64,000 bases of DNA. It comes from Symmachiella dynata. Its GTDB lineage: Bacteria; Planctomycetota; Planctomycetia; Planctomycetales; Planctomycetaceae. The translations under genes were made by a program, and so were the position numbers. Location of the stretch: NCBI RefSeq assembly GCF_007747995.1, contig NZ_CP036276.1:688001-752000 (forward strand), read 5' to 3'. Positions 1-64,000 of this stretch are shown piece after piece. The notes beneath the pieces are model-generated. The model did not search any database. It saw only the letters and a program-made list of their open reading frames with translations, and was not told where the DNA came from. Numbering within the stretch: position 1 is the stretch's first letter; each line of letters begins with the position of its first letter.

Positions 1-766
1 ACGGCCGGGACAACGGTTCGTAGCTGCCGTTTCGCACGGTTTCGGTCGAAGGTTGAACGCAACCCTTACCGCTATCCACACCAATCAGCTTTAAGGAATC
101 GCGGTTTTCCGCGTAATAGGCGTAGCCGAAATACCCCAAGGCATACTTGTCGGCTGTCACCCCCCGTACCAAAACGTTGTCGTCTTCGCTCGCGGTATAA
201 TCAGCCCGGCTGGCTTTTTCTTGGCCGACGATCACTTCTGTGAAATAGTCGAATGTCCCAGAGTCGGTACCCGGTCCGTACAGTTTGATTTCTTCAGCCG
301 GCCAAGCGGGATTGATGTCGCTCCATTTTTTGACGGAGCTTTCCGGCTTCCAGATGTCTTTCAATTGTTCCAAGGTCAAGCAATCAAACCAATCGGCTTC
401 AGGATGCGCGACGATTGCTAGACCGTCGTAGGCGACTTCCAACGTCACAAATTCGATTCCCGCTTTTTCGCAGATCGCGCGTTCCGTCTCCTTAATGACT
501 CGCGATGCATCGCAGATATCAATCTCGCCCGAGCCGAACTTCTTAAACCCGGCTCCGGTGCCGGAGGTCCCCACACTGACCTGCACGTCAGGATTGTCTT
601 TGAGAAACTCTTCGGCAACGGCGATCGTAATCGGAGCCACCGTGCTCGAACCGTTGATGCTCACGGCACTCGCACGGCTACTGTCACGATTTCCACATCC
701 CGAAATCGCGACGATTCCTGCGACAAAGGTTATCGCGACCATCAGTCGCATGAAGACGTGATTCAT
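1..766 (-). CDS. PstS-like phosphate-binding lipoprotein (3' end cut by window)
   Basis: Reading the minus strand from the ATG at 766 gives 255 codons open to the window edge, so the C-terminus is missing. The N-terminus has a hydrophobic signal ending in a lipobox (ISGC, Cys24), so a membrane-anchored lipoprotein is expected. The mature part begins with INGSSTVAPI, then GTSGTGAGFKKF, and later GTDSGTFDYF; these Gly/Ser/Thr-rich loops are typical of PstS/SphX phosphate-binding proteins that deliver phosphate to an ABC transporter. It lies 240 bp downstream of a Na+/phosphate cotransporter on the same strand, which supports a phosphate role. The permease genes pstC/pstA are not in view. Family call is strong; ligand is inferred. 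Confidence 0.88.
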   Translation of the reverse strand, partial: MNHVFMRLMVAITFVAGIVAISGCGNRDSSRASAVSINGSSTVAPITIAVAEEFLKDNPDVQVSVGTSGTGAGFKKFGSGEIDICDASRVIKETERAICEKAGIEFVTLEVAYDGLAIVAHPEADWFDCLTLEQLKDIWKPESSVKKWSDINPAWPAEEIKLYGPGTDSGTFDYFTEVIVGQEKASRADYTASEDDNVLVRGVTADKYALGYFGYAYYAENRDSLKLIGVDSGKGCVQPSTETVRNGSYEPLSRP

Positions 767-1006
767 GGTGTCCTCGGTATCCGCTGGGAGAGCCTTGCGC
801 TGCGGAGAGTAGCATAAAGTTGTGAAGAAATTGCAAAGATGCCCTGCGCCGCGGGGAACGCAAATCCGTGGTCGTTCGGGGGGCGTCGAGTGCTAGCGTA
901 TGTTGACCTGGGCTCAGTCGACGACGGGCCGCGCGGTGCGGCAGGGTACGGATCGACAGCGCAGCGGCGGGTGTATCCTTGGGCGGATGGAATGCCAGCG
1001 CGTAGG

Positions 1007-2770
1007 CTACTTTTCGCCGGAAAGGGCTTCGGCGACATTCAACGCGTGGTCCCGCACGCGGACGTACGAATTCAGCGTCGACGTAAAGGCGACACTGACA
1101 AACGGTGGGACTTTTTCGTGCGACAGCCATTCGACGTGTTGCTTCCGCAACTTTTTAGCGAGACGTTTGATTTCCGACGCTCGCCGTTGCGCTTCGGGCA
1201 TCACATCGCCTTGCCGAGACTTGAACGATTCAACGATGAACTTGAGAAACGCCTCGGCTTCCTCGTGCAATCGATCGAGATCGGCACGATGCTTCGCATC
1301 AAAGCGGTGTCCTTGCTGTCGCAACTTGAGATCGAATTTCAGGATACTGCGAATGTAGTCACTGATCGATTCCAATTCGTCCGCCATCCTTAACTGCTGA
1401 CGGCCTTCCTCGATGATCTCGTGCGGAACGTTGGCCGACAGCAAGTTGGTCATGAAAACCACGACCTCGTCCTGAATCGAGTCGAGAACCTCTTCACGGT
1501 GAAACAGCTTGTGTTTGAGTTGCTCGTCCGGTGTGTCCTGATGGGTGAGCTCCTTGAGCCAAGCCATCATTTTTTCGCAGCCTTCACCCATATGAATGAT
1601 TTCGCCACGTGATTGCTCGATCCCAATGACGGGGGTTTCCAGCATGCGGATGTCCAGGTTCGTCAGATGCGGCGTCTCTTTCACACCCGTGTCGGGGACG
1701 AGCCATTTCATGGTTTTGGCAAACCGTCCCCCAAAGGGAAGAAAGACCAACGTATTGGCGAGATTGAACACCGTATGCGTGGCGGCAATGGCCAGCGCCA
1801 CATTCGGAATCGCTTTTTCCGGGGGAACGAATTGACTGCCCGTTAAAAACGCACTGGTGCGCGGTAGGAAATCAAAAGTGAGCCAGGGGATAAAACGCAC
1901 ATATTGAAAAAAGATGATCGAGATCCACAAGACGCCCACCATGTTAAACAGCACGTGAAAATAAGCAGCACGACGGGCGTTCGTCGTCGCCCCGATCGAG
2001 GCGAGCAGCGCCGTGATGGTTGTGCCGATGTTTTCGCCCAAAACGAGCGCTGCTGCCGTTTCGTAATTGATCAATCCCTGCGTCGCCGCGGCAATCGTGA
2101 TCCCCAAAGTGGCTGACGAGGATTGTACGAGGACGGTCAAAATGCAACCAACCAACAGGCATTGGGCAACCCCCATGGCGCTGTCTGCAGTGAAGCGATG
2201 AATAGCCGCTTCGAAAGCGGGCAAATCCTTGATCAACGCACAGGAGTCTTTCATCAACTCCAGTCCGAAAAAGACCATGCCGACGCCCATGAACGTCATG
2301 GCGAGATAACGCAAGCGATCGTTTTTGCTGAATAGATAAACGAAGGCGGCCAGCCCTAGCATGGGCAGACCATATTTGCCGATTTTCAAGACCAGAATCC
2401 ATCCAGTGATTGTCGTGCCGATGTTGGCCCCCATGATCACGCCGATGGCCTGGCTGAGTGTCATCAAACTGCCGTTGACGAAACCGACGACCATTACGGT
2501 TGTCACCGAGCTGGATTGCACAAAACAAGTGACGACAACGCCGACAATGGTGGCCAAATAGCGGTTGTCGGTCACGGCGCTGATCATGCGCCGCAAGCCG
2601 CTCCCAGCAACTGCCTGCATGCCCTCGGACATGTTTTTCATGCCCAGTAAAAACAGCCCCAAGCCACCCACTGCTCCAAAAATCAGCTGAGTCAAGGTCG
2701 CGAGATCAATGGAAGTCAGCTCGGTTTCGGCAGTTCCGCCGGTAGCAGCAAAGAGAATGTCGAGGGGCAT
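1007..2770 (-). CDS. Na+/phosphate cotransporter family protein with C-terminal PhoU-like domain
   Basis: 587 residues, close to the usual length of bacterial NptA/YjbB-type proteins. Two inverted membrane halves each carry the family signature: QSSS at residues 85-88 with GANIGTT at 114-120, and QSSS at 216-219 with GENIGTT at 245-251. Many hydrophobic segments fill residues 25-350. From about residue 370 the protein is charged and helical, like the PhoU-type domain fused to many of these transporters. It would import phosphate (or a related anion) with sodium across the inner membrane. The PstS-like gene follows on the same strand, so the two may respond to phosphate supply together; no Pho box was identified by eye. 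Confidence 0.92.
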   Translation of the reverse strand: MPLDILFAATGGTAETELTSIDLATLTQLIFGAVGGLGLFLLGMKNMSEGMQAVAGSGLRRMISAVTDNRYLATIVGVVVTCFVQSSSVTTVMVVGFVNGSLMTLSQAIGVIMGANIGTTITGWILVLKIGKYGLPMLGLAAFVYLFSKNDRLRYLAMTFMGVGMVFFGLELMKDSCALIKDLPAFEAAIHRFTADSAMGVAQCLLVGCILTVLVQSSSATLGITIAAATQGLINYETAAALVLGENIGTTITALLASIGATTNARRAAYFHVLFNMVGVLWISIIFFQYVRFIPWLTFDFLPRTSAFLTGSQFVPPEKAIPNVALAIAATHTVFNLANTLVFLPFGGRFAKTMKWLVPDTGVKETPHLTNLDIRMLETPVIGIEQSRGEIIHMGEGCEKMMAWLKELTHQDTPDEQLKHKLFHREEVLDSIQDEVVVFMTNLLSANVPHEIIEEGRQQLRMADELESISDYIRSILKFDLKLRQQGHRFDAKHRADLDRLHEEAEAFLKFIVESFKSRQGDVMPEAQRRASEIKRLAKKLRKQHVEWLSHEKVPPFVSVAFTSTLNSYVRVRDHALNVAEALSGEK

Positions 2771-3067
2771 GTCTCACGTAATCCGTCGTTGCGGGTTATT
2801 CCCGGATTCAAATCGGGGAGCGAATTTGGTGGCAATTTAGTTGTCAATTGCGGCCAGAGTATGAAGAATTCGTTAAGATTGTATGAACATCACAAGCCGC
2901 ATCGCCACCATGGACGTCCCGCTCCAAGGAATTATTTCATGAGTCGGTCCCATTGTAGTCCCTGGAACCGTATTGTTGTCTCTAGCGCGAGTCCTCCCTA
3001 CAATAAACCGCGAGATTATCGTTAAAATGCGAGAAATCGCCGTGTTTTCCGGACAAATGTGAGTCGC

Positions 3068-3481
3068 ATGTTCGCCCCGCATCTACTGATCTATGAAAAG
3101 ACTCCTCGTTGGGGGCCGGAACTCAAGCGGCATTTTCTCGGTAGCGGGGTGGTCTCTCGCGCCGTACGCTCTATTGCGGAGATCGGCCGATTGTTGACAA
3201 CGGACCGGGAATGCTTGTTGGTGATGGATTTGCAGGCTGGAGCGGGCGATTGCCTGCGGTTTGTTGCCCAGGCACAACAAGCCAAGTTGTCTGTACGTAC
3301 TTTGCTCATCAGCTCGACGCAAACCCGCGAACTAGAATGGGTGGCCCGAGAACTGGGAGCCGATCATTTTGTCGAGGAGAAGATTGGCGGCAGCGGATTG
3401 GCCCACCTGTGCCAACTCTATCTTGAGCAGTGCCGCACCGCCGCTTCCTCCAGCGACGGTCGATCGGTGTCGGCAATATGA
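3068..3481 (+). CDS. Receiver-like (response-regulator-like) single-domain protein
   Basis: 137 residues from the ATG at 3068; a GTG nine bases upstream is an alternative start. The pattern of alternating hydrophobic strands (LLIYE near 6, LLVMDL near 50, RTLLIS near 80) and helices resembles a CheY-like receiver fold. An Asp in LVMDL (residue 54) sits where the phospho-acceptor is expected, and HFVEEK carries a Lys in the right region. The usual acidic pair after strand 1 is missing (LLIYEKTP), so phosphorylation may not occur. No output domain and no histidine kinase are adjacent. The fold assignment is inference from pattern, not from a clear motif match. Confidence 0.55.
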   Translation: MFAPHLLIYEKTPRWGPELKRHFLGSGVVSRAVRSIAEIGRLLTTDRECLLVMDLQAGAGDCLRFVAQAQQAKLSVRTLLISSTQTRELEWVARELGADHFVEEKIGGSGLAHLCQLYLEQCRTAASSSDGRSVSAI

Positions 3482-3697
3482 CTCTAGACTTCATGGCTGG
3501 TGAGAAGGCACAATCGATACCCTCCTTCGTCAGCGCTGCATGATTTAACGTTTTTCAAGATTCAACTCCGCCGACGGGCGAGGCTCACTAAAATTGTGGG
3601 CGAGGCCCGATCGACAGACCGCTATTTCACTCGCAATACATTTCATAAAGGAACACTTTCGCTGAGCGGACGGCAGCCACCGGCGAAAAACAAAGTT

Positions 3698-4780
3698 ATG
3701 GCAGATACACCGATTACAGAAGCAGCAATCATCGATTGTGCTGGTCGTTTGACCGATCCCGAACTGGGACGTTCCTTCGCGGATGCCCACATGCTCACCG
3801 GCGCAACAGTCGAATCCGCCGGCGACATTCACGTCCAGGTTGAATTGCCGACTCCCGCCTATCCAGGACGGGAACGCATCACCGACGCGATTGCCGCCGC
3901 CATCAAGGAAAAATTCCCTGCAGCGGGACCAGTCACTGTCGACTACTCCTGGAAAGTCAGCGGCAAAGACTCGGGTGGCTCGATTGGATTGCGCTGCAAA
4001 AACGTGATTGCCGTCGGCAGCGGCAAGGGGGGCGTGGGCAAGAGCACCGTGGCGGCATCGCTGGCGTACGGCTTGCACACACTCGGCGCCCGCGTGGGCT
4101 TGATGGATGCCGATGTCTACGGTCCTAGTATTCCGCACATGCTGGGCGCCAGCGGCCAACCGGCGATGGTCGAAAAACAAGGCGAAGATGGACAAACCGT
4201 GCGCCGCATCGAACCGGTAGTCGTCGACGGGCTCAAAACGATGTCGATGGGCTATCTCGTGCCCCCCGAAGAAGCCGTGATCTGGCGGGGACCGATGCTG
4301 CATGGTGCGATTACGCAGTTTCTCAAAGACACTGATTGGGGAGAACTGGATTACCTGTTCATCGACCTGCCGCCGGGAACCGGGGACGTCACTTTGACGT
4401 TGTCGCAGTTGTTGGGCTTAGCCGGCGCGGTCGTCGTCTGCACGCCGCAACAAGTCGCGTTGCTCGATGCGATTAAAGCACTGAAAATGTTTGAGAAGGT
4501 CAAGATTCCCGTACTGGGCATCGTCGAAAATATGTCGGGCGACATCTTCGGCCGTGGAGGAGCGCAACAGGCTTCGCAAAAACACAACGTTCCGTTTTTG
4601 GGGGAATTGCCGATCGATTCCCGCATCCGCATCGATGCCGACGCGGGCCACCTGCAAAAACTCTTCGACGACGACAGCACGGCCAAGCCGCATCTCTTGA
4701 AAATCTGTGAACGGGTTGCGATTGAAATCGCCAAGAATGCACAGGTCAGCTCGCAGATGCCGTCGTTGGAAATTCTCTGA
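3698..4780 (+). CDS. mrp: Mrp/NBP35-family Fe-S cluster carrier ATPase
   Basis: 360 residues from the ATG at 3698. A longer reading frame begins at 3500, but its first 66 codons have no family similarity. Residues 8-88 form an MIP18/DUF59-type domain, followed by a ParA/MinD-type P-loop NTPase with deviant Walker A GSGKGGVGKST (107-117) and DADVYGPSIPHMLG downstream. Family members bind and transfer Fe-S clusters and hydrolyse ATP. The block after GIVENMS (about 275-280), where ApbC/Mrp proteins normally have a CxxC for cluster binding, goes directly to GDIFGRGG, so that cysteine pair is absent. It precedes glnE by 81 bp on the same strand. Confidence 0.93.
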   Translation: MADTPITEAAIIDCAGRLTDPELGRSFADAHMLTGATVESAGDIHVQVELPTPAYPGRERITDAIAAAIKEKFPAAGPVTVDYSWKVSGKDSGGSIGLRCKNVIAVGSGKGGVGKSTVAASLAYGLHTLGARVGLMDADVYGPSIPHMLGASGQPAMVEKQGEDGQTVRRIEPVVVDGLKTMSMGYLVPPEEAVIWRGPMLHGAITQFLKDTDWGELDYLFIDLPPGTGDVTLTLSQLLGLAGAVVVCTPQQVALLDAIKALKMFEKVKIPVLGIVENMSGDIFGRGGAQQASQKHNVPFLGELPIDSRIRIDADAGHLQKLFDDDSTAKPHLLKICERVAIEIAKNAQVSSQMPSLEIL

Positions 4781-4861
4781 AAGGGAGTGGCGAACGAGTT
4801 GATACCTGTCTGTGCAGGAGTTACCGAAATCCAGCCAAACACGCACCAATAACAGGCCGCA

Positions 4862-7800
4862 ATGTACCAAAGCTTCAGCAAACTTTTTGAACGTGGTGAA
4901 CTGGACGATTCCGGCGCGCGAGAATTTTTGGCGACCGTTGGTTTCACCGATCCGGCAGCGGCGTACGAACGACTGACTCAAATCGCCGAAGCGGGGCCGC
5001 ATCGTTCCGAGTTTTGCCGCTGCTTGCCGACCTTGCTGATTACGATGGCCGACATCGCCGACCCCGACGGCGTGTTGATTAAGTTCGACCATTTTTTGCA
5101 GAACGTGCCGGACAAGCTGGAAATGTTCCGCTTCATGGGGGACTCGCCCCGTGCGGTGGAGATGCTCGTCGGACTTTATATGAGCAGCGAGTTTCTCTCC
5201 GAGATCCTTCGCAAAAACCCCGCTTACCTTGCACCGTTGGCCCAGCACCAGCATCTGGCGGAATTAAAAAGCCGTCAGGATTTTTTTGCCGCGGCTCAAG
5301 AATCAATGGCCGGCATGGCCAACGATGCCGCCCAACTCGACGCGCTGCGCCGCTATCAGCGGTGGGAATTGCTGCGCATCGGGGCCTGTGACCTGTTCGG
5401 TTTGGCCGACTTAAAATCCGTCACGGTGCAATTGTCGTTGTTGGCCGATGCGCTGGTGCAGTCCTGTCTGATCATTGCTGCACGGCAAGCGAATGTAGAG
5501 CCGGACAATTTTGCCGTGATCGCCATGGGGAAACTGGGCGGTGAAGAGCTGAATTACAGCAGCGACATCGATCTGATTTTTCTGACCAACGGCGATGCGG
5601 GGAGTTTCCGGCGGTTGGGGCAAAACCTGATTCGGGGAATCAATCAATCGACCCAAGAAGGGTTTTTGTATCGCGTGGATATGCGGTTGCGTCCGTGGGG
5701 CCGGTCGGGTGAACTGGTGACGAAAGTTTCCGGGTATCTGGATTACCTCAAAACCAACGCCATGCTGTGGGAGAAACAAGCGTTACTCAAGGGGCGGATT
5801 ATTGCCGGCGAAATGGAACTGGGCAATGCGTTTTTGGCCGAAGCCCGTCGGGATATCTATGTGACGACCCCCGACGAGGTCCGTACGGGCGTGCATCGCA
5901 TGAAGCAGCAGATCGAAGCCGATTTGAAGCAAAAGGGGCGCAAGTTCGGTGAGGTGAAACTGGGAGCCGGGTCGATCCGCGATGTCGAATTCGTGGCCCA
6001 ATATCTGCAATTGGCCTACGGCGGCAAACACGAACAGATCCGCACCTTCAACACGCTCGACGCACTGGTCCGCTTGGCGGATTTTGGACTGCTCAACGCG
6101 CAAGAATACCGCATTCTCACCGATGGCTATGTCTTCCTCAGAAAGGTCGAACACTCCCTGCAGCTAATGCATTACAAGCAAGCGCATACGTTGCCCAAGA
6201 GTGAAGAGGAACTCAATTACTTGGCCCGGCGGTTGGACTTTCAGGACTCGGCTCATTTCCTCACGCATTATCGCAAACACTCTGAGCAAATCCGCAACGT
6301 CTATCAACAACATTTTGAATCGGACCGAGACCCGCTCGATACTCTGGTCGTCGAAGTCCCCAAATCCGCGGCTTCTCCGGCGCGGCCGCAAGATGCCGCT
6401 GAGGCGGATCTGTTCTCACCGGAAGAAACTGCGCAGCACGAACAGATGGCGGCACGTTTGTCGAACGACCATCTGGTCGAAGTGGCTGCCACCGTTGATG
6501 AGGATGGACGCTGGCAGGTGACCATCGTCTGCGTGGATCATACGGGGCAGTTGTCGTTGATCTGCGGTTTGTTATTTGTGCATGGCTTTCACATCGACGC
6601 CGGCAACGTCGTCAGCCGTTCTTACACGGACAGTTCAGCCGGGCATGGCAACCTGCAGAGAATGGTTGCCGTATTAACGGTCCGGCCCGACACGGGGGTG
6701 ATTAGCGAGGAGTTGTGGACCCGTTACGCCGAGGAGTTGTTGGAACTGACCGCCAAAGTGCACTCCGGCGATCCGTTCGAAGCGCAAGGCGGATTGGCGC
6801 GGCGGGTGGGATTGGCATTGGGACAACTGTCCGGCGTTTCGACGACGCTGTATCCAATGAATATCAAAATCGATAACGACGCCTCCGCCGATTTTACGGT
6901 GTTGTACATCGACGCGGCCGATACGATTGGCTTTTTATATGAACTGACCAATTCGCTCGCGCTGAACAACATTTACCTGGCCCGGGTAGTGGTCCAATTA
7001 TCCGAAGATCGTGTGTACGACACGCTGTATATCACCGACGATCAAGGTCACAAAATCACCGACCCTGCGCAACAACGAGAACTCCGCGCAGCGACGGTCC
7101 TCACAAAATGGTTTACACAGTTATTGCCAAATGCTCCCAACCCGGAATCGGCGCTGCTGCATTTCCGGGAATTCGTCGAACAGATGTTCAGCCGCGATGA
7201 TTGGCTTGATGAAATCGCGACGCTCTCCAATTCCAAAGTCTTAGAAGCACTGGCCCGCTTGTTGGGCGTGAGCGATTTTCTATGGGCCGACTTTTTGCGA
7301 ATGCAGCACGAGAACCTCTTCCCCGTGGTGAGCGATGTCGATGGTTTGGAATCGGCCAAGACCAAAGATCAGCTGCGGGAGGAATTGCTGGAGTTGCTGG
7401 AATCGGCAGAGGATCGTGAGGAAAAAGTTGAGCGGCTAAACAAATTCAAGGATCGTGAAATGTTCCGCGCGGATATGCGGCACATTTTAGGGCATGTCAC
7501 GGAATTCGGTCAGTTTGCCTCGGAGTTGACCGACATTGCCGAAGTCGTCGTCGATGCGGCCTATCAACTAGTCATGACGCGTTTGCTGCATCGTTATGGC
7601 GATCCCAAGTTAAAAGATGGTTCTCCCTGCCCGATGGCTGTCTGTGCCCTGGGGAAGTGCGGCGGTCGCGAAATGGGCTACGCTTCGGACGTCGAGTTGA
7701 TGTTCGTCTACGCCGGTGCGGGACGGACGACCGGCCCGGAGCAAATCACGAATACCGAGTTTTATCGCAAGCTCGTCGAGCGGATTCCCCGCACGATTTC

Positions 7801-8473
7801 AGCCCGCCGCAAGGGGATTTTTGAAATCGATCTGCGGCTGCGGCCTTATGGCAAGGCGGGCGCGCTGGCCGTCTCTTGGGAGGCATTTGAACAGTATTTC
7901 ATGCCGGGCAGCCCGGCGTGGCCCTATGAGCGGCAGGCGCTGGTCAAATTACGACCGATCGGTGGCGATGAGGAATTCGGCAAGCAGGTCGTCAGCTTGC
8001 GGGATCGCTGTATTTACACCGGCGAACCGTTTGACGTGACCGCCATGCGGGGCATGCGCGAACGCCAGCTGCGGGAATTGGTCAAACCAGGAACGTTTAA
8101 CGCCAAGCTTTCTCCCGGCGGGCTGGTTGATGTGGAGTACCTGGTTCAGGGGATGCAGATCACCAACGGCCACACCGATCCGGAATTGCGGGCCACGAAT
8201 ACCCGGGCAGCTTTGAAAGCATTGCGCAATGCCGGTATCCTGACGGAACTAACACGCAAGGAATTGCGTAAGGCGTATGTCTTTTTCCGGCGGCTGATTG
8301 ACGCTTTGCGGATGGTCCGCGGCGATGCCCGCGATCTCACCGTTCCTCCGACCGACAGTGAGGAATTCGAGACCTTGGCCCGCCGCCTCAACTATGAGGA
8401 TGTCGCCGATCTGCATGACGATTTGATGCGACATTCTCAAAAAGTGCAAGAGTTGTCGCATTTGATTGATTAA
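4862..8473 (+). CDS. glnE: Glutamine synthetase adenylyltransferase/deadenylase with inserted ACT domains
   Basis: 1203 residues, about 250 more than the 946 of E. coli GlnE. The N-terminal nucleotidyltransferase half carries [18 protein letters not shown] (residues 223-240, Asp235/Asp237), the deadenylating type. The C-terminal half carries [18 protein letters not shown] (around 930-948), where the usual DxD is D943-V-E945; the general NTase pattern allows Asp or Glu there. Each half ends in a GlnE-type helical section ([15 protein letters not shown] and [14 protein letters not shown]). Between them, residues about 540-620 and 670-735 look like two ACT domains of the GlnD type. GlnE adjusts glutamine synthetase activity by adenylylation in response to nitrogen status. 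The insert suggests direct amino-acid sensing (inference). Confidence 0.92.
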
Positions 8474-8550
8474 GACACGCACAATACACAGGCAACCACG
8501 AGACGATCGGCGCAGCCAGACCCTTTGGCCCGCCTCGCAAGGATAAGACT

Positions 8551-9345
8551 TTGACCACACCGATTAGCAAGACTTTTGCCCAACTCAAAGCCGACGGACG
8601 GATGGCGTTCATGCCGTTTATTACTGCCGGCGATCCCGATATCGAAACCACTGCCGCCTTGATTCGCGAGTTAGCGGCGCAGGGTGTCGATTTGATTGAA
8701 ATCGGATTTCCCTACAGCGATCCCATCGCCGACGGCCCGGTGATTCAGGCTTCCTACACGCGGGCGCTCGAACGAAAACTGCACGTCGACGATATTTTTG
8801 CCTGCGTCCAATCGGTCACCGAGTCCGCTACGGGGAAATTCCCCAATTTGGTCGCGATGGTTGCCTATGCCATCGTGCTCCGCGTCGGCCCAGAGACCTT
8901 CGTCGCCAAGGCCAAAGCGGCCGGGTTCGTGGGATTCATCATTCCCGACTTGCCCGCCGATGAAGCAGAAGAGATGACGCAGATTGTCCGCGGAGCCGGG
9001 TTGGATTTGATTCAATTGATTGCGCCGACAACCACCCGCGAACGGACGGCTAAAATTCTAGAACTCGCCTCGGGCTTTCTGTACTGCATCAGCATTGCCG
9101 GCACGACAGGTGTCCGCGACGACCTGCCGCCGGAGTTGTACGAACAACTCGAATGGCTCAAAACGCAAACCGATGTCCCGCTGGCAGTCGGCTTCGGCGT
9201 CAGCCGCCCAGAACAGGTCGAACCGCTCCGCAAACTGGCCGACGGCGTGATCGTCGGCTCAGCCATCGTCCGCGCCGCTGAGAAAAGCCCCGCAGCGATG
9301 GGCGAATTGGCCGCCGCAATGACCGCCGCCGCACATGGTGGCTAG
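8551..9345 (+). CDS. trpA: Tryptophan synthase alpha subunit
   Basis: 264 residues, normal length. A TTG at 8551 is taken as start: AAGGAT lies 6 bases upstream and residues from there match the family N-terminus, while the first ATG (8602) would delete the first strand. The TIM-barrel signature is clear: residues 49-63 read [15 protein letters not shown], with Glu50 and Asp61 in the positions of the catalytic pair. Further conserved loops are [18 protein letters not shown] and [10 protein letters not shown]. The enzyme cleaves indole-glycerol phosphate and passes indole to TrpB. No trpB is visible nearby, so the trp genes are dispersed here, unlike the classic operon. Confidence 0.96.
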
Positions 9346-9367
9346 CAGCCTGTCCGAATAAGGGTGC

Positions 9368-9433
9368 CACTGGCGGCTTGTCCGCCAGTGCAATGGGTGT
9401 GACCAGAGAAACACTGCTGGACCAGCCAGCAGT
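9368..9433. repeat. Two tandem perfect hairpins downstream of trpA
   Basis: CACTGGCGG (9368-9376) pairs with CCGCCAGTG (9382-9390) over a 5-base loop, and ACTGCTGG (9413-9420) pairs with CCAGCAGT (9426-9433) over a 5-base loop. They lie between the convergent trpA and zinc peptidase genes. No T-tract follows either stem, so this is more like a dispersed intergenic palindrome than a classic terminator, though it may protect transcript ends. Confidence 0.6.
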
Positions 9434-9468
9434 AACACTCGGTGACGGAATGGTTTTTTCGCAGCAAG

Positions 9469-10158
9469 TCAGTCCCGGCTGCGACCGCCCATGAGGATCA
9501 TGACGTAGTACAGGACTGTCATCAGCGTTTGCAACGTGGCGGCGACGTATGTCCATCCGGCGGCGTTGAGTACGTCTTTGACGGCAAGCGCGCCGTCGCG
9601 GTCGACGATATTCAGGTCCGCCAGCACCGCCTTGGCGCGGTTGCTGGCGTCGAATTCGACGGGCAGATTCACGAGCTGGAACAACAACACGCCGCCGTAG
9701 CAAATCACACCCAACCACATCAGCCCCGGCATACTGAATATCAATCCTCCAATGAACAACACCATAAACGCCCTCGGTCCGTACATGGCGGCTGGGACGG
9801 CGAAGTTGCGGATCACCAGCGGCGCGTAGCGCTGCGCATCCTGCATGGCATGCCCGGCTTCGTGGGCGGCGATGCCCACCGCCGCCATCGAACGGCTTTG
9901 ATACACCTCGTGGCTGAGCCGCAGGACCTTTGCCCGTGGATCGTAGTGATCAGACAGTTGCCCGCCGACTTCTTCGATCGCGACACTTTGGCAACCCGCT
10001 TGATCGAGAATATGCCGCGCCGCAGCAGCGCCGCTCAAGGGAGCGGGAATCTGCATCGCCCGGTGATACGCACTTTTCACGCGTGCTTGTGCCCACATCA
10101 TCAAAAGAAACGCAGGGGCCGCAAACAGCAAATACCTGGGATCGAAAAAACCAATCAT
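9469..10158 (-). CDS. Neutral zinc metallopeptidase, YugP/DUF (Zn_peptidase_2) type
   Basis: 229 residues. The zincin motif HEAGH is at 99-103 (AAHEAGHAMQDA). The protein starts with a hydrophobic segment (residues 9-22, LLFAAPAFLLMMWAQ) and has further membrane segments at about 120-165 and near the C-terminus, matching the membrane-bound YugP family of putative neutral zinc peptidases. The preceding PRAKVLRLSHEVYQSRSMAAVGIAAHE block is also family-typical. Substrate unknown. It is convergent with trpA and stands alone. Confidence 0.9.
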   Translation of the reverse strand: MIGFFDPRYLLFAAPAFLLMMWAQARVKSAYHRAMQIPAPLSGAAAARHILDQAGCQSVAIEEVGGQLSDHYDPRAKVLRLSHEVYQSRSMAAVGIAAHEAGHAMQDAQRYAPLVIRNFAVPAAMYGPRAFMVLFIGGLIFSMPGLMWLGVICYGGVLLFQLVNLPVEFDASNRAKAVLADLNIVDRDGALAVKDVLNAAGWTYVAATLQTLMTVLYYVMILMGGRSRD

Positions 10159-10534
10159 CGTTCACTACTCCTCGCGCCGGTCGGTGGGGCGCGTGATTTT
10201 TTATCTATGTTTTCTTCGCAGTTTTCTTAGCAAATGAGCCTGCCGCCGAATATCAACGTACCGCGACACGATTCGGCTCACCAGAATTCTATTCCAGCCA
10301 GAAATTCTGGCAAGAGCGGGGCGCTGGTAACCAGCAGCGCCGCCGGTGCGCTCCGCCCCCTGGGGGGCTCCCTAATAATACGTCCTGAGGGGTATTCGTA
10401 TTTGGTGAGAAAATATTTTTCCCGCCCGCGTCAATTGAGAATCCGTCGTCAGATTGCCACACTGGGACCTACAAATCGAGAAACAGATACTAAACAGTCG
10501 GAACCTTTGCCGAAAATTGTGACGAGGAGCCCCC
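10159..10534. other. Intergenic region with one imperfect hairpin
   Basis: This gap separates the divergent zinc peptidase and FAH-family genes and should contain both promoters. An imperfect hairpin lies at 10281-10310 (CCAGAATTCT against AGAAATTCTGG). Nothing else could be recognised by eye. Confidence 0.4.
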
Positions 10535-11467
10535 ATGCGACTTTGCCGATACGAACTGAATGGACAAATTGCGGTTGGTTTTTATACGGAAACCTCCGTG
10601 ATTCCTCTCGTGGCCGCCGCTCAGGCCGCGCGTGTCGCACTGCCGGGGAGCAACAGCCTGCTCCCGTATTTGACCTGCGGCGAATCGCGAGAAGCCGTTG
10701 CCGCCTTGCAGTCTCGGATTGAAAACCTCGACGATGCGGGGCGGGCGGAACTCTCCGTGCCGACCGATTCGGTGAAACTGCTGGTCCCCATTCCGGCTCC
10801 AACGAAACTATTGCTGCTGGCCGGAAACTACACCGCCCACATCGAAGAAGGGGGCGGCCGGGCGGAGGAACGGGCCGATACGTTTCCCTATGTCTTCATG
10901 AAGCCGCCGCTGACAACGCTCACACATCCCGGCGATCCGATCCGCGTGCCGGCTGTCTCGCCCGATCATGTCGATTGGGAATTGGAGCTGGGCGTGATCA
11001 TTGGCCGGCAGTGCAAAGGAGTCAGCGAAGCGGAGGCATTGGACTATGTCGCCGGCTATACGGTCGTCAACGACATTTCCGATCGCCAATTCAAACCGAA
11101 CCCCGGCCGCAAGCAGCGTGACAAAGATGGCTTCTTCGATTGGTTGCACGGCAAATGGCACGACACATTTTGCCCGATGGGTCCGTGCGTACTCGCCGCC
11201 GACGAACAACCCGACCCGCAAACCATGAAACTGACCCTCCGCGTCAACGGCGACGTGAAGCAAGATTCCTCGACATCCGAAATGGTCTTCCCGGTCGCCG
11301 CGATTGTGGAGTTCATCTCCAGTTATGTCACGTTGGAACCAGGCGACATCATCTCCACCGGCACCCCCGCCGGCGTCGGCAAAACCACCGGCACCTTCCT
11401 CCACGCAGGCGATGTGGTCGACGCCGAGATCGGCGGCATTGGAGTATTGCACAACCCGGTGGAGTAG
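10535..11467 (+). CDS. Fumarylacetoacetate hydrolase (FAH) family protein
   Basis: 310 residues. After an N-terminal beta domain, the catalytic FAH fold starts near residue 90 (KLLLLAGNYTAHIEEGG). Metal-binding acidic residues are visible in DWELELGVIIG (around 149-159), and the family C-terminal signature TPAGVG lies near residue 276. The start has a GAGGAG-like Shine-Dalgarno (gacgaggagccccc) just upstream. Members cleave C-C bonds in acylpyruvates, fumarylpyruvate or related 1,3-dicarbonyls, or decarboxylate oxaloacetate; the substrate cannot be told from the sequence. It is monocistronic as far as can be seen. Confidence 0.92.
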   Translation: MRLCRYELNGQIAVGFYTETSVIPLVAAAQAARVALPGSNSLLPYLTCGESREAVAALQSRIENLDDAGRAELSVPTDSVKLLVPIPAPTKLLLLAGNYTAHIEEGGGRAEERADTFPYVFMKPPLTTLTHPGDPIRVPAVSPDHVDWELELGVIIGRQCKGVSEAEALDYVAGYTVVNDISDRQFKPNPGRKQRDKDGFFDWLHGKWHDTFCPMGPCVLAADEQPDPQTMKLTLRVNGDVKQDSSTSEMVFPVAAIVEFISSYVTLEPGDIISTGTPAGVGKTTGTFLHAGDVVDAEIGGIGVLHNPVE

Positions 11468-11577
11468 CTGTGTAACCGCCGTGCGCCACAAATTTGCATT
11501 GCAGGCACAACATTACGAGCCAATGAATTTTACACCTACCGACCAAGGTCCTTCGAATTAGACGCCTGGAGAGATTG

Positions 11578-14037
11578 ATGCGGTATCCCATTGTGAACCT
11601 CCGTCGCAAATCCCATCACCTCTTGACGGTCTCGGTCGGTGTATTGGCTCGTTGCGGAGTCCACTCTCGTTCTCACGCAATATGTCTCATGATGGGGGTT
11701 TTCTTCACTACCGGGTGCCAAAACCAGCCCAGTGACGCGACGCCTAATGAAAGTCCGAAAAAACAAGCTCCTGTTTCGGACCGCCAACCAAAAGAACAAG
11801 ACTCCCCGAAGATAAATACAGACAGCCCACCCGATGTCTCCGAAACAATCTCGCGCGACCTGAAATTCGTCCCCGATTACGCGCTGGCTGTCGCCGTCAT
11901 GCGGCCCACTCAGATGTTGGAAATACCTGACGTGGCCACTTTTCCCGGTGTTGACCTTCAGGGCGGCAACCCAATCAAGCCAAGCAATGTCGAACGATGC
12001 GCGCTAGTGCTCTTACCCGATAGCGGAAAATATTTTGACGGTCGTTCGGGGGGGAACGGGTTGACTCTCGGCTTTGTCGTCGAAATGAACGTTGACGCAC
12101 CGCAACAGAAACTTGTCAATCAACTGAGTCCTGGAGCGGAACGTGCGAAAGGCAAGGAAGACATTTATTGGCCGCGAGAGGTCAGTTATGAGCAACTTTC
12201 CATCGCCTTCCCCGATAAGAAAACCATGGTTGCGGCGTTTGGAACAGTTGCAATGCTTGAAATGCTCAATCTGGAGAAACGGCCGCAACAAGACAGCCGC
12301 CTATTTAAGGCCTATCGCCAGAACGACCCACAAGCTCAATTTGCAGCAGCGATCGATGTCGATCGGCTGAGGCATTTTTACGATCTCGCCAACACGCAAC
12401 TTAGCGACAAATCTGATTTCGCCTCCAACATTTTATTGAGTCTTTCGCATCGCACGAAGACGGCAAGTCTATCGTGGGATATCTCCCGCCCAGATGGTTT
12501 TTCGCTCCAACTGGATACCGATGGTGATGCAACAGTCGCGAAAGAACAGGCGTTGCAACTCCTCGCGGCGACACAGACTGCGGTCGAGAACACTCAACAG
12601 TATCTGATTGATGAATTAGGGACCGGCCAACAAACAGAGATTACCGAAGTGACACGTTCCCTATCCAACATGGTGGAACCCTTGGAGCCGGAAATGAACG
12701 AGGCCACTGCTATCGTCAACAGCCACAAATTCCCGGTGGCGAACGAGACCTTGCAGCGGATTGCTAAACTCGCAGCCTACCAGGTCGCTGTACTCCGCAA
12801 ACGGGCAATGCGATTTCAGACATCCTATGCGTTCGCTATCCTCGGATTGCAGATGCACAATTACAATGATGTCTATGCAAAACTTCCACAAAACATTGTC
12901 TCAGACGATGGCAAATTGTTGTTAAGTTGGCGCGTTAACCTCCTGCCATATCTAGGAGAATTTGGCGGGTCTGAAGAAGTCAAGCTTTACAAGAAGTTTC
13001 ACCTGGACGAACCATGGGACAGCCCGCACAACAAGCCATTGAGCGAGCAAATGCCCAAGATTTTTCGCACCCGCGATTCTACTCCAGACGCGAACGTCAC
13101 CCATCTCCAGGCCGTGACGGGGCCGGGGACAGTGTTTGGGGAAGGTATTGAAAAGTTCGAGCAAATCACCGATGGACTGCCCAATACCTTGGCGTTCATT
13201 GAAACACAGGAACCCGTCATTTGGACCAAGCCGGAAGATTTCGAATTTGATCACGATCAGCCCCACAATGGTCTGAGACCGGGCGAAGCATTGGGAGTCC
13301 TGTTCAATGGGCAACGCGTGGAATTAAAACCGGAAACCGATGATGAAATGATTCGTCACATAGCTTTGTTTGATGATGGCGGACAATTCGATGTGGAAAG
13401 CATTTGGTGGAAACGCTCTGGATCACACACCGTCGAACCCAAACAACGCAAAGCTGGAGATCCCGATCTTTTATTGGAGGTCGTACAAGACGGCATGCGA
13501 GACGAAAAACGTGCTGCTTTGAACCGCCTGACAGACTATGATCTTAAATTAAAGCGAAGCGATGCAAAAAAAGTCGTCGACGGACTCTTGCCGCTCGTCA
13601 AAACAAACGACCCAAACCTCAGGGGGTGGGTTTTAGAAGTGTTGGCCAAGTGGGCTAAACGCGGCAAACTGGATTGGAAGCAGGTTGAACCGCTATTCGA
13701 CGACCCCTACGAGCAAAATCGTTGGCAGGTCTTTAAAATTTTAGGGGCATCCGGCGATCCACAAGTGGTGCCAATTCTACTGAAGGGACGCCCTGAAGAC
13801 ACCAGAATTCGCTGGAATGTCATTTATGAACGGTTAGGCAAGGTTGCTGTTGAAGGCGCCTTGCCTTTGCTAAAGAGTGCTGACGAGGAGTTGCGTTTCA
13901 AGGCCTGCATCGTGATTGCTAATGAGGGCGATAAGTCGCAAGTTCCTCAATTGCGACCATTACTTGAGGATGATGCAGAACGCGTTCGCAATATGGCCAA
14001 AAAGGCAATCGAACGGTTAGAGAACCCGGAAGAATGA
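11578..14037 (+). CDS. Large lipoprotein with DUF1559-like region and C-terminal HEAT-like repeats
   Basis: 819 residues from the ATG at 11578, preceded by GGAGA at a good distance; a TTG one codon upstream is not needed. A hydrophobic stretch ends in FFTTGC (Cys near 47), a lipobox with an unusually long N-terminal lead. A Pro/Lys/Ser-rich linker follows. Residues about 415-580 contain LQMHNYNDVYAKLP, WRVNLLPYLGE and LDEPWDSPHN, features of the DUF1559 domain that in planctomycetes is normally attached to a prepilin-type leader. Residues about 640-815 form alpha-helical HEAT/PBS-like repeats. No enzyme motif. Likely a surface or periplasmic protein; function unknown. Confidence 0.8.
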   Translation: MRYPIVNLRRKSHHLLTVSVGVLARCGVHSRSHAICLMMGVFFTTGCQNQPSDATPNESPKKQAPVSDRQPKEQDSPKINTDSPPDVSETISRDLKFVPDYALAVAVMRPTQMLEIPDVATFPGVDLQGGNPIKPSNVERCALVLLPDSGKYFDGRSGGNGLTLGFVVEMNVDAPQQKLVNQLSPGAERAKGKEDIYWPREVSYEQLSIAFPDKKTMVAAFGTVAMLEMLNLEKRPQQDSRLFKAYRQNDPQAQFAAAIDVDRLRHFYDLANTQLSDKSDFASNILLSLSHRTKTASLSWDISRPDGFSLQLDTDGDATVAKEQALQLLAATQTAVENTQQYLIDELGTGQQTEITEVTRSLSNMVEPLEPEMNEATAIVNSHKFPVANETLQRIAKLAAYQVAVLRKRAMRFQTSYAFAILGLQMHNYNDVYAKLPQNIVSDDGKLLLSWRVNLLPYLGEFGGSEEVKLYKKFHLDEPWDSPHNKPLSEQMPKIFRTRDSTPDANVTHLQAVTGPGTVFGEGIEKFEQITDGLPNTLAFIETQEPVIWTKPEDFEFDHDQPHNGLRPGEALGVLFNGQRVELKPETDDEMIRHIALFDDGGQFDVESIWWKRSGSHTVEPKQRKAGDPDLLLEVVQDGMRDEKRAALNRLTDYDLKLKRSDAKKVVDGLLPLVKTNDPNLRGWVLEVLAKWAKRGKLDWKQVEPLFDDPYEQNRWQVFKILGASGDPQVVPILLKGRPEDTRIRWNVIYERLGKVAVEGALPLLKSADEELRFKACIVIANEGDKSQVPQLRPLLEDDAERVRNMAKKAIERLENPEE

Positions 14038-14067
14038 ATTTCTGACACTCCAACACCTCGCCACAGC

Positions 14068-14808
14068 TCACCCTTTCACACACTCAATAAATACCACCGG
14101 CTGCACCGTCAAAAACGTGTCCCAATAACCCGCCTCGTAGGCGGCTGTTCCCTCCGCAGAGACTCGCAAGGGGCGCCAATTGATTTCGCTAAATCCGGCG
14201 CCGCGCAGCGCCTCTTCGTGCGCTGATTGCGAGAGGTAATAATTTTCGATGTCGAACGTTTCGTTTTCTAGATAAAACTTCCACGTGATCGGCGCGCCGG
14301 GACGCATTTCGTTGCCGAACAATGCCTCGAAACCGTACTTTCGATAGGACGGGATTGTCAGCCAATCGATCAGCGGGCTGGAATTGATCGTGACAAACCG
14401 TCCGCCCGGTTTGAGGCAACCGGAGACGGCTTGGCACATCGCCTCGAGTTGCTCAGTCGTCGACGCGTAATTCAGCAGCCAAGCGGCCACGGCCAGATCA
14501 AATTCGCCGGCATGTCCCATTTCACGAACATCGCTCAACTGGTATTCGATCCCGGCCTGCTGCTCGACTTCCTGCTTACGGGCCAGGTCGATCATGCCTT
14601 GCGACGAATCGACTCCCAGCACCCGCTGCGCGCCGCCATGTTTCAACAACCGCGAATAAAACCCCTCCCCGCAAGCCAAGTCAACAACCGCCTTGCCCGC
14701 TAAGTCGCCCGCCAAGTCGAGCAAGCCGTACGACTCGATATACCTCCGCCAAGGTTGCTGTTTGGAGAGTTGGTATTGCTCGGCAATCGGATCATAATCG
14801 GTGGTCAT
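14068..14808 (-). CDS. Class I SAM-dependent methyltransferase
   Basis: 246 residues. SAM-binding motif I is VVDLACGEGF (about 41-50), the acidic end of strand 2 is VLGVDSS, motif II/III features are SDVREMG and CLKPGGRFV. This is the Methyltransf_25/11 pattern of small-molecule methyltransferases. The C-terminus has strands typical of a seven-stranded fold. Substrate is unknown. It is divergent from the reverse transcriptase gene and its promoter must share the 333-bp region between them. Confidence 0.87.
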   Translation of the reverse strand: MTTDYDPIAEQYQLSKQQPWRRYIESYGLLDLAGDLAGKAVVDLACGEGFYSRLLKHGGAQRVLGVDSSQGMIDLARKQEVEQQAGIEYQLSDVREMGHAGEFDLAVAAWLLNYASTTEQLEAMCQAVSGCLKPGGRFVTINSSPLIDWLTIPSYRKYGFEALFGNEMRPGAPITWKFYLENETFDIENYYLSQSAHEEALRGAGFSEINWRPLRVSAEGTAAYEAGYWDTFLTVQPVVFIECVKG

Positions 14809-14940
14809 GCGCTGGGTTCCTTGAAGAGACTAGCGAGGCGTTCGGCGGAAAAAATAACACAACCCGTCCGCCGCTGGTAGACCATCCTGCGCCGTGAGTT
14901 CAAATACAATTGTGCTGATTGCTGCCTGTTGACACGCGCG

Positions 14941-15110
14941 GAGATGCCGCGTAGTCTGAATTGCGGGGGGCGGCACTTCAGTTTGGCGAATGCGGAACTG
15001 CGGTTCCGGCCGTTCGTCTCTTCGGGGTCACCCCGGGGATTTTTAGCAAACGTTGGCATTTCGTCGCGCGAGCTTGAGTACGCTCATCACGTACATCCGC
15101 TCGCGCCGCA
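14941..15110 (+). ncRNA. Structured leader upstream of the reverse transcriptase, candidate msr-msd-like RNA
   Basis: On the plus strand four stems follow each other: TGCCGC/GCGGCA (14945-14950 with 14970-14975), CGGAAC/GTTCCG (14993-15008), CGGGG/CCCCG (15023-15035, followed by GGGATTTTT), and an extended hairpin GCGCGAGC/GCTCGCGC (15066-15073 with 15099-15106) that contains an inner GTACG/CGTAC stem with a 7-base loop. TTTTTAGC at 15040-15047 resembles the T-A-G-C context of retron branching guanosines. The position directly upstream of the RT fits a retron RNA, but no convincing a1/a2 inverted repeat was found (only GACAC 14931-14935 with GTGTC 15125-15129), and the divergent methyltransferase promoter shares the region. 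Confidence 0.3.
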
Positions 15111-15141
15111 CGAGACTCGGTGAGGTGTCGCTCCCCTTCTC

Positions 15142-16527
15142 ATGACTGATGTTCGTGCGGTAGCCCGTGGATTGGCGACGGTGTTTCTCTCGGGCGAATG
15201 GACGCGGGCCGGCATCACGCAGCGCGTGCAGACCGCTCTCGAACAACGCGTCAAATCGCGGGCGGTCGATCTGCTGGTCGGCCGCATTCTTCGCGCCTGT
15301 GGCGAGCAACCGCCGCCGCCGACACTGCACAAGCTCACCAAACTGATCCTCAGCGACCCCGTTTTTCACAAATACATCGCCGAAGAGGACGGCTATCCCA
15401 GACGGCTGAACCTGGCCCACTTGCCACCGCCGGTAATGGCACCCGCGCCGGCGATTCCCAGCGACTGGCAACTGCCGACGATTCTCACGCCGGGAGCATT
15501 GGCCGATTGGTTGGGGCTTTCGTCGCCGGAACTTGAATGGTTTGCCGATTGCCATGGCCGGGAACGGCAGCGAGCGCGCGAGGCCTTGCGGCATTACCGT
15601 TATCGTTGGATTCCCAAGCGGACCGGCGGGCGACGATTGTTGGAGATTCCCAAGCAACGACTCAAAGACCTGCAACGCACGATTCTGCAGTGGATTCTGG
15701 GCCGCATCGAGCCGCACGCCGCCGCACACGCATTCCGCCGGGGGCGTTCGATTGCCTCATTTGCCCAGCCGCACAGTGCAAAGCGAGTCGTATTGCGGAT
15801 CGACCTACGACACTTCTTTCCGTCGGTACAACCATCGCGGATTAAGAGTCTGTTTCGGACCGTGGGTTATCCCGAAGCGGTCGCCCGGCTGTTGTGCGGG
15901 CTGTGTACGAATTCGGTGCCGGACGACATCCTGGGCGTGGCTGAACAACAATTCGCCACCAATGAGCGCCAACCTGTCGAGCGACTTTACGCGGCGGCGC
16001 ATCTTCCACAAGGCGCGCCGACGTCGCCCGCATTGGCCAATCTAGCAGCTAGGCGGTTGGATGGCCGTTTGTCCGGTCTGGCGACCGCCGTCGGTGGCGA
16101 CTACACACGCTATGCCGACGACCTTGTCTTTTCCGGGGGACGCGCGTTGGAACGCTGCCTCCCACGATTCCGCACATTGCTGTTGGCGATCGTACTCGAC
16201 GAAGGCTTTAGCATCCGCCACCGCAAAACCGCAGTCATGCCCGCCGGCGGACGCCAACAGGTCGCCGGGATTGTGGTCAATGAACACCCCAATCTCAACC
16301 GCAAAGAATTCGACCGCCTCAAAGCGATACTATACAACTGCGCCCACCACGGCCCCCGCTCCCAACTCACCGGGTGCCTCCCACAACCCAACGAACCCCC
16401 GACAGAAGCGACGCTCGAACAATTACGAAGTCACCTAACGGGCAAGGTCGCGTTTGTGCGGATGATCAACCCGGCCAAGGGGGAGCGGTTGTCTAAGTTA
16501 TTGCGGGAGATTGATTGGGTAGGGTAG
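15142..16527 (+). CDS. Retron-type reverse transcriptase (myxobacterial-retron-like)
   Basis: 461 residues. An N-terminal extension of about 110 residues precedes the RT fingers/palm. Palm motifs: VLRIDLRHFFPS with Asp221, LPQGAPTSPAL (288-298), and YADD at 324-327 with the catalytic Asp pair. GRSIASFAQPH before motif A corresponds to the retron NAxxH region (here FAQPH), and QVAGIVVN corresponds to the retron VTG region (here VAG). The section ALADWLGLSSPELEWFA before the RT core and the end FVRMINPAKGERL recall, from memory, the RT of Myxococcus retron Mx162. Group II intron maturase or endonuclease domains are absent. Retron RTs make msDNA and many act in phage defence; that role here is inference. 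The gene is convergent with three minus-strand accessory genes. Confidence 0.88.
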   Translation: MTDVRAVARGLATVFLSGEWTRAGITQRVQTALEQRVKSRAVDLLVGRILRACGEQPPPPTLHKLTKLILSDPVFHKYIAEEDGYPRRLNLAHLPPPVMAPAPAIPSDWQLPTILTPGALADWLGLSSPELEWFADCHGRERQRAREALRHYRYRWIPKRTGGRRLLEIPKQRLKDLQRTILQWILGRIEPHAAAHAFRRGRSIASFAQPHSAKRVVLRIDLRHFFPSVQPSRIKSLFRTVGYPEAVARLLCGLCTNSVPDDILGVAEQQFATNERQPVERLYAAAHLPQGAPTSPALANLAARRLDGRLSGLATAVGGDYTRYADDLVFSGGRALERCLPRFRTLLLAIVLDEGFSIRHRKTAVMPAGGRQQVAGIVVNEHPNLNRKEFDRLKAILYNCAHHGPRSQLTGCLPQPNEPPTEATLEQLRSHLTGKVAFVRMINPAKGERLSKLLREIDWVG

Positions 16528-16624
16528 GGGACCGGTGGTGTGATTGGCAGTCGCTACCTTGCTCGGGTGAATCTATAGGAGCCATCTACGTCATTAGTGT
16601 TGACGCATACATAAGAGAGTGTAT

Positions 16625-16939
16625 TTATCTTCCAGGCAATAACTCTTGTATGGTCTCATATAGTTCCTCTCGCAACTTCCATTGCAATTGGTGGAATTCA
16701 ATATCTGTCATTCGGTCACATTTTGGCGTTAAGTAGATATCTCCCAATAAACCCTTGGCACTAACAGTTACTTGCAACTCTTTTAGAATTGCGACGAAAG
16801 CGTCAGATCCTCGTTTTGCTCGGCTTAAAGCAGCACTTTTATTTTTATACCATGATGACCAATGTGCCGCGCCCTCCCAGTCGCTTTCATCCAAGAGATC
16901 AATGATTTGTCCCAATGTTTTGTAAATTGATTTTCTCAA
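16625..16939 (-). CDS. Small protein, not recognised
   Basis: 104 residues, acidic and helical, with no signal peptide or membrane segment. Trp residues cluster in DWEGAAHWSSWY (about 20-31) and the C-terminal third (HQLQWKLREELYETIQELL) is amphipathic. The size and composition are like small immunity or stress-type proteins, but no family motif is visible and no function is proposed. The DNA is visibly richer in A+T than the flanking RT gene, which is one sign of separate origin. It ends about 100 bp after the convergent RT gene and lies upstream of a 68-bp repeat copy. Confidence 0.6.
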   Translation of the reverse strand: MRKSIYKTLGQIIDLLDESDWEGAAHWSSWYKNKSAALSRAKRGSDAFVAILKELQVTVSAKGLLGDIYLTPKCDRMTDIEFHQLQWKLREELYETIQELLPGR

Positions 16940-17018
16940 CTAAGTGGTACCTCATCAATCATGCGCAAAACATTGTCAGCGTTAAGATCAGCTGGGAACA
17001 GCACCTGCTAGTTCAGAA

Positions 17019-17086
17019 GTCCGGCTGTGCCGGACGAAACCGCGGTCAGTTGAAATCCAATTCGCAACGCCCGGTACAACCGGCCC
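17019..17086. repeat. 68-bp direct repeat, copy 1
   Basis: Matches 17624-17691 with only two mismatches in 68 bases and the same orientation. Each copy contains two hairpins: GTCCGGC-tgt-GCCGGAC and CCGGT-aca-ACCGG. This copy lies between two unrecognised small genes. Confidence 0.9.
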
Positions 17087-17139
17087 TGCCTTGCTGCGTT
17101 GTCAAAAACGACCGAAGGGACGGGCAGCGACAAGGCTTA

Positions 17140-17547
17140 TTATTGCTCACTGAGTGTATGCAAGAATGCAATGTCGACGTCAGTTGTCTTTCGGATGTAC
17201 TGTGCCCCATTGGAGCCATTGTAAACGATTGTTGAGGGCAAGCAATTCAGGGACGTTCCATTTGTTCTTATTAAAATGGATGGGGCATACGTGTTGTAAG
17301 ATGCCTGCCACCAGTGTACTTTTCCATTGTAATCTATCCATCTCCGAACAGTTTCGCACTGATTATCTTTTGGTGTGCTATCGCATAAATTAAAAACGTT
17401 TTGTGTTCCATCATTCTTGCAGACGACGATCTCAACCGGTTTCTGTGTAGAAACCTTGAGTCGCCGAGGAAGTGGACATTGGAATAAGGCAATGATCACA
17501 ACCAGGAATGCTAAGATGCCAAGGGTTTTCTTGAAACGACTACTCAT
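17140..17547 (-). CDS. Small membrane-anchored protein, not recognised
   Basis: 135 residues from the ATG at 17547; the frame is open further upstream to 17748, but that part lies in the 68-bp repeat and beyond it in the neighbouring gene, so the shorter start is preferred (an in-frame ATG at 17568 is possible). One N-terminal transmembrane segment is clear (ILAFLVVIIALF, about residues 10-24), followed by Cys-containing extracytoplasmic sequence (CPLPRR, VVCKND, NLCDST, DNQCET, LNCLPS) whose five or more cysteines could form disulfides. No family recognised. The gene is bracketed by the two copies of the 68-bp repeat. Confidence 0.55.
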   Translation of the reverse strand: MSSRFKKTLGILAFLVVIIALFQCPLPRRLKVSTQKPVEIVVCKNDGTQNVFNLCDSTPKDNQCETVRRWIDYNGKVHWWQASYNTYAPSILIRTNGTSLNCLPSTIVYNGSNGAQYIRKTTDVDIAFLHTLSEQ

Positions 17548-17623
17548 GTGAAATTGTCCAATGGCCATCAGTTCGCTGTTGAAGTTTTGCCAAGCAATCC
17601 GCTCCGAAACTCCAGTCCAGTAC

Positions 17624-17691
17624 GTCCGGCTGTGCCGGACGAAACCGCGGTCAGTTGAAATCCAATTCGCAACGGCCGGTACAACCGGGCC
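17624..17691. repeat. 68-bp direct repeat, copy 2
   Basis: Second copy of the element at 17019-17086, in the same orientation, with the two differences near its 3' end. It lies between the stop of the exonuclease-like gene and the start of the small membrane protein gene. Confidence 0.9.
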
Positions 17692-17699
17692 TAATCTTG

Positions 17700-18404
17700 C
17701 TACATCCAATCCATGAACTTGGATCGTGGTTTGGGATTGTCCATCCAAGAGGTATCCGGTTCGGGTAGACTCATCGCGGATTCAACATTCATCCATCCAG
17801 AAGCGAATCGCATATCACGTACACTTCCCTTTCGGGTTACCCATCGAAATACGCGTTTTTTTTCGCACGCTCGAGCAAGTTCCAAGGTCGTTCGTACATC
17901 CTGTGACACGTAGTCGAAAACCTCATTGAATTTTCTATCAGCCCAAAACTGTGGAGACAGGTTTTGAGGAACGGATGACGATTTTCCAGACAAGCCCATA
18001 CCTCGCGCAGCGGGATCGAGACCAATGGGGTACCCAAGTTGGCAGAAGGCATGATACATCATATCCACGTGCCCAATTGCGAGCTGTTTGCATTCATCGA
18101 ACATTCCCGATTCTTCGGCGAGAATGTCAAAATCAAAATTCAGACCGTTCCATGTCAGGACAGTCAGTCCATTTTTCGTTGATTCTGTGAGAAAACGAAC
18201 CAAGTCACCAGCGTCCTCTCGGCTCATCCGATCGGCGGGAGTATCTTCATCTGACTTGCTGTGCCAGAGCCGGGGTTGGTCATCCAAGCTGGATAACGTC
18301 GCTGCGCACGCAATTCCCAACGGCCGATGAGCCTTCAGATCATGAACATCCTTGGGGAGAATCTTGGCCGTTTCAATATCGAATGCGAGATAATTACGTT
18401 TCAT
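17700..18404 (-). CDS. DEDD-type 3'-5' exonuclease-like protein (RNase H-like fold)
   Basis: 234 residues. Exo motif I is FDIETA (Asp9, Glu11), motif II is TWNGLNFDFDIL (Asp91 or Asp93), motif III is DYVSQDVRTT (Tyr165, Asp169), which together give the DEDDy arrangement of DnaQ/PolB-type proofreading and RNA-processing exonucleases. No polymerase or helicase domain is fused. It would trim nucleic acid from 3' ends in the cytoplasm; substrate is unknown. It lies about 1.2 kb from the reverse transcriptase in convergent orientation, so a shared function is possible but not shown. Base composition is more A+T-rich than housekeeping genes nearby. Confidence 0.75.
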   Translation of the reverse strand: MKRNYLAFDIETAKILPKDVHDLKAHRPLGIACAATLSSLDDQPRLWHSKSDEDTPADRMSREDAGDLVRFLTESTKNGLTVLTWNGLNFDFDILAEESGMFDECKQLAIGHVDMMYHAFCQLGYPIGLDPAARGMGLSGKSSSVPQNLSPQFWADRKFNEVFDYVSQDVRTTLELARACEKKRVFRWVTRKGSVRDMRFASGWMNVESAMSLPEPDTSWMDNPKPRSKFMDWM

Positions 18405-18464
18405 TGTTGCTCAATCCTTCCCATTAATAGTGAACGCCAAACCGTTATTTCATGGAGTTTATCC

Positions 18465-19103
18465 TCACCCACCGCGCCGCGTCATCAAACACGACCAGCC
18501 CAACGGGCCGCGTAGGTCGGGGGCGTCTTCGAAGTAAAATGCTCGCAGTTGATCGATTTTGAATAGCTCCTCCAGGTCGCTGCAGAGGTCGGCGGCGCGG
18601 AGGCGGGGCATGTTGTCGGTGCTGAGTTCGTCGCTGTTGCCGGTCAGTGTTAAGTACCGCGTGCCGGGGTGGGTGACGCGCTTGAGGAGGACCAGCAGGC
18701 CCTGCAAATAGACCTTGCGGATGCAGTGGAACGCGCCGCGGTCGAAAATGAAATCGAACGGCTCGGCGGGAGATTCGTAACCGCCGATGTGCGTGACCAC
18801 AATATTCACCTCGACACCGGCCTCCGTAGCACGCGCGCGAGCCGTTTCGATGGCGGTGGGTGAGATGTCGATCGCTGTGACGGTGAAGCCTTGGCCGGCT
18901 AAATAAATGGCGCTGCTGCCGGTGCCGCAACCGATTTCCAACACGCGGCAGGGGGCGATGTTTTGTTCGGCCAGCACGCGGCGCAATTCGGCCGAGGGGA
19001 GGCCGCTGTCCCAGGGCGTGTCGTCGTTGCGATACCGCTGGTCCCAATCTTTTTGCTTGTCTTGCTGCTCTGGATGTTGCTCTGTGTGTTCTTCTGTACT
19101 CAT
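18465..19103 (-). CDS. Class I SAM-dependent methyltransferase (thiopurine/TehB-like)
   Basis: 212 residues. The start WDQRYRNDDTPWDSGLPS is typical of the TPMT/TehB-like group, where the region W-D-x-R-Y ... P-W-D-x-G contacts the methyl acceptor. Motif I is VLEIGCGTGSSA (about 54-65), followed by VTAIDISPTAI. FDRGAFHCI matches the D-x-G/A-x-H segment of the same group. Family members methylate thiols, metalloids or other small toxic molecules. Its start codon overlaps the stop of the upstream SDR gene by four bases (ATGA at 19100-19103 on the minus strand), so translation is probably coupled. Confidence 0.88.
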   Translation of the reverse strand: MSTEEHTEQHPEQQDKQKDWDQRYRNDDTPWDSGLPSAELRRVLAEQNIAPCRVLEIGCGTGSSAIYLAGQGFTVTAIDISPTAIETARARATEAGVEVNIVVTHIGGYESPAEPFDFIFDRGAFHCIRKVYLQGLLVLLKRVTHPGTRYLTLTGNSDELSTDNMPRLRAADLCSDLEELFKIDQLRAFYFEDAPDLRGPLGWSCLMTRRGG

Positions 19104-19882
19104 GACATCACGATCCCGCCGTCTACGTTATAGGATTGTCCGGTAACCATTTTTGCATCGTCGCTGGCCAAGTAAACCGCAAGCGGCGAAATGTCTTCGG
19201 GGACCAGCCGTCCGCCGATCGGCGTCAGCCCTGCTTCGTATTCGTCGTGGTCGACACCTTTGCGCTGAGCGTCATATTGAACACGGGCGTTGTTCATCAC
19301 CGTCTTGACCGGGCCGGGGCAAATGCAATTCGAGGTGATGCCCGCGCGGGCATATTCGACGGCCACCGTACGGGCCAGGCCCATCACGCCATGTTTGCTG
19401 GCGTTGTAGGCGGCGGCATGAACACTGGGGATGCGGCTATTGATCGACGCGACGGTAATAATGCGTCCCCAGCCAGCGGCGACCATATCGGGCAACACCG
19501 CTTTGCAGAGCAGAAACGGCGCGGTGAGGTTCAACTGCAGCGTGCTATCCCAAAAGTCGTCGTCAAATTCAGCGACCGGGGCGGGCTTGGCGCTGCTACC
19601 GATGCCGGCATTGTTCACCAGGATTTCCACTGCCCCCATTTTAGCCTTCACCTCCGCGACCAATTCCGCAGCGGCGGAGCGGTTGAATAGATCTGCGGAG
19701 AAGGCTGTCGCAGTTCCCCCGGCAGCGGTGATTTCTTTGACGAGGCTGTCGAGCTGGTCTTGTGAACGGGCGGCGGCGGCGACGTGGGCGCCTTGAGCAG
19801 CAAAATCGAGTGCGATGGCGCGTCCGATTCCCCGTCCTGCTCCGGTGATGAGTGCGATGCGTCCGTCGAGTTTGCCGGTCAT
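19100..19882 (-). CDS. Short-chain dehydrogenase/reductase (FabG-like SDR)
   Basis: 260 residues from the ATG at 19882, which has AAAGGA eight bases upstream; the frame extends to 19945 but without family similarity. Rossmann motif TGAGRGIG is at 13-20, NNAG at 90-93, and the catalytic triad is Ser146, Tyr159 and Lys163 (YNASK). The C-terminal VNVDGG-like end (YNVDGGIVMS) is the classic SDR finish. It would oxidise or reduce a hydroxyl/keto substrate with NAD(P)H. First gene of a two-gene unit with the overlapping methyltransferase. Confidence 0.93.
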   Translation of the reverse strand: MTGKLDGRIALITGAGRGIGRAIALDFAAQGAHVAAAARSQDQLDSLVKEITAAGGTATAFSADLFNRSAAAELVAEVKAKMGAVEILVNNAGIGSSAKPAPVAEFDDDFWDSTLQLNLTAPFLLCKAVLPDMVAAGWGRIITVASINSRIPSVHAAAYNASKHGVMGLARTVAVEYARAGITSNCICPGPVKTVMNNARVQYDAQRKGVDHDEYEAGLTPIGGRLVPEDISPLAVYLASDDAKMVTGQSYNVDGGIVMS

Positions 19883-20281
19883 GCTTTGTTCCTTTTTTGC
19901 GCTGGGTGGTGAGTGGGTGTTTATTTGTTGTGCGAAAACCCTCACCCCGGCCCTCTCCCAGGGGGAGAGGGAGAAATGGTGCGACCTCTCGCAGCGGGAA
20001 AGGTGTGGGGAATTGTTTTGAGTTCAATGCGCGGCAGCTTAATGGATGCGGCTGGGAGGGGACAACCGTGGGGAGGTTGTATCTTGAAATCGGGCGTGTC
20101 GCGATCTTTTCCCTGACCGGCAAAATCTGCCGGTTCTTTGGTCGGGACTCGCCTTGTTGGGAATGGGGCGCGTCGCTATTCTCCCGCCACTTCTACATAC
20201 TCTCTCAACTCTTCTCTCCTCTCAAAAGAGGCCACGGTTTGTGGGGACTGATTGGCAGTCCCTGCGAAAATGCTGTGGTCG
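19883..20281. other. Intergenic region between divergent genes, contains one repeat hairpin
   Basis: The gap holds an intergenic repeat at 19938-19974: the text CCCTCACCCCGG followed by the hairpin CCCTCTCCC-agg-GGGAGAGGG. Related copies lie at 27810-27855 and 28090-28135. The start of the plus-strand oxidoreductase is uncertain within 20252-20288. No other element could be recognised. Confidence 0.6.
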
Positions 20282-21181
20282 ATGCGCATGATCCGATTGG
20301 GAATCGTCGATTTCGATTCGTCCCACGCGGTTGAGTTCACGAAACGATTCAACCACGTGGGCGTGGACAGCGACCAATGCGTCGACGGTGCGCGCGTGGT
20401 GAGCGGCTGTCCCGGCACGTCGACGATGTCCCCGGAACGAATCTCGCCGCACTCCCAACAACTACAGGATTACGGCGTGACGCTCGTCGACGAGCCGACC
20501 GACATGATCGGCGAAATCGATGGCGTGCTGGTGCTCTCCTTGTGCGGCGACGTTCACTTAGAGCGGGTCCGTCCGTTCTTAACGGCGGGCGTTCCGGCTT
20601 ATGTCGACAAACCCTTTTCGTGTTCGTTGTCAGCAGCTCGGGAAATCGTGCGTCTAGCGGACGAAAACAGCGTCTCGGTATTCAGCGCCTCTGCAATGCG
20701 GTTTGCGGAAGAGGTGTTGGAATTCCAGCGCCGCACCGCGGACTATGGTCCGGTTGTGGGGGCGGTGAGTTATGGCCCCGCCTACCGGATGACGGGCAAT
20801 CCGGGGCTGTTTCATTACGGCATTCATCCTACGGAATTGTTGTTCGCCGTCATGGGGCCGGGTTGCGACGAAGTCACGAGTTTGCGTACGAAGACGGCCG
20901 AAGTGGTGACGGGGCATTGGCGCGATGATCGTGTGGGCACCCTGCGAGGAATGCTGCAAGGGGCGACACGGTATGGTGCGATTGCTTTTTGTGAACGGGC
21001 GGTGGTGCCGATTCATGTTTCCGCGCGCTATGCCTATCGAAATTTGTGCCGCGAAATCGTCCGCACTTTTGAAACCGGGGCTGCCGGACTGACCACGGAT
21101 GTGATGTTGGAAACGGTGGCCTTCATCGAAGCCACATTAAGCAGCGAGACCGCCGACGGCCGTGCGGTTTCCTTGAATTAG
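20282..21181 (+). CDS. Gfo/Idh/MocA family oxidoreductase
   Basis: About 299 residues if started at the ATG at 20282; ATGs at 20270 and 20288 are equally possible because no clear Shine-Dalgarno is seen. The first strand is IRLGIVDFDSSHA, a degenerate dinucleotide-binding turn, and the family EKP motif appears as DKPF (VDKPFSCS, near residue 108). HYGIHPTELLFAVM is the typical substrate-domain helix with catalytic His. Members use NAD(P)H to act on sugars, inositols and similar polyols. The gene is divergent from the SDR/methyltransferase pair and 23 bp upstream of an exported unknown. Confidence 0.85.
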   Translation: MRMIRLGIVDFDSSHAVEFTKRFNHVGVDSDQCVDGARVVSGCPGTSTMSPERISPHSQQLQDYGVTLVDEPTDMIGEIDGVLVLSLCGDVHLERVRPFLTAGVPAYVDKPFSCSLSAAREIVRLADENSVSVFSASAMRFAEEVLEFQRRTADYGPVVGAVSYGPAYRMTGNPGLFHYGIHPTELLFAVMGPGCDEVTSLRTKTAEVVTGHWRDDRVGTLRGMLQGATRYGAIAFCERAVVPIHVSARYAYRNLCREIVRTFETGAAGLTTDVMLETVAFIEATLSSETADGRAVSLN

Positions 21182-21204
21182 ACGATCAATCGAAGGACAA
21201 GCTG

Positions 21205-22017
21205 ATGGCGTTGAAAATTGCATGCCTCGTTTGCATCAACCTATTATTAATCTTTGGTGGTTCGTCGGTTCGCGCGCAAGACTTCACGGTGATTACTGAG
21301 ACCGAACACGTCAATTCTGGCAAGATTGTCGGACGCAGTCGGACGATTTTCCACGCGGGCGAGGCGTATGATCAAGTCACCGGGTTGGGAGAAATTACGA
21401 TCTATCAACCGGGGCGGCAACAATTCACCATCTTTAGCGCGGCGCGAAATTTGGCGACGACGATTTCGTTTAATGATATCGTTGCCAACCAACGCGAATT
21501 CGATCGTCAAATCCTCAGCCATGTCGAACAGTTGGAACGCCGCGGGTCGCGCGAAACACTGCAAAAGGCGGCGGAGTTGAAATTTCAATTGCTGCCCGAG
21601 TTTCAAGAAAACTTCGATGCGAAGAAAAACGAGCTGTCGATGACGAGTGAATATTATTCCTACGTTGTCAAAACCGAACCGAACCTGCAGCCGCAGATTG
21701 TCGGGTCTTATTTGCGATATGCGGATTGGACGAAACAGTACAATGCACTGTTGGATCCGGCGTCGATTTTCCCCGCTCCGCGGTTGCTCGTGAATCAAGT
21801 GCTGCGCAAACGCGGCGCGATGCCATTGACTGTTTCGCTTAAGCACCCCGGCAAGAACAGCCTGCATTTGCAATCGCGGCATCAGATTCGATGGAAGCTC
21901 ACCGACCAGGACAGAGCCGCCATCGTCTTCTGGCAACGGTTCTTGGCTAAACCCGACTTGAAGTGGGTCACATTCCAGGAATTCCAAGCAGCAGTCCGTC
22001 CCGCTGGGGATGAATGA
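21205..22017 (+). CDS. Exported protein of unknown function
   Basis: 270 residues with a clear Sec signal peptide (hydrophobic CLVCINLLLIFGGSS, cleavage likely after VRA near residue 24). The mature part is mixed alpha/beta with a long charged helical region (about 95-150) and no cysteine pairs or enzyme motifs that can be recognised. It follows the oxidoreductase by 23 bp, so the two are probably cotranscribed. Such secreted proteins are common next to Gfo/Idh/MocA genes in planctomycetes, but no role is proposed. Confidence 0.75.
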   Translation: MALKIACLVCINLLLIFGGSSVRAQDFTVITETEHVNSGKIVGRSRTIFHAGEAYDQVTGLGEITIYQPGRQQFTIFSAARNLATTISFNDIVANQREFDRQILSHVEQLERRGSRETLQKAAELKFQLLPEFQENFDAKKNELSMTSEYYSYVVKTEPNLQPQIVGSYLRYADWTKQYNALLDPASIFPAPRLLVNQVLRKRGAMPLTVSLKHPGKNSLHLQSRHQIRWKLTDQDRAAIVFWQRFLAKPDLKWVTFQEFQAAVRPAGDE

Positions 22018-22040
22018 CCGGGCCGGAATAATCGGGCCTT

Positions 22041-24158
22041 TTAGACGTCGTCGTCATCCACTTCGTGGGCGGCGATTTCTTCCAGGAACCGAACTTGTGA
22101 CCGCATGGTTGGCGTCCCTTTGCCGGGTTTGACGCGGCGGTACGACCCGTCGGGCTGCATCTCACGGGCTTTGACGTTGTCAGCTTGCAGCGTGGGGACG
22201 ATGGACTCGATGATTCGTTTTTTGAGCGTCGGTTCGAGAATCGGGAACATGGCTTCCACGCGGCGGCGGAAGTTACGCGGCATCCAATCGGCACTGGAGA
22301 GGTACACATCGGCATTTGAATCCGCGCCAAAGATGTAAATCCGGCTGTGCTCTAAGAAGCGGTCAATGATGCTCCGCACGCGAATATTGTCCGACAGCCC
22401 GGGAACTCCGGGGACCAAACAACAACTGCCGCGACAAATCAGATCGATCTCCACGCCGGCTTGAGACGCCTCGTACAGCGCTTCAATGACGTCGCCATCG
22501 ACCAGCGAATTGAGCTTGCCGAAGATCCGCGCCGGTTGCCCTTCGGACGCTCGCTTTGTTTCTCGGTGAATCAGCTCCAAGGTTTTGACTTGCAGGTCGT
22601 GCGGGGCGATAACTAGTCGCTTCCACGGGTGTCCCAATGAATACCCGGTGAGCATGTTGAACAGGGCGCTCACATCTTCGCCGAATTTTTGCCGGCACGT
22701 AAACAGGCCCAAGTCGGTATAGATCTTTGCTGTCGTGGCGTTGTAGTTGCCCGTTCCCAAGTGCACGTACCGCCGCAATCGGTTTCCTTCGCGACGGACG
22801 ACGAGAGTCGTTTTGCAGTGCGTTTTCAGATCCAGAAATCCAAACACGACGTGCACACCGGCACGCTCCATTTGCCGCGCCCAGCTCACATTGGCCCGCT
22901 CGTCGAAACGCGCCTTAAGCTCCACAACGGCTGTGACGTTCTTACCGGTCTCAGCCGCGCTCATCAACGCCCGCACGATCGGGCTTTCACTCCCTGACCG
23001 GTACAATGTCTGTTTGATGGCCAATACGTTGGGATCTTCGGCCGCCTGTTCGAGAAAATCAACGACGCAGCCGAAGGACTGATAGGGATGGTGCATGAGA
23101 ATATCCCGTTTCCGAATGGCAGCAAAGACATCCGCATCCTCCGGGAATTCCGCCGGTCGTCGCGGCGTGAATGCGGCATCGCGCAAATGATCGTATCCCG
23201 GCAAACTTTGCCAAGACATGAGCGCCGTCAAATCCAATGGGCCATCCACATGATAGATCTCTTCCGGGCCCAACTGCATTTGCTCCGCGACCGTGGCTAC
23301 CAGTTTTTCATCAACTCCCGCAGTGACTTCCAAGCGGACGGGATCGCGATGTTTCAACGCCCGCAGACCTTCTTCAATCGCCTGCGACAAATCGTGCATC
23401 ACCTCGTCGCCATCGATGTCGAGATCCGCGTCGCGCGTCACACGAATGGTGGTCCAAGAGTTAATGGTCGAGCCACCGAACAGCCGGTCCAGGCGAGATG
23501 CGACCAATTGCTCCAACAGAATAAAATCGCTTCCCACTCCCGGCAGTTCGACCATCCGCGGCAATACGGTGGGAATTTGCACCACGGACAAGAGACGTTT
23601 GGGCCCTCCGCGACGTCGCTGCACCGGTTGGACCATCGCTGCCAAATACAGCCCGCGATTTTGCAGGTGCGGCGTGGGATGGCTGGGGTCAATCGCCATC
23701 GGCGTGAGCACGGGGAACACCGTTTGCTCGAAATAGTCTTCGACGTATTGTTGTTGCGTCTTGGAAAGCTGCTCCGGTCCCAACAGGCGAATGCCATGCT
23801 CGGCGATCGCCGGCAACACCGCTTGTTGCAGACAGGCATATTGCCGACCGACCAACTCATGATTCCGCTCGTGGATGCGTTTGAACAAATACTGCGGCGA
23901 CGATCCATCCAGCGTCTCGTCGACCGGTTGCTCAGCACCGCTCAATTGCGAGCGAATCCCCGAGACGCGAACCATCATGAATTCGTCCAGGTTACTGCTG
24001 ACAATACTCAGGAATTTCACCCGTTCCAACAACGGATTGGTCTCATCCTCAGCTTCTTCGAGCACGCGGCCGTTAAATTCCAACCAACTGACGTCACGAT
24101 TGACGTAGCGAGGGAGGGATTCGGCGGTGGTTAGTGCTTGTTCATCAACAACAGCCAT
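22041..24158 (-). CDS. ppk1: Polyphosphate kinase 1
   Basis: 705 residues, normal length. The N-terminal domain starts YVNRDVSWLEFNGRVLEEA (17-35) and SSNLDEFMMVRVSG, both diagnostic. The autophosphorylated histidine region is RRYVHLGTGNYN, with His466 in HLGTGNYN. The C-terminal domain has SSADWMPRNFRRRVE. The enzyme reversibly makes polyphosphate from ATP. It is convergent with the exported unknown gene and stands apart from the phosphate transport genes at the window start. Confidence 0.97.
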   Translation of the reverse strand: MAVVDEQALTTAESLPRYVNRDVSWLEFNGRVLEEAEDETNPLLERVKFLSIVSSNLDEFMMVRVSGIRSQLSGAEQPVDETLDGSSPQYLFKRIHERNHELVGRQYACLQQAVLPAIAEHGIRLLGPEQLSKTQQQYVEDYFEQTVFPVLTPMAIDPSHPTPHLQNRGLYLAAMVQPVQRRRGGPKRLLSVVQIPTVLPRMVELPGVGSDFILLEQLVASRLDRLFGGSTINSWTTIRVTRDADLDIDGDEVMHDLSQAIEEGLRALKHRDPVRLEVTAGVDEKLVATVAEQMQLGPEEIYHVDGPLDLTALMSWQSLPGYDHLRDAAFTPRRPAEFPEDADVFAAIRKRDILMHHPYQSFGCVVDFLEQAAEDPNVLAIKQTLYRSGSESPIVRALMSAAETGKNVTAVVELKARFDERANVSWARQMERAGVHVVFGFLDLKTHCKTTLVVRREGNRLRRYVHLGTGNYNATTAKIYTDLGLFTCRQKFGEDVSALFNMLTGYSLGHPWKRLVIAPHDLQVKTLELIHRETKRASEGQPARIFGKLNSLVDGDVIEALYEASQAGVEIDLICRGSCCLVPGVPGLSDNIRVRSIIDRFLEHSRIYIFGADSNADVYLSSADWMPRNFRRRVEAMFPILEPTLKKRIIESIVPTLQADNVKAREMQPDGSYRRVKPGKGTPTMRSQVRFLEEIAAHEVDDDDV

Positions 24159-24685
24159 AAGATAACCGACTCACTGGCAGGGGAATCCGGGTGTCAACAT
24201 CCATCAAAGGACGTACCGCACTCCGTTTTAGTCGGTACGACGAAAACCAGAACGTTTCCCCCCTCTGTGAAACGGGAGAAAATACGAAGCTGGAGTCCGC
24301 TATGGTTATCTTAGCATGGAAAAGGGTACCGGTGACAGCGGTTATGACGGCAGTGGTGACTGAGGCATCTCTGTCCGTGGGGCGAGCACAGCTTTTTGGC
24401 CGAAGATTGTCGAACGACAGCTTTTCGGCGACAGCCCGCCTACCAAAGTTTCGTCCGCAACACCTTCAACACCGGGCTTTGCTCGAAGTCGAGAAACGAG
24501 GGGATTTCCACGTCGTGCACCGCTTTGGCAATCTTCAAAGGAGAGCCGTTCAGGCAGATAGGGCACGTTTGTCATGGGAAAAATGAATTCGGGATCATTT
24601 ATCACGAAAGCCAGAGTTCTCCACTCTTTGAGCAACTGTAATTTGTCAGCACCCCAGCCGCAAAGTTGAGTTCGTGGAAGTTACG
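24159..24685. other. Intergenic region with a duplicated gene fragment
   Basis: Between ppk1 and the LRR gene. It contains the 76-bp repeat copy at 24434-24509. On the minus strand a short open stretch in the same frame as that copy extends upstream to about 24575 (with CPIC and KIAKAVHDVE before the repeated part) and then meets a stop. No full gene could be supported here. Confidence 0.6.
24434..24509 (-). pseudogene. Copy of the 3' end of the gene at 25906-26418 (76-bp perfect repeat)
   Basis: 76 bases identical to 25900-25975. Read on the minus strand it encodes the same C-terminal residues (FLDFEQSPVLKVLRTKLW then TAG at 24440). There is no start codon and the upstream sequence differs from the intact gene, so this is a truncated duplicate or a remnant of a paralogue. 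Confidence 0.8.
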
Positions 24686-25807
24686 CTAGTAACTGAAAAC
24701 TACGTTCGGCAGAGATTTCCGAACTTCGATCATTTCTGTAACTGTGGTATTGGTCCCGACGAGGTTGAGGTAGGTCAAATTTTTCAATTCCTTGAGTTCT
24801 TTCAAGCCTCCATCCGTGATGAGTGTGGATTCGAGTTTCAAGATCTTTAAATGTTTGAGTTCGCTGATTTCGGCTAAACCCATGTCCGTGATCTTGGTAT
24901 CTGAAAGGTCGAGATTTGTCAGGCTTTTCAATTCGCCGAGTTCCTTCATGCCCATATCCGTGAGTCTTGAACGACTGAGGTCGAGTGTCGTCAGGTTCGC
25001 AAGATTGTTGAGTTCGTTCAAACCAATACCCGATAAGTGGGTGGCTCCCAAATCGAGCGTGATCAGATTCTTAAGTCCCTTCAGTTCCGGTACGCCTGCA
25101 TCGCTAATCAACGAGCCGCTAAGCAAAAGCGTCGTGAGATTTTCATGTTGCTTGATGCTTTTTAAGCCGTCATCTCCGATCCCGCTGCCCACGAAGCTAA
25201 GAGTCTTGAGGTTCTTGAGACCATGAAGTTCACTTAATCTCGCACCCATTTTCTGAAACTTGATTCCACTAAGGTTCAGCGTCGTCAAGTTGGTGTGCTT
25301 ATTGATATCCGGCAAACAGTCATCGGTAATCTTTGTGGACGACAGGTTTAGCTCCGTCAAATCCTTCAGCCCAGCCAATTCTTTGACGCCGACATCGGTG
25401 ATTTCAGTACTCCAGAGACAGAGCGATGACAGACTTGTAAGTTTCTTGAGTTCCTTCAAACCGACATCTGTGATCTGAGTGCGGTAGAGGTCCAGGTGCT
25501 TGAGATTTTTAAGGTGCCCGAGTTTCTTCAGCCCCACGTCCGTAATCTGCGTGTCTCTCAGGCTGAGCGACTGCAAGCTCGTGAAATCCTTTAGCAGTAT
25601 CAAAAATCTGTCGTTGATCCGTTTGTTCTCGTCAAAATCGATTCCAATTACAGGACGACCCGGCAATTTATCATCTCTCGTGACTTTGCCGCCCAGCAGT
25701 TTGATCTTCGCAATTGTCTTGTCCACCTCCGAACCGTCATCCGCAACGGCAACCGACGAAGCGAGGCAGATAAAGGTCAGAAGTAGCAATAATAGTGGAA
25801 CGCGCAT
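24686..25807 (-). CDS. Secreted leucine-rich-repeat protein
   Basis: 373 residues from the ATG at 25807; the frame runs to 25912 but the extra part enters the 76-bp repeat. A Sec signal peptide is evident (VPLLLLLLTFICLAS, cleavage near AVADD, residue 22). After a short globular part, about eleven 24-residue repeats follow with the consensus L-x-x-L-x-L-x-x-T-x-I-T-D-x-G-L-K-E-L, typical of the ribonuclease-inhibitor-like LRR proteins abundant in planctomycetes. No enzymatic domain is attached. Likely a protein-interaction scaffold outside the cytoplasm. The gene is bracketed by perfect 76-bp repeats. Confidence 0.9.
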   Translation of the reverse strand: MRVPLLLLLLTFICLASSVAVADDGSEVDKTIAKIKLLGGKVTRDDKLPGRPVIGIDFDENKRINDRFLILLKDFTSLQSLSLRDTQITDVGLKKLGHLKNLKHLDLYRTQITDVGLKELKKLTSLSSLCLWSTEITDVGVKELAGLKDLTELNLSSTKITDDCLPDINKHTNLTTLNLSGIKFQKMGARLSELHGLKNLKTLSFVGSGIGDDGLKSIKQHENLTTLLLSGSLISDAGVPELKGLKNLITLDLGATHLSGIGLNELNNLANLTTLDLSRSRLTDMGMKELGELKSLTNLDLSDTKITDMGLAEISELKHLKILKLESTLITDGGLKELKELKNLTYLNLVGTNTTVTEMIEVRKSLPNVVFSY

Positions 25808-25899
25808 TGTTACTGCTTTCAAATGAGGTCCTAGGGGCGAGGATCGGAAGACCCGTGATTGACCAAATTGACATTGTGGCATTGCAGTGCGGAGGTTCG

Positions 25900-25975
25900 G
25901 CCCGCCTACCAAAGTTTCGTCCGCAACACCTTCAACACCGGGCTTTGCTCGAAGTCGAGAAACGAGGGGATTTCC
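25900..25975. repeat. 76-bp perfect direct repeat, copy inside the intact gene
   Basis: Identical to 24434-24509. It covers the last 22 codons and the stop of the gene at 25906-26418 plus six bases beyond it. The two copies bracket the LRR gene, 1466 bp apart. Confidence 0.95.
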
Positions 25976-26418
25976 TCCGGGGTATTACCGGTGGTGGCTT
26001 GTTGAGCTGTGCCACTTTGCGCCTGGGAAGCTCGTTCGAGCAACGAACGGATGTGCGACACGGGATAGATGATTGAGATTTCATCCATCGTGATCGCTGT
26101 CAGCGGGATGGCTTTGCCGAAATCGTCGTTATCGATCGCCAAGGGATCTTGTTCACCGTCGGCCGTGACGCGGGCGACCACTTCTTCCAAGAAATCATTG
26201 AAGTCCTGGATCGAGCCGCGTCCTCCGCCGGAACGTGCTTCTTTGAATTCGATGATCCGCGCATTGACCAGCACGCAAGTCTCAGCCAAACCGGTGTTCA
26301 TTGTCGCATTGTAGTGCCCCACAAACCCGTTGCCATTACGCAGCGAACCAGCGACTGGTAAGTATTCTGCGTCATTGGAGACCGCGCCGATCAATTTCAA
26401 GAAGTCATTTCGATGCAT
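25906..26418 (-). CDS. Conserved-looking protein of unknown function
   Basis: 170 residues from the ATG at 26418 (GAGG eight bases upstream, start MHRNDFLKLIGAVSNDAEYL). A longer frame to 26547 has no start with a good ribosome site. The middle contains FVGHYNATMNTGLAETCVLVNARIIEF in pieces that suggest a beta-rich fold, and a region TAITMDEISIIYPVSHI. The C-terminal 35 residues are Gln/Thr-rich linker followed by the duplicated tail. No signal peptide, membrane segment or known motif. Function unknown. Confidence 0.7.
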   Translation of the reverse strand: MHRNDFLKLIGAVSNDAEYLPVAGSLRNGNGFVGHYNATMNTGLAETCVLVNARIIEFKEARSGGGRGSIQDFNDFLEEVVARVTADGEQDPLAIDNDDFGKAIPLTAITMDEISIIYPVSHIRSLLERASQAQSGTAQQATTGNTPEEIPSFLDFEQSPVLKVLRTKLW

Positions 26419-26613
26419 CGTGTACCTCGTGAATGGGGCCGTTATCGATCGTGAAGTGCAGCGGCGCTTCTCGACCCGACGATACGACAGCGACAAGATG
26501 GGAGAAAATGAAAAAATGAATGGCTGCCCGCGCGAAACGGACTTCATCAGTATCCGAACTCATCCCCGGGAACGCAAGTTGCGATCGATAGAATCAGGCT
26601 GGCGTGTCTAAGG

Positions 26614-27699
26614 TCATCGTCGCAGATGCCGGTCAAAAAACTCGTAGGCCACCTGCCGTGCTGCGGGCGGGAAGTCGTGCGCACTGTCGGGATAGTTCGC
26701 CTGCAGATTGTCTGCCGCTCCAAGCAATTTGTAAATCGGTCGGGCAGCGGCGATGCTCTCCTTGACGCCGGAGACTTCGAAATTGCTGTCACGTACCGGG
26801 GCACTGGCCAAAAACGGCCGCGGGGCAAACAGGGCTATGATTTCCGGGAAGTCAAACGGCACTTTGTCGGGGTCGTTTTTGTAGTCATCATTGATTGCCG
26901 GCATATAACGCGGGCTTGTCCATCCGACTAGTTTGCCGTCGTAATACTTGTGAAATCGGGTGAAGCCGCAATTGGAGACCAAGCACTTGATCCGCTCATC
27001 GAACGCGGCGGTGAACATCGTGTTGTGTCCCCCCAGCGAATGCCCGATGCAACCGATCCGCTCCCCATCAACTTCATCCAAAGCTTGCAGCAAATCGATC
27101 GCGCGCATGTTATCCCAGATCGCCTTCATCGTTCCGCTACGAAAGCCGGTTTTTTCGCGATCAAAGTCATATTCGTATTCACCGAACGAAGGATAATCGG
27201 GCGACAACGTCACGTAGCCCCGCTGGGCAAGATGTAGCGCATAATGCAGGTTGGGTTTGCCTTCGAGGCCCGCCGGTTCGCGTTTGCCGGGACGGGTTGT
27301 CTGATGCAAGCACAACACCGCCGACGATTTTGCTTGCTCGGTTTTCGGCAAAAACAGGTAAGCCCGTACGCGCGTCGTTTTCTCCGTATCATAAGCGATC
27401 TTGCGTCGCACAAGACCATCGTCGAGGACTGTTTCTTCCAGCACCTCAACATTGAGCGGAACACGTTTGTCATCCCCCGGAACCGGCCCCATCACGGTTT
27501 GCATGGCTGCCAAAATCTGCCGACGACGGATCGCCCAATCGTCCGGCGTGCGAATGGGATGTCGTTTCCTTTCCGCATCGAGGTAGTAGGAGAGGTCCTG
27601 ATGTTCGGGATAATTCGGCAGCGGACCGGCGGCGACGGACACCGTTGTGAGCAGGCTGCCGCAGATGACGATGGCGACAATGGGAATCAATGGTCTCAT
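26614..27699 (-). CDS. Secreted alpha/beta hydrolase (dienelactone-hydrolase/acetyl-xylan-esterase-like)
   Basis: 361 residues from the ATG at 27699. Upstream in-frame codons run through an intergenic repeat and are rejected. Sec signal peptide (IPIVAIVICGSLLTTVSVAAG, cleavage near residue 24, here split across the hydrophobic core). Nucleophile elbow GHSLGG at 219-224 (Ser221) and catalytic His341 in SAHDFPP near the end; the acid is probably the Asp in the ASAPVRDSNF loop (about 304). Large family with esterase or peptidase activity on plant or algal polymers; the substrate is not determinable. Upstream region contains repeats and presumably its promoter. Confidence 0.87.
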   Translation of the reverse strand: MRPLIPIVAIVICGSLLTTVSVAAGPLPNYPEHQDLSYYLDAERKRHPIRTPDDWAIRRRQILAAMQTVMGPVPGDDKRVPLNVEVLEETVLDDGLVRRKIAYDTEKTTRVRAYLFLPKTEQAKSSAVLCLHQTTRPGKREPAGLEGKPNLHYALHLAQRGYVTLSPDYPSFGEYEYDFDREKTGFRSGTMKAIWDNMRAIDLLQALDEVDGERIGCIGHSLGGHNTMFTAAFDERIKCLVSNCGFTRFHKYYDGKLVGWTSPRYMPAINDDYKNDPDKVPFDFPEIIALFAPRPFLASAPVRDSNFEVSGVKESIAAARPIYKLLGAADNLQANYPDSAHDFPPAARQVAYEFFDRHLRR

Positions 27700-27780
27700 G
27701 AATTCAGCCACTCGGTTTTTGTGGGAATGGAAATGTTGGCGTTTCAAACAGGCGGGCGGCATGGGCAGTCTGTCGGTGAC

Positions 27781-27893
27781 GTTTCCAGCATTAGGTTCAT
27801 TATCCGGTCGGCGGGCCCTCACCCCCGGCCCCTCTCCCAGAGGGAGAGGGGAGAAAAATGCAATGGTGACATTGCGAATCAGTAACTCCCTCT
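27781..27893. repeat. 113-bp direct repeat, copy 1
   Basis: Matches 28060-28172 with about six differences in 113 bases (constant offset of 279). Contains CCCTCTCCC and GGGAGAGGGG as the two hairpin arms. Confidence 0.88.
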
Positions 27894-28059
27894 GAAACAT
27901 ACTGCATTTCGCCGTAAGGAAACTCTCATCGGGTGGCAGCGATTGCCAACGGCAATCGGTGTGCCGTAGGCACAAGACGCAGCAGTTTCAGTTGTCCGTG
28001 CCGAAGAAGTTCTGCTTGCTTAAGAACGTGGAAATTGCGGCTTCTTGCTTGCCGGTGAG

Positions 28060-28172
28060 GTTGCCAGCATTGGGTTCATTATCCGGTTGGCGGGCCCTCA
28101 CCCCCGGCCCCTCTCCCAGGGGGAGAGGGGAGAAAAATGCGATAGTGACATTGCGAATCAGTAACTCCCTCT
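28060..28172. repeat. 113-bp direct repeat, copy 2
   Basis: Second copy of 27781-27893. It is followed at once by a reversed copy of its hairpin part, giving a larger inverted structure up to 28199. Confidence 0.88.
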
Positions 28173-28225
28173 CCCTCTGGGAGAGGGTCGGGGTGAGGGG
28201 CGCACCACGTTTGGCGCTCACTTGC

Positions 28226-29206
28226 TCATCCTACGCCGCCCAAACCGCCCGATGCAAGAATCGCGGGGAGTTCCCGTAGGTCAAGATTGCCTCCCGAGAG
28301 TATGCCGACGACCGTTTGTTGTGCGAGTTGTTCGCGGAGTTTCCAAGCGGCGGCCAATGTGGCGGCGCCGGCGCCTTCGGCGAGGTTGTGTGTCTGCCGC
28401 AGGATCTCCAAAGCGGCTTGACGCAACTCCTCTTCGCTGACCAACACCACATCATCCATCAGTTGCCGCATGATCTCGAAGGTCATCGTGGCGGGGACGC
28501 GCGTCGCCATTCCCTCGGCCCAGGTCTCGGCTGAGGGGGCGGGTTGAATTGCGCCTGCCTGCCAGGAGTTTGCAACCGCCGCCGCCCGCTCGGATTGGAC
28601 GCCGATGACTTTCGTCGCTGGCCGCAGATGTTTGGCGACGATGGCCGTTCCGCATACGCCGCTGCCCAGTCCGATTGGCACAAAAATAACATCCGGTGCA
28701 GGCAGCGTTTCAAAAATCTCGTGCGCCATCGTCCCCACACCCGCTATCAACAGCGGTTCATTCGCCGAATGCACGTAGCGATAGCCTTCGACTTTTGCCA
28801 ACCGTTCCGTCTCCTCGCGAGCCTCGTCAAAATCACGGCCATGTTCGATCACGGTCGCGCCCCGTTGCCGCATCGAGCGCACCTTGTCGGCATTGTTACG
28901 GGCTGGAGCGACAATCGTGCAAGGAATGTCATGCCGACGCGCGGCGAACGCCAACGACTGACCGTGATTGCCGGTCGAACTGCCGATAATGCCCGCTTGT
29001 CGTTCCGCAGCGGACAATTGACTGACGAGGTTGACCCCGCCGCGAACCTTAAAAGCGCCGACCGGCTGATGGTTTTCATGTTTCAGAAAAAATCGTAGCC
29101 CCAGCAATTGCGATAACCCCGGCCATTCCAAGAGCGGCGTGGGGGAAAGGTCCTTCCGGACGCGGGGAACGGCGGCGAGCACGTCTTCATAGGTGACCGG
29201 TAGCAT
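28226..29206 (-). CDS. PLP-dependent threonine/serine dehydratase-like enzyme
   Basis: 326 residues from the ATG at 29206 (MLPVTYEDVL). The frame begins at 29308 but this start gives the family N-terminus. PLP lysine is in GAFKVRGG (Lys53); the phosphate-binding glycine loop GLGSGVCGTA and SSTGNHGQS follow, and ILSGGNLD lies near the end. There is no C-terminal ACT regulatory domain, so this is the short catabolic type (threonine dehydratase, serine dehydratase/racemase or hydroxyaspartate dehydratase). The exact substrate cannot be assigned. It is in a repeat-rich neighbourhood but intact. Confidence 0.9.
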   Translation of the reverse strand: MLPVTYEDVLAAVPRVRKDLSPTPLLEWPGLSQLLGLRFFLKHENHQPVGAFKVRGGVNLVSQLSAAERQAGIIGSSTGNHGQSLAFAARRHDIPCTIVAPARNNADKVRSMRQRGATVIEHGRDFDEAREETERLAKVEGYRYVHSANEPLLIAGVGTMAHEIFETLPAPDVIFVPIGLGSGVCGTAIVAKHLRPATKVIGVQSERAAAVANSWQAGAIQPAPSAETWAEGMATRVPATMTFEIMRQLMDDVVLVSEEELRQAALEILRQTHNLAEGAGAATLAAAWKLREQLAQQTVVGILSGGNLDLRELPAILASGGLGGVG

Positions 29207-29326
29207 GGCAGGGCGATCTTGAGGTCGAGTGGAGGGGAGTGTGGCTGTTGATGACAACGCACACTCTACCAGATCCCCGGCACCGTCGTCAAAATCGCGC
29301 GGCGTCAATCAGCGAACCGACACCAA

Positions 29327-29635
29327 TTACAAGCTGCTCGGTTTATTGCGTAGGTTTTCGTGGGCAAACTGGATGCGGCGTTCGTGATTCCAGCCTTGGC
29401 GAATGCCGTAGACCACACTGCCCAGGACAATGGAGGCGACTGTGGCGACTTTTCGTGGGAGTTGATAATAGGAAAGATCGGCGTGTAATTGGTGTTGGCC
29501 GATGAATTCTCCGAATTTATCGCCGTCGAACATCAATTCAATTCCGTGTAGATCCTTGCTCCATTGGTAGTCAAAGGGGCCGTATTCTTTACCGCGATGC
29601 AATACCCAAAACGCGGTCTCTTCAAAGCGCAACAC
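29327..29635 (-). CDS. Small protein of unknown function
   Basis: 102 residues. A GYF-like start (WVLHRGKEYGPFDYQWSKDL) suggests a small beta domain that contacts peptides, and the second half contains a possible membrane segment (VATVASIVLGSVVYGI, about 64-79) followed by a positively charged tail. The G-x-x-Y-G-P-F-D-Y pattern recalls the GYF_2-type domain common in planctomycete proteins, but the match is partial. No neighbour suggests a role. Confidence 0.6.
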   Translation of the reverse strand: MLRFEETAFWVLHRGKEYGPFDYQWSKDLHGIELMFDGDKFGEFIGQHQLHADLSYYQLPRKVATVASIVLGSVVYGIRQGWNHERRIQFAHENLRNKPSSL

Positions 29636-29968
29636 AATGCACCTCGCGGCGTCGCACGGCTTGTTTTGGCTCGTATAGCGGACATTTCATAATAGCGGCC
29701 CGTCGTTTTTAGACAGATGAATGTTTGATGAAGGAGATATGTGATACCAAATTCCCCCCCCGTGCGCGAACACCAAACGTTTGCCATCGACAGCCGGGTT
29801 GTGGGTATCTTAAAACGACCGGTTGGACGAGACGGGCGAATTTTTGTAACCTGATAGTCCAATGACCGGCCCGGATTAGGAAAGCGCGAACAGGTTCCAG
29901 CGTTGCTCGTTGTCTGTGTTGGCGCATCGTCCAAATGTCCCTTCAAGAAAAATGATGGACGCGGCAGA
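29636..29968. other. Intergenic region without recognised features
   Basis: Between a minus-strand and a plus-strand small gene, so both promoters should lie here. No repeat or structure stood out. Confidence 0.4.
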
Positions 29969-30259
29969 ATGGCAAAAAAACGCGCAGCAAGTTCTTCCGG
30001 TATCGCAGTCGGGACGCCCGTACGCGTTAAGGAGGGCGTCACGTCTCCCGACATGCCCGACTTCCCCTTGGCGGGCTGGACCGGCGCAATCGCCGAGGTC
30101 GCCAAGAAAAAACCGCCCCGCAAATATATGGTCGAATGGGACCAAAAAACCCTCGACGGAATGCCGGCCGAATATCTGCAATTCTGCGAACAGAAACAGT
30201 TGTACCACCTGATGATTTGCTTGGCTGAGGACGAGATCGAACCGGCTGAAGCGGGGTGA
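29969..30259 (+). CDS. Small basic N-terminus, SH3-like protein of unknown function
   Basis: 96 residues from the ATG at 29969 (upstream frame to 29903 is not supported). The start is Lys/Arg-rich (MAKKRAASS), then GTPVRVKEGVTSPDMPDFPL with a beta-strand pattern ending in KYMVEWDQKTL, which looks like a small SH3-type barrel, and an acidic C-terminus (CLAEDEIEPAE). Possibly a nucleic-acid or protein-binding module. No firm family assignment. Confidence 0.6.
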   Translation: MAKKRAASSSGIAVGTPVRVKEGVTSPDMPDFPLAGWTGAIAEVAKKKPPRKYMVEWDQKTLDGMPAEYLQFCEQKQLYHLMICLAEDEIEPAEAG

Positions 30260-30348
30260 GAATCGGACTGCTTGCCGATCATACAGAATATGACCACAGT
30301 TTGGTCTGAGTCTGGCGTTCGAGGGAATGCCGGAGAGGGGAATCGCGC

Positions 30349-30936
30349 ATGTCATTAACCGTGGAAGAGTTCTGGGGCTTCTGCCGTGATTTGACAGGTG
30401 ACCCGTCGGACGATGATGCACTACATTATCTACTTTACGATATTGCGTTGTCACCCGTCACCAAGGAAAGCCGTGATGGATATCATTTCTATTGGTGCTG
30501 TCCACTCAATGCGATTCCGTTTGCAAATACGTCAATGGATGGAGCCCACTTCAGTTTGTTGGACACGGAGACTGATGTGCAACCGGTTATCCTGGTCGCA
30601 CCTGATGCTTTTGAGAATCCCTACGTGGTCGTCGGTGAATCGTTCTATGAGTTCTTGTGTTTAGGCTGTGTGCACGGTTTTGCTTGTGTCGCCGCGATGG
30701 CTCATAGGCCGTCTGAGATGGTGAAGTACTTGGAAGGAGACCCCGATCGGGATTCTGCGAACGAAACTGCCCGAGAACGGGTGAAACAAGCACAGTGGCT
30801 TTTAGAAAAACTCCGGGAACGCTTTCAGTTGCATCCCTGGCAAAACGTCGGCCAGCGACTATTTGAATTGCAGGAAGAGTTTCTCGATGCCATCGAGATT
30901 CCACCGGAGGACGAGGACCAGGACGAGGAACTATGA
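30349..30936 (+). CDS. Possible SUKH-superfamily-like protein, not certain
   Basis: 195 residues. The pattern PFANTSMDGAHFSLLD followed by VQPVILVAPDAF and VVVGESFYEFLCLGCV resembles the SMI1/KNR4 (SUKH) fold found in immunity proteins and regulators, where a substrate-binding surface is formed by the strand after G-x-x-F. The C-terminal third is charged and helical and ends with an acidic tail (EDEDQDEEL). No toxin gene is adjacent, so an immunity role is only a guess. Confidence 0.55.
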   Translation: MSLTVEEFWGFCRDLTGDPSDDDALHYLLYDIALSPVTKESRDGYHFYWCCPLNAIPFANTSMDGAHFSLLDTETDVQPVILVAPDAFENPYVVVGESFYEFLCLGCVHGFACVAAMAHRPSEMVKYLEGDPDRDSANETARERVKQAQWLLEKLRERFQLHPWQNVGQRLFELQEEFLDAIEIPPEDEDQDEEL

Positions 30937-31227
30937 TGTCGCAAGAGATCATTTGCGCACCCTATTTCACGAGTCCCGATTACGGGGCTTCCCCCGCTGA
31001 AAGCGGGTATTAGGCCCGTCGTTTGCGGTGGGTCTGCTTGTCCAAAATTCACACGGAATCCCACCCCGTTACCGGCGGTTCTCAATGCTACGGCCCCCAC
31101 CTCGGTGCGCTGGTCTCCCGCACCCCTCCGTTCGCGATTACCATGCCAAATGCGTATCATGGGCAGACCCACTGCTAACACCAAACAAACAACGCTTAAC
31201 CGCACGAAACCTCAGGGATACCCAAAC
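30937..31227. other. Intergenic region with one small hairpin
   Basis: Contains CCCGCT-gaa-AGCGGG at 30993-31007, a six-base-pair stem with a three-base loop, about 60 bp after the preceding stop. No T-tract follows, so it is not a strong terminator. Confidence 0.5.
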
Positions 31228-33966
31228 ATGCTCCGCCGACAACTCCTGTTTCTCGCCACTTTGATCTGCCTGCTCTCCACTACAACACTCCACGCCGCTA
31301 AACCCGATGTCGTCGTTATCGGCGGCACGCCGGGGGGGATCACAGCGGCGATTGCTGCCGGGAGGGCAGGGCGCAATGTGACGCTTGTTGAATACCACGA
31401 CCACGTCGGCGGCATGATGACCGGAGGGCTGGGCAAGAGCGACATCGAACACCGTGAGATGGTCGGCGGAATCTTCACCGAATACATTGCGCGCGTTCGC
31501 GAACACTACATCCGCACCTACGGCCGCGATCATGAAAACGTGAAAAAATGCCGCGACGGTTATTACTACGAACCTTCGGTCGCGGAAGCCGTGCTCGAAA
31601 AGATGTTGCGCGAAGTTCCCACGATCACTGTACTCAAAGGCTGGAGGCTTAAGTCGGCGACCGTCACCAACAACCGCCTGGTCGCTGTCGAAATCGTGAA
31701 TCGCAAATCGGATGAATTGCGGACATTAGAGGCAAAGGTCTTCATCGATTCGACCTATGAAGGCGACCTGTATGCTGCTGCCGGGGCAAAGTTCCGCATC
31801 GGCCGCGAATCGCGCGAGGAATTCAATGAGCCGCATGCGGGGGTGATTTATTTCGACTACCAGAACAAAACCATCCTGCCCGGCACGACCGGCGCGGCGG
31901 ACGACCGGTTGCCCGCCTACACCTACCGCCTCTGCTTAACGACCGATCCTGAAAACGCCCATCCGCTCACCGAGCCGCCGGCCGACTATGATCGCGCGAA
32001 TTATCTGGGATATTTCGACGACCTCAAAGCGGGACGGTTGGACGCACCGAAATCGTATAAACCGGGCCGCGGTTACAACCCGGCGCACTTTGGCACGCTG
32101 GTGCGAGCGCTATCGGTCACGGAGATTCCCAACAATAAATCCGACGTAAACATCAATCCCCGCCCGTTGGGATTTCCTTTTCCCGAGGAAAATGCGGGCT
32201 ATGTAGAAGGCGACGACGAAACCCGACAGCGGATCCGTGCGCGGCACCGCAATTTGGCATTGGGGCTATTGTGGTTTTTACAAAACGACGACGAAGTCCC
32301 GGCCGCACATCGCAAGCTGGCCAACCAACTGCATCTGGCCAAGGATGAATTCGCGGACAACGGGCATTTCCCGTTTCAGCTTTACGTCCGTGAAGCTCGG
32401 CGGTTGATCGGTGAGTACACGCTGACCGAACACGACATCACCGGCGACGGCCAAGACAACACGCCGCGTCATCACGACGACAGCATCGCCGTCGGCGAGT
32501 TTCCCATCGATAGTTTCCCCTGCCGTAAACGACAACCGGGAGACACGATCGTGCTCGAAGGTTATCTCGGCATGCTGGATCACATCACGCGACCGTATGA
32601 AATTCCGTATCGCATTATGATTCCCCAAACGATCGACGGTTTGATCGTGCCGGTCGCCGCTTCGACGACGCACGTCGGGTTTTCGTCGATTCGCATGGAA
32701 CCAACCTGGATGGCGCTCGGCCAAGCCGCCGGCGCCGCTGCTGACCTTGCCGTCGAGAAAAACGTCGCACCCCGCGCTGTTCCCGTTGAACAACTGCAAG
32801 ATCGTTTGGCACAGCAAGGCCAAGTCTTGCGGCACACCACTGCCACGGCGCCGCACCCCAAAGATAATCCCCTCTCGCCGGTGATGCTCAAAGCCGATTG
32901 GGTCCCGGACGATCCGCACACGATCGATTTCGCCAAACTACCCCGCATCAAAAGCCAGCATACCGTGGTCAATGACGTGCGCAAATCGAAAGGCGTCAAT
33001 CAACACAACTACCTGGTGCATCACGGTGGCAAGTATTGGGCAATGTGGAGTGACGGACCGGGTGTCGAAGACCGTGTTGGGCAGCGGGTGAAATTCGCCA
33101 CTAGTCCCGACGGATTGACATGGAGCGAGCCGAAGTTCCTCACGCCGATTCCGCCCAACTCCGGTCCCGATTCGGAGCATTACAACACGCGGACCACTAA
33201 GGGGTGGCGATGGATTTCGCGCGGGTTCTGGCAGCGCGACGGCGAATTATTGGCGCTGGCCTCGCTGGATGAAGCCGCGGGGTTCTTCGGACCCGGACTG
33301 GAACTACACGCCTTTCGCCTCAATCCCGACGACGAAACCTGGGAGGACCAAGGCGTCATGTATGACAATGCAATCAACAACTTTCCCCCCCAGAAAATCC
33401 CAACTGGTCAATGGATGATGTCGCGCCGCCCGTACAATTACAAAAAAGCAGGCGTGCAGTTTCTCGTCGGCGGCGTGAAAGGCATCGACCAGTGGGAATC
33501 GTTTCCGGTGCTCGGTTCGAGTAGCGAACTCTCGGCGGAGGAACCCTTCTGGTGGCAATTGCCCGACGGCAATTTGATGGCGCTGTTCCGCGACAATCGC
33601 CGTAGCGGATTTTTGTACCGTTCGTTTTCAGTCGACAACGGCCGGACCTGGAGCAGGCCGACCAAGACCGATTTCCCCGACGCCACCTCCAAGATCAACG
33701 GTCTGCGCCTTAAAGATGGCCGCTACGTCCTGGTCTCCAACGCCAACCCCAAAAAACGCGACCCGCTGGTCCTCTCGATCAGCGACGACGGCCTGGTCTT
33801 CAACCGCATGGGCTACCTCATCGGCGGCCGCCGCATCGACTACCCCCACGTCATCGAACAAGACGGCCATCTGCTGGTCGCATTTTCAGGCGGGAAGCAA
33901 AGTGTGGAGGTGTTGAAGATACGGTTGGCGGATTTGGATGGGTTTGTGAATGAGGGCGAAGAATAG
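31228..33966 (+). CDS. FAD-dependent oxidoreductase fused to sialidase-like beta-propeller domain
   Basis: 912 residues from the ATG at 31228, which has AGGGA upstream and starts a Sec signal peptide (LLFLATLICLLSTTTLHA, cleavage near 23). Residues 27-45 form the Rossmann motif VVVIGGTPGGITAAIAAG, then VGGMMTGGLGKSD, matching the FAD_oxidored family of secreted planctomycete proteins. The FAD domain ends near residue 540 (GFSSIRMEPTWMALGQAAG). From about residue 600 a second domain carries Asp-box-like sequences SPDGLTWSEP, SVDNGRTWSRP and SDDGLVF, typical of sialidase/exo-sialidase propellers. The fusion suggests a sugar-acting secreted enzyme; substrate unknown. Confidence 0.85.
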   Translation: MLRRQLLFLATLICLLSTTTLHAAKPDVVVIGGTPGGITAAIAAGRAGRNVTLVEYHDHVGGMMTGGLGKSDIEHREMVGGIFTEYIARVREHYIRTYGRDHENVKKCRDGYYYEPSVAEAVLEKMLREVPTITVLKGWRLKSATVTNNRLVAVEIVNRKSDELRTLEAKVFIDSTYEGDLYAAAGAKFRIGRESREEFNEPHAGVIYFDYQNKTILPGTTGAADDRLPAYTYRLCLTTDPENAHPLTEPPADYDRANYLGYFDDLKAGRLDAPKSYKPGRGYNPAHFGTLVRALSVTEIPNNKSDVNINPRPLGFPFPEENAGYVEGDDETRQRIRARHRNLALGLLWFLQNDDEVPAAHRKLANQLHLAKDEFADNGHFPFQLYVREARRLIGEYTLTEHDITGDGQDNTPRHHDDSIAVGEFPIDSFPCRKRQPGDTIVLEGYLGMLDHITRPYEIPYRIMIPQTIDGLIVPVAASTTHVGFSSIRMEPTWMALGQAAGAAADLAVEKNVAPRAVPVEQLQDRLAQQGQVLRHTTATAPHPKDNPLSPVMLKADWVPDDPHTIDFAKLPRIKSQHTVVNDVRKSKGVNQHNYLVHHGGKYWAMWSDGPGVEDRVGQRVKFATSPDGLTWSEPKFLTPIPPNSGPDSEHYNTRTTKGWRWISRGFWQRDGELLALASLDEAAGFFGPGLELHAFRLNPDDETWEDQGVMYDNAINNFPPQKIPTGQWMMSRRPYNYKKAGVQFLVGGVKGIDQWESFPVLGSSSELSAEEPFWWQLPDGNLMALFRDNRRSGFLYRSFSVDNGRTWSRPTKTDFPDATSKINGLRLKDGRYVLVSNANPKKRDPLVLSISDDGLVFNRMGYLIGGRRIDYPHVIEQDGHLLVAFSGGKQSVEVLKIRLADLDGFVNEGEE

Positions 33967-33994
33967 TAGGAAGTCGTGGAATTCAAAAATGCAG

Positions 33995-34378
33995 TTACAA
34001 GCTGATCAAAATGAGCACAAACAAATAGAGCGTCCAATATGCAAGCGTAAGAAAAATGGTGCATAGGGGGGCTAAGAAATCTATCGGCTCATATTCTCTT
34101 ATCAAGGCTTCCAAGAAGCATAGGAAACTCCACGCCCAAAGCCATGCGACGAAGTAAACCGCTCCAGCTTCGTCAAAAAACATCTCGCCGCCGATTATCG
34201 TTGCGAGCAACAGAGAGAAGAGATATACGGCAAACGAAGGGAGTCGAACCGGGCGTCTGCTGAGTTGAACCACTGTATAGACGAGGGTGCCAAAGCTCAG
34301 GCATACGAAAAATGCAGCGATGCCCCCCAGTGCGTTCAACGAGACGAAATTGAGTGGCAATTCAAATAACTGATGCAT
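33995..34378 (-). CDS. Small four-helix membrane protein of unknown function
   Basis: 127 residues from the ATG at 34378 (an upstream ATG at 34411 adds 11 polar residues). Four hydrophobic segments are visible: FVSLNALGGIAAFFVCL, SFAVYLFSLLLATIIGG, VYFVAWLWAWSFLCFLEAL and APLCTIFLTLAYWTLYLFVL. Conserved-looking loops are not motif-like. It is convergent with the FAD/sialidase gene, with 28 bp between them. Function unknown. Confidence 0.7.
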   Translation of the reverse strand: MHQLFELPLNFVSLNALGGIAAFFVCLSFGTLVYTVVQLSRRPVRLPSFAVYLFSLLLATIIGGEMFFDEAGAVYFVAWLWAWSFLCFLEALIREYEPIDFLAPLCTIFLTLAYWTLYLFVLILISL

Positions 34379-34789
34379 CCATGATTCTCCGTCGGACCGT
34401 CGAGCCCACAACGGTGTGGCCTGATTTGAGTGCTATGCGGTGAAATGGAGACGATTTCCCACGACAATAACGTTGACGAAATCGCAACGCGGATATATCG
34501 CGACTCAATAGAAAAAATTGATAACGCCGTGGTGAACATGATCAACCCTGTGACGATTTGCTGACAAAACTCAGCGCAGAGGCCGAAGAGAAAATGCAGA
34601 GAGTACCGTAGGTCAGGCTCCCGCCTGACGGGCAGTGCGTTTGACGTTGCCAGACAGGGTTTGCAAATTCAAATTGACTTCACAAGCGCCCGCAGGTTGA
34701 ATGGCGGGAGGCGTCGGGCGGCTGTCTGGCCGACGATTCCGTGACTCGATTATCGTGGATATTATCTCCCATCAGAAGGAATGCTGACC
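34379..34789. other. Intergenic region with a repeat hairpin
   Basis: Holds the hairpin GTCAGGC-tccc-GCCTGAC at 34612-34629, a member of a family also present at 35848-35865. The rest shows no gene. It should contain the promoter for the lipoprotein gene that follows. Confidence 0.55.
34612..34629. repeat. Hairpin of the GTAGG-CAGGCTCC-GCCTG family, copy 1
   Basis: Perfect 7-bp arms with a 4-base loop, similar to 35848-35865 (GGCAGGC-tcct-GCCTGCC), with shared flanking GTAG. Confidence 0.7.
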
Positions 34790-35401
34790 ATGAATAATTT
34801 AAAGCTCGCGATTTTCATCTTGGCACCGCTCACTCTTGCCGTGGGGTGTTCTTTCAAGATGGCGGTGAATGACAAGAGCGAGACGGATATGGGGTCTCAC
34901 CATGTTGTGGTGAAGCCTGGCAGCACCTTCACGAGTAGTTCTTCATCGTCCGTAGGGAATACTGAAACGCACCAATATACCTGCGGCGATTTTACAATCA
35001 CGATCGACAATGATGAACTCATTGTGAACAATGCGTATTATGGCAAGCTCAACCCAGGTGATTCTGTCTTGATCGACAACGGTAAAGTGTTGGTTGAGAA
35101 TCAGGAACGCAGTAGTACTCCCATGTCCAATGATGAGATTCTGGCCGCCGCACCAGTTCAGGAGTCTACTGAGAAGCTGGCAGGTTATGACGTGACCGTG
35201 CGACCTGGCTCGTCCATCACCTCGACGACTCAGATATTGGGGGTGGATACTTTTACAGTTGGCCAAACAGAGGTGTCCATCAAGAAGGATGAACTGACCG
35301 TCGACGGGCAGTCTTATGGACGACTAAATCAAGGCGACAGCATATTGATAGAGAACTCAGAAGTACGCGTTTCCGGCGATCTGAGAGCCCCAACTGAATA
35401 A
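34790..35401 (+). CDS. Lipoprotein with two repeated lobes
   Basis: 203 residues from the ATG at 34790. AGAAGGA lies nine bases upstream of it, while the earlier ATG at 34781 would touch that site. The lipobox is LAVGC (Cys near 20). Two lobes of about 70 residues repeat the order PGS-x-x-T-S, a strand ending in EL-x-V, then YG-x-L-x-x-GDS-x-x-I-x-N (first lobe ends YYGKLNPGDSVLIDNG, second YGRLNQGDSILIENS). Thus an internal duplication formed the protein. No enzyme motif; likely a surface lipoprotein. Unknown function. Confidence 0.78.
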   Translation: MNNLKLAIFILAPLTLAVGCSFKMAVNDKSETDMGSHHVVVKPGSTFTSSSSSSVGNTETHQYTCGDFTITIDNDELIVNNAYYGKLNPGDSVLIDNGKVLVENQERSSTPMSNDEILAAAPVQESTEKLAGYDVTVRPGSSITSTTQILGVDTFTVGQTEVSIKKDELTVDGQSYGRLNQGDSILIENSEVRVSGDLRAPTE

Positions 35402-35467
35402 GAACATATTAACAAACTGGCTGACCTACGTTTTTGATAATTACATAGCCAGGTCCAAGGGCATAGA

Positions 35468-35659
35468 ATTATAAAAACCCTTGTTGCGTTATTGCCTCTC
35501 ATCAGCCTAGTTCTTGCCGTTGTTGCCACGGTGCGTTGTGTGCGTGCGGGACAGCGTGATGTAGCGCTCATTCTTTGGCTGCTCTTTATTTGGCTCGTGC
35601 CGATCATCGGTTCGTGCGTGGCGTTGTATGCGATTCCGCGTACGCCCTCGATGACATAG
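35468..35659 (+). CDS. Tiny two-helix membrane protein (PLDc_N-like), non-AUG start
   Basis: 63 residues if translated from the ATT at 35468 (ATA at 35471 or TTG at 35492 are alternatives). AAGGG at 35457-35461 sits six bases before the ATT, which fits a ribosome site. Two hydrophobic segments are clear: LLPLISLVLAVVATVRC and ALILWLLFIWLVPIIGSCVAL, and the WLLF-x-x-L-x-P-I-I-G pattern matches the PLDc_N family. It ends PRTPSMT with TAG at 35657. No ATG or GTG supports a longer frame. It may be a real tiny gene with a rare start, or the start is missing. Confidence 0.5.
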   Translation: MIKTLVALLPLISLVLAVVATVRCVRAGQRDVALILWLLFIWLVPIIGSCVALYAIPRTPSMT

Positions 35660-35796
35660 GCGGTAATTGGTGGTTGCGGTGGACTCCATTTCCTGGCTTA
35701 CGTTACTTTCTCTGTGACCTCGGTGTGCTCTGTGGCTAATTCCTTTTGTTCACACGTATGCGGCGTATTGGTGTGTTGGGGCAATCTATCGACCTA

Positions 35797-35840
35797 CCTA
35801 GAAAGGTGCGTCGCGACGCACCCTACGCTCTGCTTAAAGT
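35797..35840. repeat. Palindromic repeat with perfect 18-bp core, copy 1
   Basis: Contains GGTGCGTCG-CGACGCACC (35805-35822), a perfect palindrome, flanked by CCTAGAAA before and CCTACGCTC after. The near-identical copy is at 38726-38769. Confidence 0.85.
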
Positions 35841-35847
35841 CCTGTAG

Positions 35848-35865
35848 GGCAGGCTCCTGCCTGCC
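35848..35865. repeat. Hairpin of the GTAGG-CAGGCTCC-GCCTG family, copy 2
   Basis: GGCAGGC-tcct-GCCTGCC, 7-bp arms and 4-base loop, downstream of the palindrome repeat. Similar to 34612-34629. Confidence 0.7.
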
Positions 35866-36000
35866 ATCGTGATGCACGTCTGGTGCGGAGCATGGCAGGC
35901 GGGGGTCTGCCCGACAACTGCAACTCGCAAACGGTTGCAGTAAACCATCACGCGGCCGAGGCACTCTGCCCCAACCGCGTGCGTGGTGAATTCTGGGGCT

Positions 36001-38361
36001 TCACTTCAGCGTGATTGTCACCTTGTCAATCTTGCCCGTGAACTTGCTGCCGGAGCGGTCGTACTCTTCCGACACAGGCGTTTCCATGTCGATGCCCACC
36101 CCAGCTGATTCGTCCGCTGAAAAGACAGAGAACTCCGTTTTGGGGATTTTGGTCGACGCGACTGACTTACCGTTTACGTAGAGGGTGGCTGTGCCGCCAG
36201 CTCCTGGTTTCTTTCCGCCCTCATAGGCAAAGTCCATTTTTACGGTGGATTTACCGTTGGGTAGTTTGGTCTTGCCAGCGGCGACAGAATGCTCCAGGCC
36301 CAGATAGTTGTAGGTGTATCTTGGAATGCCGTCTTTGACATGCAGTGACCAACCGCCGAAGCGACCACCTTGAGCGACAATGACTCCGTTGACCGGTTTG
36401 TCTCCACTGTCAATCTCGGCAACGATTTCAAACGACGTGTTCTTGACGTTGATGAAATCATTTTCGAGTAATCCGTCCATCCCTTCGTACAACGTTAGTT
36501 CTTTGCGACCAAACATCAGGTCTGGGCGTCCGGCCAGTTTGGGGTTGAATAGTTCCTGTCGGCGGTCGTCCAGTGGCAGCACTTTGTACTTGACCGCCTC
36601 GCCGAGAAATACTTGCTGCAGCTTGGCGAGGATGTCGGGATGCTGCTTGGCAAGATCCGTCGACATGCTGAAGTCTTCGGCGACGTGGTAGAGTTCCCAT
36701 GTATCTTCCGGGAACCGGTTTTCAGGATTTGCCCAAGGCTTGACGTGAACCGTGCCGGCAAACCAGCCGTCGAAGTAGATGCCACGGTTACCGAACATCT
36801 CGAAGTACTGGATCGTATGTTGACTTGGCGCATTTGGATAGTCCCAAGTGTAGGCCATACTAGTCCCTTCGATCGGCCGCTGCGGCACGCCGTTCACGAT
36901 ACGCGGTTGCGGCAGTCCGATGGCTTCAAGAATGGTCGGCGCAACGTCGATCACATGGTGCCACTGCGAGCGGATCTCGCCTTTCGCTTGAATGCGTTCC
37001 GGCCAATGCACCACCATCGCGTTGCGCGTGCCGCCATAATTGGACGCGATCTGCTTCGTCCACGTAAACGGCGAATCGAATGCGACCGCCCAACCGGCCG
37101 CCATATGCGGATAGGTGGATGGATCGCCCCAGTTGTCATAGTGCTTCAGCATCACGTCAATGTCCGAACCTTGCGGTTCAGCATTGAAGTACGTCATCTC
37201 ATTGTACAGCCCAGACATCCCGCCTTCGGCGCTGGTGCCGTTGTCGCCGGCGATATAAAAGATCAACGTGTTATCAAGTTCGCCCATGTCTTCAATCGCT
37301 TGAATGACACGACCCGTTTCATGGTCGGTCATGTCCAGGAACGCGGAGAAGACTTCGGCCTGACGGGCGTAGAGTTTTTTCTCTTTGTCTGAGAGCTCGG
37401 ACCAGTCCTTGATATCATCGGGCTTTTTGGCAAGCTTCGTATCGGCTGGGATGACCCCCAGTTTTTTCTGTTGCTCAAAGATCCGTTCACGGATCACGTC
37501 CCAACCTTCATCGAAGCGTCCCTTCTGTTTTTCGATATACGATTTTGGCACGTGATGCGGTGCATGCACGGCCCCTGGAGCGAAGTAAACAAAGAACGGT
37601 TTGTCGGGTGTGAGTGCCTGTTGGAAACGCATCCATTCAATGGACTTCGTTGCCATGTCGTTCATGAAGTGGTAGTCAGGATCGTCCGGCGTCTCCACGC
37701 GATTCAGATTGTGATAGACCGCCGGCGACCATTGATTGGTTTCACCGCCCATGAATCCATAGAACTCATCGAATCCGACAAAGTTGGGCCAGCGCGTAAA
37801 TGGTCCAGACGGACTGATTTCCCAAACGGCTGTTTCATGGTGCTTGCCATATGCCGCTGTGCTGTAACCGTTGAGCCTGAGCGTCTCGGCGATTGTGGCG
37901 ATGTCGTTCGGCAACATACCTGTCGCGCCCGGAAAGGAAGTCGCGACTTCCGTGATCTTGGCTTGGTTGCAGGAGTGGTGGTTGCGACCGGTGATCAATG
38001 CTTGCCGCGTCGGCGAGCAAAGCGCCGTGGTGTGGAACTGGTTATACAACAGCCCGTTCCTGGCGAGCTTGTCGAAGTGCGGTGTTGGCAAGACGCTTCC
38101 CGTCGCGCCCGTGCCGCCGAAGCCAAGGTCATCAAGCAGGATGATCACAACATTCGGAGCATCCTTGGGCGCTTTGACTTCGAAAACTGGCGGCGCCTTA
38201 GCATCCCGTGCATCAAGTGTTGTGATGGGGGGATACCACGGTCCCTTGAGAGGAAGTTCGGTACGGTCGACCTGAGCTTTTTGGGCCATGGCGACCGTGG
38301 CACTCAGGGCGGAGAGCACCAGCAAGGCAAACATCCCCAGGAACATATCTCGTCGTTTCAT
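36001..38361 (-). CDS. Large arylsulfatase with C-terminal beta-rich domain
   Basis: 786 residues from the ATG at 38361; GGAG lies seven bases upstream, while the ATG at 38373 lacks one. Signal peptide: FLGMFALLVLSALSATVAMA. The sulfatase core has the metal-binding LLDDLGFGGTG (Asp77/Asp78), and the formylglycine motif C-S-P-T-R at 115-119, so Cys115 becomes formylglycine after maturation. HHETAVWE and GDNGTSAEGG also match the family. Residues from about 600 form a concanavalin-like/LamG-type beta domain (VVAQGGRFGGWSLHVKDG). Secreted; hydrolyses sulfate esters, probably of algal polysaccharides. No anaerobic sulfatase maturase is in view. Confidence 0.94.
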   Translation of the reverse strand: MKRRDMFLGMFALLVLSALSATVAMAQKAQVDRTELPLKGPWYPPITTLDARDAKAPPVFEVKAPKDAPNVVIILLDDLGFGGTGATGSVLPTPHFDKLARNGLLYNQFHTTALCSPTRQALITGRNHHSCNQAKITEVATSFPGATGMLPNDIATIAETLRLNGYSTAAYGKHHETAVWEISPSGPFTRWPNFVGFDEFYGFMGGETNQWSPAVYHNLNRVETPDDPDYHFMNDMATKSIEWMRFQQALTPDKPFFVYFAPGAVHAPHHVPKSYIEKQKGRFDEGWDVIRERIFEQQKKLGVIPADTKLAKKPDDIKDWSELSDKEKKLYARQAEVFSAFLDMTDHETGRVIQAIEDMGELDNTLIFYIAGDNGTSAEGGMSGLYNEMTYFNAEPQGSDIDVMLKHYDNWGDPSTYPHMAAGWAVAFDSPFTWTKQIASNYGGTRNAMVVHWPERIQAKGEIRSQWHHVIDVAPTILEAIGLPQPRIVNGVPQRPIEGTSMAYTWDYPNAPSQHTIQYFEMFGNRGIYFDGWFAGTVHVKPWANPENRFPEDTWELYHVAEDFSMSTDLAKQHPDILAKLQQVFLGEAVKYKVLPLDDRRQELFNPKLAGRPDLMFGRKELTLYEGMDGLLENDFINVKNTSFEIVAEIDSGDKPVNGVIVAQGGRFGGWSLHVKDGIPRYTYNYLGLEHSVAAGKTKLPNGKSTVKMDFAYEGGKKPGAGGTATLYVNGKSVASTKIPKTEFSVFSADESAGVGIDMETPVSEEYDRSGSKFTGKIDKVTITLK

Positions 38362-38762
38362 TGTCATCTCCAAGCGTTTTTTAAATGCACACAGGTCGAT
38401 TCAGCAGCAGTCGAGTTGGAATCATGAATTCCACTGCTATGAAATTGCCAGACAAAAGCGCTTACAGAATCAATGAGAAAGGTCAGCCAGTCGTGCTTTG
38501 AAGTTTTCTGGAAATGGATCCAGGTCTTTTCGCATCAAAGTCTTCCGAAACTTCGAACGCCACATTAGACGAGCGTCCATGCACGCAGAGTGAGAGAGAT
38601 GTGACAGGAGCTTCATGCTAACCAGGACACTGCTGGCCCGCAATAAAAAAATCCCGTATTCAGAGAACAAGCACCCTGAGGGCGTATTTGGGAAAATATA
38701 TTTTGTGGGGAACCTCATTCGCCCGCCTAGAAAGGTGCGTCGCGACGCACCCTCCGCTCGGC
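38362..38762. other. Intergenic region with the second palindromic repeat
   Basis: Between two minus-strand genes, so it should contain the sulfatase promoter. It contains the repeat at 38726-38769. No gene was supported here. Confidence 0.55.
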
Positions 38763-38769
38763 TTAGAGT
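38726..38769. repeat. Palindromic repeat with perfect 18-bp core, copy 2
   Basis: GGTGCGTCG-CGACGCACC at 38734-38751, with CCTAGAAA and CCTCCGCTCG flanks. It overlaps the 3' end (last residues, stop) of the following minus-strand gene. Confidence 0.85.
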
Positions 38770-39440
38770 TTGTCTTTGGCTTCGTCCCAGAAGGCGAGGG
38801 CGCCTGCGGAGAAGTCGCTTAAGAACTCCGGCCCGTAGTCTTTGCCCGGAATCACCTCCACGCCGACACGTTCTTCCCAAAACGGCTTCACTTGCCGCCG
38901 CACTTGTTCGACGTCGGCGGGATACAATTTCGCTTCCTCGGTGCTATGCAATCGATCTTTGTGGCCAAGCACCCAGGCTGTGAAATCGCGGAATAGCTTT
39001 TTGATTTTGCGTCGATCGGAAAATCGCGTCTTCAAGTCTTCCCACGTCCCGTCGAGCAACGGACCGGCACAGAACTCTTCCAGTCGTTGTAGTTCCACAG
39101 GATGCGCATCGGCCATCGCCCAATGCTGGCCCAGCACATAAGCGCGGCCGGTGGTTCCGGCGTGTCGGGCCTCAGGTTCATTCTGCAGGCGCCGCAACCG
39201 TTCGATCGCGTCGTCTTTGTCGGGAAGTTCGGGCATCGGTTGCTCCTTGTTGGCATGTTCTGAGAGCCAAGCTTCAAATGCTTCGGACGCCACCGCTGAC
39301 CAATTCACCCGCTCCCCGGCGGCTTTCATGCGCGCCTTGAGTTGGCGAGGAATGGTAATCGTGGTCCGGTCGTAAGCGGACGGCTCTGTCTGACGATCCG
39401 CGCGGCTCCGCGGCCGCGCCTGTCGAGATTTACGTGACAT
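38763..39440 (-). CDS. Protein with N-terminal RHH-like DNA-binding region
   Basis: 225 residues from the ATG at 39440, preceded by a strong GGAGGAAA site. After a basic start, RTTITIPRQLKARMKA-type sequence (about 25-40) followed by GERVNWSAVASEAFEAWL suggests a ribbon-helix-helix (CopG/MetJ) DNA-binding domain. The larger C-terminal part (about 70-225) is charged and helical with no recognised fold and ends in WDEAKDKL. It may be a regulator with an effector-like domain; no target is known. Two amino-terminal Met positions are possible but the ribosome site favours this one. Confidence 0.65.
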   Translation of the reverse strand: MSRKSRQARPRSRADRQTEPSAYDRTTITIPRQLKARMKAAGERVNWSAVASEAFEAWLSEHANKEQPMPELPDKDDAIERLRRLQNEPEARHAGTTGRAYVLGQHWAMADAHPVELQRLEEFCAGPLLDGTWEDLKTRFSDRRKIKKLFRDFTAWVLGHKDRLHSTEEAKLYPADVEQVRRQVKPFWEERVGVEVIPGKDYGPEFLSDFSAGALAFWDEAKDKL

Positions 39441-39629
39441 AATTTTCCTCCGGCGCAATAGTATGCATTGATGCATACAGGGTCAATACCCCAAAATGTG
39501 GCGGTCAGGCTTCCGCGGGTCACTGTTTGTTGTTCAAAAAACCGCTTCCCCACTAAAATGGCCCACGACACCCGCTTTCAACCGGGGCTGTAGCAACACG
39601 AAATCGGGACTCAGCGGAGAACGTTAGTA

Positions 39630-39959
39630 ATGGCCTATGACGAACAACTTGCCGAGCGGGTGCGTCCGTTGATGCGGCGGCGCAAAGGGTTTTCGGAGAA
39701 GAAGATGTTCGGCGGCGTGGGGTTTTTGCTGTCCGGCAACATGTGCGTCGGCGTGTGGAAAGAGTGTTTGATTCTGCGGCTGGGGTTGGAGAACTACGAA
39801 ACGGCGTTGAGCGATCCCGACACACGCGAATTCGACATCACCGGCCGGGCCATGCGGGGCTGGGTGATGGTCGAACCGGCCGGCGTTGAAGTGGAAGCGG
39901 ATCTGCTCGATTGGGTTGACCAAGCGGTGAAGTTTGTGCGGACGTTGCCTGCGAAGTAA
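39630..39959 (+). CDS. TfoX/Sxy N-terminal-domain protein
   Basis: 109 residues. The start MAYDEQLAERVRPLM followed by EKKMFGGVGFLLSGNMCVGV is the TfoX_N fold seen in competence-related regulators, but these proteins also occur outside competence systems. The C-terminal TfoX domain (a helical region) is absent, so only the N-terminal domain is present, as in many bacterial stand-alone versions. No competence gene is near. Function unknown. Confidence 0.8.
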   Translation: MAYDEQLAERVRPLMRRRKGFSEKKMFGGVGFLLSGNMCVGVWKECLILRLGLENYETALSDPDTREFDITGRAMRGWVMVEPAGVEVEADLLDWVDQAVKFVRTLPAK

Positions 39960-39964
39960 TGGCC

Positions 39965-40068
39965 TCGCGCAGAGACGCAGAGACGCAAAGAGTTACAGTC
40001 TTGTATCGGGAATGCCACGAAGCCTCCGGCATCCAACATTCTCTCTGCGTCTTCGCGTCTCTGCGCGA
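39965..40068. repeat. Imperfect 23-bp inverted repeat, terminator-like
   Basis: TCGCGCAGAGACGCAGAGAC (39965 on) pairs with the block GTCTTCGCGTCTCTGCGCGA (ending 40068), with two mismatches and a loop of about 58 bases; CTTTTTT follows at 40071. It may terminate the TfoX-like gene and is likely one of the dispersed repeats of this genome. Confidence 0.55.
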
Positions 40069-40256
40069 AACTTTTTTCTAAACCAACCAACGATTTGATG
40101 AATACGCCGATGACTGCTTGGCTTCTATGACCGCTGCTCTCCTTTGTTGTCGCGGTTTGATCTACCGGCTAGGATTGCGACTGCATTACAATGATTCCAT
40201 TTCGGCGACCACCTCATCGCCGTTTCTAATCCGCCCACGATCACGAGACCACCATA

Positions 40257-41537
40257 ATGAATATCGAAACCCAATGCTTACATGCCGGAACCGAGCCCGA
40301 TCCTTCGACGATGTCGCGCGGCGTGCCGGTGCATCGGACGAGTTCTTATGTGTTTCGCGATACCGAACACGCAGCGGACTTGTTTGCGCTGCGGGAGTTG
40401 GGGAACGTTTATTCGCGGATCATGAATCCCACACATGACGTGCTCGAAAAGCGGGTGGCGGAGCTTGAAGGGGGCGTCGCCGGGTTGGCGGTTGCTTCGG
40501 GGACGAGCGCAATTTTTTACAGTGTGATCAACCTTTGCGGCATGGGCGATGAAATTGTGGCCGCCAACAATCTGTACGGCGGAACCTTCACACAGTTCAA
40601 CGACATCTTGCCGCAGTTTGGCATCAAAACAAACTTTGTCGATCCTCGCGATCCGGAGAATTTTCGTGGAGCGATCACCGACAAGACAAAACTTCTGTTT
40701 TGTGAAACGATCGGCAATCCCGGTCTGGATGTGACGGACATCGAAGCCATCAGCCGCATCGCCCACGATCACGGACTGCCGCTGATTGTGGATGGAACGT
40801 TTTCAACGCCCGCCTTGCAGCGTCCTTTGCAGCAGGGGGCGGACATTGTGGTGCACTCACTGACCAAGTGGCTGGGTGGTCACGGCACGGGGATTGGCGG
40901 CATTGTGGTGGATGGCGGCAAGTTTGATTGGGCATCGGGAAAATTCCCGCTGATGTCCGAACCCGATGCGAGCTATCACAACATCCGCTGGGCCACCGAC
41001 CTGGGTGATTTAACACCGATGGCCTACCTGTTGCGGATGCGGGTCGTGCCGCTGCGGAACCTGGGCGCCTGTATTTCCCCGGATAACGCGTGGATGTTCC
41101 TGCAGGGCATCGAAACGTTGCCGCTACGGATGGAACGTCACTGCGAAAACGCCGTAGCGGTCGCTAGCCATCTATCGCATCACGACTCCGTCGAATGGGT
41201 GACATATCCCGGCTTGGAATCGAATCCAAACTACGAAAAGGTGCAACGCTTGCTGGGCGGCAAGGGCGGAGCAATGGTCGTGTTCGGCATCAAAGGGGGC
41301 GGCGCTGCGGGAACGAAATTCATCGAAAGCCTCAAAATGTTCTCCCACCTCGCCAACGTCGGCGACGCCAAGAGCCTAGCGATCCACCCGGCAACCACCA
41401 CGCATTCACAACTCACCGAAGACCAACAACGCGCCGCCGGCATCACCCCAGAAATGGTGCGACTGTCGGTGGGGATTGAGCACATTAATGATATTCTGGC
41501 GGATCTGGACCAGGCGCTGGCGTCGGCGGCGGGGTGA
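40257..41537 (+). CDS. O-acetylhomoserine/O-succinylhomoserine-type PLP enzyme (MetY/MetB family)
   Basis: 426 residues. The start NIETQCLHAG is the family signature, followed by YSRIMNPTHDVLEKRVAELEG. The PLP lysine is in HSLTKWLGGHG (Lys204). These residues match O-acetylhomoserine sulfhydrylase (MetY), which makes homocysteine directly from sulfide, more than cystathionine gamma-synthase, though the two are hard to separate by eye. Probably a sulfur-assimilation enzyme for methionine synthesis. It is monocistronic here. Confidence 0.9.
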   Translation: MNIETQCLHAGTEPDPSTMSRGVPVHRTSSYVFRDTEHAADLFALRELGNVYSRIMNPTHDVLEKRVAELEGGVAGLAVASGTSAIFYSVINLCGMGDEIVAANNLYGGTFTQFNDILPQFGIKTNFVDPRDPENFRGAITDKTKLLFCETIGNPGLDVTDIEAISRIAHDHGLPLIVDGTFSTPALQRPLQQGADIVVHSLTKWLGGHGTGIGGIVVDGGKFDWASGKFPLMSEPDASYHNIRWATDLGDLTPMAYLLRMRVVPLRNLGACISPDNAWMFLQGIETLPLRMERHCENAVAVASHLSHHDSVEWVTYPGLESNPNYEKVQRLLGGKGGAMVVFGIKGGGAAGTKFIESLKMFSHLANVGDAKSLAIHPATTTHSQLTEDQQRAAGITPEMVRLSVGIEHINDILADLDQALASAAG

Positions 41538-41560
41538 TTGTTCGTTTTGGGAATTTTAAT

Positions 41561-41595
41561 TTAGCCACAGATGGAACACGGATAAAACACGGATT
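41561..41595. repeat. Degenerate copy of the 31-bp intergenic repeat
   Basis: Starts TTAGCCACAGATGGAACACG and resembles the elements at 49248-49278, 49373-49403 and 51734-51764, with several differences. Confidence 0.55.
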
Positions 41596-41712
41596 GAAAA
41601 GGATTTGCGGGCCGCTTGGGTAGATTCTAAGGCCGCAAGTGGCCTGCAAGTGGTGAGCGGTAGTTTGCTGTCTTAAGACTCTGAGGACTGGATCGAATGA
41701 GGAGACGGGCTT

Positions 41713-42471
41713 ATGAGCATACGGGCATTGTTGGTTCTTGCACTGGCCGTTTACAGTCCTCTCGAATTGCTCAGTGCGGATGAACCTCCGAAAGTACCGC
41801 CAAGTCCGACCGTGGGCAGCGTCTACGGTAAGGCTGTCACGGCGGCAGACATTGGCCTCACCGCGCCGATCGATCCCACCGTTCAATTCGACGCACGCGA
41901 CACCGCTCGGTGGAAATTGATGGGGCGAATCATAACGGCCTTCGGTGTTCCCGTCGTCGAGCGGTTTGTCAAAAAGCAGAAAATCAATGCAACGGCCGCT
42001 GAAATAGAAAAATTTGAACTCAATTTACAAAAGTTTAACGAGCGAAGTCTGCGCCAGTGGGAGGCCCGATTGCTGGAATTGCAGAAAGAGCTTGCCGCGC
42101 CCAACCTGTCAAACGAAAACAAGGCGAAACTGAAGAAGGAGCAGGCCATGTACGAGACGATCGTGGCCTCCATTCGCGAACTTCCTAAGGCCGATAAGCC
42201 CAACAGTATTGCGAGACACTTCATAGTTGCTTGGAAGACCGAACGTGAGCTACACCGCATGTACGGCGGTCGTGTGATCTTTCAGCAGGCGGGCCTTGAG
42301 GCGCTTGACGGCCGCCGTCGATTGTTCGAGCAGGCCGAAAAGAATGGAGATATCAAGTTCGACGATGCTGGCGTGCGTCACCTTTTCTATTACTACTACG
42401 CGGATATGAAGCATACGGTTGTTGATGAGAAGGGTTTCGAGCAGCCGTGGTTTTTTGGTGACGGAGATTGA
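41713..42471 (+). CDS. Exported protein, possible SurA-like N-terminal region
   Basis: 252 residues. A short signal peptide is present (LLVLALAVYSPLELLSA, cleavage near 22). VGSVYGKAVTAADIGL, soon after the cleavage site, resembles the entry helix of SurA/PrsA-type chaperone N-terminal domains, and two long charged helices follow (about 85-140). No PPIase domain is visible and the end is FYYYYADMKHTVVDEKGF. Possibly a periplasmic chaperone-like protein; the assignment is tentative. Confidence 0.6.
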   Translation: MSIRALLVLALAVYSPLELLSADEPPKVPPSPTVGSVYGKAVTAADIGLTAPIDPTVQFDARDTARWKLMGRIITAFGVPVVERFVKKQKINATAAEIEKFELNLQKFNERSLRQWEARLLELQKELAAPNLSNENKAKLKKEQAMYETIVASIRELPKADKPNSIARHFIVAWKTERELHRMYGGRVIFQQAGLEALDGRRRLFEQAEKNGDIKFDDAGVRHLFYYYYADMKHTVVDEKGFEQPWFFGDGD

Positions 42472-42644
42472 AGCGGGAGGCGAGCGGTCCTGATAAGATG
42501 AGGCTGGCCCAGTGAGGTCGATGTGCTCTGGGGCGATTTGATCGGCGGGCCGACAATTTACAAACCCCAGCGGCTGTGCTGCCTTGAAAGAATCTTTCGA
42601 GGTCACCCGCACGATAGACCGTCAGACAGACCAGTGACCCGTGT

Positions 42645-43088
42645 ATGATCGACATGACATACAACACGATTTGCACCAACTGTGGAGAGGTCGGTACGTC
42701 ATGCTACGAGACTCTTCACTTCCCAAGCATCTCAAACCACAACGTCAATAGCTCTTCGTACTGTTACTACTGTCCGATCTGCGGACTGCAAGTTCGCATC
42801 GATCAGAAGATCGATGGCCAAGTTCTGGAGCACATTCAAAAGCCGCCGCAATCTTCCAGTAGCTTTGTTGATCCGTACTACCACACGGTCGCGGATCGGC
42901 TCTACGCATTTTTTGATCCAGCACGGAAGTACTCTGTGATTTCAATTCCCCAGCTAGATTTGGAGTGCCCGCGTCACAATAAACCAATGCTGCTCTCGGC
43001 AAACTGGCTGGCCCAGCCGCCACTTGATTGCCAACACTGTGGTGGCACCCGATTCGTCGTTCCCTTCGATGATCCACCCAACATGTGA
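42645..43088 (+). CDS. Cysteine-rich small protein, zinc-ribbon-like
   Basis: 147 residues from 42645 (an in-frame ATG follows at 42654). It contains CTNCGE near residue 10, YCYYCPICG near 41, LECPRH near 107 and DCQHCGG near 128: several CxxC pairs that would bind one or two zinc ions. The middle is plain (EHIQKPPQSSSS, then Phe/Tyr-rich). No known family recognised. It starts a run of small, short genes of unknown function (42.6-44.6 kb) with a lower G+C than the flanking genes. Confidence 0.6.
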   Translation: MIDMTYNTICTNCGEVGTSCYETLHFPSISNHNVNSSSYCYYCPICGLQVRIDQKIDGQVLEHIQKPPQSSSSFVDPYYHTVADRLYAFFDPARKYSVISIPQLDLECPRHNKPMLLSANWLAQPPLDCQHCGGTRFVVPFDDPPNM

Positions 43089-43153
43089 TATAGCGGGAGA
43101 GCGAACTGTTGCATGGGAACCGTGGTCCGCACAATGCGTTACGTTGTCTAACA

Positions 43154-43381
43154 ATGCAGAATCTCTCAATCCTTATCGCATTCGCCATACCACTTCTCGT
43201 CGGATGCGCTGACGAAGCGTCCGATCCAATTGCAAAAGACCCAATCGCACTTTCGCTCGTTGACCCACCCGATTTTCCCAGCCAAGCCGTGGTCTGCAAG
43301 GAATGGGCAAAGAAAGCGTGTGCGGTCTTTCTACAGACTGGCAAATTGGACGATTCATTGTCCTGGAAGCATTGGCGTTAA
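43154..43381 (+). CDS. Small putative lipoprotein
   Basis: 75 residues from the ATG at 43154. A hydrophobic N-terminus ends in LLVGC (Cys18), so a lipoprotein is expected. The rest contains two Cys residues (VVCKEWAKKAC), and a short soluble part. The ribosome site is weak and the gene has few supporting features beyond the lipobox. Unknown function. Confidence 0.5.
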   Translation: MQNLSILIAFAIPLLVGCADEASDPIAKDPIALSLVDPPDFPSQAVVCKEWAKKACAVFLQTGKLDDSLSWKHWR

Positions 43382-43482
43382 AAAAAAGAAGTGATCAGAT
43401 CACTCTTCGCTGAGAAGCGTTTTCGTGGGTGACCTAGTCAGAATTGGCCGGGTGGCGCAGCGACAGGACGTTGCAGCACGTG

Positions 43483-43857
43483 TTAATCTAAAACGCTAAT
43501 ATACTTAGCTTCGCCAGTCAGGTCGTTGACACACACTGCACGGATATCCCCTCTCGGGTCTTTTACAACGTAATTTGGATCCGGTGGCGTTACGACTACA
43601 AGCTCTAGAACGAAGTTGCCGTGCTCGTGCGGTTCTCCAAGCTCCTCTTGATACATTTCCTTAGTCGCATGCGCTATGTGCGCGCATTCGATCACTGTGT
43701 GTCCATCATTTTCCAAAAACTCACGTCCAACCTCGATCGCCCTTGCTTTGTCGATTTGGCACATATCGTGTCTTCCGGCGTCATTGAGATGGTCAAGGAA
43801 ACGGACGAGACGATGAGCTTCCATCCAGTACATTCCATAGTGACAGATCTCCCCCAA
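43483..43857 (-). CDS. Small protein of unknown function
   Basis: 124 residues, acidic, no signal or membrane segment. The C-terminus reads DIRAVCVNDLTGEAKYISVLD, with a VNDxTGEAxYI turn like that seen in some PepSY-type and small conserved domains. Its 5' end is near the 3' end of the 2OG oxygenase gene, upstream on the same strand. No function assigned. Confidence 0.6.
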   Translation of the reverse strand: MGEICHYGMYWMEAHRLVRFLDHLNDAGRHDMCQIDKARAIEVGREFLENDGHTVIECAHIAHATKEMYQEELGEPHEHGNFVLELVVVTPPDPNYVVKDPRGDIRAVCVNDLTGEAKYISVLD

Positions 43858-43939
43858 CTTTCAATCGTATTTGCCTAAAGTGATTATCATTTTCGCGGAC
43901 GGCTCATGAGAATTTCGAGGCCATCTACGTTCGCCGCCA

Positions 43940-44617
43940 TCACGCCCGCAACTTCGCACCTTGTTTATCCAGGCGTTGTGGGGAGATGGTGATGCTTGTG
44001 CCGAGTTCTTGGACGAACAGTGAGACGCGGAATTCTTCGAGGCTCGGATAATTGTCTCCGCCATACATCACATCTGTGCGTAGCACGTATTTCTTCCCTT
44101 TCTCAACAACGGCTCCTTCGTGTAGCTGTGGATGATGAAACACGAGGGCTAATCCCGTTTTAGGTTTTACACAGATCAATTCTGGTTCAAAGAATCTCGT
44201 TTCACCGCCATCAAAGTCATCGTTCAAATAGACCAGGAACGTAAACTCGCTGCGTTGTCCATTGGTGCGGGCAAAAGAACCGTCGAAATGCGGTTTGAAC
44301 GTTTGTCCAACTTCATAGCGGTAGAATCGGAATCTTTCGTTGAATCCGACAGGCTTACGATAGGACCAAGTCGGTACCATATGCTGTTCGGCACGTGACC
44401 AGAGGTCCTCCGCTAACGCAACATCATCAACCATCACACGACTGTTATTTCGGACGTCCTTCCGCATTTCGAATCCTGACGACGTGGTGATCGGGGCATC
44501 ATTGAATCCTCGGATTTCACTCATTCGGATGAGTTCTTTGCATTCAGTGTGCGAAAGAAAATTCTGAATCACAAAAACAGAGTCACCGAGTAATTGCACT
44601 TTTTGCATCTCAATCAC
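43940..44617 (-). CDS. 2OG-Fe(II) oxygenase (prolyl-4-hydroxylase-like) with a copied HrpA tail
   Basis: 225 residues. Iron ligands fit HxD...H: His110 and Asp112 in KPHFDGS, and His166 in LHEGAVV, with RTDVMY (Arg180) close to the 2-oxoglutarate-binding position. The start (FVIQNFLSHTECKELI) and the fold match P4Hc-type hydroxylases. The family core ends near residue 185. Residues 193-225 are almost identical to the last 33 residues of HrpA encoded 0.9 kb away (differences Phe for Leu and Leu for Val); DNA 43940-44041 and 44851-44952 align without gaps with about 13 differences in 102 bases. Thus the C-terminus is a recent duplication fused to the oxygenase. Confidence 0.85.
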   Translation of the reverse strand: MIEMQKVQLLGDSVFVIQNFLSHTECKELIRMSEIRGFNDAPITTSSGFEMRKDVRNNSRVMVDDVALAEDLWSRAEQHMVPTWSYRKPVGFNERFRFYRYEVGQTFKPHFDGSFARTNGQRSEFTFLVYLNDDFDGGETRFFEPELICVKPKTGLALVFHHPQLHEGAVVEKGKKYVLRTDVMYGGDNYPSLEEFRVSLFVQELGTSITISPQRLDKQGAKLRA

Positions 44618-44850
44618 CTAATTAGGTCATCATCCCGATTTACAAGGGAGCCTAATATCAAGGACCACAGAAAACGTCAATTCCTTAGCGGAAGGAACGG
44701 GATGCGAAATTATACGCCCATTAGTGCACGCACATTAGCAGTGCGATCCGGCCAACCGGATCCGGCTACCTTCCGAATACCATTGAGACGAATCTGACGG
44801 GCACTAGGTTCATCGAATGCCATAGTTTTTGCAATTTTCTTCTACCGCCA

Positions 44851-47800
44851 TCACGCCCGCACCTTTGCCCCTTGCTTATCCAACCGTTGTGGCGAGATCG
44901 TGATGCTGGTGCCGAGTTCTTGGACGAACAATGAAACGCGGAGCTCTTCGAGCATCCAGCGGTATTGGATCAGTTCTGGATCGTAGACGCCGCGCTGGTG
45001 ATGTTCGGCGGCGCGGGTGCGGTAGGCGTTCCAGCGGGGTTGAATGATGGCGTGCTGCTCTTTGTCACGCGGGGCGCCACCCTGGGCGAGTTTGTGGAGG
45101 CGTCGGCGAATGCCTTCGAAATAGCGCGGGTATTGTTGCAACCAGTTCCACTGGGTGCGCGTTAAAAAACCGGCTGTGGTCAATTCCTGCAACTGCAATC
45201 GCATGTCCGCAACAGCCGCATCCCATCCCTTGCCGGCGGCCGATTCCACAGCAACGAGAGCCTTTTGATAGGCGGTGAGCATCGGTTCTAATAGACCGGC
45301 TACCTCTTGCACGGCCCGTCCAATCCGCTCGCTACCAGTGCGTTGCTGCTGTTCAAATTCTTCGGCCGAACGGGGGATGACATTCGTCGGTAAAAAGGCG
45401 CGGTCAGTGAGTAATTCGGCGATGCACTGCCGGAATATCGCAGAATCTGGCAGCGTTGCTGCGTTGAGCAAGATGCGATCGATGTTCGGTAGCCAATCGG
45501 CCTGCGCTTTCAATTCGCGGCGCTCCGCTAGATAAAACAACCGCCGCAATCCGCCACGGGTTTCGAAGGTCGCCTTGAGCGGACAATCCAACAACCGTAG
45601 ATTCACTGCTTCGCCGGTATCGATCAGCGCGGGATACCCATTGAGCGCTAAGCCACCATGCTGAATGTCGACCCGTTTGGGAAGCTCGCCGAAGTCCCAC
45701 GTCACGATGCCGTCGCGGTTCCAAGTGGGATCGTCGATGGCGGAGAAATTCGCGGCCGCGGCCGCGCCTAGGCTCTTGCGGATTTTCGTCAGGTCCCGCC
45801 CCTCGCCAAGCGCTTCGCCTTCGGAGTCGATCACGCGGACGTTCATCCGCAGATGATTGGGCAATTGCACCTGTTGAAACTCCGACGCAGCACAACGGGT
45901 GCCGGCGATCTCCGCCAACTTGTCCGCCACCGCCGTTGCGAAATCGCCTTCCCCAAAGGTAATTTCCGCCGCCACCTTGCGAGCTGTCTCGGCCAAGGGA
46001 TTCAAACTTCGCCGCGAGGATTTGGGCAGCGATTTAATGAGCGCCAGAATCTTCTCTTCAATCAATCCCGGCACAAGCCATTCCAACCGGTGCGGCTGCA
46101 ATTGATTCAGGCCGGCCTGCGGAATCGTCAACGTTACGCCATCTTCGTCGCTGCCCGGCTCGAGATGGTACTCGAGCGGTAATTGCATTGTGTCGATGGT
46201 GATCGCATCGGGGAAATCGGTATCGGTGACAGCTTCGGAATGGTCGACCAACAGATCCGCTTGCGTCATGTGCAAGATGTTTGGCGTGGTCTGCTCAACT
46301 TTACGGAGCCACTTCCGCAATCGTGCTCCATCATAGGCATGCGGAGGGATGCGGCTGTCGTAAAATTCGTAGCGGGCTTCCTCGCCCAACAAAAAATCGC
46401 GGCGGCGCGACTTGGCGGCCATCTCTTCGAGTTGTTCGATGAGTTGCTGGTTGTGCGCGAAAAACTTGACCGGGGTCTGCCAGTCGCCTTCGACCAGTCC
46501 ATGTTGAATAAACATCTCTCGCGCCACCGGCGCATTGACGCTGCCGTAGGGAATCCGCCGGCGCGGAATGATCGGCAGGCCAAAGAGCGTCACTTTTTCA
46601 TACGCCATTACCGATCCGGTTTCAGGAACCCAATGCGGTTCGCTGTGCGTGCGGACGACGAGGTGACCGGCCAGCGGTTCAATCCAATTCGGATTGATGC
46701 GGGCAACAACGCGGGCGTAGCGCCGTGTGGTTTCGACCAATTCGGCAGCGACAACCCACTTTGGTTTTTTCTCAAACGTCGCCGACCCGGGCCACAGGTT
46801 TAGCTTTTGTCCACCGGCACCGGTGTATTCATAGGTGTCGGTCCGGTTCGCGATCCCGGATAATAATCCGGTCAGCAGGGAGCGATGAATGGCATCGTAG
46901 TCATCACGGCGGGGCTGTTGCTTGAGTTTGTTCTGCTCGACGATTTGCAACAGTTGTCGGTGAATTTCCTGCCATTCCCGCATGCGGTTGTAGGAGAGAA
47001 AATTCTGCTGGCAGGCCTTGCGCAACCGATTCCGCGAAAGGTCATGTTTGAGACCTTCGTAGAAATCCCACAGTTTCAAGTAGCCCAGAAAGTCCGATTC
47101 TTCGTGGACAAATTGTTCATGGCACGTGTCGGCCGCCTGTTGTTTATCGACGGGGCGTTCGCGGGGGTCTTGCAGTTCCAATGCGGCGGCGATGATCAGC
47201 ACTTCCCGCAAACAGTTTTCTTCGTGAGCGGCCAAGACCATCCGCCCCACGCGAGGATCGACAGGCAGACGGCTCAGTTTGCGGCCGATGTCGGTCAGTT
47301 GATCGCGGTCGTCAATCGCACCCAACTCAAACAGCGTGCTATAGCCTTCGCGAATGGCAATGGGTTTGGGCGGATCGAGGAATGGGTATTCTTCGATGGC
47401 GCCCAGTTTCAGCGACAACGTCTGCAAAATGACCGCTGCCAGGTTGGTCCGTTGAATCTCCGGCGAGGTGAATTCATCGCGCGTCAGGTAATCTTGCTCG
47501 CTGTAGAGACGAATACAAATCCCCGGTCCCAAGCGGCCGCAACGGCCTTTACGCTGGTCGGCCGACGCGCGGGAAATCGGTTCGATCGGCAGACGTTGAA
47601 CCTTTGACCGGGCGGAGTACCGGCTGATGCGCGCAGTTCCCGCATCGATCACGGAACGAATCCCCGGCACGGTCAACGAAGACTCAGCGACATTGGTCGC
47701 GATCACAATACGGCGATGGTTGTGAGATTGAAAAACGCGGTTTTGCTCAGCAGTCGATAAGCGACCGTAGAGCGGAAGGATCTCGGTCCCTTTCCCCATC

Positions 47801-48774
47801 CGGCTGCCGGCGATTTGTCGTCCGCGCAATGCTTGTGCCGTTTCGCGGATGTCGCGTTCGGTCGGCATGAAGATCAACACGTCGCCATCATCTTCGGCGG
47901 TTAGCTCCTCGACCGCATTCAGTACGCCCCGCTGCAGATCGGCCTCGTCGCTGTCATTGTCTCCTTCGAGCGGGCGATAACGGACTTCGACGGGATAGGT
48001 CCGTCCCGAAACTTCGATCACCGGCGCCGGTCCCGTCGCCGTGGCAAAATGTTCGCTGAATCGCTGGGCATCGATCGTGGCTGACGTGATGATCAATCGT
48101 AGTTCCGGGCGTTTGGGCAACAACCGTTTGACGAAGCCCAGCAGAAAGTCGATATTCAACGACCGTTCGTGTGCTTCGTCGATAATGATCGTGTCGTACT
48201 GATTAAGAAATGTGTCCCCCTGCGATTCGGCCAACAAGATGCCGTCGGTCATCAGTTTGACATACGTGCGGGGGCTGGTCGCATCGGTGAAACGAATTTT
48301 AAAGCCCACCGACTGGCCGACCGTGCTGCCCAATTCTTCGGCGACGCGGGCGGCGACGGAACGGGCGGCGATGCGCCGCGGTTGGGTATGCCCGATCATG
48401 CCATCGATACCGCGTCCCATGTCGAGGCAGATTTTAGGCAATTGCGTCGATTTACCCGATCCGGTCTCGCCGCTGACAACCACAACTTGATGGTTGGCAA
48501 TCGCATCGGCGATTTCCTGCCGCTTAGCGAAGATTGGCAGTTCTTCATCAAAAGTCACCGTCGGACGGCCTGCGAGCCGCGATTTCCTCAGCTGCACGCT
48601 CTGCTGGACCTCGTCCGCCAGCCGGGCCAGATTTTTATCAAACGGCTGTTTGCGCTGTTGGGCTTGGCGAATGGACCGTGCGCGACGGCGCAAGCGATGC
48701 CGATCCGCCGCCAGGGCATGCTGGATTTGCCGTTCAAGAGCGGCCAGTGAAGGTTCGGGGGGCGCGGAGGACAT
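44851..48774 (-). CDS. hrpA: ATP-dependent DEAH-box RNA helicase HrpA
   Basis: 1307 residues from the ATG at 48774, near the length of E. coli HrpA (1300). The frame is open to 48918, but that part has no family similarity. Walker A GETGSGKST is at 102-110, DEAH at 199-202 (IIIDEAHERS), SAT follows in LIITSATIDAQRF, and QRKGRCGRLGPG (motif VI) later. The C-terminal half contains the DUF3418-type region and ends EELRVSLFVQELGT-type sequence, which is the native HrpA C-terminus. The enzyme unwinds RNA and rescues stalled ribosomes in E. coli. The last 102 bases are duplicated in the 2OG oxygenase gene. Confidence 0.95.
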   Translation of the reverse strand: MSSAPPEPSLAALERQIQHALAADRHRLRRRARSIRQAQQRKQPFDKNLARLADEVQQSVQLRKSRLAGRPTVTFDEELPIFAKRQEIADAIANHQVVVVSGETGSGKSTQLPKICLDMGRGIDGMIGHTQPRRIAARSVAARVAEELGSTVGQSVGFKIRFTDATSPRTYVKLMTDGILLAESQGDTFLNQYDTIIIDEAHERSLNIDFLLGFVKRLLPKRPELRLIITSATIDAQRFSEHFATATGPAPVIEVSGRTYPVEVRYRPLEGDNDSDEADLQRGVLNAVEELTAEDDGDVLIFMPTERDIRETAQALRGRQIAGSRMGKGTEILPLYGRLSTAEQNRVFQSHNHRRIVIATNVAESSLTVPGIRSVIDAGTARISRYSARSKVQRLPIEPISRASADQRKGRCGRLGPGICIRLYSEQDYLTRDEFTSPEIQRTNLAAVILQTLSLKLGAIEEYPFLDPPKPIAIREGYSTLFELGAIDDRDQLTDIGRKLSRLPVDPRVGRMVLAAHEENCLREVLIIAAALELQDPRERPVDKQQAADTCHEQFVHEESDFLGYLKLWDFYEGLKHDLSRNRLRKACQQNFLSYNRMREWQEIHRQLLQIVEQNKLKQQPRRDDYDAIHRSLLTGLLSGIANRTDTYEYTGAGGQKLNLWPGSATFEKKPKWVVAAELVETTRRYARVVARINPNWIEPLAGHLVVRTHSEPHWVPETGSVMAYEKVTLFGLPIIPRRRIPYGSVNAPVAREMFIQHGLVEGDWQTPVKFFAHNQQLIEQLEEMAAKSRRRDFLLGEEARYEFYDSRIPPHAYDGARLRKWLRKVEQTTPNILHMTQADLLVDHSEAVTDTDFPDAITIDTMQLPLEYHLEPGSDEDGVTLTIPQAGLNQLQPHRLEWLVPGLIEEKILALIKSLPKSSRRSLNPLAETARKVAAEITFGEGDFATAVADKLAEIAGTRCAASEFQQVQLPNHLRMNVRVIDSEGEALGEGRDLTKIRKSLGAAAAANFSAIDDPTWNRDGIVTWDFGELPKRVDIQHGGLALNGYPALIDTGEAVNLRLLDCPLKATFETRGGLRRLFYLAERRELKAQADWLPNIDRILLNAATLPDSAIFRQCIAELLTDRAFLPTNVIPRSAEEFEQQQRTGSERIGRAVQEVAGLLEPMLTAYQKALVAVESAAGKGWDAAVADMRLQLQELTTAGFLTRTQWNWLQQYPRYFEGIRRRLHKLAQGGAPRDKEQHAIIQPRWNAYRTRAAEHHQRGVYDPELIQYRWMLEELRVSLFVQELGTSITISPQRLDKQGAKVRA

Positions 48775-48956
48775 CGAATTGATTATTGCAAAAAACGGGG
48801 CCGTAGACGTGCGATATGTTAGCGAAGCAGCGCAAGGTAAACAATCAGATCCCGCGGTGGAATTGCAAAGCGGCAGCACAACCGATAGGACAGATGGTGT
48901 GGCAATCGTTGTCGACACGTAACGACCGAGAGTGGTTCGGGAGGTGAGGGGATTGT

Positions 48957-49223
48957 ATGCCGATTCATGTGGAGTTATTTGGAATTCCGCGACAACGCGC
49001 CGGTGTGAAGGAATTGGACGTTACGGCCGGTGATTTGCAATCGCTGTTATTGGCCATCGGTCGCGAACTTCCGCAATTACTTGATGTTTGCCTGGACCAC
49101 GACGGTCGCCTCAAATCGGGCTATCTGGCAAACATCAACGGCCGCGCCTTCGTCACCGCCGCCGAAACCCCACTAACCGACGGCGACAACGTCCTCATCC
49201 TCTCCGCCGACGCAGGGGGGTAG
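48957..49223 (+). CDS. MoaD/ThiS-family sulfur carrier protein
   Basis: 88 residues with the beta-grasp start MPIHVELFGIPRQRAG and the end LSADAGG, which has the C-terminal Gly-Gly that is adenylylated and thiocarboxylated in MoaD. It ends with the terminal GG after DNVLIL. It precedes the AOR gene by 216 bp on the same strand, which points to a role in making the pterin cofactor or in a cofactor-specific variant of it. The partner MoaE is not in the window. Sulfur carrier function is inferred from the family. Confidence 0.85.
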   Translation: MPIHVELFGIPRQRAGVKELDVTAGDLQSLLLAIGRELPQLLDVCLDHDGRLKSGYLANINGRAFVTAAETPLTDGDNVLILSADAGG

Positions 49224-49247
49224 AACTCGAGGCGATGCGATTTATTT

Positions 49248-49278
49248 AGCCACAGATTGAACACAGATCAAACACAGA
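49248..49278. repeat. 31-bp intergenic repeat, arm 1
   Basis: Starts AGCCACAGATTGAACACAG and pairs with the inverted arm at 49373-49403. 30 of 31 bases match as an inverted repeat. A further direct-strand copy of the second arm is at 51734-51764. Confidence 0.9.
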
Positions 49279-49372
49279 TAAAAGAAAAAGATAAAAGCTA
49301 TAGACGTCTAGTTGATAAATGTCTGCCAATGCATGTTGGCAAATCCCGACCACAAGGCAGCGGATGCACAGA

Positions 49373-49403
49373 TCTGTGTTTGATCTGTGTTCAATCTGTG
49401 GCC
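49373..49403. repeat. 31-bp intergenic repeat, arm 2 (inverted)
   Basis: Starts TCTGTGTTTGATCTGTG and ends CTGTGGCC. It is the reverse complement of arm 1 except for the last base. The two arms enclose 94 bases. Confidence 0.9.
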
Positions 49404-49439
49404 AAGAGTTCTAATAAAATACGCGTAAAAGAAGAAATC

Positions 49440-51245
49440 ATGCCCTCCACACCGCCCGGTTATCATGGTCGCTATTTGCGTGTGGATTTGTCTGCGCGTA
49501 CGGCGGTTGCGGTGCCGATTCCGGGGGAGGTTTTGCGGCGGTTTGTGGGGGGGAGCGGGCTGGGGACTTGGATCTTGCTGCAGGAAAGCAGCGATGGGTT
49601 CGACCCGTTGGCGGCTGAGGCGCCGTTGTTGTTTGTGTTCAGCCCGTTGGTGGGGAGTCCGCTGACGACGTCGGCCAAGTTCGTGGTGATGGGCAAGTCG
49701 CCGCTCACACAGCGGATCAACGATTCGCTCTCGTCGTCGCACTTTGCGATCGCGGGGAAAAAAACGGGTTACGACGCACTAGTGATTGTGGGCGAAGCCG
49801 AACAACCGACTTGCTTGGTGATTGAGCCGGAAAGTGTGCGTTATGAGCCTGCCCAGGCGGCGTGGGGCCAGAGCAGTAGCGCTGCCTCGGAAACCTTGAG
49901 CCAACAACTCGGCCAGGGCTTTCGTTTTGCTGCGATCGGACCAGCCGGTGAAAACCTGGTGCGGTATGCCACGATTTCGCATGACGGTCGGCACGCGGGA
50001 CGCGGCGGCATGGGGGCGGTGATGGGGGCTAAGCAACTCAAGGCGGTTGCGGTGCGCGGTGATCGGCTCACTCCGTTTCATGATGCGGAGGGGCTCGTTG
50101 CGCTGAGTAAAACGCTGTCGAAAAAATCATTCGGCCCGGCGACAGCCAAGTACCGTGAATTGGGGACAGCGGGAAACTTGTTGGCGTTCAACCGGCTGGC
50201 GGTATTACCGACGCGCAACTTTCAGACATCCACGTTCGAGGGCGCAGCCACGCTGGCGCCGGAGGCGATGGCGGTCTCGCACGAACGAACCCGCGCGTCG
50301 TGTGCCGCTTGTACCATCGGTTGTGAGCACATTTATCATCGCCACGACAACCAGGCCGGCGTGCGGATGGAATATGAAAACCTGTTCGCCTTGGGACCGC
50401 TGTGCGGCATCGCCGATCCTGAAGCGGTATTGGCCGCGTCGGCGCTGTGTGATGAACTGGGCATGGACACGATCAGCGCCGGCGCCACGATCGCTTTCGC
50501 CATGGAGTGCGCTGAACGGGGTTTCTTAAAAGCTGCGGACCTGCGTTTTGGAAATAGCGCCGCCGTGTTGTCGATGCTCAGGCAAATCGGAGCTCGGCAA
50601 GAGTTGGGGGATCTGTTGGCCGAAGGGTCGCGGATTGCTGCGGCGCAGATCGGACAAAACACGTCGGACTTTGCACCGCACGTGAAGGGACTCGAGTTGC
50701 CCGGTTATGAACCGCGGGCGCTACAAACGATGGCGTTGGGTTTTGCCGTCGGGACGCGCGGCGCGGATCATAATCGATCGGGGGCCTATGAAGTTGATTT
50801 CAGCGCGCAGTTTGACCGCCTGCATGCCGGTCCGGAGGTCGTCGCTCCGGCGATTGAAACCGAAGACCGTGCTGCGCTGATGGATTCTTTGATCCTCTGT
50901 AAATTTCTGCGGGGCGTTCTCGTTGATTATCATGAGGAGTTGGCCGAGATGTTGAATTTGATCACCGGATTCGGTGTCACGGCTGATGAATTGCGGACGA
51001 CGGCGCAGCGGATTGTGACGGCCAAGAAACTGTACAACATCAAACAAGGCTGGACACCCGCCGAAGATACGCTGCCCGCGCGGTTTCTAACCGATCCGCT
51101 TCCGGAGGATTCCGGTCCGAGCGGCGGTGCGAATTTATCACCCAAACAGTTGAGTGAATTGGTGGCGGCGTATAATCTGGGGCGTGGTTGGGATCGCGAC
51201 GGTTGGATTCCTGATTCACGACTGCTGGAGTTAGAAGTGGAGTAG
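49440..51245 (+). CDS. Aldehyde:ferredoxin oxidoreductase (tungsten/molybdenum pterin enzyme)
   Basis: 601 residues from the ATG at 49440 (the frame from 49257 lies in repeats). The start YHGRYLRVDLSA and LRRFVGGSGLGTW are AOR domain 1 features. Cluster ligands: Cys288, Cys291 and Cys295 in CAACTIGCEH, and Cys487 in LCKFLRG. NHDGRHAGRG-type sequence (ISHDGRHAGRGGMGAVMG) lies around the pterin site. Such enzymes reversibly oxidise aldehydes to acids with ferredoxin. The MoaD-like gene upstream supports cofactor-related work. The physiological aldehyde is unknown. Confidence 0.93.
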   Translation: MPSTPPGYHGRYLRVDLSARTAVAVPIPGEVLRRFVGGSGLGTWILLQESSDGFDPLAAEAPLLFVFSPLVGSPLTTSAKFVVMGKSPLTQRINDSLSSSHFAIAGKKTGYDALVIVGEAEQPTCLVIEPESVRYEPAQAAWGQSSSAASETLSQQLGQGFRFAAIGPAGENLVRYATISHDGRHAGRGGMGAVMGAKQLKAVAVRGDRLTPFHDAEGLVALSKTLSKKSFGPATAKYRELGTAGNLLAFNRLAVLPTRNFQTSTFEGAATLAPEAMAVSHERTRASCAACTIGCEHIYHRHDNQAGVRMEYENLFALGPLCGIADPEAVLAASALCDELGMDTISAGATIAFAMECAERGFLKAADLRFGNSAAVLSMLRQIGARQELGDLLAEGSRIAAAQIGQNTSDFAPHVKGLELPGYEPRALQTMALGFAVGTRGADHNRSGAYEVDFSAQFDRLHAGPEVVAPAIETEDRAALMDSLILCKFLRGVLVDYHEELAEMLNLITGFGVTADELRTTAQRIVTAKKLYNIKQGWTPAEDTLPARFLTDPLPEDSGPSGGANLSPKQLSELVAAYNLGRGWDRDGWIPDSRLLELEVE

Positions 51246-51296
51246 GTCCTCGTTTTCGCGCAAGTTAGCGCAAGGCCTGTGGGAGACGCTCAGCAA

Positions 51297-51506
51297 ATGT
51301 CGCTCAGTTTCGTTGTGGGAAATTTTACCATCTGGCTCTTTGCCGGCGGTTTTGCGCTGTTGCTGGTTGTGCTCGTCGTACAGCGGATCTTCAATCCATC
51401 CCGCGAGCTGGAAAAACAAAAATGCCCCGGCTGCAGCCGCGCGATTGCCCGCATCGCCGATTTCTGTCCCGACTGCGGCAAACCATGGCCGTTTGGAAAG
51501 ACATGA
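51297..51506 (+). CDS. Small zinc-ribbon membrane protein
   Basis: 69 residues from the ATG at 51297 (a GTG at 51279 would add six residues). One N-terminal membrane helix (WLFAGGFALLLVVLVVQRIF) is followed by a zinc ribbon CPGCSRAIARIADFCPDCG with two CxxC pairs. It lies 51 bp downstream of the AOR gene on the same strand. Zinc-ribbon plus single-helix proteins are common small proteins of unknown role. Confidence 0.7.
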   Translation: MSLSFVVGNFTIWLFAGGFALLLVVLVVQRIFNPSRELEKQKCPGCSRAIARIADFCPDCGKPWPFGKT

Positions 51507-51815
51507 ACGCAGTCGTGGCTGCACTGCAGGCAGTCTAGGTTTGCGCGGCGTAAGCGAATTTTATGCAGGGGCTTCCGTTGAACCTCGCGGAATCACACGC
51601 GTTGGTCAATCACCCGCCAGCTCGAATCCCATTGGCATCGTTTCGCGAATCACACTCGCGCGTCGTCTGTCACGGAGCGCACAATGCGACCGCAAGCGGT
51701 CGGTTTGGGATTGGTGAGAATCTCGCTCAGAAATCTGTGTTTGATCTGTGTTCAATCTGTGGCTAAGAAAATCACGGCTACGTTTGACTGCGGCTCCGTC
51801 GCGCTGCGAACTTCT
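51507..51815. other. Intergenic region with repeat copy
   Basis: Between convergent zinc-ribbon and EpmB genes. It contains the repeat at 51734-51764. No gene could be supported; the reading frames are short and not protein-like. Confidence 0.5.
51734..51764. repeat. 31-bp intergenic repeat, third copy
   Basis: Identical to the sequence of arm 2 at 49373-49403 in 30 of 31 bases and ends in CTGTGGCT, the exact reverse complement of arm 1. Confidence 0.9.
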
Positions 51816-52841
51816 TTACAACGGCGTCTTGTGTAACTCGCCGGCGATTTCACGGACGAATTGCGGCACCGCGTAACCGGGCAGTCGTTTGCGCAATTCC
51901 GCTATGATGCCGCGCCCGGTTTGTTCCGGAACTTCAAAGTGAGCCGCGCCGCTCACGCGGTCGAGTTGGTGTAGGTAGTACGGAATGACTCCCAAATTGA
52001 CCAGACGTTCGCACAGCTCGGCTTGGGACGCGGTCGTATCGTTGATGCCTCTGAGCAGTACGGCTTGATTCAGGACCGTCACACCGCCACGCACCAATTC
52101 GCGCAGCGCGGCTGCGCAGTCGCCTTGCAACTCGTGGGCATGATTGGCATGTACCACAACAATCGGTGTCAATCGCGTTGAGGTGATCATCTCCAACAAT
52201 GTGCTAGTGACACGTTGCGGCAACACGATCGGCAGTCGGGTGTGAATCCGTAAGCGGCGCAAATGCTCGATACGATCCAACCGCTCGATAAACATCGCCA
52301 GCCGCGCATCGGTCAGCATCAGCGGATCGCCGCCGCTGAGGATAATTTCGTGCAAGGATGAATCGGCCGCGATATCGGCGAACGCTGGTTCCCAGTCCTC
52401 CATCGTTCGCGGTTCTTCGCCGTACGGAAATTCGCGGCGGAAGCAGTACCGGCAATGCACCGCACAGGCACCGGTCGTGATCAATAGCGCCCGCCCGGTA
52501 TATTTTTGCAACAGCCCGGGCGAGCGATGTGCCTGGGCATCACCAACCGCGTCGGCAGAAAATCCATCGACGACCGTTTCCTCGGCCGCCAACGGCAGGA
52601 CTTGCAACAACAGCGGATCGCGAGGATTCCCTGGTTCGATCCGCTCTAAGTAGTTTCGCGGGACCAACAGGGGGAATAACCGTGCGGCCCGGCGAGCCGG
52701 TTCGCGATAATCATCACCCAATCCCAGCAGGTCAACTAGTTCATCGGGATCACGCACGGCAGCGGCTAAGGCGAGATGCCAATTCGCTGTATCCTGTTGC
52801 AGTGAAAGTGTTTGGCGCGTGGTGGCGGGAGGTGTTGGCAC
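51816..52841 (-). CDS. epmB: EF-P beta-lysylation radical SAM enzyme (lysine 2,3-aminomutase type)
   Basis: 341 residues, the length of EpmB. Radical SAM cysteines: CAVHCRYC with Cys126, Cys130 and Cys133. Flanking YTGRALLITTGACAVH and ILSGGDPLML match the KamA/EpmB family. The end GYAVPQFVREIAGELHKTPL carries a Lys in the KTPL position, equivalent to the PLP lysine in E. coli EpmB (from memory). The enzyme converts (S)-alpha-lysine to (R)-beta-lysine for attachment to elongation factor P. It lies divergent from efp with 256 bp between the starts, and EpmA (the ligase) is not in the window. Confidence 0.93.
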   Translation of the reverse strand: MPTPPATTRQTLSLQQDTANWHLALAAAVRDPDELVDLLGLGDDYREPARRAARLFPLLVPRNYLERIEPGNPRDPLLLQVLPLAAEETVVDGFSADAVGDAQAHRSPGLLQKYTGRALLITTGACAVHCRYCFRREFPYGEEPRTMEDWEPAFADIAADSSLHEIILSGGDPLMLTDARLAMFIERLDRIEHLRRLRIHTRLPIVLPQRVTSTLLEMITSTRLTPIVVVHANHAHELQGDCAAALRELVRGGVTVLNQAVLLRGINDTTASQAELCERLVNLGVIPYYLHQLDRVSGAAHFEVPEQTGRGIIAELRKRLPGYAVPQFVREIAGELHKTPL

Positions 52842-53097
52842 GAGGATTCACCTTGCGGGAAAACGCCCAAGGTTTTGAAAATCAGAATGGGTCATGTCGC
52901 AGCACTGAAGTGTATGGCAGCATGATCACGGTAGGTCCTCACGGTAGCTAAGCGGAGAGGATTTTGCTATTCTCGCGGCGATTTGTACGACCAAAACAGG
53001 TCTTCGGACCGCTTGTTTTACTGATTTAAAAAACAGCGGCGGCACAGATTGCTGTGTTGCTTGGCTTTCATTCACCAGAGTTTTTCGAGTTCAATTC
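52842..53097. other. Shared promoter region of epmB and efp
   Basis: Divergent starts with 256 bp between them. It is A+T-rich near 52985-53060 (ACTGATTTAAAAAACAG), consistent with promoter DNA. No specific operator was recognised. Confidence 0.4.
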
Positions 53098-53667
53098 ATG
53101 CCACAGATCAACGCCGGCGACTTTCGTAAAGGGGTTAAGGTCATCATCGAAGGTGAACCTTACAACATGCTGGAATGCAACTTCGTCAAGCCGGGCAAAG
53201 GGCAAGCCCTGTACAAAACGCGGTTGAAGCACCTCTTCAAGGGCACGATTCTGGATCGGACCTACAAGAGTGGTGATAGCCTGGAAGGCGCCGATGTTCG
53301 CCAAGGCGAAGGTCAGTTTACCTATCGCGATGGCGACAATCTGGTCTTCATGGACAACGAAACCTACGAGCAATACCCATTGGCCTTGGACGCTTGCGGA
53401 GACGCGGCGCAGTATCTGCAAGAAGGGATGACTTGTGGGCTGCTCTATTGGAATGAGCAATTGATCGACATCACGGCTCCTCCGCACGTCGTCTTGGAAG
53501 TCACCTATACCGAGCCAGCCGCGCGGGGAAATACTGCCAGCTCCTTGACCAAACCGGCCACGGTGGAGACAGGTGCCACGATCACAGTTCCGGCATTTGT
53601 CGAAACCGGCGAGAAGATCAAAATCGATACGCGAACCGGCGATTACATCGAACGCGCTCGCGAGTAA
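53098..53667 (+). CDS. efp: Elongation factor P
   Basis: 189 residues. The start INAGDFRKGVKVIIEGEPY and the modified-lysine loop KPGKGQALY are clear; Lys34 matches the beta-lysylation site of E. coli EF-P. Three OB-type domains follow (residues about 1-65, 66-130, 131-189), ending with the conserved DTRTGDYIERARE. EF-P binds ribosomes stalled at polyproline and speeds peptide-bond formation. Its modification enzyme is encoded next to it. Confidence 0.98.
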   Translation: MPQINAGDFRKGVKVIIEGEPYNMLECNFVKPGKGQALYKTRLKHLFKGTILDRTYKSGDSLEGADVRQGEGQFTYRDGDNLVFMDNETYEQYPLALDACGDAAQYLQEGMTCGLLYWNEQLIDITAPPHVVLEVTYTEPAARGNTASSLTKPATVETGATITVPAFVETGEKIKIDTRTGDYIERARE

Positions 53668-53672
53668 TCGAT

Positions 53673-53688
53673 CCGCCGTCTCAGGCGG
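53673..53688. terminator. Small GC hairpin between efp and the convergent gene
   Basis: CCGCC (53673-53677) pairs with GGCGG (53684-53688) with a 6-base loop and CTTT after it on the plus strand, just after the efp stop. It overlaps the last codons of the minus-strand membrane protein gene, so it could act in both directions. A weak terminator candidate. Confidence 0.45.
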
Positions 53689-54367
53689 CTTTGGCCGACG
53701 CGGCTTGTGGCGCCAATTTCGTGGTCGCGGCGACTGGTAAAGCCACACGCGGGAAGTGATAGACCACCATCAGCGCCAATCCCGCCGCAACGAACTCCGC
53801 GACTTCCTCGAAGCTCCGTCCGGCGAACGTGCTGTTCAACCAGGTGCGATCGGAGATCTGCGAAGCGGTCAATGTGGTGATCCATGCTAAGCCAAAAATG
53901 GCCCATGGCTCGGCTCGTTTTAAATCGCGCAGAGTCGGTCCCGCCATCCGCAATACAAATGTCGCAATGATGGCAATGACAGAAATCACAAACGCCCCGA
54001 AAAACAGCTTTTGCCACAGAGGGATCTCAGGCATCAGGTAAAATTTCAAAAGCGTATAGTGTTCGCTGAGAAACTCCAGCCGATGCAAGTCGTGCTCGCG
54101 ACCGGCGTAAATTGCCAAACCACAGGCCAACAAGCCGAGGTTCACCCGATTTTGCGGACAACGAATCGCGAGCGTTGCAGCTGAAAGCGTTGCCACGACT
54201 AGAATCACCAATGTTCCCATCTGCACGAGTCCCTCGTCAGCGATATACGCTTCGCCGACCTCCGGTCCGGAATACGTGAGCGCTAGCAGCATCGCGGCGC
54301 CCATGACAAACCAGATGGTTATCAACTGCAGAATACGGTCGTATTGTTGTTTCTGTGGAGTTTTCAA
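53681..54367 (-). CDS. Multi-pass membrane protein of unknown function
   Basis: 228 residues with about six hydrophobic segments (ILQLITIWFVMGAAMLLAL, TLVILVVATLSAATLAI, FFGAFVISVIAIIATFVL and further). The N-terminus is basic and short. The C-terminal tail is soluble and Ala/Lys-rich. The EFLSEHYTLLKFYLMP loop is not a known motif. It ends 13 bp after the efp stop in convergent orientation. No family was recognised. Confidence 0.75.
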   Translation of the reverse strand: MKTPQKQQYDRILQLITIWFVMGAAMLLALTYSGPEVGEAYIADEGLVQMGTLVILVVATLSAATLAIRCPQNRVNLGLLACGLAIYAGREHDLHRLEFLSEHYTLLKFYLMPEIPLWQKLFFGAFVISVIAIIATFVLRMAGPTLRDLKRAEPWAIFGLAWITTLTASQISDRTWLNSTFAGRSFEEVAEFVAAGLALMVVYHFPRVALPVAATTKLAPQAASAKAA

Positions 54368-54768
54368 CTTCTAGAGTCTCGCAGAATTCTCGGTCAGCGG
54401 ACGGAGTTGGAATTCACCAGCCTGGAGCAGAGGCTCGCGAATAAGGGGCGGGGATCATAATGAGGCGTCCCAACCCCGGCAAGGTGAATTTAACAGGTTC
54501 GCCCCATCTCAAAAGAGGCCGTTATCAGGTTGATTCTGCAGAAACGCACCCGCTCCGTATTCTTCCCAAAAAGTGTAGCGTCGCGGTTGAGTTGTTTCGC
54601 ATTGTCGATTTGGGATAGGATGGCTGTCTTAAAACTCCAAGCCTACGAATTCCACCTGTGGCGCCGTTCGTCGCCACGGATTTACACCAATAAAACACCG
54701 ATCGATCGAGTGTTGCAGCCTCGCTGAGCGACTAACGACGGCTGCCTGACGGGAAAGAGACAGACACC
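54368..54768. other. Intergenic region without recognised gene
   Basis: A short open stretch at 54530-54727 is basic and cysteine-poor and does not look like a protein. The promoter of the transporter gene downstream should be here. No repeats recognised. Confidence 0.45.
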
Positions 54769-56469
54769 ATGCCGACTGAATTAGAAGATGCCCAACAAAG
54801 CCCGGAACGGCAGATGCTCATCGAAGCAGCAGAGAAAGGCAGCGGAGCAAAACTTTGGACCTACCTGCGGCTCTCCGGTCCCGGTTGGTTGCAATCAGCG
54901 ATCACACTCGGCGGCGGTTCGTTGGCGGGTAGTTTGTATCTGGGAGTGCTGGCCGGTTACAGCCTGATGTGGTTGCAAGTCATGGCCATGGTGATGGGCG
55001 TGATTATGCTCAGCGCCATTTCCTACGTGACCCTCTCCACCGGCAAACGGCCATTTCAGGCAATCAACGATCACATCAATCCGGTACTGGGCTGGGGGTG
55101 GGCCATCGCCACGTTGGTGGCAAACATCGTTTGGTGCCTCCCGCAATTCAGCCTCGGCACAGCCGCGGTGACTCAAAACCTGTTACCCAACATGACCTCA
55201 GATACGGACATCGCGATCATCTGCGCCGTGATGTTGACCATCGCCATCATCATTACGTGGTTCTACGATAGCGGAAGTTGGGGCATCCGTCTCTATGAAG
55301 GCATGTTGCGCTTGCTGGTCGGCGCGATCGTGATTTGCTTTTTTGGCGTGGTCATCAAAATCAGCCTCAGCGGCGAAGGTTTGCCGTGGGACGAAATCAT
55401 GGCCGGGTTCGTTCCCAATCTCAATATGTTGAGCCAACCGGCAGCCACGTTCAAAGAAGCTTTGGCCGCCACGGGAGGCTCCTCTGATTTCTGGTCACAA
55501 ATGATTGTGGACATGCAACGCGACGTGATGATCACCGCGGTGGCGACCGCTGTGGGGATCAACATGACGTTTCTGCTGCCGTACTCCATGTTGCGTCGCG
55601 GCTGGGATAAACATTTTCGTGGATTGGCCGTGTTCGACTTATCGACCGGCATGGCGATCCCGTTCATCATGGCCACCGGCTGCGTGGTGATCGCCTCAGC
55701 CAGTCAATTCCATGCCAAGCCGGCAGCGGGGTTACTGGATGATGGATCGGGCGTCACGGCCCCGGCGAAAATGGTGTCCGCCTATCAAGGGATTCTGCAA
55801 TCCCGCGTTAGCAATCAAGCGGGTGCCGACTATGCCAATCTCAGCGACGACGAAAAACAAAAACTGGCCGATGCACTGCCCGAAGGGGACAAACGGATGG
55901 CAGCCATGCTGGTCAAACGCGACGCCTTCAATCTAGCGAATTCACTGGCACCGCTGATCGGTCGTGACTTTGCGAATTATGTCTTCGGGTTCGGCGTACT
56001 GGGCATGGCGCTCTCGACGATCACAATTTTGATGCTGATTTCCGGATTTACATTCTGCGAAATCCTGGGACTTCCCCCCGAGGGGCTGCCGCACCGTTTG
56101 GGGTGCATGGCGCCGGCGATCGGCGTGCTGGGGCCGTTTGTCTGGTCCGGAAAAGCCGCGTTTTGGCTGGCGGTACCCACCAGTGTGTTCGGCATGGTCC
56201 TGCTACCGATTGCCTACGGCACGTTCTTTTTAATGATGAATAGCCGCAGCATCCTGGGCAGTAATCTTCCGCAGGGCGGAAAACGTATCTTTTGGAACGT
56301 CCTGATGCTAATCGCCCTGTCGCTCTCCGCCTTCGGCGCAGGTTGGGCGATTTGGTCCAAGTCACAATGGTACGGCGTCGCCGGGGCGGCCGCATTTTTG
56401 GGGCTGGCACTGATCGTGCATTTCATCCGTCCGCCGAAACCAGGGCCGATTGCGACCGAAACGCCGTAA
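54769..56469 (+). CDS. Nramp-related membrane transporter
   Basis: 566 residues with about 11-12 hydrophobic segments. The sequence GPGWLQSAITLGGGSLAGS at residues 37-55 lies where Nramp proteins carry the metal-binding DPGN sequence, but that quartet is absent here. Later a membrane region near 420-440 (FANYVFGFGVLGMALS, then MLISGFTFCEILGL) follows an extended hydrophilic insert (about 310-385). The general layout matches Nramp/MntH-like (APC superfamily) proteins. Without the DPGN motif it probably carries something other than Mn2+ or Fe2+, so the substrate is left open. Confidence 0.75.
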   Translation: MPTELEDAQQSPERQMLIEAAEKGSGAKLWTYLRLSGPGWLQSAITLGGGSLAGSLYLGVLAGYSLMWLQVMAMVMGVIMLSAISYVTLSTGKRPFQAINDHINPVLGWGWAIATLVANIVWCLPQFSLGTAAVTQNLLPNMTSDTDIAIICAVMLTIAIIITWFYDSGSWGIRLYEGMLRLLVGAIVICFFGVVIKISLSGEGLPWDEIMAGFVPNLNMLSQPAATFKEALAATGGSSDFWSQMIVDMQRDVMITAVATAVGINMTFLLPYSMLRRGWDKHFRGLAVFDLSTGMAIPFIMATGCVVIASASQFHAKPAAGLLDDGSGVTAPAKMVSAYQGILQSRVSNQAGADYANLSDDEKQKLADALPEGDKRMAAMLVKRDAFNLANSLAPLIGRDFANYVFGFGVLGMALSTITILMLISGFTFCEILGLPPEGLPHRLGCMAPAIGVLGPFVWSGKAAFWLAVPTSVFGMVLLPIAYGTFFLMMNSRSILGSNLPQGGKRIFWNVLMLIALSLSAFGAGWAIWSKSQWYGVAGAAAFLGLALIVHFIRPPKPGPIATETP

Positions 56470-56538
56470 GGTGTCGCGAGCATCTCGCAATGGCGCGAGC
56501 AAATCGTTTCGGCCGATCGCTCAGCCCCGTGACTAAGC

Positions 56539-57816
56539 TCAAGAAGGTTGGGCTGCCAAGTCCGCCAACGGATGCGTGCGTGATTCTAAGGGCAGTTGTA
56601 CGCGCTCGCCGTTTTTAACGTGCGAGGCAAACGCCGCATGAATCATCTCCACGATCGCGCGGCCATCTTCGGCGCTGGAGAGTGGTGGGCGGTCTTCCGA
56701 TACAGCGGCCAGAAGATCGCGGGTTGCTAGAATGTGCTTCGAGACCAGTTTCCCAAGATTGTCAATCGGCTCCGGCTTGCCGATGCCGGCGCTGCTGATC
56801 GGGATCCAAGGTCGTGGCTTGTCCGTCGGTAAGAAAGGATTTCCCGGCACCAAGTGCGCCAAAGGTTCAATATCGATGCGGAAATCCATGAACCCTTTGT
56901 TGCCGATCAATTGCACTCCAAAATTGGCTTCCTTGACCCCTTGGTTTTTGATCGAGTCGAAGTACATGGGGATCCCGCTTTCCATTTCGTAACGGGCAAA
57001 CAGACGATCCCCAGCCAACGGGCCTAGCCCTTCACCACCCTCGACAACATCCTCCTTTGTAACCGGCCGCGTCCCATTTAACAGCACAGCCGAACAGGCA
57101 GTCGCGTTTCCGCCGTAATAGTGGGCTAAATCCAACAGATGCGTGCCCAAGACCCAAATGTCCTGCGCGCCACCGCGGTGGTCCTCCTTGCCACGGCAAC
57201 GAATCTCCAGCAAATCGCCGATCACTCCCTCCTTCAGAGCGGCCATCGCCACCGGAACAGCTGGGTGATAGCGATTGCGATGCGCCAGCCCCAAACGCGT
57301 TCCGGACTTTTCGCAGGCCGCCACGATTTCATCCGCCTCCTGCGGGGTACGGCAGAACGGCTTCTCGCAATAAATGCCCTGCGCGCCTGCGTCGATCGCG
57401 GCCAGAATCATGTCGCGATGTTCGTGAAGATGCCGCGGGCTGACTGCGACGATATTGGGCTGCGTCTGTTTGAGCATTTCGCGGTAGTCGGCAAAATCCG
57501 GAACCATGCCGATTTTGCGATTGCAAGCAGCACGGCCTTTGTCGTTGGCATCGGCCAAGCCGACAATCTCGGTTTCCGGCAGGCTTAGCCAGACAGTATC
57601 CAATCCGTGGCCGTAATTCCCCTGGCCGGTATGTCCGATGACGCCCACCCGCCATTTTTTCTCCGGAGCAGCCTGGGCAAAATTCGGAAGCATGGCCGTT
57701 GCCGCTGCTGCCGTGGCGGTGGAAAGGAACAGTCGCCGATCGACTCCAGGATCTTGGGCACAAGCTGCTGTGTGGATATCGTTCGTGTGGTTGCGACGGG
57801 ACTGATCAGGACGCAT
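56539..57816 (-). CDS. Secreted Gfo/Idh/MocA oxidoreductase with Tat-like signal
   Basis: 425 residues. A twin-arginine-like signal DRRLFLSTATAAAATAML is at about 26-43. The Rossmann motif is WRVGVIGHTGQGNYG and the catalytic EKP motif is YCEKPFC. The C-terminal domain (QDIWVLGTHLLDLAHYYGG) carries the conserved His helix. Members oxidise sugars or inositols; NAD(P) is probably bound before Tat export. It is convergent with the transporter gene and 69 bp away. Confidence 0.9.
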   Translation of the reverse strand: MRPDQSRRNHTNDIHTAACAQDPGVDRRLFLSTATAAAATAMLPNFAQAAPEKKWRVGVIGHTGQGNYGHGLDTVWLSLPETEIVGLADANDKGRAACNRKIGMVPDFADYREMLKQTQPNIVAVSPRHLHEHRDMILAAIDAGAQGIYCEKPFCRTPQEADEIVAACEKSGTRLGLAHRNRYHPAVPVAMAALKEGVIGDLLEIRCRGKEDHRGGAQDIWVLGTHLLDLAHYYGGNATACSAVLLNGTRPVTKEDVVEGGEGLGPLAGDRLFARYEMESGIPMYFDSIKNQGVKEANFGVQLIGNKGFMDFRIDIEPLAHLVPGNPFLPTDKPRPWIPISSAGIGKPEPIDNLGKLVSKHILATRDLLAAVSEDRPPLSSAEDGRAIVEMIHAAFASHVKNGERVQLPLESRTHPLADLAAQPS

Positions 57817-58015
57817 GAGTCACTCTCCGGATGAACGTTCGAGACGGTGCTATACCGCCGTGAAGTAAGACAACAAGGAATACGCCCCCCCAACGGTCCC
57901 TGTTATGGGTTACGCATTGCGTCATGAAATCGTTGAGGTCAATTTCCATTAGCCATCTTTTTGCTGCAGAAAACAAGCGTCGTCGCAATTTTTTCCGGAG
58001 CAATTCACGCAACAA

Positions 58016-58047
58016 GCCGACGGAAATTCACTACGATTTCCGCCGGC
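58016..58047 (-). terminator. Hairpin downstream of the VCBS-repeat gene
   Basis: GCCGACGGAAAT pairs with ATTTCCGCCGGC with one mismatch (arms 58016-58027 and 58036-58047). It begins 32 bases past the stop of the minus-strand gene, a position suited to a terminator, but only TTGTT follows on that strand, so the U-tract is weak. Confidence 0.5.
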
Positions 58048-58079
58048 TTGGGAAAATGCCAAAAACCTATTTTCGCGGC

Positions 58080-60140
58080 TTATTCTTTGTGGCCAATGAC
58101 CGTCAACGATTCGCGGGGGAAGTAGCGGATCGAACCTTGCTCTTCACCGCACAGCAAATCGATCTTGCCGCGGCCGACATCGATCGGGACCGGGGAGCAG
58201 GAGTGAATCCCCAGCTTGATCCGTTCGCCGTCAAAGGCCAACTGTTGGATGTACTCGAATTTCGGGTGAGCATTATCTCCGACGTTGCGGAGGAACAAAA
58301 TCGAAGCAGCACGCTCGTCGCCGTAATCGCTGGGCAAGTGGAACGACTTCGATGCCGGAAACGACAGTCCGCGTGACGTTCCAAGCAACAGATCGACGTC
58401 GCCATCGCCGTCCCAGTCATGGGCTACGAGTTTAGCGCGTCCGGTTTGACCAGCGGCTTCGTCGACGTTGGCGGGGATCGGCGAACCATCTTCAAAGGTC
58501 AATAACTCACCGCGATCAACGTTTTGATCGTCGACGCGCCAGAATTGACGGAGCAGGTTTTTCTCATCCAACGCAATCAAGCAGAGCGGACCATCGTTTC
58601 CCCAGTCCGTGACTGCCGGTTGGTTGCGCCAAGCCAAGTGAAGCTGAATACCGTCGCCATACATCGTCTTGGGGGCGGAAAAGACCGGAGCGTCACCGGA
58701 CTTCGACTCCTCCTGCAGCAGCAACTTGTAGTCGCCCAGAGAACTATTGAGGATCACATCCTGTCGGCCATCGCCATTCCAGTCGCACACTGTGGGACAG
58801 GTATAACCCCACATCGCTTCGCCGGGACCTTGAATGGAACCGCGGTAACCAGGTTTGATATCCAACGGTTTTCCACCGACCATCACGGCCACAGGATTAT
58901 CGAATTCCGCGCGCTGTTTGGTGCCGATGTTTTTCACGAACAGCAATTTCCCGGCATCATTTCCGGCCATAAGGTCCACGAGTCCATCGCCATCCATGTC
59001 TCCCGGACTGATGACCGGCAGTTGGCCCAATGCCAGCCGCAAACCTTCAGCTTTCACAGGCTGCGCTGCGCCATAAATCGGCGAACCGTTTTCGGCGAAC
59101 TGACCCGTATGCGGATAAAACCAAACCAGACCGGTGTCGGTGACAATCAGATTCGACAGCCCCGTCTCAGGATCGGGAATCGCTTTCACAGCGGCGTTGA
59201 TGACCGAATGCCGCAGGGCGACGTGGTCTTCGTTATTGACGTACTGTTTGGGGCCCAGTTCGCCAGTTGTGGGGTCGATGGGAAAAAATCGTAACACGCT
59301 TTGCTTTTCGGTCGTCACAACACCCGGAGCCCGTTCCTCACCAAGATTGAGGACGTCCATTCCATTCACGCTGAACAGGAACTCACCGGGACCTTCTCCG
59401 CTACGATGCACGGTCTCTGTCTTTTTCAAGCGGAGCGAATCAAATCGGGCGTGGTACATCATACGGCGAGGGATTTTTCCCCGCCAAAACCCGGCGCCGT
59501 CATAGGGGATGTACGCCGGGGAATGATGATGCGGTCCCGCTGGGCGGTAGGGGACGCCATCCGGAATCGAAAAATAAACGTCCAGCTTGCCATTGTCGTT
59601 GATCCGTGCAGCCATGCCGCCACCCACGCCACTGGGAACATTCAATTGTTTCGATTCGGCATAAGGTTGGAACTCTTTTTTGTTGCGGTCGAATTTGGAG
59701 ACGCGGATTTTACGACGGTGCCCATTCACGCAATAGATCTCGTTGTCCGGACCGGTGAGGATCGCTCCCCCCATCGGTGCGTCATGGTTTTCCTTGATCT
59801 TCACCACTTTTCCATAATAGGGCGTCCCGTCTTCATCAAATCCTCGAATTGGAAAAATGCGATCGGGGTAGAGAAACAGGTCATAGGGGCCGTTGCCAAA
59901 CACATCGGCCGTCCCGATGACACGTCCCATGATGACCGATTCGAATTCTTCGGTATTCCCGATTTGCGTCAGTTTTCGTTGGGGGGAGACGGGAATTGAA
60001 GCGCCGGGGGTGAAGACCTGACTCTCGCCGCTTGCGTTTGATTTCGCCGTTGCACGCGGTTTGGTTTTGTCAGCCCCGCTGGCGGGGAGGAGGATGAAAC
60101 TCAATAGAATCAGTGGTATGGAAATAGAGAGCTGTTTCAT
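58080..60140 (-). CDS. Secreted VCBS/FG-GAP repeat protein
   Basis: 686 residues from the ATG at 60140; AAGGA is seven bases before it. Signal peptide: SISIPLILLSFILLPASG. Three Asp-rich calcium-binding motifs DMDGDGLVDLM, DWNGDGRQDVI and DWDGDGDVDLLL are typical of FG-GAP/VCBS propellers. The N-terminal half has beta-propeller sequences (NGHRRKIRVSKF, YHARFDSLRL). Likely a propeller that binds carbohydrate or acts as a structural secreted protein. No enzyme residues assigned. Confidence 0.85.
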   Translation of the reverse strand: MKQLSISIPLILLSFILLPASGADKTKPRATAKSNASGESQVFTPGASIPVSPQRKLTQIGNTEEFESVIMGRVIGTADVFGNGPYDLFLYPDRIFPIRGFDEDGTPYYGKVVKIKENHDAPMGGAILTGPDNEIYCVNGHRRKIRVSKFDRNKKEFQPYAESKQLNVPSGVGGGMAARINDNGKLDVYFSIPDGVPYRPAGPHHHSPAYIPYDGAGFWRGKIPRRMMYHARFDSLRLKKTETVHRSGEGPGEFLFSVNGMDVLNLGEERAPGVVTTEKQSVLRFFPIDPTTGELGPKQYVNNEDHVALRHSVINAAVKAIPDPETGLSNLIVTDTGLVWFYPHTGQFAENGSPIYGAAQPVKAEGLRLALGQLPVISPGDMDGDGLVDLMAGNDAGKLLFVKNIGTKQRAEFDNPVAVMVGGKPLDIKPGYRGSIQGPGEAMWGYTCPTVCDWNGDGRQDVILNSSLGDYKLLLQEESKSGDAPVFSAPKTMYGDGIQLHLAWRNQPAVTDWGNDGPLCLIALDEKNLLRQFWRVDDQNVDRGELLTFEDGSPIPANVDEAAGQTGRAKLVAHDWDGDGDVDLLLGTSRGLSFPASKSFHLPSDYGDERAASILFLRNVGDNAHPKFEYIQQLAFDGERIKLGIHSCSPVPIDVGRGKIDLLCGEEQGSIRYFPRESLTVIGHKE

Positions 60141-60652
60141 TGGGTGGTCCTTATTCACTGCAAGATGAACGTGGGAGCGGCTCATTTAAAGAATTGAGCC
60201 CATGAAAACAAATACGAAGCAGATTCGTGCTGAAAGGTGAGATATCGCCCTGCTGTTTTGGCGAAAACTGCGAATTCCGCGACCCGCCTCAACGGCCGAT
60301 CAGCAAGGTGGATTGCGTCAATCGTCGTGCAGGAAAGCATGAAAACCAACGCAATGTTGAAAGGCTGTGGGCGAGATGAACCACAAAACGGACTTCCCGT
60401 TCGTTCTCAAGCTACTGGTGATTTGCCGCTATTTCTATGGGAATTAAGAAAAAATTAAGGAAAATTCGGATAAAACTAAGAAAATCTTGTATTTCTTTTG
60501 CGGAAACGTTTATAAGTGTGGATGTTGTTTCAAATATTGCTGGGCATCTCCTGGCTGCGACACTTCCATCTTTCACCGTCGCTCAATCGTCGAAACATCG
60601 ACAAGTCATGACGCTCAGCTCTACATCACCATTCTTACGGGAGGCACTTCAC
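60141..60652. other. Long intergenic region with candidate promoter
   Basis: Divergent genes share this A+T-rich region. A candidate promoter and operator are at 60487-60516. The frame to 60437 upstream of the DUF1559 gene has no start with a ribosome site. Confidence 0.5.
60487..60516 (+). promoter_or_regulatory. Candidate promoter with palindrome operator
   Basis: TTGTAT at 60487-60492 and TATAAG at 60511-60516 are separated by 18 bases, a good sigma-70 spacing. The perfect 8-bp palindrome AAACGTTT at 60504-60511 overlaps the spacer and -10 box. LacI-family operators are often palindromes with a central CG, and a LacI-type regulator gene lies downstream at 62232. The link is inference. Confidence 0.4.
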
Positions 60653-61666
60653 ATGCAGACAAGAAACAGTCGGCGCGGATTCACTTTGATCGAGCTATTG
60701 GTGGTCATCGCCATCATTGCCATCTTAATTGCGTTGCTACTACCAGCTGTGCAACAAGCACGCGAAGCCGCCCGTAGAACCCAGTGCCGGAACAATCTCA
60801 AGCAAGTTGGCCTGGCGCTGCACAATTACCATGACTTATTCAGTTGTTTTCCCCCAGGATATCTTGGCGATCCTCCCAATGAATCAGCGACTGGTTGCAG
60901 CACGATCAATACGAACGCAGTCTCCGGAAACTATGCGAGAAAAGGCTGGGGTTGGGCTGTCATGATCATGCCCCACTTGGACCTGGGGAATTTGTACAAA
61001 GAACTCGATCCCGGCAATAACATCGTTGTCTGCGCTTCGGCGACGGGAGCCCAGGCAGCGGCTGGCAATGCCGCTCTTCAACGAACGGTCATCCCCGCTT
61101 TTATTTGTCCGTCAGCTGTTGATCCGGACCTGAATCCGTCACGTTGGGAACGCCCGCCCGCGACCCCAGGTGCGCACGGGAAATCAAACTACGCAGCTGT
61201 TGCGGGAATTTCCTGGACTGGCTCCGGCATCCATCCGGTGACCGGAAGACAAGTCGAGGCCATGTTCGTGGATGGTACTCAAGTTGGTCCTGTGCGGATG
61301 AAGCATATGACAGACGGTTCGAGCAATGTGTTCGCAATCGGCGAAAAAATCCGCATCGATGTCGACGACGATAAGACGCGGGCAGCGGGTGCCTTGTTCG
61401 AAAAATACGGAGCCTATTGGGTAGGAATCGCCCCCGACACACGATCTGCATCGTGCGCAATGCGACTGGAACCGGCGCCTTCGTCATTTGGAGTCAATGG
61501 TACGTCAGTGAATGCGTTTGCTAGCCAGCACACGGGTGGCTGCTTTTTCTTATTGGCTGACGGCCATGTCTTGTTCATCAGCGAAAATGCGGATCAAGAC
61601 ATGATCTCCAATATTGGTCTAAGAAACGATGGTGAAGTCATCGACGGCACTATTATTTCTAACTGA
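60653..61666 (+). CDS. DUF1559 prepilin-type pseudopilin-like protein
   Basis: 337 residues from the ATG at 60653 with GGGAGG eight bases upstream; the frame to 60437 is ignored. The N-terminus has the type IV prepilin cleavage motif [18 protein letters not shown] (about 8-25), then [14 protein letters not shown], and [17 protein letters not shown]. This is the planctomycete DUF1559 family with an H-x-D end ([15 protein letters not shown]). Cleavage would occur after Gly10. Likely assembled into a surface pilus-like structure or anchored by the hydrophobic N-terminus. Its lipoprotein partner follows at 61743. Confidence 0.93.
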
Positions 61667-61742
61667 TTTGTATCGGCCTGTATTGGCGTAATCAATCAAG
61701 TCTGTTTACGTCTCGCCCGCCAAAGGAGCTTTGGAGAATTCA

Positions 61743-62153
61743 ATGTTCAGCGGTTTGAATCGATTGTTGTTGTCTTGCATTGCCATGATTCTGGTATCTG
61801 GTTGCGGTTCAAGTGATCAACCCGAGTTAGGTCAGGTCGATGGAACCATAACAATGGATAACGCGCCTTTGGCGGGTGTTGAGGTCTTGTTCGGTCCGAA
61901 GGGCGCCCGCTCTTCGGCCGGATACACAGACCAAGAAGGCCATTACACTTTGTACTATCTTGCCGGAGTGGAAGGGGCTGTGCTCGGTGAGCACAGAGTT
62001 GAGGTGCGGACTCCCATTGAGGACGAATCTGATCCCGAAACCGAAGCAAACTTCGTTGAAAATATCCCCCCGAAATACAATTCCCAATCGGAATTAACGG
62101 CTGTTGTAGAAGCCGGGGATAATACGTTTGACTTTAATTTGGAATCCCAATGA
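61743..62153 (+). CDS. Small carboxypeptidase-regulatory-like lipoprotein
   Basis: 136 residues from the ATG at 61743; TTTGGAG lies six bases before it. The lipobox is LVSGC (Cys near 21). QVDGTITMDNAPLAGVEVLF is the carboxypeptidase-regulatory/transthyretin-like strand pattern, and the end TAVVEAGDNTFDFNL matches the C-terminal strand of such planctomycete lipoproteins. It lies 76 bp downstream of the DUF1559 gene, so the two probably form a unit. Confidence 0.85.
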   Translation: MFSGLNRLLLSCIAMILVSGCGSSDQPELGQVDGTITMDNAPLAGVEVLFGPKGARSSAGYTDQEGHYTLYYLAGVEGAVLGEHRVEVRTPIEDESDPETEANFVENIPPKYNSQSELTAVVEAGDNTFDFNLESQ

Positions 62154-62231
62154 CAATCCTTGGATTGTCCTGTCTGAAGTTGCACTCGTTGCTCGTATGG
62201 TGCTGCACTGAATTACTAGAGGAACGAATTC

Positions 62232-63323
62232 GTGAAAGAAACTGTCACGATTAGGACCGTCGCGGAAGCAGCGAATTGTGCCGTCAGTACTGTCAGCCGT
62301 GCCTTGCGCGATGACCCAGCGATTAGCGAAGCGTCCAAACAACGCATTCGTGAAGCGGCCGAAGCGCTGAATTACCGTCGTTTGCGGCGCCCCAGCGTTA
62401 AAGATTCGACCAATGGCAATGGCCATAGCCGCAACACGTTAGCCGACAAACGGCTCATCGTTGTTACCATGGGCTTGGACAGATCGCTGACGTCACTACC
62501 AGTTGTGAACGCCACTCTGTGCGGCCTGGAAGATGCGCTGTCCGGTTTTGGCCTGCGACTGCAAATGACGCATGTCCCCGACCTGGAAGAAATCCCCGAC
62601 CATTTAGATTCCAACGAACTCGATGGAGTTTTTCTCATCGGTCCGTTGCAAGGTCGCATGTTGGCCGATTCCAATTGTCGGTTATTGCGAGAATTTCGGG
62701 AATTGCCCACCGTCTGGTTGCACGGACGCCCCGATGGATGTGACTGGGGTGACAGCGTTGGTGCTGACGACGTGTTGGTCGGAAAAATGGCTGCGGATTT
62801 CCTGGCCGATCATGGCCATCAATGTGTGGCCTTTGTGAGTCCCAAGCCGTACCAATTGCTGATGCTCAACCGGGAAACCGGATTTCTTGCGCAGGCTCAT
62901 CGCCGCGGCTTACATGTCCAACGGTTTGTGGAACCGCCCACCGGCGGCTGGACGATGCCGATCAAACCGCCGCTCACGATCGAAACCGTGCAACACTTGG
63001 TCGATGCAGTGCTCGCTACCAATCCGCGGCCCACAGCCGTGTTCGCAGCCTGCGATGGTGTCGCCACAGGAATCTACGGTGCCCTCACAGCACGCGGCAT
63101 TCAAGTCGGCAGTGAGATGAGCATCATCGCCGGCAACAACGATTGGGCGTTGATTTCGGGACTCCATCCAGCACTCACTACGTTCGATATTCAGGCGCAC
63201 GAAATCGGACAATTGGCTGTACGGCAAATGGAATCGCTGCTGCGTACGAAAGAGCAACTGCCCAATGCCTGTCTTTCCATCGAGCCGCGCTTCGTGCGGG
63301 GCGAGTCGGTCGGTCATCTTTGA
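62232..63323 (+). CDS. LacI-family transcriptional regulator
   Basis: 363 residues from a GTG at 62232, with AGAGGA upstream. The HTH starts VTIRTVAEAANCAVSTVSRAL (residues 5-25) and the hinge follows near 50. The effector-binding domain contains MAADFLADHGHQCVAFV and TAVFAACDGVATGI. Such repressors bind sugar or sugar-phosphate inducers. It lies 79 bp after the lipoprotein gene and 119 bp before the ROK kinase, and the palindrome ACGAATTCGT (62224-62233) overlaps its own start, a possible autoregulatory site (inference). Confidence 0.92.
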   Translation: MKETVTIRTVAEAANCAVSTVSRALRDDPAISEASKQRIREAAEALNYRRLRRPSVKDSTNGNGHSRNTLADKRLIVVTMGLDRSLTSLPVVNATLCGLEDALSGFGLRLQMTHVPDLEEIPDHLDSNELDGVFLIGPLQGRMLADSNCRLLREFRELPTVWLHGRPDGCDWGDSVGADDVLVGKMAADFLADHGHQCVAFVSPKPYQLLMLNRETGFLAQAHRRGLHVQRFVEPPTGGWTMPIKPPLTIETVQHLVDAVLATNPRPTAVFAACDGVATGIYGALTARGIQVGSEMSIIAGNNDWALISGLHPALTTFDIQAHEIGQLAVRQMESLLRTKEQLPNACLSIEPRFVRGESVGHL

Positions 63324-63442
63324 AAGCTCCCACGCATGCGGGGATCTTCGCTGACGTTCGACTTCGTCACCGTGGTGATTGGGCAAAAAGAATGGGCTGC
63401 GGTACTTGACGCGAACGTTCCCATTCGCCCAAACTAAAGACC

Positions 63443-64000
63443 ATGAACGAACTCGTAGGTGGAATTGAAGCTGGTGGAACAAAGTTTGTGTGCGCCATCG
63501 GGACCGGACCCGATGATGTCCGTGCCATCGAACGTTTTCCGACGACCAGTCCCGAAGAGACGCTGCAAAGAACGATTCAGTTCTTCAAAGACCAGTCCAC
63601 GGAATTGGGCCCGGTCGCTGCGATCGGCGTCGGCTCGTTTGGACCGGTCGATCCTCACTTAAACTCCTCGACATTCGGCTACGTCACATCCACGCCTAAG
63701 CCGGGTTGGAAAGACACCGACGTCGTTGGCCCGCTGTGTAATGCGCTGGGGGTCCCGGTTGCCTTCGATACCGATGTGAACGCGGCCGCTCTCGGCGAAT
63801 GGCGGTGGGGAGCGGCAAAAAAACTGGATTGTTTCATTTACTTAACCATCGGAACGGGCATCGGTGGCGGCGGGATGATCAACGGCCATTTGATGCACGG
63901 TCTGATCCATCCGGAAATGGGACACGTCCGCATCCCGCATGACCTCAGCCGCGACCCGTACCCCGGCCACTGCCCATTCCACGGTGATTGCTTGGAAGGC
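63443..64000 (+). CDS. ROK-family sugar kinase (fructokinase-like), cut by window end
   Basis: The first 186 codons are present, open to the window end. The start [16 protein letters not shown] is the phosphate-binding loop of the ROK/hexokinase fold; [13 protein letters not shown] carries the catalytic Asp; [10 protein letters not shown] is the second ATP-site loop. [12 protein letters not shown] then [13 protein letters not shown] is the ROK zinc site (H...CxxHxxC), here seen complete. It resembles YdhR/GmuE-type fructokinases. It follows the LacI-family regulator, which may respond to the same sugar. The 3' part is missing. Confidence 0.93.

Follow-up and report, generated by a model that had tools for sequence, protein, structure and literature searches.

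Closely related systems are well enough described to give a frame of comparison. According to the part of the review PMC6868368 available to us, a retron RNA has complementary ends of 8-30 nt and one msd hairpin, its msr holds 1-3 hairpins of 7-10 bp with loops of 3-10 nt, and the priming G lies at the inner end of the 5' arm. The same part of the review states that the reverse transcriptases (RTs) of Ec86 and Ec73 bind a hairpin of 8-9 bp with a three-base loop, that among 16 validated retron RTs two deviate at the NAxxH motif and two at VTG, and that Mx162, whose RT carries an N-terminal extension, groups with cyanobacterial RTs. In addition, some retrons show no clear association with effector genes (PMC8867640, in the part available).

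Here, a locus in a 64,000-nt stretch of planctomycete DNA (the window) is compared with these systems. Coordinates are positions within the window unless a genome or locus label is given, and G000 denotes its own genome. The locus is a complete but untyped retron, consisting of an msr-msd RNA (14965-15136) followed by its RT, and we put the probability that it is a retron that makes msDNA at about 0.85. A sequence-only reading had already called the RT retron-type, and both the placement of the RT and a conserved upstream RNA with retron anatomy bear this out.

Anatomy of the upstream RNA

The msr-msd-like RNA lies directly 5' of the RT gene, whose ATG at 15142 comes 5 nt past a2 (Table 1). 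The minimum free energy (MFE) of its fold is -93.3 kcal/mol, with z scores of -6.49 and -6.27 (200 shuffles each), and its ends pair in a 16-bp a1/a2 stem (14965-14980 with 15121-15136). By position and fold, the RNA fits the rules in the available part of PMC6868368 in stem length, msr hairpins, single msd and placement of the G; the departure is msr hairpin 1, which at 14 bp in the fold exceeds 7-10 bp. G14981 is called the candidate branching G on the basis of the priming-G rule as that part of the review gives it. A G following a1 also occurs in relatives, in contexts such as AAGC, GAGC and CAGG (seen by eye, uncounted), and a stem resembling a1/a2, made of other letters, stands at a similar place in most of 78 related loci as judged by eye.

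Table 1. Positions of the features discussed in the text (window coordinates unless a locus label precedes them)
Feature	Position	Strand	Basis or comment
Accessory segment (ncRNA, RT, 104-aa ORF and more)	14904..17608	.	missing from the collinear site in G001 (same genus), apart from one repeat copy
a1 arm (GGGGGGCGGCACUUCA)	14965..14980	+	5' half of closing stem; pairs with a2 in MFE fold
Candidate branching G, context CAG-U	14981	+	unpaired, directly 3' of a1 (fold)
msr hairpin 1	14985..15018	+	fold; 14 bp; lies outside the consensus structures
R2 covariance-model match, hairpin 2 to msd end	15018..15120	+	76.2 bits
msr hairpin 2 (mostly GGGGNNACCCC in the family)	15019..15039	+	9-bp stem, 3-nt loop UCA; strict scan, models R1 and R2
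msd hairpin, template of the predicted msDNA	15059..15115	+	fold; covariation; within R2 match
a2 arm (UGAGGUGUCGCUCCCC)	15121..15136	+	fold; outer-helix covariation
Retron-type RT	15142..16527	+	ATG ORF, 461 aa; helical N-terminal domain and RT domain
Downstream membrane protein	L058 6143-6907; L194 7529-8341; L201 7943-8854		directly 3' of second-copy RT

Conservation and covariation of the RNA

Alignments of upstream DNA within close groups reveal a common hairpin, GGGGNNNCCCC, before the RT in at least the window's genus (second copy), Gimesia, a pair of planctomycete bins, Thiodiazotropha, Verrucomicrobiaceae and Burkholderiaceae. This hairpin, msr hairpin 2 of the window, is the signature of the RNA family. 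A strict scan, which asked for pairing at 7 or more of 8 stem positions and for a 3-nt loop ending in A, found it upstream of 76 of the 88 RTs in the clade that contains the window RT (placed below) versus 1 of 58 other RTs; mononucleotide-shuffled upstream sequences of the clade gave a mean of 4.1 and a maximum of 11 of 88, and the sole outside hit, L139, is chance-like. The strict hit of L062 at -635 is probably also due to chance, because the covariance model R2 described below puts its RNA elsewhere. For this actinobacterial RT, the R2 match (684-785) is located about 3.9 kb upstream and does not adjoin the gene.

Of the 12 clade loci with no strict hit, R2 matches four (L011, L066, L070 and L136), and L049 and L135 carry variant hairpins, both being rows in the R2 training set. 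Among the 88 clade loci, L069 has a weak partial match to the model R1 alone (17.7 bits, E 0.048), L137 has a regex hairpin alone, and the upstream sequence of L067 is too short for the RNA scan. By the scans used, no RNA was found close upstream in L002, L012 and L092, the first two of which appear to have the RNA elsewhere in the genome.

Two covariance models were used. The genome of the window contains exactly two RVT_1 matches, and R1 was built from the RNA family of the second copy. At genome scale, R1 did not find the window RNA, which scored 16.1 bits (E 0.12) across 97 sources; outside the clade it gave one partial match (L086, 20.2 bits, E 0.012) that is absent with R2. Since R1 was too distant for the window at this scale, R2 was built from 31 window-like RNAs with the window excluded. 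It matches the window RNA with E 4.5e-13, and across the 7.77-Mb genome this RNA ranks first (E 5.4e-11), the RNA fronting the second RT ranks second (E 6.1e-4), and rank 3 is noise (E 2.0). On 76 loci outside its training, R2 detected, at E <= 0.01, 18 of the 27 that belong to the RNA clade or are its partial relative L153, the misses among the 27 including L002 and L031, which are one locus; it matched 0 of the 49 other loci at that threshold (best L088, 0.11). At E <= 1e-6 with strict filters, R2 hit 4 genomes in a sample of 199 from the phylum, namely its own genome and three with the RNA beside an RT, at least one of the three being in the R2 training set. This implies that in the phylum the window-like copy is rare or has a patchy spread, or that it often diverges too far to pass this cut.

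The predicted pairs also covary. In 28 window-like RNAs, including that of the window, aligned to R1, 96.9% of cells are paired versus 43-48% when the pairing partners are slid, and in the same fitted alignment double-sided changes occur at 29 of 32 base pairs, at 7 of 7 modelled pairs of the msd hairpin and at 14 of 14 pairs of the outer a1/a2 helix. The rows of this kind of alignment (A5, with the window copy, and A7, without it; 29 and 28 loci given, 28 and 27 aligned, L003 missed) were picked from R1 matches, so these pair counts lean towards the structure. For 20 second-copy RNAs aligned by MAFFT without structure, 95.3% of cells are paired versus 40-45% when slid, and 21 of 32 pairs show double-sided changes. 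RNAalifold run on the raw MAFFT alignment A1 of 26 window-like RNAs recovered hairpin 2 and the msd hairpin; a1/a2 was not recovered from A1 and was recovered in single sequences and with the model alignment, and we think that MAFFT misaligned the ends in A1. The anatomy of the RNA, its covariation and its association with the RT are results of computation. The search of homologous loci for an upstream RNA, which the sequence-only reading had put forward as a check, turned up an RNA that is conserved, covaries and has retron anatomy.

At gathering scores, nothing in the window matched Rfam; there was no match in 14810-15200 even at E up to 5, and nothing retron-like in 16 related loci, where one partial tRNA was seen. 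The hosts of the RNA belong to at least five phyla: Planctomycetota, Pseudomonadota, Verrucomicrobiota, Actinomycetota and, by one record, Sumerlaeota. The RT of L050, from a metagenome bin labelled Bordetella parapertussis, groups with planctomycete RTs, and a mislabel or a gene transfer is possible. Two tandem retron RNAs precede one RT at G206:C274:3931-4400 and, at least as hairpins, at L059 (3740 and 4059).

The second copy and RNAs distant from their RT

The second RT of the genome (L111, L192) is located at G000:C1:4889376-4890662 and has the canonical motifs TNAQPH and VTG, and its RNA (G000:C1:4890925-4891103) precedes the RT match by about 263 nt. Beyond this second retron (G000:C1:4889376-4891103) is a gene for a divergent M50 peptidase. 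Among 101 genomes of the family, R1 detects the RNA in 66 at E <= 0.001. The corresponding RT set comprises 67 genomes, selected by hand with the limit set at a gap in E values (2.5e-89 to 5.5e-87) and second copies omitted; G267, just under this gap, has no R1 match. RNA and RT occur together in 66 of the 67 genomes, the RNA alone in none, and the RT alone in one (G021, with a partial RT frame). This second copy occurs widely in the family and is apparently kept by descent across much of it.

The RNA lies upstream of the RT on the same strand in 59 genomes, with 37-666 nt between it and the RT match. The RNA and RT are on different contigs in four genomes, at positions that would fit contig breaks. 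Three genomes belonging to one genus (G005, G229 and G254) have the RNA (L193, L195 and L197) far from the RT (L194, L196 and L198), at one common other place, and the RT retains its downstream neighbour gene. The unlinked RNAs of G005 and G229 still fold, with z scores of -5.3 and -7.9. A similar case concerns G018, whose window-like RT (L002, the same locus as L031; the nearest-relative locus, 49% identical) had no RNA upstream or linked, and in which the R2 match to a window-like RNA lies on a separate contig (L222 5712-5814, minus strand, z -6.5) that showed no RT in the 12 of its 14 kb read. Apparently, the RNA and RT of G018 are unlinked, a case made weaker by the draft state of the genome (88% complete, 4% contaminated). 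Searches confined to the upstream region of the RT itself would thus miss some retrons.

These loci bear on the idea that the RNA acts in cis as a leader, controlling how the RT gene is translated or transcribed, and that the RT no longer makes msDNA. The position of the RNA directly upstream, with 5 nt between its end and the ATG in the window, is what a leader would look like. However, the RNA persists far from the RT in G005, G229 and G254 (two of the three folded) and stands in full on the RT-free stretch read in G018, where a leader would hardly be kept, and the gap between RNA and RT match varies as given above over the 59 genomes. A leader is thus improbable.

In 9 of 13 RT-bearing neighbourhoods, a membrane protein (255-304 aa, 2-3 hydrophobic segments) is encoded 3' of the second-copy RT. 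Three members had no Pfam or PADLOC match, and the protein is absent in L192 (own genome), L199, L202 and L059. It is possible that this membrane protein is an effector.

Placement of the RT

The motifs that had been read from the sequence are all in place: FAQPH at residues 207-211 in the NAxxH region, YADD at 324-327, and VAG at 374-376 in the VTG region. In a 44-sequence alignment that includes the window RT, H211, Y324-D327 and G376 are invariant, and NAxxH and VTG vary at their N and T, respectively. With FAQPH and VAG, the window RT has degenerate forms of both retron motifs, a point against the retron reading. An extension of about 110 residues had also been proposed, and residues 1-113 indeed have no Pfam match; the AlphaFold2 model (whole-model mean pLDDT 92.7) places helices at residues 4-81. 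Pfam recognizes RVT_1 over residues 157-366 (6e-19) and no other family, in agreement with the proposed lack of an intron maturase or endonuclease domain. The best solved structure by sequence is retron Ec86 (1e-28), and the top Foldseek match of the model is 7v9x, with a TM score of 0.81 on the target.

The PADLOC models RT_other (476 bits) and RT_outgroup (454 bits) match the window RT best and over its full length. Lower scores were obtained with type XIII (324 bits) and III-A (253 bits); an assignment of the window RT to type XIII was considered and rejected, RT_XIII scoring below both RT_outgroup and RT_other. The same pattern holds for 10 scanned members of the window clade, in which RT_other and RT_outgroup outscore RT_XIII. 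Ten RTs outside the clade were also scanned: RT_XIII was the best model for all eight from the sister group described below, L100 was best matched by III-A, and for L109 no model reached the cut used.

A FastTree phylogeny of 147 of the 161 RT loci (13 duplicates and the short row L153 were dropped), rooted by choice on the BPP-1 DGR RT and two LtrA proteins, places the window RT inside a clade of 88 RTs with support 98. For IQ-TREE, 102 of the 147 rows were used, and the 45 others, including the DGR row, were removed by hand (near-duplicates, long branches and row number). The 55 RTs of the window clade kept in this tree again form one group (SH-aLRT 97), and their sister is a group of 33 RTs, mainly from Myxococcota and cyanobacteria (SH-aLRT 81; union 97). 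Judged by these sequence trees, the window clade is sister to the type XIII retron RTs and apart from group II intron and DGR RTs, and the tree proposed earlier as a check thus sets the RT among retron-type RTs. The sequence-only reading had likened the RT to that of Mx162 more than to group II intron RTs. The grouping of Mx162 with cyanobacterial RTs in the available part of PMC6868368 fits this placement, Mx162 itself not being a row of the tree.

Another explanation is that the RT belongs to a different defence system (DRT or UG-like), one in which a structured RNA is used to make a different product, e.g., repeated cDNA. The RTs of DRT2 and DRT10 likewise use structured RNA (PMC12039810 and PMC12632851, in the parts available), and RNA complexes of DRT2 and DRT9 are among the weaker Foldseek matches, going by entry titles. 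Against this, Drt2 (30.7 bits) and Drt3a (18.5 bits) score far below their cut-offs, retron RTs take all of the first 18 Foldseek ranks, group II RTs coming after them, and the a1/a2 stem, the unpaired G at its end and the single template hairpin follow the retron plan. There is little chance that such a system is present here. A group II intron or DGR RT, with which RVT_1 is held in common, is largely refuted, since a branch of support 97 sets the LtrA pair and the long-branched BPP-1 DGR RT apart from the other 144 rows, the LtrA pair is separate again in IQ-TREE, Pfam finds no maturase domain, the group II intron model TIGR04416 gives 54 bits against a cut-off of 300, and the window has no Rfam match.

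Genomic context of the window copy

The window copy is regarded as accessory because it is absent from the collinear site of G001, where the segment from 14904 to 17608 is missing and one copy only of a repeat of about 90 bp remains, with flanks collinear at 91-95% identity. Window positions 11489-14050 and 17702-18464 are likewise missing from G001. The repeat of about 90 bp is direct (17010-17095 and 17609-17701), and its single G001 counterpart corresponds to the right side of the retron-bearing variable segment. A separate, dispersed repeat of about 35-60 bp at 19925-19985 has dozens of scattered matches in G001.

Neighbouring genes were compared over 53 loci, 36 of them window-like, and clusters of at least four loci were considered among the 41 listed. 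Beyond close kin, the clusters among those listed consist of ORFs running antisense to the RT and, at four loci, an ABC ATPase at a distance of 2-4 kb; no convincing linked effector was found among the listed clusters of at least four loci. When 12 neighbour proteins of the window were compared with the RT loci, 10 had no match; the neighbouring trpA matches L023 (61%), and the neighbouring SDR matches L048, L094, L095 and L059 at 28-32%.

Proposed working of the retron

RNA binding, 2'-5' priming, the formation of msDNA and its length are proposed here from known retrons. By this analogy, the RT would recognize the conserved hairpin at 15019-15039, with its 9 bp and 3-nt loop, and would use for priming the 2'-OH of G14981, which the a1/a2 stem holds at its end. 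It would then copy the msd hairpin from about 15120 back to about 15040-15060, and the predicted product is a branched msDNA of some 60-80 nt.

For the accessory copy, the likeliest use by analogy would be anti-phage defence through a guard complex whose effector is not encoded alongside, for which we see an even chance. The effector might be encoded elsewhere, or it might be the RT's own N-terminal helical domain. Since no effector is evident, the defence role is a guess by analogy, one that gains strength for the window copy from its patchy, accessory spread and is weaker for the second copy, which may have a housekeeping role.

More speculatively, the clade could form a retron type in its own right, with its own RNA as the defining feature, and with the planctomycete second copy a domesticated, vertically kept housekeeping pair of RNA and RT that has no dedicated linked toxin, of which both parts are retained in some lineages at different loci, and whose msDNA plays a role other than abortive infection; we advance this as a tentative view, with the odds somewhat against it. 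In practical terms, RTs left as "other" or "outgroup" in a defence database gain a defined RNA partner and become testable as retrons. The second copy, apparently inherited across much of the family, provides a route to the question of whether retrons do more than kill phage-infected cells, and RNAs unlinked from their RT may suit trans-acting tools for DNA production in cells.

Comparison with known systems

The window RNA is undescribed in the available parts of PMC8867640, PMC12548924, PMC9252829, PMC12632851, PMC5541045 and PMC6868368; the main retron classification lies outside these sources, and a prior description is possible. The sequence-only reading had suggested that, if msDNA is made, this may be a defence or regulatory system "not yet described in this phylum", a suggestion that may not hold in full: PADLOC RT models already match the family. 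In particular, RT_other (PDLC02949) and RT_outgroup (PDLC03740, described as "retron") match the window RT along its whole length, including the N-terminal domain, but differ in being RT models with no named type. Covariance models of msr-msd RNAs also exist in PADLOC (PMC9252829, in the part available), and they may or may not cover the window RNA.

The type XIII retrons (PADLOC RT_XIII; here mostly Myxococcota and cyanobacteria) resemble the window clade in being the sister RT clade and in having the N-terminal extension. Unlike in the window clade, no RT row outside it has the strict hairpin save the chance-like L139. The myxobacterial retrons Mx162, Sa163, Mx65 and Ne144 have an extended N-terminus, and the window RT is likened to theirs by the description in the available part of PMC6868368. 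As that part of the review gives it, the context of the priming G is CAGC in Mx162 and Sa163 and GAGC in Mx65, compared to CAGU in the window RNA. Mx162, Sa163, Mx65 and Ne144 are retained family-wide in one bacterial group according to the same part, and this is apparently so for the second copy.

Ec86 (Eco1) is the nearest solved structure to the window RT by both sequence and fold. The two RTs share 24% identity over the fold alignment, and the window RT differs in its extra N-terminal helical domain and in a locus where no linked effector was seen. The likeness extends to the RNA: in the available part of PMC6868368, the Ec86 RT binds a hairpin of 8 bp with a 3-nt loop, and hairpin 2 of the window RNA has 9 bp and a 3-nt loop.
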